Virus record (IMG/VR): IMGVR_UViG_3300005528_000195
Span: 1-24,022 of that record
Reading direction: 5' to 3' (one strand)
Source: a virus
Length of the DNA stretch: 24,022 nucleotides
Shown: one piece after another, positions 1 through 24,022 of the stretch
Layout of the letters: every line of letters begins with the position of its first letter
Position numbering within the stretch: the stretch's first letter is position 1
Translations under genes and position numbers: made by a program
The notes under the pieces: generated by a model
What the model was told of the DNA's origin: nothing
What the model saw: the letters and a program-made list of their open reading frames with translations, nothing else
Databases searched by the model: none

Positions 1-522
1 GTTCCGGAGGAACTTGTTGAGGCGTACCCAGTATGCCGTGTTGGTGGGCACCGTGCCCGCGGGGGCCAATGAGTAGAGTTGGTAGTACTCCTGCGTCAGC
101 GGGTAGAGGACGATGTTCCCGAGCGAGTACGTCACCGAGTCCGAGTAGTTGCCGCTCGAGTTGCCGTAGTCCGGCTCGGCCTCGGCCCAGTAGATCGCGT
201 TCAGCGTGCCACCAGGACCGCTCAGGGTCGGCAGCTGGCCGGCGCCGGGCGTGGCGTTGACCCACTGGTAGTACTTCTGCTCGACGGTGAAGTAGACCAC
301 GTCGCCCGCGGAGTACGTGGCCGAGGCCGTGTACGTGGGCGCGAAGAACTCCTGCTGGTAGACCGTCTGCTCAGGCCAGTCGAAGCACTCCCACGCGCTC
401 CGCAGCGACATGGAGATGAACGTGCGGAACATGTTCGACTCCTCGGTCGTCAGGCTGGAGAAAACGCGCCCGGTGAGTTCCGAGGCGCGTTGCAGCACGT
501 AGTCGTAGGTGACGGTTCTCAT
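1..522 (-). CDS. Phage structural protein with CBM5/12-like repeats, 3'-truncated
   Basis: The ATG at 522 opens a frame that stays open for 174 codons to the window edge, so the C-terminus is missing. Residues 1-55 are helical in character (MRTVTYDYVLQRASELTGRV, then a Trp/Cys-containing stretch SAWECFDWPE). They are followed by two Tyr/Trp-rich segments of the form YSxGDxVxY...YYQ...P...YW: YSAGDVVYFTVEQKYYQWVN and YSLGNIVLYPLTQEYYQLYS. This spacing resembles small chitin/carbohydrate-binding modules of the CBM5/12 type. The gene sits six bases after the 529-774 gene, in the virion-structural end of the cluster. I infer a neck, tail or adsorption-related virion protein, but which part of the particle is unknown. 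The reading frame is secure; the function is tentative. Confidence 0.8.
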   Translation of the reverse strand, partial: MRTVTYDYVLQRASELTGRVFSSLTTEESNMFRTFISMSLRSAWECFDWPEQTVYQQEFFAPTYTASATYSAGDVVYFTVEQKYYQWVNATPGAGQLPTLSGPGGTLNAIYWAEAEPDYGNSSGNYSDSVTYSLGNIVLYPLTQEYYQLYSLAPAGTVPTNTAYWVRLNKFLRN

Positions 523-528
523 GTGTGG

Positions 529-774
529 CTACCATGCCTTGCAGGACCAGTACTTCGCCGAGAGCTTGCTGCCGGGGTTGTCGCACCCGTGCCGCGCCCG
601 GAACGAGGCCCGACGCTCCGGGATGTGCTTCTTGATGCTCATGTCCGGATCACCGAAGCGGACGAGACGCACCTTGTCGCCCTCCTTCGCCAGCACGGCG
701 GATTTCTTCGGGCCGCCGGGCGTGGCCTTCGGCTTGTTGTACCCGCTGAACTTCTGGCCCCTGTAGGTGATCAT
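529..774 (-). CDS. Conserved small basic phage protein, unknown function
   Basis: This is an 81-aa basic protein whose ATG overlaps the TGA of the lipoprotein gene by four bases (ATGA at 771-774). The N-terminal half is Lys/Gly rich. The C-terminus has the pattern RRASFRARHGCDNPG...SAKYWSCKAW, with two cysteines. I recognise this Arg-Ser-Phe-x-Ala-Arg plus YWSCKAW ending as a recurring type of small uncharacterised phage protein, but I cannot assign a role. The basic charge and paired cysteines could fit nucleic-acid or metal binding. It lies between the lipoprotein and the truncated structural gene, so a virion or lysis role is also possible. Confidence 0.75.
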   Translation of the reverse strand: MITYRGQKFSGYNKPKATPGGPKKSAVLAKEGDKVRLVRFGDPDMSIKKHIPERRASFRARHGCDNPGSKLSAKYWSCKAW

Positions 775-995
775 TTAGGAAGAGCGTACCAGCCTGCCGG
801 GATGGTCACACGGTTCTGCGATTCGATGACGTTGCCCTGGGCGTCAGGGACGAAGACTCTGGCCTTCACGGGTTCCGCCAGCCGCACCGGCGTCCCGTGC
901 GGGACCAGCAGCACCTTGGTCGCGCAGCCGAAGCTCATGCTCGTCAATACGACGCAGAAGATCAGCGCGAAGAGTTGGGTCCGGTTTCGATTCAT
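771..995 (-). CDS. Small lipoprotein (possible outer-membrane lysis or exclusion factor)
   Basis: I chose the ATG at 995 (MNRNRTQLF) because an AGGA Shine-Dalgarno-like sequence lies five bases upstream. The product is 74 aa: a positively charged start, a hydrophobic stretch (LFALIFCVVLTSM), then SFGC with Cys24 as the probable lipidated residue. The lipobox is imperfect at positions -3 and -2. The mature part contains HGTPVRLAEPVKARVFV and ends in GWYALPK, a pattern I associate with small phage lipoproteins. It follows the membrane and hydrolase genes of a probable lysis group, so an o-spanin-like role is possible. The mature protein is not proline-rich like Rz1, so this is inference. A lipid anchor would imply a diderm host if it is outer-membrane targeted. 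Confidence 0.7.
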   Translation of the reverse strand: MNRNRTQLFALIFCVVLTSMSFGCATKVLLVPHGTPVRLAEPVKARVFVPDAQGNVIESQNRVTIPAGWYALPK

Positions 996-1101
996 TGACG
1001 GTCCTGTCCGCTTGGGCAATCCCCTGCAGCCAGCGCAACAGCGCGGTCACAAGCTGCTCGATCCAGTTCATCGCATGGCGGGCGGTTGCCCATTCTCCCA
1101 C
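844..1101 (-). CDS. Candidate ORF overlapping the lipoprotein gene
   Basis: A gap of about 120 bases separates the hydrolase stop (1117) from the lipoprotein start (995), and this is the best frame covering it. It could begin at a GTG at 1101 or at the ATG at 1071 (MNWIEQLVTALLRWLQGIAQ), and it runs 150 bases into the lipoprotein gene in another frame. The MNWIEQ segment is an amphipathic or weakly hydrophobic helix. The part inside the lipoprotein gene becomes Ala/Gly/Arg rich and low in complexity, as expected of a shadow frame in GC-rich DNA. No good ribosome-binding site is visible for either start. The layout resembles embedded spanin pairs (Rz/Rz1), but a clear transmembrane segment is missing. 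It may be real only in its first 40 residues, or not at all. Confidence 0.35.
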   Translation of the reverse strand: MGEWATARHAMNWIEQLVTALLRWLQGIAQADRTVNESKPDPTLRADLLRRIDEHELRLRDQGAAGPARDAGAAGGTREGQSLRP

Positions 1102-1116
1102 CCGCGACGATGTGCG

Positions 1117-1557
1117 CTACACCCAGAACAGGCCCAGGTCAACAACAGCGCCCCGACGACGAGCATCGGCCAGCGGTTCCACCAAGCCAGTCTGCGGTTC
1201 GACGAGGAGCCATTCATTCTCAAGGGTGCGTACGAGGTTGAAGCCGTGCGGACCCGACTGATCCGCGCCCGGCAGAAGGCTGCGGTACGGACCAGCGATC
1301 ACGCCGGTCGCGTACCCGAAAGAGTGCCCACACCGCTTGCCCGTGCGCTTGAGCGCGATGTTGGCGTAGTGGACCGCGCCGATGGCGTAGTCGTCGCAGT
1401 CGATCCCGCAGGGACCAAGTGCGGTAGGCAGCCCCGCGGCGAACTCACGCACCCACTCGCCGCTGGGCAGGAACAGCGTCTCGTCCCGAGTCAAGACCTG
1501 CATGAAGCCTAGCTTGTAGGCCTCCTGCTCGATCATGGACACGGGAGCGGTCATCAC
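1117..1557 (-). CDS. Papain/transglutaminase-like fold protein, putative cell-wall or lysis hydrolase
   Basis: This protein is about 146 aa. It starts at GTG 1557 (overlapping the preceding TGA as GTGA) or at the adjacent ATG 1554 (as TGATG). The key segments are CGIDCDDYAIGAVHYA (Cys50, Cys54), GPHGFNLV (His104) and EWLLVEPQTG (Glu120, Gln122). A Cys in a DCDDYA helix start, then a His before a strand, then an acidic/polar residue in an EPQTG turn is the order of the papain-like cysteine hydrolase / bacterial transglutaminase-like fold. Similar proteins occur in phage lysis or tail regions. It directly follows two small membrane proteins, which supports a lysis-group assignment. The catalytic assignment is inferred from motif order, and the substrate is unknown. 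Confidence 0.6.
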   Translation of the reverse strand: MMTAPVSMIEQEAYKLGFMQVLTRDETLFLPSGEWVREFAAGLPTALGPCGIDCDDYAIGAVHYANIALKRTGKRCGHSFGYATGVIAGPYRSLLPGADQSGPHGFNLVRTLENEWLLVEPQTGLVEPLADARRRGAVVDLGLFWV

Positions 1558-1754
1558 TGCTTGGGCGGTTCGCTCGGCGAGGCACCGATGGCGTCCTTCG
1601 CCATGATCAGGCCGATGCCAACCGTGATCGTGGAGATGGTCACGGTCAGGTCCACATTGGTCGACGGATCGTTGTCGAACAACGCATAGAGGGCCCCACC
1701 GATGGCGGCCAGGATCGCGCCGATGCCGGCGGCTGTGGTCTTGATGTTTTTCAT
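1554..1754 (-). CDS. Small two-TM membrane protein, holin-like
   Basis: This is a 66-aa protein with a Lys-containing N-terminus. It has a hydrophobic segment at about residues 9-26 (AGIGAILAAIGGALYALF), a short polar loop (DNDPSTN) and a second hydrophobic segment at about 36-52 (LTVTISTITVGIGLIMA), then a polar tail. Size and two-span topology match small phage holins and related membrane proteins. The ATG overlaps the stop of the 57-aa gene upstream (ATGA at 1751-1754), and its own stop overlaps the hydrolase start, so the three are likely translationally coupled. Holin function is inference from topology and neighbours. Confidence 0.7.
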   Translation of the reverse strand: MKNIKTTAAGIGAILAAIGGALYALFDNDPSTNVDLTVTISTITVGIGLIMAKDAIGASPSEPPKQ

Positions 1755-1924
1755 TTCTTGATCGCTTTCCAGAGTCCGATGCAGGCCGCGATCAACCCGA
1801 CCACGGCTGCGATGAAACGTATGATGTCGGTCAGCTGCGGCAGCAGCGAGACTGCAGTGGCGGCCCCGGCGGTCGTCAGAGACGTCACCAGACCGACGTG
1901 GTCGTTGGTCTGGTGGTTCGTCAT
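1751..1924 (-). CDS. 57-aa membrane protein, holin-like accessory
   Basis: This is a short frame tightly fitted between its neighbours: the ATG at 1924 overlaps the preceding TGA (ATGA), and its own TGA overlaps the next ATG. The translation begins MTNHQTNDHVGLVTSLTTAG and ends CIGLWKAIKK. It has a hydrophobic span at about residues 33-52 (DIIRFIAAVVGLIAACIGLW) capped by a basic KAIKK tail, and a weaker hydrophobic stretch at 17-30. The perfect fit into the overlap chain is the main evidence that it is a gene. Together with the next gene it could form a holin pair (effector plus regulator), but this is speculative. Confidence 0.7.
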   Translation of the reverse strand: MTNHQTNDHVGLVTSLTTAGAATAVSLLPQLTDIIRFIAAVVGLIAACIGLWKAIKK

Positions 1925-2133
1925 TCCAGTGCTTGTCTGAGATCCTCCTTGGGCGTTCCGTCGACCACGGGGATGCCGATCACGCGACCGTCGCCGTGGA
2001 TGCGGATCACCCAGGTGTCGTCGTTGGAGGTGGCCCCGTCAACGGTGGCGGAACCGACCAGCATGCCGCCGGGGATCACGTCCTCGCGGACCAACAGCGG
2101 CGGATCGAATTCGATGATGGTGTCTTCGTTCAT
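1921..2133 (-). CDS. Small acidic hypothetical protein
   Basis: This is a 70-aa acidic protein starting at the ATG at 2133 (MNEDTIIEFDPPLLVREDVI), 17 bases after the stop of the LamG-domain gene. The rest is beta-rich in appearance, with alternating hydrophobic residues (TWVIRIHGDGRVIGIPVV), and ends DLRQALE. The short Gly-Asp-Gly turn between two predicted strands suggests a small beta-sheet fold. It lies between the fiber or decoration gene and the membrane-protein pair and overlaps the next start by four bases. I do not recognise a family. A virion accessory role is possible. Confidence 0.7.
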   Translation of the reverse strand: MNEDTIIEFDPPLLVREDVIPGGMLVGSATVDGATSNDDTWVIRIHGDGRVIGIPVVDGTPKEDLRQALE

Positions 2134-2150
2134 GGGTCGGAATTCTTGGA

Positions 2151-3893
2151 CTAGGCGGCCATGGTGTAGAGGATCGTGAACTGCAGCGTGGCGGTCGTGC
2201 TCGAGTTCACCCACAGGTTGCCCGTGGAACTGAACGGGGTCGCCAGCGTCAGCTTCTGCCGGCCCGAGACGACCGAGGCAGCGTTGACGATCTGGGTGCC
2301 GCCAGAGGCGTTGCCCACGCTCACCGTGCAGCTGCCGGTCGAGTTCACGATCAAGTCCTCGATGATCGCGTTGGTCGGGATCGCCGTGGTCCCCAGCATC
2401 TGCTGGTTGCCGCTGGTGTTGGTCGTCGCATACAGGACGGCCACGTTCCTGGGCCGAGTCCATGAGGTGCCGCCGAACAGGGTGCCGTGGAGGCTGTTGG
2501 TGCTGTTGTCGGTCGCTTGGAACCCGGCGCCGACCTCGAAGTTGAGGTTCACCACGGCGCCGATGCGGGTCACGGTGAACCCGTGCAGATAGAACAGATC
2601 GGTTCCGTTTCCAGCGTAGGTGAAGTTGGTCCCGTTCTTGGCGTAGACAACCAGTGAAATCCCTCGGGCAACGAACTCCGTGTTGATCGACTGCCACGAT
2701 GCATTCGGAGTGATCAATGCGCCACTGACGATGATCAGTGATCCAGTGTCTTGGATCTCAACCTGAGTCAGGTTGGTTTGCGCTGCAGGCAAAAATACGG
2801 AACCAGTCAGCCGGAATCGACGGCTTGGGGTCAGGATACTAAGCCTTGATGTCAAGTGAGTCGTGTTAGCGACACTCGGGACAACCGACATGGTGTTGTC
2901 GGTCGAAGGGCTTCCGATGCCATCGACGTTGCCTGTCAAAGTGACAGCACCTGAAGTCCAGGAATCGGTGCCAGCGGAGAAGTCGGACGTATAGGTCGCC
3001 GTCGTCGTGCCCCACATGTCGGACGGATCCACGCCCCGCTCGATCAGGTCGGTGACGTCGGTCGCGGACAGAGCCCGGTTGTAGAAGGCCGCACGGTAGA
3101 ACTGCGTGTTGCACTGGCCGCCGGCGGCTGCTCCGACATGGAAGAAGTTGGACGTGACGCTGGTCGCGACAACCGCCGCGGTGGACGTGCCAACCGAGAA
3201 GCCGTTGATGTACAGCGTGCCCGTGGTGACGCCACCGGAGGTCGCACGGGTGAACACGATGTCCACGATCTGGCCGGCGTAGGCGGCGACCACGCCCGAA
3301 GCGGTGATCGCCGTGGTGAAGACGGTCGCAAGGTATCCAGAGACAAGAATGCTTCCAGTCACCTCTTGGGTGATTGTAAAGGCTCCGGTGGAGTCAAACA
3401 CACTGCTGGAATTATTACCGATGGCAGCGTAGGTGAAAGTGTTCCCCGGCGCCGTGCTCGGGATACGCGCACGCACCCAGATGGAGAAGTCGCCGGTGCC
3501 CACGCTCTGGCAGGCCGAGGTCACACGGGTGTTGGAGGTCGCCCCGTCGCAGGCCACGCCGGCATACCCAGCCGCCGCACCGCGGATCGCAGACGCCACC
3601 TCGCCACGGTACGCCGTCAGCGAGCCGTTCACGCTGACCGCATCACCCACCGCATCGCCCAGGGTCACGGCGCCGTTCGCGGTCAACGCACCCGTCAAGG
3701 TCGTGGCACCGCTCACCGCCAACGTCCCCAAGGTCGCCGTCGCACCAGCACCGAGCAGTTGGTTGGTCGTGACCTTCTTCGTCGTGCCCGAGGCCGCCAT
3801 CGACGTGTCGCTCACGTCGACGATGGGGAGCACGTCGTTCACGGGGTCGACCGTGACGATGGCACTCAGTGCCGTGATCTTCGTGTCTGGCAT
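2151..3893 (-). CDS. LamG-like domain fiber or capsid decoration protein
   Basis: This is a 580-aa protein of low charge, rich in Ala, Gly, Ser, Thr and Val. The N-terminus (MPDTKITALSAI, then DVLPIVDVSD and SGTTKKVTTNQLL) matches the attachment-type start seen in many phage fiber or head-fiber proteins. A repetitive beta-rich linker follows (TLAVSGATTLTGALTANGAV). Residues of about 110-290 look like a concanavalin/LamG jelly roll: DFSIWVRARIPS, then IVDIVFTRA, TGTLYINGFSVG, and the typical ending FYNRALSATDVTDLIERG. The remaining part is another beta-rich region with Thr/Asn runs, possibly a second carbohydrate-binding or trimerisation segment. The start is one base after the previous stop (TGATATG). 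I infer a surface-exposed adhesin or decoration; the sugar target is unknown. Confidence 0.75.
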   Translation of the reverse strand: MPDTKITALSAIVTVDPVNDVLPIVDVSDTSMAASGTTKKVTTNQLLGAGATATLGTLAVSGATTLTGALTANGAVTLGDAVGDAVSVNGSLTAYRGEVASAIRGAAAGYAGVACDGATSNTRVTSACQSVGTGDFSIWVRARIPSTAPGNTFTYAAIGNNSSSVFDSTGAFTITQEVTGSILVSGYLATVFTTAITASGVVAAYAGQIVDIVFTRATSGGVTTGTLYINGFSVGTSTAAVVATSVTSNFFHVGAAAGGQCNTQFYRAAFYNRALSATDVTDLIERGVDPSDMWGTTTATYTSDFSAGTDSWTSGAVTLTGNVDGIGSPSTDNTMSVVPSVANTTHLTSRLSILTPSRRFRLTGSVFLPAAQTNLTQVEIQDTGSLIIVSGALITPNASWQSINTEFVARGISLVVYAKNGTNFTYAGNGTDLFYLHGFTVTRIGAVVNLNFEVGAGFQATDNSTNSLHGTLFGGTSWTRPRNVAVLYATTNTSGNQQMLGTTAIPTNAIIEDLIVNSTGSCTVSVGNASGGTQIVNAASVVSGRQKLTLATPFSSTGNLWVNSSTTATLQFTILYTMAA

Positions 3894-3894
3894 A

Positions 3895-4134
3895 TCAGTT
3901 CGCTTGGATGATCAGTTTGTCCGCATCTTCCTGGAGCAGGAAGTCCCCATCCTCCAGGTCCAAAGAATCAAAAGTCCCGAACGTGATGACGATCTTGTCA
4001 GTCCCGTTCTCCAGCAGGATGAAGTCCTCGTCCTCCTGCAGCAGGTCGCGCCTCGCTATCGGATAGTCCGCACCGCCACCGCCGCCTCCCGGCAGCTGGT
4101 CGCGGAACAGTCCGATGCCAAGGCCCAGCCTCAT
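3895..4134 (-). CDS. Small acidic virion-region protein with a glycine run and QED repeats
   Basis: This is a 79-aa protein. A hydrophobic/Gly N-terminus (MRLGLGIGLF) leads to a run of six glycines, then two copies of an acidic motif: DLLQEDEDFILLENG (residues about 30-44) and DFLLQEDADKLIIQAN (about 64-79), joined by an alternating hydrophobic segment. Such LLQED/ILLE repeats are a type I associate with small proteins encoded next to phage fiber or capsid genes. The gene starts one base from the preceding stop and ends just before the LamG protein. A role as a linker or chaperone for the fiber is a guess. Confidence 0.75.
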   Translation of the reverse strand: MRLGLGIGLFRDQLPGGGGGGADYPIARRDLLQEDEDFILLENGTDKIVITFGTFDSLDLEDGDFLLQEDADKLIIQAN

Positions 4135-4135
4135 C

Positions 4136-4390
4136 TCACACCCACTTCCGGTTGTACGCGATGATCGACCCAGTCGACACCGCCACCGAGGTGAACACGC
4201 CGTTGATCGAGTCCCCGGCCTGCAAGGTCACGCCCGCCGGGAAGTTGGTGATGTTGGAGGTCACCGCACCCAGGATGGTCGTGGTGATCGCGTGGAGCTC
4301 CATCCAGTTGCCCGTGACGGTCCCAGCCGCCGAGTCGATGTAGCGCCCACCATACTCACCCGCGATCTGACGGTTGGATCCAACATTCAT
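4136..4390 (-). CDS. Small beta-rich hypothetical protein of the head region
   Basis: This is an 84-aa protein. I chose the ATG at 4390 because it overlaps the previous stop (ATGA at 4387-4390). The sequence is polar and beta-like: MNVGSNRQIAGEYGGRYIDS, then TVTGNWMELHAITTTILGAV, FPAGVTLQAGDSINGVFTSV and an ending IIAYNRKWV. The Gly/Thr/Val composition without a membrane segment suggests a small beta-sandwich. Proteins of this size and style next to capsid genes are often decoration or head-fiber proteins, but no family was recognised. Confidence 0.75.
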   Translation of the reverse strand: MNVGSNRQIAGEYGGRYIDSAAGTVTGNWMELHAITTTILGAVTSNITNFPAGVTLQAGDSINGVFTSVAVSTGSIIAYNRKWV

Positions 4391-4773
4391 AGCGTGAACT
4401 TTGTGCTGCTCCTCTTTGTGCCGCCGCTCCAACCCACCTGCAAGCGAGTTCCCCCACAGTTAACCCGCACCTCGGGATTGTCCCGCTCCACCTCGCGCAG
4501 GAACTGCCCGTCCTTCCAGCAGTCGTACCCGTACTTCTGCCCCCACGCATGGTACAGCGTCGGGTCCACCCGCATCCGCAGACGACCGATGCCGTCTATG
4601 GAACGGAGTTGCGTCCTGGTCGTGTCCGCGGCGATCCGCTTCTGCTGGATCCCGGCGTCCACCCAGTCCTTCCTGATGCCCGACTTGAACTCCTCGATCA
4701 CCGCCCGACGCAGTTCACCGGGGAGATCGTCCAGGGCATTGCCCAACACCGCCGCGCTGCTGTTCGCACTCAT
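4387..4773 (-). CDS. Hypothetical protein immediately downstream of the capsid terminator
   Basis: This is a 128-aa protein starting at the ATG at 4773 (MSANSSAAVLGNALDDLPGE). Its N-terminal half is helical (LRRAVIEEFKSGIRKDWVDAGIQQKRIAADTT). The C-terminal half contains RMRVDPTLYHAWGQKYGYDCW and ends Gly/Thr/Ser rich. The start is only 12 bases past the end of a strong terminator hairpin's left arm, and the T-rich tract occupies the place of a Shine-Dalgarno sequence, so I see no ribosome-binding site. Expression probably depends on terminator read-through. The family is not recognised. The position after the major capsid protein suggests a minor virion or head-completion protein. Confidence 0.75.
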   Translation of the reverse strand: MSANSSAAVLGNALDDLPGELRRAVIEEFKSGIRKDWVDAGIQQKRIAADTTRTQLRSIDGIGRLRMRVDPTLYHAWGQKYGYDCWKDGQFLREVERDNPEVRVNCGGTRLQVGWSGGTKRSSTKFTL

Positions 4774-4780
4774 AGAAAGA

Positions 4781-4815
4781 AAAAGGGGAGCCCCCAGTGT
4801 CACCCAGGGGCTCCC
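4781..4815 (-). terminator. Intrinsic terminator after the major capsid gene
   Basis: On the minus strand a perfect 9-bp stem, GGGAGCCCC (4807-4815) with GGGGCTCCC (4786-4794), encloses a 12-base loop and is followed at once by CTTTTTCTTTC. A GC-rich stem plus a U-rich tract is the classical Rho-independent form. It sits 12 bases after the capsid stop codon and ends 7 bases before the next start codon. It should reduce, and not necessarily abolish, expression of genes downstream of the capsid gene, keeping capsid message in excess. Confidence 0.9.
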
Positions 4816-4827
4816 TTGCACCATCAC

Positions 4828-5886
4828 TCAGGAAGCACCGTTGAACATGCCGAACCCATTCGGGTTCTTGACGACGAGGCCGGCGATGGCCTCGATCAGG
4901 CGGGCAGGACCGCCGCCGGCGTCCGGCAGGGTCTTGACCTGCGGCATCTTCGCGTACCGCACCTCGACCATGTCCATCGGGATCACGTAGCCCTTGAACG
5001 CCTGGGCGCTCAGGGCCGCGACGTTCTTGCCGCCGATGAAGGTCGTCGGATGCAGGATCAGGCGACCGAAGTCACCTTCAAAGATGTCGATGCTCGACTT
5101 GAAGGTGTCGCTCGACAACTCCTGGTTGAACGTGCGGATGGCCGTCGACGCGATGGCGTTGTTGTTGGCGATCTGCGAGGTGGTCGACGCAGTCAGGTTG
5201 GTGAACGCACGCTTCAACGTGGTTCCCAGGATGCAGTCGTAGTCGCGGAAGGTGCCGGTCGCGCCGTAGATGGCGGTCAGCACGTTCTGCGCGGTGGCCT
5301 CGGTGAAGGCAGTCGACGCAGTGGTGTCCACGGCGCCGGAGGCCGGCAGGAACGCGGAACCCGACGCGCACGCACCGATGTTCGAGGCGTTCGTCGAGTT
5401 CAACCAGTTGCCCATCGAGCCGGTCAGGTACGGGTTGGTCCCGTTGTCGGCCTGTGCAGCCTGGTTGGTACACATGAAGGTGGCCTCCATGTCGCGCTTC
5501 ACCTGCACCAACTGCTTGGCGATGCCGTTGGCGAGTTCGTCGGTCACACCGGCGACCTCCTGCGTCTCGGCGATGAAGCCCACACGCAGGTCGCGCCGGA
5601 ACGCCTGACCGTAGTTGTTCAGACGGGTCCGGTTGGCGACCGGGTTCGCACCGCTCGACACGGTCACGTCGGTGCCGTCGACGACACCCTGCAGCTGCGG
5701 GGCGCCGTAGTTGTCCACCAGCCAGGAGAACTGCATGTTCCCAAGGTCCTTGCCCTTCGGGGCCATGGACGTGAACGGGGTCGACTTGGCGTCGACGATG
5801 GCGATGTAGTCCGCCAGATCCTCACGGGCGGCGGACGTTCTAGCGAGCGGCACAGAGCCGCCCTGATCAGGTTGGAGTAGTGGCAT
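4828..5886 (-). CDS. Major capsid protein, HK97-fold (SU10/DUF5309-like)
   Basis: This is a 352-aa protein. The N-terminus has SAAREDLADYIAIVDAKSTPFTSMAPKGK, then FSWLVDNYGAPQ and VVDGTDVTV. This RED-L-x(5)-I...TPF...M...G order resembles SU10-type (DUF5309) capsid proteins. The middle part includes ELANGIAKQLVQVKRDMEA, a long helix like the HK97 spine helix, followed by an Asn/Thr/Ala-rich segment. The C-terminal part has GRLILHPTTFIGGKNVAALS and VEVRYAKMPQVKTLPDAGG, typical of the capsid P-domain strands. Length fits the family. It follows the scaffold gene by three bases and is followed by a strong terminator, as expected for the most abundant virion protein. I see no strong Shine-Dalgarno; AGAGGA lies somewhat far upstream. 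Confidence 0.85.
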   Translation of the reverse strand: MPLLQPDQGGSVPLARTSAAREDLADYIAIVDAKSTPFTSMAPKGKDLGNMQFSWLVDNYGAPQLQGVVDGTDVTVSSGANPVANRTRLNNYGQAFRRDLRVGFIAETQEVAGVTDELANGIAKQLVQVKRDMEATFMCTNQAAQADNGTNPYLTGSMGNWLNSTNASNIGACASGSAFLPASGAVDTTASTAFTEATAQNVLTAIYGATGTFRDYDCILGTTLKRAFTNLTASTTSQIANNNAIASTAIRTFNQELSSDTFKSSIDIFEGDFGRLILHPTTFIGGKNVAALSAQAFKGYVIPMDMVEVRYAKMPQVKTLPDAGGGPARLIEAIAGLVVKNPNGFGMFNGAS

Positions 5887-5889
5887 AGT

Positions 5890-6906
5890 TCAGAGCATCC
5901 TCTTCAGGAGTTGAGCCAATTCGGACTGCGTTCCCGTGGAACGGAACTTCGACTTCGCGGCCTGCAACTGCGTCTTCGCCGGATCCTTGCGGAGCGGTGC
6001 CGCCATCGGCTTCCCAGGCTGGCTCGGCGCCTTCACCGGAACACGCGCAGGCTGCTTGGTACCTTTCGCCGCCTCGCGCTCCAGCCGCAGCCGCCGGCCC
6101 TCGAGGAAGTCACCGATCAGAACCTGGTGCTCCGGCATCCGACGCAGCTGCGGCATCTGCCGCAACACGTCCTGCGCTGCCGTGTACTCCACGCTCTTCT
6201 GGTCCTTCCACCAAGGATACAGCTGCTGCACCACCGGCTGAATCGACTGGTACGACTGCAGGAACCGCGCACGCTCCGGAATGTGGACGTCGATGGCATC
6301 CTCGACCCGTCGCCGAATCTGCTTCACGTCCTCCGCAGAGTACTCCTTCCCGTCCACCTCGCACCCGTCCTCGTTGTCCTCGCACCATCGCTTCAGCTGC
6401 CGGGCCTTGGTCCACTCATCCGAGAGCTTGCCCACGTCCCATACGTTGCCGAACTGTGAATCGTCTTGGACAACCGCGGAAGCCGCCGCCGGCTTGTTCG
6501 CCTTCGCCTCCTCCAGTTCCCGCTCCAACGCCTCGACACGTTCCAACGCCTCCTTCTTCTGGCGCGTCAGCTTGTCGATACGCTTGCGGACACCGTTGCT
6601 GTCGGTCGCTTCGTCTTCGTTCCCGTCCTCGGAAAGAACATCCCCAGGAGACTCGTCCTGGTTTTCCGTTTGTTCCGCGGTCGGATCATCCGCCTGCCCG
6701 TCGCCATCGTCGGTTTCCGCACTCGCGGACCCGTCGTCGACAGGCTCGACGACCTCTGCAGCCTTCTCTTCCTCCCCGCTGAAGTCCCGCTTCAGCAGCT
6801 TCGCCAACGCCGATTCGTCGAACTCCATCGGGTTGATCGGGGGCCTTGCCGTGTTTTGGGCAGGTGTCGCTTCCTGCGTCTGCTTGGATTGGATGTCTGT
6901 CGCCAT
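5890..6906 (-). CDS. Putative head scaffolding protein
   Basis: This is a 338-aa, highly charged protein lying between portal and capsid genes, the usual place for a scaffold. Residues of about 45-105 are very acidic (GEEEKAAEVVEPVDDGSASA and further Asp/Glu-rich sequence). A Lys/Glu-rich coiled-coil segment follows at about 107-140 (RIDKLTRQKKEALERVEALE). The middle part is a helical domain with several Trp and Tyr. The C-terminus is basic and Pro/Ala/Lys rich and ends in a short helix (LAQLLKRML). An acidic N-terminus, a coiled coil and a basic C-terminal helix match scaffolding proteins, whose basic end contacts the coat protein. It is not related by obvious motif to a protease. Confidence 0.75.
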   Translation of the reverse strand: MATDIQSKQTQEATPAQNTARPPINPMEFDESALAKLLKRDFSGEEEKAAEVVEPVDDGSASAETDDGDGQADDPTAEQTENQDESPGDVLSEDGNEDEATDSNGVRKRIDKLTRQKKEALERVEALERELEEAKANKPAAASAVVQDDSQFGNVWDVGKLSDEWTKARQLKRWCEDNEDGCEVDGKEYSAEDVKQIRRRVEDAIDVHIPERARFLQSYQSIQPVVQQLYPWWKDQKSVEYTAAQDVLRQMPQLRRMPEHQVLIGDFLEGRRLRLEREAAKGTKQPARVPVKAPSQPGKPMAAPLRKDPAKTQLQAAKSKFRSTGTQSELAQLLKRML

Positions 6907-6914
6907 GCGTTTAG

Positions 6915-6958
6915 ACCCCGCAAGAGGGGTGTTCTCCAGGGTTGTTACAGGACAACCC
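6915..6958 (-). promoter_or_regulatory. Two tandem hairpins in the scaffold gene leader
   Basis: The 88-base gap before the scaffold gene contains two inverted repeats on the minus strand. The first is GGGTTGT-CCTGTA-ACAACCC (6939-6958, 7-bp arms, 6-base loop). The second is ACCCC-TCTTGC-GGGGT (6915-6930, 5-bp arms), ending eight bases before the ATG. Neither is followed by a T-tract, so they are not ordinary terminators. They could stabilise or process the scaffold-capsid message, or modulate translation. The rest of the gap shows nothing recognisable. Confidence 0.45.
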
Positions 6959-6994
6959 AGAAACCTATGACCAAGTGAGATATCAGAGTCGACA

Positions 6995-7219
6995 TCAGGT
7001 CAACCCCTTCTCACCTCTTAGCATGCCTATATAGGCGCCAAGATCCTTGATGGCGGCAGCCCGGCCACAGTTGTAGGCACGGTCCTCCGCCAAGAGATTG
7101 GGCAGCACGCAGGCATTCACCTCCTGCTCCTCGGTGTCTTTCAGCACCTGTAGGATCGCCTGCATCACCGGGTGATCGTCCGACACCGACAACGCGATCT
7201 TGAGCTTCTCCTCGTTCAC
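6995..7219 (-). CDS. Small helical hypothetical protein between portal and scaffold
   Basis: This is a 74-aa protein whose ATG overlaps the portal stop codon (ATGA at 7216-7219). The sequence MNEEKLKIALSVSDDHPVMQ, then AILQVLKDTEEQEVNACVL, and CGRAAAIKDLGAYIGMLRGE looks entirely helical, with two cysteines. The pattern of two helices with an Arg-Ala/Asp-Leu segment before a short tail is common among small phage proteins encoded after the portal gene. I know of no defined function. Coupling to the portal suggests a head-assembly or connector accessory role. Confidence 0.75.
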   Translation of the reverse strand: MNEEKLKIALSVSDDHPVMQAILQVLKDTEEQEVNACVLPNLLAEDRAYNCGRAAAIKDLGAYIGMLRGEKGLT

Positions 7220-9306
7220 GATTGCACCCCCAGTCGGCCAGTGACCGCATTCTGTTGCTGTTGGACAGAGAACTGCAGGTTCTCGATGTACTTCTGCAGG
7301 TTCGCCTGGAACAACGGATCCTGCTGCAGCTGCATCTGGTACTTCGGATTCGCCTGCAACACCTGCTGCGAGAACTGCAGCCGGATCGCCGCCGTCGGAT
7401 CGTTCTCACGCAACGTCGGCGGGTTGCCCAGGCTGATGAGCGCGATCTCGTCGTTGGTCTCAGAGAACATCTTCTGCGCCGCCGGACCCTGCTGCATGAC
7501 CAACTCGCTCGCCAGGTTGGGATCGATGGCACGCAGGGCAACGGACACCAGTTTCGTCCGGTCCACCACGCCCGCGGTGTCGAGCGGCAGGACGAGGGCC
7601 GAGATGGCTTTGAGCTTCTCGGTGACCAGATCGGTGGACAGTTCGCGCACGTCGAACTTCAACATCACGTCGAAGTCCGTCAGTTCCTTCACCGGCGTCG
7701 TCGAGCCCGTGATACGCACGATCTCCTCCGGCCCCATGTACTGCAGCGTCAGGGACAACACCTGCCGGAACGCCTCCGTCCAACCATGCAGCCAGTTGTT
7801 GATGTACCGCTGCTGCCTCATCTGCGTCACCGCCGGCGGCACCAGGTCCGTAGGCCGCCCGAAGTAGCGGTCGGTCTGCTCCTTCACCGCGGCGATCAGT
7901 TGGAAAGCCACGCCGGGCTCACGCGCCGGAGGCTGCATGAACCCGATCTCGCCGCGGCGAAGCACCGGCACCTGCACCGCGGGGCCGATCTTGAGATTGC
8001 CCCCGCGGGTCTTCGGCACCTCGATGGGCGGAAGGGTCGCGAGGCTGGTGTAGTCGAACACCGAGTCCCGCTGCGCCTTCACCTCCTCCTGCCACGTCAT
8101 CGTGATCTCCGGCACACCACGACTCTCCACGATCTGCCGGTGTATCATCTCCGAACGCCAGATCACGAACGGGTATTGGCCGTGCGTATAGTCGAGGGCC
8201 TCGAAGTACCCCCACTTGTCGCCCACCTGCGGACAGAACACCGTATAGAACACGCCCGGCACACCGTCCTCATCCAGCGACTTCTGATAGGCGTACACGA
8301 CCTCGATCAAGTTCTCCCGGTCCAGGATCGAGTTCTCCGCGATGCCGACAGAGACCGTGGTCATCGTCGCCAAATCCGAGAAACGCCCCATCGTCGAGAT
8401 CGCCTCCGCCGCCCACGCCTCATCCCAGTCGTCCGTCTCCACCTTGTTCAGCACCTGCGCCTCCGTCATGTAGCAGCGCCGGAAAATCACACGCGCCGAC
8501 TGGATGTCCGTCGTCTCCGGCGGGATCACCAACTCATCCCACGGCGCCAACGCCGAGATCATCGGCTTGTTGGTGACCATGGTGGGCACCGGGAAGTCGC
8601 ACTCGCCCTCGGAACGGAGCTCCCGGATCGCTTTCAAGGCCCGGCGCTTCGACAGGTTGGGAAACGCGGCACGCAACAGTTCCGCCGATTGGTCGTCCGC
8701 CTCCGGATTCATCACCAAGGCAGGGAAGTCCGCCAGCGCCGTGCCAGCCTCCTGTGTGGCAGCGAGGGCAACGATCTGCTCCATCGTCAGGTACTGCTCC
8801 TTCTGCCCGATCTCCTGCTGCCAGGTGATGTGCGCCCCGGTCCATCCATACGTCCACAGGTACTGCGCCAACAGTTCGACGTCCCGCGTCAGGTCGTTGT
8901 ACATCCGCGCATTCATGGCCCAGTCCATCAGGCTGTGCGCCGTCACCGCTTGGTCCAGCTGGGAGACGTTGGTCGGCGAGACGCGCAGCATGGAGCGCCA
9001 GAAGGCTGTGGAACAGAGGTCGACAAGGCCGTTGATCACCTCGTCCGCCAACGGGATCCGTGTGTCGGAAGCGCCGTCCCAGGGGAATGCGGGCTTGTTC
9101 CGGCCCGCATCATTCCACTTCTTGCCGTCGTCGGTCTGACCCGCCCAACGACAGTAGCGGGTGTCCTCGACTCGAGTCGCTCGAGCCTGCACCCCGTAGT
9201 CCGTCGAGGATCGCCGCAACTCCTCCACCAACGCTCCCACGTCCGGCGTCGATCCCACCCGCGCCATGTCGTCGGTCGCCGTCCCCTTGTATGTCTCGAT
9301 GCCCAT
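7216..9306 (-). CDS. Portal (head-tail connector) protein
   Basis: This is a 696-aa protein directly after TerL (three-base gap), the canonical place for a portal. Recognisable segments are WAGQTDDGKKWNDAG and PAFPWDGASDTRIPLADEVI near the N-terminus, a feature of large podovirus-type portals. These are followed by helical stretches and the C-terminal ARRAY-like helix region around TDRYFGRPTDLVPPAVTQMR. The end is Gln/Asn-rich (QLQQDPLFQANLQKYIENLQ). The length is in the range of large podovirus portals. It would form the dodecameric ring at the packaging vertex, docking the terminase and tail. The identification rests on length, gene order and the DGASDTRIP segment. Confidence 0.8.
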   Translation of the reverse strand: MGIETYKGTATDDMARVGSTPDVGALVEELRRSSTDYGVQARATRVEDTRYCRWAGQTDDGKKWNDAGRNKPAFPWDGASDTRIPLADEVINGLVDLCSTAFWRSMLRVSPTNVSQLDQAVTAHSLMDWAMNARMYNDLTRDVELLAQYLWTYGWTGAHITWQQEIGQKEQYLTMEQIVALAATQEAGTALADFPALVMNPEADDQSAELLRAAFPNLSKRRALKAIRELRSEGECDFPVPTMVTNKPMISALAPWDELVIPPETTDIQSARVIFRRCYMTEAQVLNKVETDDWDEAWAAEAISTMGRFSDLATMTTVSVGIAENSILDRENLIEVVYAYQKSLDEDGVPGVFYTVFCPQVGDKWGYFEALDYTHGQYPFVIWRSEMIHRQIVESRGVPEITMTWQEEVKAQRDSVFDYTSLATLPPIEVPKTRGGNLKIGPAVQVPVLRRGEIGFMQPPAREPGVAFQLIAAVKEQTDRYFGRPTDLVPPAVTQMRQQRYINNWLHGWTEAFRQVLSLTLQYMGPEEIVRITGSTTPVKELTDFDVMLKFDVRELSTDLVTEKLKAISALVLPLDTAGVVDRTKLVSVALRAIDPNLASELVMQQGPAAQKMFSETNDEIALISLGNPPTLRENDPTAAIRLQFSQQVLQANPKYQMQLQQDPLFQANLQKYIENLQFSVQQQQNAVTGRLGVQS

Positions 9307-9309
9307 ATG

Positions 9310-11043
9310 TCAGTATCCTCCACCCCCGCGGGTATCAAAACCCCCATGCCCCACATGGGCAAGACCGGATACCAACAGCATGCCCAGGCAGTCGATGGGA
9401 TCCTTGGTCGCACCCTTCTGGCCATCACGGCCCGTATGCTCCGACAGCGCGTAGATCAGGTTCGCGCAGTCCTTCACCACGTACAATTCGGGCTCGTTCA
9501 ACGGGGTCAACGGCTGGGTCGCGTCGTATGACAACGCACTGTTGATCGCAGAGGTCCGCTGGTCGACAGGGACGCCCGGCGCCGGCAGGAACGCCATCGG
9601 CTCGTCCGTCGCGTCGTCCGATTCGCCGAGCAGGTCGATGAGGGTCGTGCCGCCGGCCTCCGACAGGGCGGGGGAACCTCCTGCCTTCGGGTCGATCAGC
9701 CGCATCACCGGCTCGCCATACCCGAGTTCGTCCTCGATCTGCCGGAAGAGCGTGCGGTACTCACGGATCGAACGCCCTGCCTCGAGGGTCTGCGCCGGCC
9801 CAGGCTTGCCGTCGGCCTTCTCGCCTGGAAGAACCCACTCGCCGTAGGAACTGAAGTCCGGGAACTCACGCACCACGATGCGCTTGCCGTCTTCATAGAC
9901 GAGGAGCCACAGGCAGAACCAATTCCGCGCCCCAGCAGGGTCGCACACCATGTAAAGGGTTCCGCCGGGGGGCACCGCGGAGGCCTCGATGCAGTGGACG
10001 TCGGGCCGGAACCGGGCGAACGCCTTTCCGATCACGTCCGAGGCCCAGCCGTAGGCTCGCGTCAGGATCTGCCCCATCGGAGCCGCGACGAGCTTCTTCT
10101 TCATCTCGTCGAACGGGTTGTAGGGGTTGTCCTCGCTGAAGAAGAAGACCGCGCGGCGGGCCGTCGCCTGCTGCACCATCACACGGGGTGCCTCGCCGAT
10201 GGGCCAAGTCGGTAGACCTTGCCGCCCCTCCAACATCTGCGCCTTGCCCCAACGCTCCACAGCGGCGCCGGCCACGAATTCCTTGTACACCGAGGCCACA
10301 CCCTCCAGCGGCGTCTGCGTCACCAGCAGCTTGCCGCGGCGGGTGACCAAGCGGTACCGCAACGTCTCCACCCAGGACTGCGGCACCAACTCATCGCACC
10401 AGATCAAGTCCGCCTCCCGGCCCTCGATCGTGTTCTCCGATTGCGTGTAGTTCAGGAAGTCGCACCGGGAACCGTTGGGCAGGATGAATGAGCCGTCCGT
10501 GAACCCGTTCTTCCGCGTGTAGTTCAGGTAGTGGATCCGGCCCTTCTTCGTCGCCCGTAGTGCCACCGGGAGATAGTTGTAGATCGCGGGCTGTTGGACG
10601 GTGACGGAGGTTGCGTGTGATGTGTGGCAACAAAGGACGCTCGCATTCTCCTTCTCCAACAGGGTTTTCACCACGCGGCGGGCTGCCCAGAGAGTTTTGC
10701 CTGCGCGGTTGCCGCCGGACACCAACAGTTCCTGGCACAACTCGTACTGCGCGTCCGCCATCTCCCAGTGGTCAGGCACAAAGCCGTAGGTGTACGGGTC
10801 GGCCTTTTCTAAGAGGATGAGTTGGGTGCGCTTTAACTTCAGTTCTTTGGCTCTAGGGTGCGAAACGTCGACTTTTGGGATGAACGGATGCTCAGGCTGC
10901 TCATTCCACCAGTTGATTCTGCACTGCTCTTCACAGAACCGCTTCTGCTTTGGGCCATCGAACTGCTTGATCACGACGAACGGCTTGCCGCAGGTCATGC
11001 AAAGGGGCGCAGGCAGGCTCTTTGGAGGGTTCGTTTTCAACAT
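9310..11043 (-). CDS. terL: Terminase large subunit (packaging ATPase/nuclease)
   Basis: This is a 577-aa protein. ATPase motifs are Walker A SGGNRAGKT (residues 109-117), Walker B ADLIWCDE (211-218, Asp217/Glu218) and the coupling-motif region LLVTQTPLEG (239-248). The C-terminal part has acidic residues placed as in the RNase-H-fold nuclease: MVCDPAGA (Asp368), RLIDPKAGG (Asp451) and KDPID (Asp548/Asp551). An unusual N-terminal extension carries C15-x2-C18 and C37-x3-C41, a likely zinc finger of the kind seen in some HNH-like or DNA-binding modules. A start at 11043 is supported by AAAGGA a few bases upstream. It cuts and pumps phage DNA into the prohead together with the small subunit and portal. 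Confidence 0.9.
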   Translation of the reverse strand: MLKTNPPKSLPAPLCMTCGKPFVVIKQFDGPKQKRFCEEQCRINWWNEQPEHPFIPKVDVSHPRAKELKLKRTQLILLEKADPYTYGFVPDHWEMADAQYELCQELLVSGGNRAGKTLWAARRVVKTLLEKENASVLCCHTSHATSVTVQQPAIYNYLPVALRATKKGRIHYLNYTRKNGFTDGSFILPNGSRCDFLNYTQSENTIEGREADLIWCDELVPQSWVETLRYRLVTRRGKLLVTQTPLEGVASVYKEFVAGAAVERWGKAQMLEGRQGLPTWPIGEAPRVMVQQATARRAVFFFSEDNPYNPFDEMKKKLVAAPMGQILTRAYGWASDVIGKAFARFRPDVHCIEASAVPPGGTLYMVCDPAGARNWFCLWLLVYEDGKRIVVREFPDFSSYGEWVLPGEKADGKPGPAQTLEAGRSIREYRTLFRQIEDELGYGEPVMRLIDPKAGGSPALSEAGGTTLIDLLGESDDATDEPMAFLPAPGVPVDQRTSAINSALSYDATQPLTPLNEPELYVVKDCANLIYALSEHTGRDGQKGATKDPIDCLGMLLVSGLAHVGHGGFDTRGGGGY

Positions 11044-11204
11044 TTTTTTCCTTTCGGCTACCCGTCGCGCTTTACACCAAACCGGAGTCCGGAGACCCCC
11101 TCCCCCCCTTTGGGGCTGTTTTCATGCGTAAGTGCCTGATGCTCAGTGCGTCCGGTTGCTGGAGCCTGAAACGAAGTGAATATAATACCTGTTGTACGAC
11201 ACCG
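11044..11204. other. Intergenic region before TerL
   Basis: These 161 bases carry no convincing ORF. They contain an interrupted palindrome CCGGA-G-TCCGG (11082-11092), a purine-rich G run on the minus strand next to a 4-bp hairpin CCCC-AAA-GGGG, and a TATTATATT stretch on the minus strand at about 11180-11188 without a good -35 box. A late promoter for the packaging genes could lie here, but no sequence meets a strong consensus. Confidence 0.4.
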
Positions 11205-11849
11205 TCACGTTGGCTCCGGGACGTGCTCCTCGGCTGCGCCGGGCGTCACGTTCCTGGTCTCGATCTCCTTCATCAGGTCCTTGTGACTGACCTGTTGATG
11301 CACAGCGAGATGGATTGAAGTAGGTTGACCGCAAAGCATTTGCAACTTGTCCGCCATCACAGCCACTGCGATTGGTAAACTTCTGTCATCTATTAGTTCA
11401 ACTGATTCGCGGGCCAGCCGCTTGGTGCCCTTCCAGATCGCTATCTTGAGGAAGCCGGTGACGTCGTTCCGCCATTCCTCCTCGGTCTCAGGGTAGTCAG
11501 CGGGCACCTTGACGCCGCGGATGTACTTGATCGCTGTTGCGTTGGTCAGCCCGGTCTCCTTGGCGATCTGATCCAGCGGCTTGTTGGTGATCACACCCTC
11601 GAAGATGGTGTCCGCCTTCTCCTGAGTCAGGGCCGAGTTGAAGTGCTGGTTCTTCGGTGGCGCCACGTAGCCGGTCTGCTCAACGGCTGCCATGACACGG
11701 TCGCGGAGTTCGCCATCGATCTCAGAGTCCTCGCGCAGGACGGCTGCCACGACGTTACGGTTGGTCCCAGCGACCTTCGCCACATCCTGCAGGGACACCT
11801 CGCGGTGCTTCTTCCTGGGCCGTCCTGGGCCGCGCTTAACGGGGGGCAT
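11205..11849 (-). CDS. Putative terminase small subunit with LacI-like HTH
   Basis: This is a 214-aa protein just upstream of TerL. Residues 5-15 (KRGPGRPRKK) look like an AT-hook. Residues 18-65 (VSLQDVAKVAGTNRNVVAAV, then LRDRVMAAVEQTGYVAPP) follow the layout of the LacI-family DNA-binding headpiece. A second HTH-like segment lies at about 90-112 (KPLDQIAKETGLTNATAIKY). The C-terminal helix has the pattern DDRSLPIAVAVMADKLQMLC followed by GQPTSI, which I associate with small-terminase-like phage proteins. The role would be recognition of packaging sites in concatemeric DNA. Its ATG overlaps the glycosyltransferase gene by 14 bases. An alternative is a phage regulator unrelated to packaging; the gene position favours TerS. 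Confidence 0.6.
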   Translation of the reverse strand: MPPVKRGPGRPRKKHREVSLQDVAKVAGTNRNVVAAVLREDSEIDGELRDRVMAAVEQTGYVAPPKNQHFNSALTQEKADTIFEGVITNKPLDQIAKETGLTNATAIKYIRGVKVPADYPETEEEWRNDVTGFLKIAIWKGTKRLARESVELIDDRSLPIAVAVMADKLQMLCGQPTSIHLAVHQQVSHKDLMKEIETRNVTPGAAEEHVPEPT

Positions 11850-12585
11850 AGGCGTGGAATGCGAAGGGGAACTCGCCCCAATGGCTCAGTGGCTTGCTGG
11901 GGCGGTAGGCAAGGTGCTCGACCTCGCAGAGGGAGAGCCGGAAGGCAGCAGCGTAGTCCTCGGAGAGGTACTCGAGTTGGTTGGGCAGGGTGTCGACGGC
12001 GAAGGGCATCCACAACGTAGGGAACTCGCCAGCGAGCGTATCCTTGCACCAATCGATCCTGTACGGGTAGTCGACCTTGGGGCTCTGGAGGCCCTCTAAC
12101 GCAGCCACGAGGCTCCTGCGAGGGATTGCGAGGCATCCGGATGCGAACATCTGGATCGGGACGGTCTCCGGTGCTCCGTCGGCATTGGAGAGCATGTCCT
12201 TGAGGGTCTGCAGATGCTCTGCCTTGGGTCTCAGGGCCGGCCTGGGCGGCAGGGAGCGGCAGGAGTAGGGGATGCAGACGGTGGAGCCTGTGTCGTGGGC
12301 GATCTGTGCGATGCGGTAGATGTCGGAGGGATCGAACTCGATGTCGTGGTCGACTTGGACCCAGACGTCCTTGCCTGAGTCGAGGAACCACTTGGTGGCA
12401 CGGGATCGTGAGCGGGAGATGAGTGCGTCCTCGCGTACGGTACGGATGTCGGCTGCCTGTGCCGGCCTGGTAGCGATGGCGTGGGCCATGGAGATCCAGG
12501 AGAGGAGGCAGGCGGCTGAGACGCCACCATAGGCGTAGAGTGAGATGTGGATGGACGGCGCCACGTTGGGGTGAGGGTCTTGCAT
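11836..12585 (-). CDS. GT-A fold glycosyltransferase-like protein
   Basis: This is a 249-aa protein if it begins at the ATG at 12585 (MQDPHPNVAPSIHISLYAYG); an upstream ATG at 12633 would overlap the preceding gene by 35 bases. The glycosyltransferase family 2-like order is clear. There is an N-terminal strand, then RTVREDALISRSRSRATKWF. The DxD metal site follows in VWVQVDHDIEF, then MFASGCLAIPRRSL, then YLSEDYAAAFRL (an acidic ED pair near the acceptor), and finally LSHWG supplying a His. It should transfer a sugar from a nucleotide-sugar donor. The acceptor could be phage DNA bases, capsid or fiber protein, or a host surface; nothing here decides. It lies between an HTH gene and the terminase genes, an unusual place. 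Confidence 0.75.
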   Translation of the reverse strand: MQDPHPNVAPSIHISLYAYGGVSAACLLSWISMAHAIATRPAQAADIRTVREDALISRSRSRATKWFLDSGKDVWVQVDHDIEFDPSDIYRIAQIAHDTGSTVCIPYSCRSLPPRPALRPKAEHLQTLKDMLSNADGAPETVPIQMFASGCLAIPRRSLVAALEGLQSPKVDYPYRIDWCKDTLAGEFPTLWMPFAVDTLPNQLEYLSEDYAAAFRLSLCEVEHLAYRPSKPLSHWGEFPFAFHAYAPR

Positions 12586-12598
12586 TGGGGATGCTTGG

Positions 12599-12889
12599 TC
12601 AACGGTTGCGTTGGTCTGCGAGGTGTAGCTCATGGCCTTGGGCGATGAGGTACACGATGGAACCGCGGGGGACATTGCAACGGTCGGCGACCTGGTGGAG
12701 GGAGAGTCCGGCTTGGCGGAGTTGGTAGGCTTGGCGGAACATGGCTTGGGAATGTCGTTTGGGGTTGGACAACGTTGTGAGGTCCAGCATGGGGTCTGGT
12801 GTACCGTCTTTGTGGAAGCGTTGGCCTGGAGGATACTTGAGCAGGCCTTTTGCTACAGCGGAACGTACAAGGGCTTGGTTTGTATTCAT
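12599..12889 (-). CDS. Small HTH protein
   Basis: This is a 96-aa protein. The ATG overlaps the stop of the zinc-finger gene (ATGA at 12886-12889). The N-terminal half has LLKYPPGQRFHKDGTPDPML, a polar segment. The C-terminal half is a helix-turn-helix of about residues 55-85: AYQLRQAGLSLHQVADRCNV, then PRGSIVYLIAQG. The pattern L-x3-A-x-L-x3-G-x-S-x2-QVA...V-x3-S/T-V resembles resolvase/homeodomain-like HTH units. It probably binds DNA, perhaps regulating the replication-packaging switch or recognising the nearby inverted repeat, but this is inference. Confidence 0.7.
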   Translation of the reverse strand: MNTNQALVRSAVAKGLLKYPPGQRFHKDGTPDPMLDLTTLSNPKRHSQAMFRQAYQLRQAGLSLHQVADRCNVPRGSIVYLIAQGHELHLADQRNR

Positions 12890-13143
12890 AGAAGCGATGG
12901 GTCGAAGGGTGATGAAGGCAGCGTGTTCTTGAGGCCCTTCCTGCCTACCAACTGCCAGATGATTTGTCTATGGTGTTGGCCTTGTGGTCCGGGGTTGACC
13001 ACGCAGGCCCACCTACCGTCCGGGAATATCACTAGGTGCTGCTTGGACCGATCTTGACCGGCTTGGGCGCAGGCAGGACAGCGTCCCGTCCACCTTCCGC
13101 CTGCCTTGTGGAGGCCTTCGATCCTGGATTCGTCTAAATTCAC
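12886..13143 (-). CDS. Primase-type zinc-finger protein
   Basis: This is an 85-aa protein starting at GTG 13143. It contains RWTGRCPACAQAGQDRSKQH, then LVIFPDGRWACVVNPG and a following HHRQIIWQLVG. A CPAC pair, about 20 residues with a DGRW turn, then a third Cys and a His form the zinc-ribbon layout of phage primase N-terminal domains. It is encoded right after the primase-polymerase/helicase gene, which itself lacks such a zinc domain, so the two probably act together in template recognition during primer synthesis. The right arm of a 19-bp inverted repeat, in message order, lies 8-26 bases upstream of the GTG and takes the place of an obvious Shine-Dalgarno. Confidence 0.7.
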   Translation of the reverse strand: MNLDESRIEGLHKAGGRWTGRCPACAQAGQDRSKQHLVIFPDGRWACVVNPGPQGQHHRQIIWQLVGRKGLKNTLPSSPFDPSLL

Positions 13144-13150
13144 GTTGCTT

Positions 13151-13275
13151 GACTTGGGACGGTTGTGACGCTGTTTTCCAACTCCATTCCGTATGGGATA
13201 CGTCGTGTCAATAGTTAAAAGTTTTCCAATCCCCTAGACCGGAGTAGGAAACAAGTGTCACAACCGTCCCAAGTC
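13151..13275. repeat. Perfect 19-bp inverted repeat around an AT-richer spacer (candidate origin or operator)
   Basis: GACTTGGGACGGTTGTGAC at 13151-13169 is the exact reverse complement of 13257-13275. The 87-base spacer is 38/87 G+C by hand count, well below the flanking genes. It holds a 9-base direct repeat GTTTTCCAA (13173-13181 and 13221-13229, followed by similar bases), an interrupted palindrome GTATGGGATAC (13191-13201), and on the minus strand a perfect TTGACA (13206-13211) with no good -10 at 17 bases. The site separates the two primase genes. It could be a replication origin, a two-site operator, or an RNA stem near the zinc-finger start. Confidence 0.7.
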
Positions 13276-13296
13276 CAACCCTTAACACTTGACTGT

Positions 13297-15282
13297 CTAG
13301 AATTGCTCATGGTCAAGAGAATGAAGCATTACGTTGCGGTAGCCTCTGGAACCCTGATCGTCCTTGTCCCGGTGGATGTGGTTGGAGCGTTGGGCCTGGT
13401 GGATCTCGGTCATCAATTCTGCGGCCCGGAGTTGGAAGGATCTTTCCGGTTCACAGGACCAGTTGCGGTATGAGCACATCTGTAGATATGCGTTGTAGAG
13501 TTCCTCCGATGTGATGCAGTCGGCGGCCATGGATGACCGTCGAACATGATTCGTAATGAAGTATCTCACGCTGTCGGACTCATTCATCAGGTTGTCGACG
13601 GCCTGCCTCTGCCTCACGGACATGGGGAACGATGACCCCGTTGCAACGATATCCAGCATCTCGCTGGCGCCCTGCAGGAACCAATTCAATATACCGGCAC
13701 CCTCCTCGTTGATCATCACGTCGTGGTAGTTGGGGATGACCTTGGCCGGCTTGGGCTGGGAGAAGTCCAACAACAGTATCCGCCTTGCCCAGGCTCCGAT
13801 GTCGCCCTGCATGTTGACCCGGAGCCTCGTATTCGCTGTCACCATGACGTTCCACTCGCCGACCAGTTGGGCTGCCTTGGACGACCCCTTGAACTCCACC
13901 ATGACCTGATCGCCACCGGTGAGGCTCTTGATGACGGGGGCACCCTCGCTGCTCAGGAAGTCCGGGGCCACGTCGGCGCCCACCAACAACGTCTTCTCCG
14001 CGAACAGGCCGACCTCAAACCGTGACGTCAGGTGCGACGTCCGGAGTTCCGCGCAGTTCCTTGGGCCCACCAGTCTCCGCACCAGTGCCGCCAGGGTGCT
14101 CTTGCCGCCGCCACCGGTGCCGGTGACGAGCAGCATGACCTGACACAGGTTGCGCTGCATGAGGGCCATGCCGCCCCATCTCTGGAGCAGCTGCTGGTCA
14201 TCCTGCTCGGGCAAGGCGTGATCCAGGAAGGCCTGCCATCGTGGGCATTGCTGACCCGGCGAGTACTGGATGGGTGTCTGCGCACGGGACATCCATTGGG
14301 GCCCGAACCCATGCACCTCGTAGGGCTGCGTGGACAGGTCGACCATGCCGTTGGCGGCATGCACGACCGCCCTTGGCCGGCCAAACGGGTCGGCCTGCGC
14401 CGTGGTGACGCTGATGAGGTGCGCGACCTGCTCGAGGTAGGCCGGCGTGACCTTGGGCAGCAGGGTGGGGATCCGCGGGTCATCGGGGAGTGCCGCGGCC
14501 TGGTTGCGGATGACGTCGTGGGTGTGCTTGAGGATGCGCTGGTGGAGCTCCACCTGCGAGACGTGGATCCATGTGCCGGACTCCTGGGAGTACCAGTGGT
14601 TGCGTCCGGAGCCGGCGTCGTGCACGTGGTGTTCCTTGGAGAGGATGTGTGCGCTGAAGAAGTTGGGGTTCAACGTCCCGCCGCCCTTGGCGCTGAACGC
14701 CCACGGTGCCCCATGGTTCCTGACCAAGACCGCAGCCTGGCTGGCCTCACCGGGCACAGGCCAGCCTTCGGGCCACCGGATGTCGGAGAACTTGATCTGC
14801 GCCGGTGGCGCCTGCACCAGCACCTGGTACTGGCAGCCCGAGGGATGCGTGCCGCGCACCGTGGACAGGTTGCCGGTGCTGCGCCACTCGTACAGGGGCC
14901 TGCCCAACCTCCTGCCGTTGACGTCGACGAACTCGGTGGCCGAGCGTGCGCTGCAAGGCTGTGGGTACTCTCCTTGTACCCTCACGCCGATCTGGGCGCC
15001 CCTTGACCCCTTCCAGCGTGCGGACGAGGCCAGCGTGGGGTTGACCGCCAGGAACTGCTGCAAACTCTGCTCATCGTCGAAGTCGATGGCGCAGAATCCG
15101 CCGGAGTGTTCGCCGAGCCTGACGGCGGTGTTGCCGGCCTCGAGCAGGGCCTGGTAGACGGGCCTCAAGGTGCTTTCGAGGGTCTCCTGGGTGTACTTGA
15201 CCATGGGCACCTTGGTGCCGGGTTGTTGCGGGACGAGGAAGAGGGGGCTCCCGAGCCAGTCGTGGATCTGTTGGATGGTCAT
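13297..15282 (-). CDS. Primase-polymerase / SF3 helicase fusion (D5-like)
   Basis: This is a 661-aa protein starting at the ATG at 15282 (ATGA overlap with the upstream stop). The N-terminal part is an archaeo-eukaryotic primase domain. It has FCAIDFDD (Asp67, Asp69 as the DxD metal site), a degenerate second motif at SRGAQIGVR (about 93-101, Gln where His is usual), and YEWRS...VRGTHPSGCQYQ (Glu132 onward), the typical third motif. The C-terminal part is a superfamily 3 AAA+ helicase. It has Walker A GTGGGGKST (388-396), a Walker B-like strand TLLVGADVAPD (431-441), sensor Asn484 in MVTANTRLRV and an Arg pair in AWARRILLLDF (about 500). It should synthesise primers and unwind DNA at the fork. 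The DnaB-like helicase type is absent. Confidence 0.85.
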   Translation of the reverse strand: MTIQQIHDWLGSPLFLVPQQPGTKVPMVKYTQETLESTLRPVYQALLEAGNTAVRLGEHSGGFCAIDFDDEQSLQQFLAVNPTLASSARWKGSRGAQIGVRVQGEYPQPCSARSATEFVDVNGRRLGRPLYEWRSTGNLSTVRGTHPSGCQYQVLVQAPPAQIKFSDIRWPEGWPVPGEASQAAVLVRNHGAPWAFSAKGGGTLNPNFFSAHILSKEHHVHDAGSGRNHWYSQESGTWIHVSQVELHQRILKHTHDVIRNQAAALPDDPRIPTLLPKVTPAYLEQVAHLISVTTAQADPFGRPRAVVHAANGMVDLSTQPYEVHGFGPQWMSRAQTPIQYSPGQQCPRWQAFLDHALPEQDDQQLLQRWGGMALMQRNLCQVMLLVTGTGGGGKSTLAALVRRLVGPRNCAELRTSHLTSRFEVGLFAEKTLLVGADVAPDFLSSEGAPVIKSLTGGDQVMVEFKGSSKAAQLVGEWNVMVTANTRLRVNMQGDIGAWARRILLLDFSQPKPAKVIPNYHDVMINEEGAGILNWFLQGASEMLDIVATGSSFPMSVRQRQAVDNLMNESDSVRYFITNHVRRSSMAADCITSEELYNAYLQMCSYRNWSCEPERSFQLRAAELMTEIHQAQRSNHIHRDKDDQGSRGYRNVMLHSLDHEQF

Positions 15283-15485
15283 GGGTTGAACGTGATGGTG
15301 TAGCCCTCCGGAGCGGTCCACCCAATGCCGTCGACGGCTTCCTTTGCGTACCCGGTGGCCCACTCGATAGCCATCTTCCGGGTCTCCTCGTCGGTGTAGG
15401 TGATGAGCGCCGTGACCTTGATCTCGACCCGTTCACGGGGGCGGGGCGGCGTTGGCGGCACGGGGAATGTGGTTTGGTGGCTCAT
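15279..15485 (-). CDS. Small hypothetical protein between methyltransferase and primase
   Basis: This is a 68-aa protein with start and stop both in 4-base ATGA overlaps with its neighbours. It has a Pro-rich N-terminus (TTFPVPPTPPRPRERV), then a compact alpha/beta segment: EIKVTALITYTDEETRKMAI, EWATGYAKEAVDGIGW and the final APEGYTITFNP. The strand-helix-strand layout suggests a small stand-alone domain. No family was recognised. The tight coupling suggests co-expression with the primase-helicase. Confidence 0.75.
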   Translation of the reverse strand: MSHQTTFPVPPTPPRPRERVEIKVTALITYTDEETRKMAIEWATGYAKEAVDGIGWTAPEGYTITFNP

Positions 15486-16915
15486 GGGTGCATGAGTTCC
15501 TGCATCAGGACGCGGAAGGCGCGTTCTGCGGTGGCTGGGACGACACCGTTCCCGAGCAGTCGAAGCTCGTCGGTGCGATTGTCACAGGAGACGCACAACT
15601 CGGCATAGTCCAGCCCACCGGAAGTCCCATCAGTGTCTCCACCCAGCGTGGGTTCAGTTTGCCGTTCGTTGTCACCTTCATCTGGCTGTGCAGCGTGTCC
15701 GGCTTTCCGTTGTGTGCTCCCGAGTCCATCTCGGCCCTCGGTGTCGCCCAACTCTGAGCTTGCTGATGCAGCGTCGGCCTGAACTCCGGGCTGCTGTATC
15801 CCTCGGTCTTGTTCGCACGAGGGGTCGCCCACTGCTTGTCCGTCGCACACTGTTTCTGCTGCTGTACCGCAATCGTCAGCGGTGTCCCCATGCCATTCCC
15901 GTTGTGGTGTTTTGCTATGTTTCTCGCCTTCCTCGCCTCCCAACTCTCCAGCGTTTCCCCGTCGTTCACCACGGCCCCGCTGGGCGTCGGCCACTGCTTC
16001 ACCTGCGTGTCCAGCTTCGGGATCATGCTGCCGTCCTTCTGCTGATGCGCTCTGGTCGAGACGGTTGGCGTCTGCCACCCAGCCAATCCTGCGGAGGAAG
16101 TCTGTGCCGTCTGATCCGACGACCCTTGGCGGCTCCCATCCGTACTGGGGTTGTCCGGGGCGGCTGGGCCAGATTTCTTGAGCTTGTCCCGATCCGGGAG
16201 TCCAACAATGGATGGATGGTTCGACAGGCACACCTGTCCGAAGTTGGGTCGGTTTCCGATCTTCCCGCCGTCCGCTGTCGCTGGTGTCGGCCAGTTCTGG
16301 ACGGTGATGACCGCCTGATCCAGTGATGCCATGGAACGGTCCTTTCCATCCGCCCTGATCATGGATTCTGGCCGATAGGCGCCCTTGAAATCCCTCGTCG
16401 TTGCGGTGGGCCAGGATGAAGACGCGCTTTCGCTGGTGCGGTGCGCCGACTTCAGCCGCTGAGAATATGCCCCACGTCGTTCCGTAACCCAGTCGTCCCA
16501 AGTCTTCGATGACGTCGCGCAGCCCCAGGCTGATATGTCCTTCGACGTTCTCGAAGAAGCAGAGTCGGGGTCGGAGAAGTCGAATGCCATCTGCGATCCA
16601 AGGCCAGAGGTGGCGGGGGTCGTCCTTTCCTGCCCGCTTCCCTGCTGCGCTGAAGGGTTGGCAAGGATATCCGCCAGTGAGGATGTCCACACGGTCGCGA
16701 AATGCTCGCCAAGGGAAGGTTTTAAGATTCGGCCAGATAGGTGCTGGGTCCATGAGTCCCGCTTCCATTTTTGCGACCAGGTTCGCGATGGCAAAACCTT
16801 CGATCTCACAAAGAGCGACTGAGCGCAGATTTGGGATGACTCGGTGGAGTCCAAGCTCAATGCCGCCGTATCCAGCGCAAAGGCCGATGTGTGTAGTTGC
16901 TTTGGTAGAATCCAT
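15482..16915 (-). CDS. C5 cytosine-specific DNA methyltransferase with an expanded recognition region
   Basis: This is a 477-aa protein. Motifs appear in family order: motif I LCAGYGGIELGL (12-22), motif IV GGYPCQPFSAAGKRAG with catalytic Cys85, motif VI FENVEG (Glu122), motif VIII GAPHQRKRVFILA (157-169), and motif X-like ELRLLGNGVVPATAERAF (450-467). It transfers a methyl group from S-adenosylmethionine to C5 of cytosine. The role is likely protection from host restriction; no partner endonuclease is encoded nearby. Residues of about 205-445, where the target-recognition domain lies, are long, very hydrophilic and contain repeated ADT/GDT/ADA turns (LADTSDSGRR, WVADANR, ELGDTEGRD). Each of these corresponds to a W-x-T-P in the overlapping frame. 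The specificity cannot be read. Confidence 0.85.
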   Translation of the reverse strand: MDSTKATTHIGLCAGYGGIELGLHRVIPNLRSVALCEIEGFAIANLVAKMEAGLMDPAPIWPNLKTFPWRAFRDRVDILTGGYPCQPFSAAGKRAGKDDPRHLWPWIADGIRLLRPRLCFFENVEGHISLGLRDVIEDLGRLGYGTTWGIFSAAEVGAPHQRKRVFILAHRNDEGFQGRLSARIHDQGGWKGPFHGITGSGGHHRPELADTSDSGRREDRKPTQLRTGVPVEPSIHCWTPGSGQAQEIWPSRPGQPQYGWEPPRVVGSDGTDFLRRIGWVADANRLDQSASAEGRQHDPEAGHAGEAVADAQRGRGERRGNAGELGGEEGEKHSKTPQREWHGDTADDCGTAAETVCDGQAVGDPSCEQDRGIQQPGVQADAASASSELGDTEGRDGLGSTQRKAGHAAQPDEGDNERQTEPTLGGDTDGTSGGLDYAELCVSCDNRTDELRLLGNGVVPATAERAFRVLMQELMHP

Positions 16916-16920
16916 GTCAT
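15505..16920 (-). CDS. Overprinted 471-codon ORF with WxTP repeats, in another frame of the methyltransferase gene
   Basis: This frame opens at an ATG (16920) five bases before the methyltransferase ATG and stays open for 471 codons on the same strand. The first 120 codons look like shadow sequence. From FDFSDPDSASSRTSKD onward it carries six regularly built repeats: WPTA (170), WPTP (210), WQTP (282), WPTP (310), WATP (364), WATP (391). These are followed by LNPRWVETLMGLPVGW (422-437) and a Ser/Pro/Cys tail. I recognise WxTP repeats plus LNPxWVExLMGxPxGW as a recurring phage ORF type linked to C5-methyltransferase genes. In one 60-base sample (15601-15660) third-position G+C is 14/20 in this frame and 10/18 in the methyltransferase frame, weak support for coding. 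Translation, and where it starts, are unproven. Confidence 0.5.
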   Translation of the reverse strand: MTWILPKQLHTSAFALDTAALSLDSTESSQICAQSLFVRSKVLPSRTWSQKWKRDSWTQHLSGRILKPSLGEHFATVWTSSLADILANPSAQQGSGQERTTPATSGLGSQMAFDFSDPDSASSRTSKDISAWGCATSSKTWDDWVTERRGAYSQRLKSAHRTSESASSSWPTATTRDFKGAYRPESMIRADGKDRSMASLDQAVITVQNWPTPATADGGKIGNRPNFGQVCLSNHPSIVGLPDRDKLKKSGPAAPDNPSTDGSRQGSSDQTAQTSSAGLAGWQTPTVSTRAHQQKDGSMIPKLDTQVKQWPTPSGAVVNDGETLESWEARKARNIAKHHNGNGMGTPLTIAVQQQKQCATDKQWATPRANKTEGYSSPEFRPTLHQQAQSWATPRAEMDSGAHNGKPDTLHSQMKVTTNGKLNPRWVETLMGLPVGWTMPSCASPVTIAPTSFDCSGTVSSQPPQNAPSAS

Positions 16921-16933
16921 GTCGGTGATGGTG

Positions 16934-18235
16934 TTAGCGTGCGTGGAATGCGAGGGCCTCTTCGGATACGAACCAGCCCTTGGGCCATTCGGTGAGGTGG
17001 ATGCCGGCGAGTGTCCGCACCCTGGACACGGCGACGTAGGCCTGTCCCGGCTCGCGTGCTGCCCGGATGTCGATGCGTGCGGCGTCCAGTGTGAGCCCCT
17101 GTGCGCGGTGGATGGTCATGGCGTAGGCCAACCGCAACGGGAACTGGCTGATGCGGACCTTCATGCTGTCGAACTCCCACTTGGCCATCTCGACGTCGAC
17201 GTGTTGGCCCTGCTGTGTGAGCACGCGGATGCTGTCGTTGCCGAGGTTGACCACGGTGCCGATCTGTCCGTTGACGAAGCCGGCCTCGGGATCGTTGCGT
17301 GTGAAGATGACCGCACAGCCGTGCTTGAGCACCAGTTCCTTCGGGCTGGGCATGTTCCGCAGGCAGAACTCCATGTTCTTGGGATCTCCGGTGGCCTCGG
17401 CGGTGTAGACCTTCTGCTCGCCTGCGATCCCGTCGAGCCGGTAGGCGTTCCACTTGTCGACTTGGGTGTTGTGGGTCATCAGCCGGGTGATCTCAGCCCG
17501 CGGGAACATGGACACCCTTGAGCGCAGGAGGTCGGCGTCCTGCCGCCTCATCTTGCCTGTCCGGAAGGCGCCGAGGGCCTCGATGAAGGCCGGGTCCGAC
17601 TGCCGGTGGACCTTCTCCAGGCTGATGGCCTTGAGGTCGGCCTCGGCCCACGACCGGGCGTTGAAGGCCCAGTCATAAGGCCTGCTAATGTCCGTCCGCA
17701 CCGGGGGCAGCTGGAGGAAGTCGCCGAGGAAGATGACCTGCAGGCCGCCGAAGGGTGTGGAGTCCTTGCGGCACCGGCGCAGCCAGAAGTCGAGGAAGTC
17801 CAGCTGGCTCCCTGCCATCATGCTGATCTCGTCGATGACGAGGACGTCGGTGGCCTCGACGCGCCGGATGGCGTGCTTGGTCCACGGTTCACGCTCCAGT
17901 TCCTCGGCGAACGTGTTGTGGTCCTGTCCTTCGGCGGGCCCGAGCATCATGCCGGACCACCGGTGGACCGTGGTGCCGCCGATGTTGAGTGCAGCGATGC
18001 CTGTGGGGGCGCAGATGGCGACGGTCTTGGAGCGCATCTCCGGGGTGGCGAGCAGCTTCCGGAGGAGCGTGGACTTCCCGGTGCCGGCCTGCCCGGTGAG
18101 GAAGACGTTGCCGCGGGTGGAGCCCCAGGCGAGGAAGCGGTCCTCCGGGGTCGGGTCGAAGTCGTCGTCGGTGTCTGGTGCGAGGTATGACGGTGTCAGA
18201 CCACTGAACACCTTGGGTATTGCCTTGTGGATCAT
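16934..18235 (-). CDS. Pif1/RecD-like SF1 helicase
   Basis: This is a 433-aa protein starting at the ATG at 18235, two bases after the exonuclease stop. Helicase motifs in order are Walker A GQAGTGKST (48-56), motif Ia CAPTGIAALNIGGTTVHRW (75-93), Walker B VLVIDEISMM (131-140, Asp135/Glu136) and motif III GDFLQLPPV (171-179). The C-terminal AYAMTIHRAQGLTLD (370-384) and YVAVSR (400-405) correspond to motifs V and VI. The APTGIAA, GDFLQLPPV and IHRAQGLT set is characteristic of the Pif1 family (SF1B, 5'-3'). It has little beyond the helicase core. A role in replication-fork progress or recombination is likely, next to the exonuclease and SSB-like genes. Confidence 0.88.
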   Translation of the reverse strand: MIHKAIPKVFSGLTPSYLAPDTDDDFDPTPEDRFLAWGSTRGNVFLTGQAGTGKSTLLRKLLATPEMRSKTVAICAPTGIAALNIGGTTVHRWSGMMLGPAEGQDHNTFAEELEREPWTKHAIRRVEATDVLVIDEISMMAGSQLDFLDFWLRRCRKDSTPFGGLQVIFLGDFLQLPPVRTDISRPYDWAFNARSWAEADLKAISLEKVHRQSDPAFIEALGAFRTGKMRRQDADLLRSRVSMFPRAEITRLMTHNTQVDKWNAYRLDGIAGEQKVYTAEATGDPKNMEFCLRNMPSPKELVLKHGCAVIFTRNDPEAGFVNGQIGTVVNLGNDSIRVLTQQGQHVDVEMAKWEFDSMKVRISQFPLRLAYAMTIHRAQGLTLDAARIDIRAAREPGQAYVAVSRVRTLAGIHLTEWPKGWFVSEEALAFHAR

Positions 18236-18237
18236 GC

Positions 18238-18885
18238 CTAGTAGTTGTCGAGGGCCAGAAGGATGCGGGCGACGTCGCGGGTGAGGCGGACGTCCTGGAG
18301 GCAGTACTCGCGTGCCGCGGCGTTGTCGGTCTCCCAGAGGGTGCCGAAGTCCGCCCCGCTTCCGGACTTCTCGCCGAGGCCGAGGTGGCGGCAGATGGCG
18401 GCGAGGCTGCCGTGGGCGCGGGAATCGCCCAGCTGCCAGACCTCGCGGAGATCCACGATGGAGTCCGACCAGTAGCGACCGCGCCGGATCCAGCCTGGGA
18501 CGGCGACCCGGTGCTTCCACGACCGGCGGATGAGGAACGGCAGGTCGAACTGCTTGCTGTTGAACCCGAGGATGAGGGGGGCGCGTTCGCTCTGGCAGAG
18601 GCTGTCCCAGAAGGCGCCGAGCATGGTGCGTTCGTCGCCGGAGAACAGGAATGGGTCGGCCTGACCGACGGCGACCCCGATGCAGACGATGCGACCCGTG
18701 AGCGGATCCAAAGCGGCGTTCCGGAGGTAGTTGGAGGCGTGCTCCTCCTCGGCCTGGCGGATCTTGTCGGCGATCTTGTCCGGGTCGCGGAGGTTGCCGA
18801 TCTTGACGTTGGCCGGATCGAACGGCGGGATGACGATCTGGTCTGCGGGGAGCGGTGCGGTCTCGATGTCGAATACGATGTGCAT
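18238..18885 (-). CDS. DnaQ-like DEDDy 3'-5' exonuclease
   Basis: This is a 215-aa protein. ExoI motif is FDIET (Asp6, Glu8). ExoII is GFNSKQFDLPFL with Asp114. ExoIII is YCLQD with Tyr194 and Asp198, the DEDDy arrangement. Between them are a long charged insert (about 25-60) and SWKHRVAVPGWIR. Length fits a stand-alone proofreading exonuclease domain of the PolB-type 3'-5' exonuclease class. No DNA polymerase is in this window, so it may act with a polymerase encoded elsewhere or with the host enzyme. A 77-base gap upstream contains CACCATCACCATCAC and an AACCGG/CCGGTT inverted repeat; no clear Shine-Dalgarno is seen. Confidence 0.85.
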   Translation of the reverse strand: MHIVFDIETAPLPADQIVIPPFDPANVKIGNLRDPDKIADKIRQAEEEHASNYLRNAALDPLTGRIVCIGVAVGQADPFLFSGDERTMLGAFWDSLCQSERAPLILGFNSKQFDLPFLIRRSWKHRVAVPGWIRRGRYWSDSIVDLREVWQLGDSRAHGSLAAICRHLGLGEKSGSGADFGTLWETDNAAAREYCLQDVRLTRDVARILLALDNY

Positions 18886-18962
18886 GGTGGAGAGAGTGAT
18901 GGTGATGGTGGTGGGCGTGTTGTGTGAACCGGATGCGCCCGCCCCGGTTGGTGTGCCCTACT

Positions 18963-19352
18963 TCACAGGGCCTTCCCGCAGTGCGGGCAGGTGTCTGTGC
19001 CGCAGACCCAGTGCCGGATCTCGGCCTCGGTCTTGGTGCCGATGAGGTTGGTGCCGGCCTTGAGGAAGCCTTCCAGGTACAGCTTCCGGGCGTGCTCCCG
19101 GTCGCGCACGCCGAGACGCTCAAGGGTCTTGGCGGTGCGTGCGCTGAACTGGAACCCGTAGGAGGTGCAGGCTTCCTGCTTGGCCTTCTGGGATGCCTCG
19201 ATCTGCGACACCCGCTGCTTGGTCATGCCGAGGATATCGGCGACCTCCTGCAGGCTCTTGCCTTCGCCGCGGAGGGTGACCAGCTGCATGTTCCGCAGCT
19301 TCCTTGCCTCGGACCTCTGGCGGCGTTCCTCTATGATGGTCTTGGCGTCCAT
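18963..19352 (-). CDS. Sigma-region-4-like HTH protein with alpha-CTD-like and terminal Cys motif
   Basis: This 129-aa protein starts at the ATG at 19352. It has a basic N-terminal helix (TIIEERRQRSEARKLRNMQL). An HTH follows at about 33-52 (SLQEVADILGMTKQRVSQIE), of the kind found in sigma-70 region 4 and related regulators. Residues of about 69-115 (FSARTAKTLERLGVRDREHA, then an EGFLKAGTNLIGTKTEAEIR stretch) match the helix-hairpin-helix pattern of the RNA polymerase alpha C-terminal domain: S-x-RT-x3-L-x-R-x-G...G-x4-EI. The tail CGTDTCPHCGKAL has Cys117, 122 and 125 as possible metal ligands. The combination suggests a transcription factor that contacts polymerase or DNA. The alpha-CTD match is from recalled pattern and needs profile confirmation. 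Confidence 0.65.
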   Translation of the reverse strand: MDAKTIIEERRQRSEARKLRNMQLVTLRGEGKSLQEVADILGMTKQRVSQIEASQKAKQEACTSYGFQFSARTAKTLERLGVRDREHARKLYLEGFLKAGTNLIGTKTEAEIRHWVCGTDTCPHCGKAL

Positions 19353-19354
19353 GG

Positions 19355-20119
19355 TCAGTAGGGCAGGTCGTCCTGCTCGGTCTGGATGGCGGCGACCTCG
19401 GCCTGCTTCTCGCGGTCGGCGAACCACTGGAGGGCGGCGATGAGGCGCCTGTCGTCCGCGGTGGGCTTGGGGTTGGCCTTGGCGGTGGGGAGCCAACCCT
19501 CGATGAGGGCGCCGATGGCTTCCTGGGTGAGTTCCCGGAGTTCGATGCCCTTGTTGCGACCGACGTGGACCTTGACGCGGGACGGCTCGACGTTCTCCTC
19601 GGCTGCTGCGGGCTGGCCCTGCGGTGCGCGGCGGTAGGTGCTGTCGGGCTGGCCTTCCCGCGGCGGGCGATCCTTGAGGCGGACGAACAGGCCCGAGGGC
19701 TTGAGCGGCTCGCCCGTCTTGTGCGGCTGGATCAGCTTGATGTTGGCGTAGGTCTTGGTGCCGTCGGAACTGGGCTCATGTCCGATGACGATCTGCGCCG
19801 GCTTGCCGATGAGGGTCTCCAGGTCAAGTCCCTTGGTCTCCGCGGTGTTGAGGGGGCGCCCGAACCAGTCCTTGAGGAACTTGTAGAGGGCGGACTTCTC
19901 ATGCAGGGAGGCGGCCATGGGCATCGAGAACACGACCCACGGCTGCTTGGGGTTGCGGGAGTCGTCCTGCAAGTCGATCTCGAAGACGATCTTGAACTTC
20001 TCCTTGGTGCCGTACTGGGTCTCGTAGCTCTTGGGCTCGGTGATGTCGACGCACACGGCGCGTCCGATGAACTCGGGGCACGGTGCGAACTCCTTGTTGC
20101 TGCTGCTGCTGACGATCAT
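19355..20119 (-). CDS. Single-stranded DNA-binding-like protein
   Basis: This is a 254-aa protein. The N-terminal ~150 residues have an OB-fold-like beta character (GRAVCVDITEPKSYETQYGT, then FKIVFEIDLQDDSR and WVVFSMPMAASLHE), with PAQIVIGHEPSSDGTKTYAN in the middle. The region at about 170-250 is Pro/Arg-rich then helical. The tail EQDDLPY is an acidic tip ending in an aromatic residue after Pro, like the C-terminal tip of bacterial and phage SSBs. It would coat single-stranded DNA during phage replication and recruit partners by its tail. The start at 20119 has AAGGA upstream and the AAGACAC motif directly before the ATG. The overall family is inferred from the fold pattern and tail. Confidence 0.7.
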   Translation of the reverse strand: MIVSSSSNKEFAPCPEFIGRAVCVDITEPKSYETQYGTKEKFKIVFEIDLQDDSRNPKQPWVVFSMPMAASLHEKSALYKFLKDWFGRPLNTAETKGLDLETLIGKPAQIVIGHEPSSDGTKTYANIKLIQPHKTGEPLKPSGLFVRLKDRPPREGQPDSTYRRAPQGQPAAAEENVEPSRVKVHVGRNKGIELRELTQEAIGALIEGWLPTAKANPKPTADDRRLIAALQWFADREKQAEVAAIQTEQDDLPY

Positions 20120-20131
20120 GTGTCTTGGTCC

Positions 20132-20293
20132 TTACGTGTTGTCGTTGTCGTTGTCTTGCTGATCCCCGTCGACGTCGACAGGGGAAAGTGGGTGGCAGGT
20201 CCGGCAGTCCTCGGCACCGCAGGTGCGGTCGGAGCAGCTGTACCTGCGTGTGGGCCGCGGGCGGTCCCAGTCGTCGTCGCCGTCGTGGCTCAT
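20132..20293 (-). CDS. Small Cys-rich phage protein
   Basis: This is a 53-aa protein whose ATG overlaps the previous stop (ATGA at 20290-20293). It has MSHDGDDDWDRPRPTRRY, then CSDRTCGAEDCRTCHP and an acidic DND-repeat tail. Four cysteines in the order C-x4-C-x4-C-x2-C suggest a zinc knuckle. I have seen the YSCSDRxCGAxDCxxC type repeatedly as a tiny uncharacterised phage protein. The tail comes from a GTTGTC triplet run in the plus strand. Function is unknown. Confidence 0.75.
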   Translation of the reverse strand: MSHDGDDDWDRPRPTRRYSCSDRTCGAEDCRTCHPLSPVDVDGDQQDNDNDNT

Positions 20294-20487
20294 GGCTTGG
20301 AGAGGAGCACGATGACGCCGGCGATGGAGACCACGGCTGCGGCGGCCTCGAGGATGCACCGGGTCAGGATGGGCTTCGGGTAGGAGCCCAGCTGCACCTG
20401 GTAGTGGATGGCGGTGCTCATGCTGACGCCCGAGCAGAACGCGAAGGTGAGGGCCAGGATGGCCGGGATGATGGCTTCGGTGATCAT
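20290..20487 (-). CDS. Small two-TM membrane protein
   Basis: This is a 65-aa protein starting at the ATG at 20487 (MITEAIIPAILALTFAFCSG). It has a first hydrophobic segment at about 5-22 and a second near the C-terminus (AAAAVVSIAGVIVLLS), with a polar middle (QVQLGSYPKPILTR). It is coupled by 4-base overlaps on both sides. The topology is holin-like, but it lies among early or replication genes, far from the lysis group. A host-membrane-acting accessory protein is equally plausible. Confidence 0.7.
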   Translation of the reverse strand: MITEAIIPAILALTFAFCSGVSMSTAIHYQVQLGSYPKPILTRCILEAAAAVVSIAGVIVLLSKP

Positions 20488-20495
20488 GGTGTCTT
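20484..20495 (-). repeat. Junction motif AAGACACCATGA, copy 1
   Basis: Read on the minus strand, AAGACACCATGA joins the HTH gene (ending Lys-Thr-Pro-stop) to the 65-aa gene. The ATG start and TGA stop lie inside the motif. No Shine-Dalgarno sequence is nearby, unlike the AAGGAGG junctions at 22000-23040. Confidence 0.6.
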
Positions 20496-20894
20496 GGTGG
20501 TCTTGTCGCCGGGGATGTTGACCCACCGTAGGACGCGGCTGACGACCGATGGATGACGGTCCAGCCTGCGACCGATGTCATAGACCGAGAGTCCTTGGCC
20601 GTGCAGTGCGACGATGGTGCGCTTGTCCTCTTCGGTGAGAGTCCGGTGCTTCTTGTGTTTCACCGGCCCAGGGCATTCGACGTAGTCGAGGCCGCAGCAC
20701 ATCGTCGAGATGGTGTACTGGCTTGCGCCCATCATCTTGGCGAGATCCTTGACTTTCGCTCCGTTGGCGCGTCGGGTGCGGATGTCGAGCACCTCTTCCG
20801 GTGTGAACATGCGCTTGCGCGTGGGCTGCTGGTTGCGTTGGTCCCCGGTGATCCAGTTGAGGATCCGGGACATGAGTGATGGTGTGGTATTCAT
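20484..20894 (-). CDS. Double helix-turn-helix DNA-binding protein
   Basis: This is a 136-aa protein. The first HTH is at about 30-70 (FTPEEVLDIRTRRANGAKVK, then DLAKMMGASQYTISTM). A second is at about 86-124 (LTEEDKRTIVALHGQGLSVY, then DIGRRLDRHPSVVSRVL). Both have the trihelical pattern of transposase/resolvase-like HTH units, which often recognise DNA cooperatively. A Cys pair sits between them (CCGLDYVECPG). There is no catalytic domain, so a regulator is likely, perhaps of the early genes. The start at 20894 has ACACC before the ATG and overlaps the preceding stop. Confidence 0.75.
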   Translation of the reverse strand: MNTTPSLMSRILNWITGDQRNQQPTRKRMFTPEEVLDIRTRRANGAKVKDLAKMMGASQYTISTMCCGLDYVECPGPVKHKKHRTLTEEDKRTIVALHGQGLSVYDIGRRLDRHPSVVSRVLRWVNIPGDKTTKTP

Positions 20895-20902
20895 GGTGTC
20901 TT
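20891..20902 (-). repeat. Junction motif AAGACACCATGA, copy 2
   Basis: This copy joins the zinc-ribbon gene to the double-HTH gene. It is preceded by ACACGT, a hexamer also found before the SSB-like gene start (20119), where AAGACAC lies directly before an ATG without an overlapping stop. Confidence 0.6.
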
Positions 20903-21226
20903 ACGTGTCTTCCTGATGGTTTTGATTCCCCTTTCGGCCCATCTGGCGATGTTGGCCCGAGACCCTTGGATGGTGGCCTCGATGGAGATGCTTGTGAGCA
21001 GGCGCTCAAGGTCTTCGACCAGCAGGCTCATGCGTGCCGTGTCCTCGACCTTTGTGGTCTTCGCCACCTGATGCGGCGTCCTTGCCGTGAACCCGTCCTC
21101 GGCGGTCTTCCACTGGTGGCCGGACTGGCATCGGTAGTACCGCACGTAGCGCCCGGCGCTGTCGTAGTCGGCCTCGTAGATGCGCCCGCGCCCGGTGCAG
21201 GTGGGGCAATGCTTGACCTTGTTCAC
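20891..21226 (-). CDS. Zinc-ribbon-like hypothetical protein
   Basis: This is a 111-aa protein starting at GTG 21226 (overlap GTGA), with AGGAGG upstream at good spacing. The N-terminus has KHCPTCTGRG (Cys7, Cys10) and RYYRCQSGHQWKT (Cys33, His37), a likely zinc ribbon. The second half is similar to the RxCxxCxHxW style of NrdR-like ribbons, with the second Cys replaced. The C-terminal half is helical (SLLVEDLERLLTSISIEATI) and basic at the end (ERGIKTIRKTRKTP). DNA or RNA binding is probable; the role is unknown. Confidence 0.7.
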   Translation of the reverse strand: MNKVKHCPTCTGRGRIYEADYDSAGRYVRYYRCQSGHQWKTAEDGFTARTPHQVAKTTKVEDTARMSLLVEDLERLLTSISIEATIQGSRANIARWAERGIKTIRKTRKTP

Positions 21227-21666
21227 TTCTGCCTCCTTGCGTGCTCCAGGATCAACAGGGCGTCCGCGGTCTTGAGGGTGACCTTGAGGTCCGGGTACAG
21301 CTGCTGGGCGCGTTCCTTGAGATGGTTCTTCCAGCCGTTGCCCTTGTGGCTCTTCTTTTCGCCGAGGCTGAGTTCCTTCTGCCACTTCTGCGGTGTGACC
21401 ACGCGGACACGTGCCTTGCCGGCGGCCAGCAGCCCGTGGAGGAAGCCGACGTTCCTGCCGAAGTTGAACATGGCCGATCCCGGTGCCGGTGATCCCTTGA
21501 CGAATCCGCCGACCTGCTCGATCCAGACCTCGGGCCCGTAGACGAGCAGGGGCATGATGAGGTCGCGGATGTCGCCCTCGGTGTCGGGCATGGGCAGCGC
21601 GGTGATCACGCCGTTGAGGTTGTAGGCGATGCCGCCGTTGGCTCCTGGGTCGATGGCGAGTATCAT
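21223..21666 (-). CDS. RuvC-like Holliday-junction resolvase
   Basis: This is a 147-aa protein with RNase-H-fold motifs in order: MILAIDPGANGGIAY (Asp6 and the Gly loop), VWIEQVGG (Glu50) and KTADALLILEHAR (Asp135). A middle segment GSAMFNFGRNVGFLHGLLAA and TPQKWQKEL is typical of phage-type RuvC-like resolvases. These metal-dependent nucleases cut four-way or branched DNA, here probably to clear branches from replicating concatemers before packaging. The start at 21666 has AAGGACTGACC upstream, two bases past the previous stop. A second family-specific acidic residue is not certain. Confidence 0.85.
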   Translation of the reverse strand: MILAIDPGANGGIAYNLNGVITALPMPDTEGDIRDLIMPLLVYGPEVWIEQVGGFVKGSPAPGSAMFNFGRNVGFLHGLLAAGKARVRVVTPQKWQKELSLGEKKSHKGNGWKNHLKERAQQLYPDLKVTLKTADALLILEHARRQK

Positions 21667-21668
21667 GG

Positions 21669-21806
21669 TCAGTCCTTCTTCTTCCTGCCCAGGTAGGCGG
21701 CAATGGCTTCGTCGGCGACGACCTGGACCTTGAGGCCGCGGGTCTTGCAATGCTCCTTGAGCCTGGTGTGCAGGTCCTGGGAGATGAGTAGGGTCTTCTT
21801 CTTCAT
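21669..21806 (-). CDS. Tiny ribbon-helix-helix-like protein
   Basis: This is a 45-aa protein starting at the ATG at 21806 in an ATGA overlap. Residues 2-8 (KKKTLLI) could be the RHH strand, followed by helix DLHTRLKEHCKTRG and helix KVQVVADEAIAAYL, ending in a basic tail. This is the minimal order of Arc/CopG-type DNA-binding dimers. It lies next to the RuvC-like gene and may regulate the early genes. The assignment is by pattern only. Confidence 0.65.
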   Translation of the reverse strand: MKKKTLLISQDLHTRLKEHCKTRGLKVQVVADEAIAAYLGRKKKD

Positions 21807-21814
21807 GGTGTCTT
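21803..21814 (-). repeat. Junction motif AAGACACCATGA, copy 3
   Basis: This copy joins the 76-aa acidic/basic protein (ending Lys-Lys-Thr-Pro-stop) to the ribbon-helix-helix-like gene. All three upstream genes thus end in Lys-Thr-Pro. Confidence 0.6.
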
Positions 21815-22033
21815 CTTCTTGAGCCGCTTCTTCATGGCGGTGACCTTCACCGGCCCGACCGCCCACCTTCTACAGATTTCTGGAATCGAGTACCAGCCGG
21901 ATTTGATGTCTTCCTCGATGCCCTTGTTGCGGGTGTCCTCGATGGCGGCCTCCAGCAGTTGCCGGGTCTCCTTCTCGATGGTGTCGTCCTCCAACATGAA
22001 CTCGATCTTGCGGATGAGGGAGAGGGCGCTCAT
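21803..22033 (-). CDS. Small helical hypothetical protein with HTH-like end
   Basis: This is a 76-aa protein. The start at 22033 has AAGGAGG upstream and overlaps the previous stop. Residues 1-40 are helical and acidic (LSLIRKIEFMLEDDTIEKET). Residues of about 47-74 (SGWYSIPEICRRWAVGPVKV, then TAMKKRLKKK) look like a winged-helix/excisionase-like unit with a strongly basic end. DNA binding is plausible. I do not recognise a named family. Confidence 0.65.
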   Translation of the reverse strand: MSALSLIRKIEFMLEDDTIEKETRQLLEAAIEDTRNKGIEEDIKSGWYSIPEICRRWAVGPVKVTAMKKRLKKKTP

Positions 22034-22260
22034 GGCTGGGCCTCCTTCTTTTTCCACCGCGCATTTCTGGCTTTGGCTATGGCTTCGGCTCTGGTCATCA
22101 CTGGTGCGTTAAGTGGTATGCCATGGACCTCACGATAGCGGTTTCGTTTATATTCAGTGTTCTTTCGCTTACTGTATTGCTTTTTGGCTTCCTTGATTTT
22201 TTTTGCACTTCCAAACATCTGATTCAGACGTTGCCTTGCTTCGATCTGTTTTTGTGTCAT
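22030..22260 (-). CDS. Small, highly basic hypothetical protein in AT-rich DNA
   Basis: This is a 76-aa protein, rich in Lys/Arg: MTQKQIEARQRLNQMFGSAK, then KKQYSKRKNTEYKRNRYREV, and VMTRAEAIAKARNARWKKKE. AAGGAGG precedes the ATG at a spacing of five. Its base composition is unlike its surroundings: the 120 bases 22141-22260 contain 44 G+C by hand count, against about 60% or more elsewhere. The basic charge implies nucleic-acid binding; the ending resembles tails of homing-endonuclease-associated or HNH-type proteins, but no catalytic motif is seen. A recent acquisition is likely. Confidence 0.65.
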   Translation of the reverse strand: MTQKQIEARQRLNQMFGSAKKIKEAKKQYSKRKNTEYKRNRYREVHGIPLNAPVMTRAEAIAKARNARWKKKEAQP

Positions 22261-22493
22261 CGCGCCTCCTTGGCTTGGGTCCACTTTTGGACATCGGGAC
22301 CAGATGCAATGTATTCGGCCATCGCATCACCCGCCTTCTCCAGCCGCTTGATGCGGGCGAGGGCGGCGGCGAGTTCGCGTTCCAATCCAGCCGCGAAACT
22401 GGCGTAGACCACATCGGCCCCGATTGGATCGCCCGGTGTACGCGTGTGCCACGTATGCCACGTAGCGTCATCCGTCTTAGGCGCGTCGCTCAT
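22257..22493 (-). CDS. Small coiled-coil protein, paralog of the 94-aa protein at 23681
   Basis: This is a 78-aa protein. The ATG at 22493 is preceded by AAGGAGG and overlaps the previous stop. The N-terminus is polar with two WHTWH residues; the C-terminal half is a helix: LERELAAALARIKRLEKAGD, then AMAEYIASGPDVQKWTQAKE. The block RIKRLEKAGDAMA...DVxxWxxAKEA also occurs in the protein at 23681-23965, so the two share a C-terminal module. The function is unknown; heptad-like Leu spacing suggests oligomerisation. Confidence 0.7.
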   Translation of the reverse strand: MSDAPKTDDATWHTWHTRTPGDPIGADVVYASFAAGLERELAAALARIKRLEKAGDAMAEYIASGPDVQKWTQAKEAR

Positions 22494-22855
22494 TCCGCCT
22501 CCTTCCACTTGCCGATGGTTCGCAGGAACGCTTCGGCGCGTTGACGGGCGGTGGCGCGATAGAAGTAGCGACCTTTTGCTGATTCGCGTTCCGGTATGTG
22601 GCACACAGTCATCAGCCAGTACTCATACGCGCCATCCTTGCCTAGTGGGTCTAAGGTCTTCTCCACCCCATGCATCGCGTTGAGGTCGGTGCTGTAGTTT
22701 GGGATGTCGTGACCAAACCTAAGAACGGTCTTGGGGTCCATCCACCACTTTTCAGGCATCGACCATCCAATCTTGTGCTTCATGCAATCCGGATGCTCCG
22801 GACGAAGCCAACCCAGATGCAGCGCAATCGCCTCGTTGATCTCCTGGTCGGTCAT
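22490..22855 (-). CDS. Conserved phage hypothetical protein (MTDQEINEAIA type)
   Basis: This is a 121-aa protein starting at the ATG at 22855 (MTDQEINEAIALHLGWLRPE), with AAGGAG upstream and an ATGA overlap. It contains a Trp-rich middle (WSMPEKWWMDPKTVLRFG), PNYSTDLNAMHGVEKTL, and ends TARQRAEAFLRTIGKWKEA. The order (start helix, the PxYxxDLNAMH segment, and the terminal RAEAFLRxxG helix) is a recurring uncharacterised phage and prophage protein type. No catalytic motif is evident. It belongs to the early accessory group. Confidence 0.8.
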   Translation of the reverse strand: MTDQEINEAIALHLGWLRPEHPDCMKHKIGWSMPEKWWMDPKTVLRFGHDIPNYSTDLNAMHGVEKTLDPLGKDGAYEYWLMTVCHIPERESAKGRYFYRATARQRAEAFLRTIGKWKEAE

Positions 22856-23040
22856 TGCTTCTCCTTCCACTTGAATTCCACGTTGCCTTCCTTGTCCGCC
22901 ACCCATTCAGCGTGGCCACGGGCGATGGCTTCGCGGTGTATTGCTTTTGTACCACTGACGTAAGACCACGCCAACAGGTGTGCAGCCAACAAGATGCTGC
23001 CAATCCAGATAAGAACTTTAAGGATTCTTTCAGAGTTCAT
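22852..23040 (-). CDS. Small single-pass membrane protein
   Basis: This is a 62-aa protein. I chose the ATG at 23040 (MNSERILKVLIWIGSILLAA) because GGAGGTGAAGG lies upstream and it overlaps the previous stop (ATGA). A transmembrane segment spans about residues 8-25, followed by a polar, charged tail (IHREAIARGHAEWVADKEGN, then VEFKWKEK). A one-span protein with its soluble tail probably on one side of the host membrane suggests a host-interaction or exclusion factor. The function is unknown. Confidence 0.7.
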   Translation of the reverse strand: MNSERILKVLIWIGSILLAAHLLAWSYVSGTKAIHREAIARGHAEWVADKEGNVEFKWKEKQ

Positions 23041-23450
23041 TCCTTCACCTCCACGCCGCAAGGGCGCCACGCGGTTTCGGGTTCGTGAGGCCACTTGTAT
23101 TCGTAGTCACGCGTCAGGAATTCGTTGAGGGTACGCTCACCGGCCTGCCCAAAGGCGAGTGTTCCGCTGTTGCGTGAGCATCCTGAGATAATCCAACGAT
23201 GATCTCTTTCATTACGAGGCCGCATAACAGCACCCACCGGAACTTCATGCGGTTCCCACACCCTATACTTCGGCTGCGGCGGCTCGGGCTTGATGCGCCA
23301 TTGCCAGTCGGTTGCATCAAAGCATGGGCGCTCTTTTAAATGCCACACATCCCAGCTATCGCGACCGACAATCTTGAACTCAATCGTCTTCCCATCCTCC
23401 CAAGCCTCGCCGATGTGGCGATTGGCCTTTGCGTATTCTCTCGGTGTCAT
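23037..23450 (-). CDS. Hypothetical phage protein, Trp-rich
   Basis: This is a 137-aa protein starting at the ATG at 23450 (MTPREYAKANRHIGEAWEDG), with AAAGGA upstream at about eight bases. The central part is beta-like (KTIEFKIVGRDSWDVWHLKE, then PCFDATDWQWRIKPEPPQPK), typical of a small domain repeated in uncharacterised phage proteins that ends in W-x-W-R-I-K-P. The C-terminal half has HEVPVGAVMRPR and RDHRWIISG. No known catalytic residues are visible. The codon use and GC here are lower than in the late genes. Confidence 0.75.
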   Translation of the reverse strand: MTPREYAKANRHIGEAWEDGKTIEFKIVGRDSWDVWHLKERPCFDATDWQWRIKPEPPQPKYRVWEPHEVPVGAVMRPRNERDHRWIISGCSRNSGTLAFGQAGERTLNEFLTRDYEYKWPHEPETAWRPCGVEVKE

Positions 23451-23489
23451 GTCTATATTCCTTTCTTCCTGAGTTGACTCACTACGTGT

Positions 23490-23684
23490 TCACAGGAACA
23501 CGATCACAGCTATGATGATGATGATGACCACGGCCACGCCGACGGTATCGGCGATGGGGCCCCAGAGGTTCCTGGTGGTCCTGGGCAGCCTGTGCCACCA
23601 GTTGTCAGCCATCAGGTATCCGATGTAGATGAACAGGCCCGCAATGGCGCAGATGAGGGCGGCGATGAGGTTGGTGATGCTCAC
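23490..23684 (-). CDS. Small two-TM membrane protein
   Basis: This is a 64-aa protein. I chose the GTG at 23684 because AAGGAGG lies seven bases upstream and it overlaps the previous stop (GTGA). Two hydrophobic segments are clear: TNLIAALICAIAGLFIYIGY near the N-terminus and GVAVVIIIIIAVIVFL at the C-terminus, with a polar, Arg/Trp-rich middle (DNWWHRLPRTTRNLWGP). The isoleucine run is encoded by tandem ATC/ATA-type codons (the GATGAT repeat in the plus strand). It has a holin-like size but lies in the early region. The function is unknown. Confidence 0.7.
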   Translation of the reverse strand: MSITNLIAALICAIAGLFIYIGYLMADNWWHRLPRTTRNLWGPIADTVGVAVVIIIIIAVIVFL

Positions 23685-23965
23685 GGCTTGGCCTCCTTGG
23701 CGGCTTCCCAAGCCTCAACCACATCGGCCATGGTCGCGTCGTCCGCGGCCATTGCGTCGCCGGCCTCCTCCAACCGCTTCACCCGCTCCTGCAACGCGAC
23801 CGCCTCGGCGCAGAATTGGGTCGTGCGCTGGTCTCGGGCGCATCCGCCGGCTTTGAGTCGGGCGACCTCGGCGCGGGCCTCGTCGCGCTCCTTCGTGAGC
23901 CGGGCGACCTCGGCCTTGACGCATGGGTGTGTCTGGTCGTGGCGGTTGTTGTCCGGGCCGACCAT
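23681..23965 (-). CDS. Coiled-coil protein, possibly extending beyond the window
   Basis: This is a 94-aa protein from the ATG at 23965 (MVGPDNNRHDQTHPCVKAEV). The frame is open upstream to the window edge, where it would read WFECGT just before this Met, so the true start may lie outside. The sequence is a strong coiled coil (KAEVARLTKERDEARAEVAR, then a Cys-containing break and VALQERVKRLEEAGDAMAAD). The C-terminal block RVKRLEEAGDAMA...DVVEAWEAAKEA matches the end of the 78-aa protein at 22257. Cysteines at the N-terminus (Cys in HPC, and ECG if extended) could bind metal. The role is unknown. Confidence 0.7.
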   Translation of the reverse strand: MVGPDNNRHDQTHPCVKAEVARLTKERDEARAEVARLKAGGCARDQRTTQFCAEAVALQERVKRLEEAGDAMAADDATMADVVEAWEAAKEAKP

Positions 23966-24022
23966 CGTTCCACACTCGAACCACCGGATTCGTCGGATCC
24001 AAGTGTCTATTGGCGCAGCCCC

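Follow-up and report, generated by a model that had tools for sequence, protein, structure and literature searches.

Two co-extensive reading frames in a phage gene probably encode the two chains of a split C5-cytosine methyltransferase

The window analysed here, a 24,022-nucleotide stretch of viral DNA (IMG/VR record IMGVR_UViG_3300005528_000195), carries on its minus strand two long open reading frames that start five bases apart and both remain open for about 470 codons. The first-pass annotation had described such a pair, and its description holds. The C5-cytosine methyltransferase frame, alpha, lies at 15482..16915 (-) and encodes 477 amino acids. The WxTP-repeat frame, beta, is +1 relative to alpha, lies at 15505..16920 (-) and encodes 471 amino acids belonging to the PHROG_1008 family. 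The two start codons are nested in ATGACATGG (16911..16920, minus strand), with the beta ATG at 16920 and the alpha ATG at 16915. No obvious restriction partner gene adjoins the locus within the window.

Alpha matches Pfam DNA_methylase (PF00145) with an E value of 4.6e-31, and the match is confined to residues 10-175. Its single chain carries the motifs of a C5-cytosine DNA methyltransferase, all on the minus strand: motif I (IGLCAGYGGIELG, read from the sequence, 16850..16888), motif IV with the catalytic PCQ (16637..16675), motif VI (FFENVEG, containing ENV, 16538..16558) and motif VIII (GAPHQRKRVFIL, 16412..16447), each in invariant columns, and motif X (the RLLGNGVVPATAERAF region, 15518..15577). 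Alpha thus holds motifs I-VIII and X, but motif IX, which PF00145 enzymes carry in the same chain, is absent. Motifs I, IV, VI, VIII and X had been recognized correctly in the first-pass annotation, where the missing motif IX went unnoticed. A conserved island of alpha, WPSRPGQPQYGWEPPRVVG (residues 249-267; 16115..16171, minus strand), lies within the repeat region and is the last conserved piece of alpha in the AquI-like relatives L114 and L136. The structural model of alpha resembles M.HhaI in fold (E 8.6e-14) over residues 1-190 and at the motif X helix; between them the chain is disordered, with no folded small domain.

Beta contains six W.T(P/A) repeats, at codons 170, 210, 282, 310, 364 and 391, followed by LNPRWVETLMGLPVGW (codons 422-437; 15610..15657, minus strand), all as first noted. 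The repeats of the two frames are visibly locked together in the DNA, WVADANR in alpha being WQTPTV in beta and LGDTEGR being WATPRA. Beta matched PHROG_1008, a phage family named 'DNA methyltransferase', with an E value of 7.5e-23, and the beta of phage phiEc4 matched it with 1.2e-61. There was no match to beta in Pfam or NCBIfam, nor to a known fold by PDB profile search, and its AlphaFold model is mostly of low confidence (mean pLDDT 52).

Searched with beta, viral contigs yielded 62 loci, mostly with 34-60% beta identity and nearly all with both frames open over their full length. With the beta of phiEc4 as query, tblastn found 221 phage records from many genera. The first-pass statement that phage C5 methyltransferases repeatedly have ORFs of this type nearby was right. 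A second search was made with the methyltransferase-domain alignment alone, so that loci were not picked by beta. In nearly all of its 80 loci beta had no stop between the alpha start and a point near the end of alpha, the exceptions being L145 (one stop), L081 (an insertion) and truncated contigs. The homologues are mostly metagenomic contigs, and named phages are fewer in the tests below. Both frames are open in N15 gp58, K1G, phiEc4, eiAU, JC01, W5, RcMcDreamy and R6L, and also in Paenibacillus phage Bloom, Synechococcus phage Sc-Yong805-2, Alfacinha3 and C75C1. The overlapped gene is present in the common laboratory E. coli phages K1G, Bas73 and N15.

Some loci depart individually from this pattern. 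In L018 (641-643) a lone nonsense codon stands in alpha just before GIFSASE with beta intact, and is either an alpha mutant or a sequencing error. In L055 (3001-4884) beta continues in frame beyond motif IX into the downstream coding region, giving an open frame of 628 aa. L081 (1146-1697) and L153, Komagataeibacter phage phiKX1 (2275-2793), have HNH-endonuclease-like ORFs inserted at their motif IX codons or next to them; the alpha frame stays open through both insertions, and no self-splicing intron was found there with Rfam. They resemble the 'hidden HNH' insertions described previously (PMC11855218), but sit in this methyltransferase family.

Motif IX is required in C5 methyltransferases, where it follows the target-recognition region and precedes motif X. 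Single-chain relatives of the window enzyme, in which repeats, motif IX and motif X share the catalytic frame, align with alpha only over motifs I-VIII. Residues 414-438 of beta align with residues 327-351 of these single-chain enzymes, mycobacteriophage ShiLan gp70 and prophiGD91-2 gp27 (E 2.4e-5), where the aligned segment directly precedes motif X. A profile of the IX-X region gave C5 methyltransferases (plant DRM) as its sole significant PDB matches (E 3e-4) and matched M.HhaI IX-X with an E value of 3.7e-5; the motif IX similarity covers about 25 residues. Judged by these alignments, the end of beta, LNPRWVETLMGLPVGW, is the C5-methyltransferase motif IX that alpha lacks, and it is highly probable that beta is the methyltransferase subunit bearing this motif.

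The relatives form a natural series of arrangements. In ShiLan gp70 and prophiGD91-2 gp27, LPTP repeats, motif IX and motif X follow the catalytic domain in one chain. Two neighbouring genes, with repeats, IX and X in beta, are found in Gordonia phages Upyo (gp54/gp53) and Float294 (gp62/gp61) and in Mycobacterium phage Keziacharles14 (gp82/gp81). In Upyo the repeats are coded alone, as a separate gene and with no overlapping methyltransferase chain. In the overlapping metagenomic loci L088, L114, L136 and L146 motif X comes after motif IX in the beta frame, and alpha ends after the conserved island or earlier. The betas of these four, aligned with the two-gene forms, match the window family along the whole length (E 1.8e-75). 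In the window and most relatives the overlap is full and motif X is in alpha. Motif IX does not belong to beta in every phage: in Rhodococcus phage ReT1v-2 the LPTP repeats lie in +1, and alpha holds both IX and X. Since alpha has no motif X in L088, L114, L136 and L146, a complete enzyme there needs beta. That one or the other chain may carry motif X argues strongly for the production and joint use of both.

Two observations concern changes of frame. The methylase genes of Jarcob (L155) and ShiLan (L159) are near-identical, one chain in ShiLan and split by a frame change into gp69/gp70 in Jarcob, so that a single indel may be enough to fuse or split the chain. In L049 (2889-4480) frame changes join the W.TP repeats, motif IX and motif X in a third frame after an N-terminal part of alpha; this is either an assembly error or a natural frame swap.

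These arrangements bear on whether beta could be translated as a separate protein, such as a regulator, an anti-restriction protein or another partner, that overprints the methyltransferase while standing outside the enzyme. The N-terminal half of beta is conserved over the catalytic domain (w_beta 0.52 in the substitution test below) with no match to a known fold, Pfam or NCBIfam, which suggests that beta may do more than supply motif IX. However, the conserved end of beta is the motif IX absent from alpha, motif X moves into beta in relatives, and ShiLan gp70 and prophiGD91-2 gp27 have repeats and motif IX on the same chain as the catalytic domain. We consider a separate protein improbable. 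The first-pass proposal of 'a partner or anti-restriction protein' is right only in part: the sequences point to a subunit of the methyltransferase, with motif IX and probably the target-recognition modules, and nothing suggests a separate anti-restriction protein. Beta is best read, from its motif content, as the second subunit of a split methyltransferase of the M.EcoHK31I/M.AquI type.

The start sites of beta are arranged in a few recurrent ways. Overlapping starts of the form ATGTGG, in which the alpha GTG lies two bases on from the beta ATG, were found in 77 of 119 loci, and the ATGACATGG type, with the alpha ATG five bases after the beta ATG, in 18 of 119. All 11 phages of the Kagunavirus type have their beta start 88 bases into alpha, and Kagunavirus alleles include betas of 220 to 273 aa. 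A Shine-Dalgarno-like site precedes the beta ATG in about half of the loci and is lacking in about half; in the window none is obvious before the beta ATG. An upstream ORF of 729 aa, helicase-like by eye, terminates about 13 bases before the beta ATG (window 16920-16936). With this ORF ending so near, and with no obvious Shine-Dalgarno site, translation of beta and alpha may be coupled to it.

To obtain a null expectation for stop codons, synonymous codons were shuffled within one frame, keeping its protein and codon usage, and the third frame served as a control. In the window the +1 frame stayed open in 0.6% of alpha synonymous shuffles, and the alpha frame in 0 of 2000 synonymous shuffles of beta. 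Over 50 relatives there were 0 stops in +1 versus 270 expected, with 931 versus 930 in the third frame; the reverse test, counting alpha stops with beta shuffled, gave 0 versus 645. In the 68 distinct loci of the methyltransferase-only search, beta stops numbered 1 versus 283 expected in the catalytic part (third frame 524 versus 507) and 3 versus 119 in the repeats (third frame 590 versus 619). Stops were in excess in the last 20 alpha codons of the same loci, where beta ends (120 versus 59 expected). Ten named phages showed 1 beta stop versus 51.5 expected (control frame 150 versus 132), and this sole stop is beta's own stop codon, in Sc-Yong805-2.

An overlap-aware substitution test, with four site classes (nonsynonymous or synonymous in each frame) and 27 disjoint pairs, gave w_alpha 0.47 [0.40-0.54] and w_beta 0.55 [0.50-0.61] overall, the dSS estimates resting on few sites. 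The catalytic part had w_alpha 0.21 and w_beta 0.52, and the repeat region w_alpha 0.82 and w_beta 0.54. In the motif IX region w_beta was 0.15, and in the last 21 alpha codons, where beta is only a tail or has ended, it was 1.05 [0.56-2.13]. Alpha-synonymous, beta-nonsynonymous changes occurred at a rate of 0.62 in the last 21 alpha codons, up from 0.26 in the catalytic part and 0.19 in the motif IX region. In an independent set, ten Kagunavirus phages and Salmonella phage W5, the overlap had w_alpha 0.30 and w_beta 0.43 [0.33-0.55]; upstream of the beta start, constraint on beta was not apparent (1.68 [0.73-3.74]). The values in the repeats indicate that beta is the preserved frame there and that alpha is nearly free. 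What the first-pass annotation called an expanded, low-complexity recognition region of the methyltransferase is better described as a near-neutral alpha linker atop the modules of beta. That annotation had left the choice between true dual coding and a by-product to a frame-specific comparison of homologues. In this comparison frequent stops in the WxTP frame were not seen and beta residues were constrained, which supports dual coding. Given these patterns of purifying selection, both frames are almost certainly selected as protein.

The same data bear on programmed frameshifting, in which alpha would be read through motif VIII and a +1 shift would then give a single chain with the WxTP repeats and motif IX. 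The single-chain state does occur, in ShiLan, and a frame change is what separates Jarcob from it; the two states therefore interconvert. Such a mechanism nevertheless needs no open beta over the catalytic domain, where stops are 1 versus 283 expected and w_beta is 0.52; beta has a fixed start of its own, as in all 11 Kagunavirus-type phages, and a hybrid chain of the window type would lose motif X. Frameshifting is thus very unlikely, and as the main mechanism it was ruled out by the beta constraint over the catalytic domain together with the fixed beta start. It is hardly credible that codon bias, repeat sequence or a DNA-level element produced the +1 frame as an untranslated by-product, although wobble choices in VADA/LADT repeats naturally yield WPTP in +1: alpha synonymous shuffling with the third frame as control, by which this reading was rejected, predicts many stops where none or few occur, beta is under tighter constraint than alpha in the repeats, its constraint vanishes where it ends, and Upyo codes the repeats without any overlapping methyltransferase chain.

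The WxTP repeats divide beta of the window into six cassettes on the minus strand. Cassette 1 (WPTATTRDFKG..., 16294..16413) belongs to a family of 3 members, cassette 2 (WPTPATADGG..., 16078..16293) to one of 5, and cassette 3 (WQTPTVSTRAHQQKDGSM..., 15994..16077) to one of 18. Cassette 4 (WPTPSGAVVNDGE..., 15832..15993) is a singleton, and cassettes 5 (WATPRANKTEGY..., 15751..15831) and 6 (WATPRAEMDSGAHNG..., 15658..15750) belong to families of 2 and 7 members, respectively. In 71 betas 246 WxTP units were counted, with a median length of 38 aa in a first pass; they fell into 104 families at 60% identity. Neighbours varied for 41 of 43 shared cassette families, and identical units occur at differing places across phages. 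Two units of the same family within one protein were seen once, versus 7.0 expected (P = 0.005). An origin of the repeats by duplication within the protein was rejected, since the units of one protein are mostly unrelated.

A beta holds 0-8 cassettes before motif IX, and single-chain relatives have their repeats in the same place. Several distinct modules therefore lie between motifs VIII and IX, as in multispecific C5 methyltransferases. Distinct, exchangeable and non-redundant modules in the recognition region are as expected of a multispecific enzyme, and on the strength of this pattern we lean slightly towards the view that the beta cassettes are target-recognition modules. The cassette sequence WPTPT[VAS] partly resembles the 'TL' consensus P[STCA]PT[ILV][TASV] of recognition domains (PMC2413257), a likeness offered as a lead only. 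By analogy with what is reported for the M.EcoHK31I alpha chain, the island at residues 249-267 of alpha could itself carry out or share target recognition.

Taken together, these data suggest that the locus is very probably a dual-coding gene for a split C5-cytosine methyltransferase. Alpha would provide the catalytic chain, in which a long linker joins motifs I-VIII to the motif X helix. Beta, from the ATG nested with the alpha start, would provide a second chain consisting of the WxTP cassette array with motif IX at its end. The two chains would assemble into an active enzyme as in M.EcoHK31I or M.AquI, and the array would allow one enzyme to methylate several sequences, so that the phage could shield its DNA from several host restriction enzymes. 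In the broadest form of this reading, to which we give about an even chance, a very widespread class of phage C5 methyltransferases would consist of a catalytic alpha and a co-extensive +1 specificity subunit beta, built of combinatorial, non-redundant, exchangeable WxTP target-recognition cassettes, and cassette swaps would re-programme the methylated sites while rewriting both proteins at once.

Annotation of these genes is inconsistent at present. Kagunavirus records (L065, L150 and L163-L170) name alpha only, beta only (as 'putative methyltransferase') or both, and the Paenibacillus phage Bloom record lists both. If the split-enzyme reading is true, many phage 'DNA methyltransferase' annotations describe half an enzyme, beta is currently filed as a hypothetical protein or a duplicate methyltransferase, and cloning alpha alone would give false negatives. 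The locus would also be a very long same-strand dual-coding gene of tailed phages, about 470 codons here and more than 550 in some relatives, and cassette combinations could be linked to methylation specificity and host restriction. The series from one chain through two genes and part overlap to full overlap bears on the origin of overlapping genes.

Among phage proteins, ShiLan gp70 and prophiGD91-2 gp27 resemble the window system in having LPTP repeats followed by motifs IX and X, homologous to the beta end, and differ in that everything is in one frame with the catalytic domain. The PHROG_1008 profile corresponds to beta extended at its end by motif X, an AquI-like layout, and the family name obscures that its frame and chain differ from those of the catalytic family, PHROG_363. 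Trautner et al. in 1996 reportedly found that the modules of multispecific Bacillus subtilis phage C5 methyltransferases are about 40 residues long. The present enzymes share with those of the SPbeta/phi3T-type phages a series of modules, each about 40 residues long, placed after motif VIII and before motif IX, but here the modules are on a second polypeptide in the other frame, bear a WxTP signature and are combinatorially shuffled. A plasmid search for an EcoHK31I-like system gave no record so labelled, the matches being mostly named DNA cytosine methyltransferase. In the literature searched, no description was found of the phage-wide overlap, of full overlap through the catalytic domain, of the cassette array or of motif frame-hopping. 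Lee et al. in 1995 are said to have reported that another reading frame inside the gene for the large subunit of M.EcoHK31I encodes the small subunit; the second polypeptide of the window likewise lies in an alternative overlapping frame.

Split C5 methyltransferases are known: the small subunit of M.EcoHK31I has motif IX alone and its large subunit motifs I-VIII and X, and the small subunit of M.AquI has motifs IX and X (PMC3404938). The M.AquI (CYCGRG) arrangement is like that of L088, L114, L136, L146, Upyo, Float294 and Keziacharles14; IX and X are on the second polypeptide in L088, L114, L136, L146, L156, L158 and L161. The window differs from it in having motif X in alpha and coding regions that overlap almost fully. 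Compared by description, the window is like M.EcoHK31I (YGGCCR) in having I-VIII and X on alpha and IX on beta. It differs from M.EcoHK31I in the extent of beta, which in the window type covers all of the alpha gene and with it the catalytic part, in the 0-8 shuffled WxTP cassettes that such betas hold, and in being phage-borne. Enzymes of this kind are thus already known.
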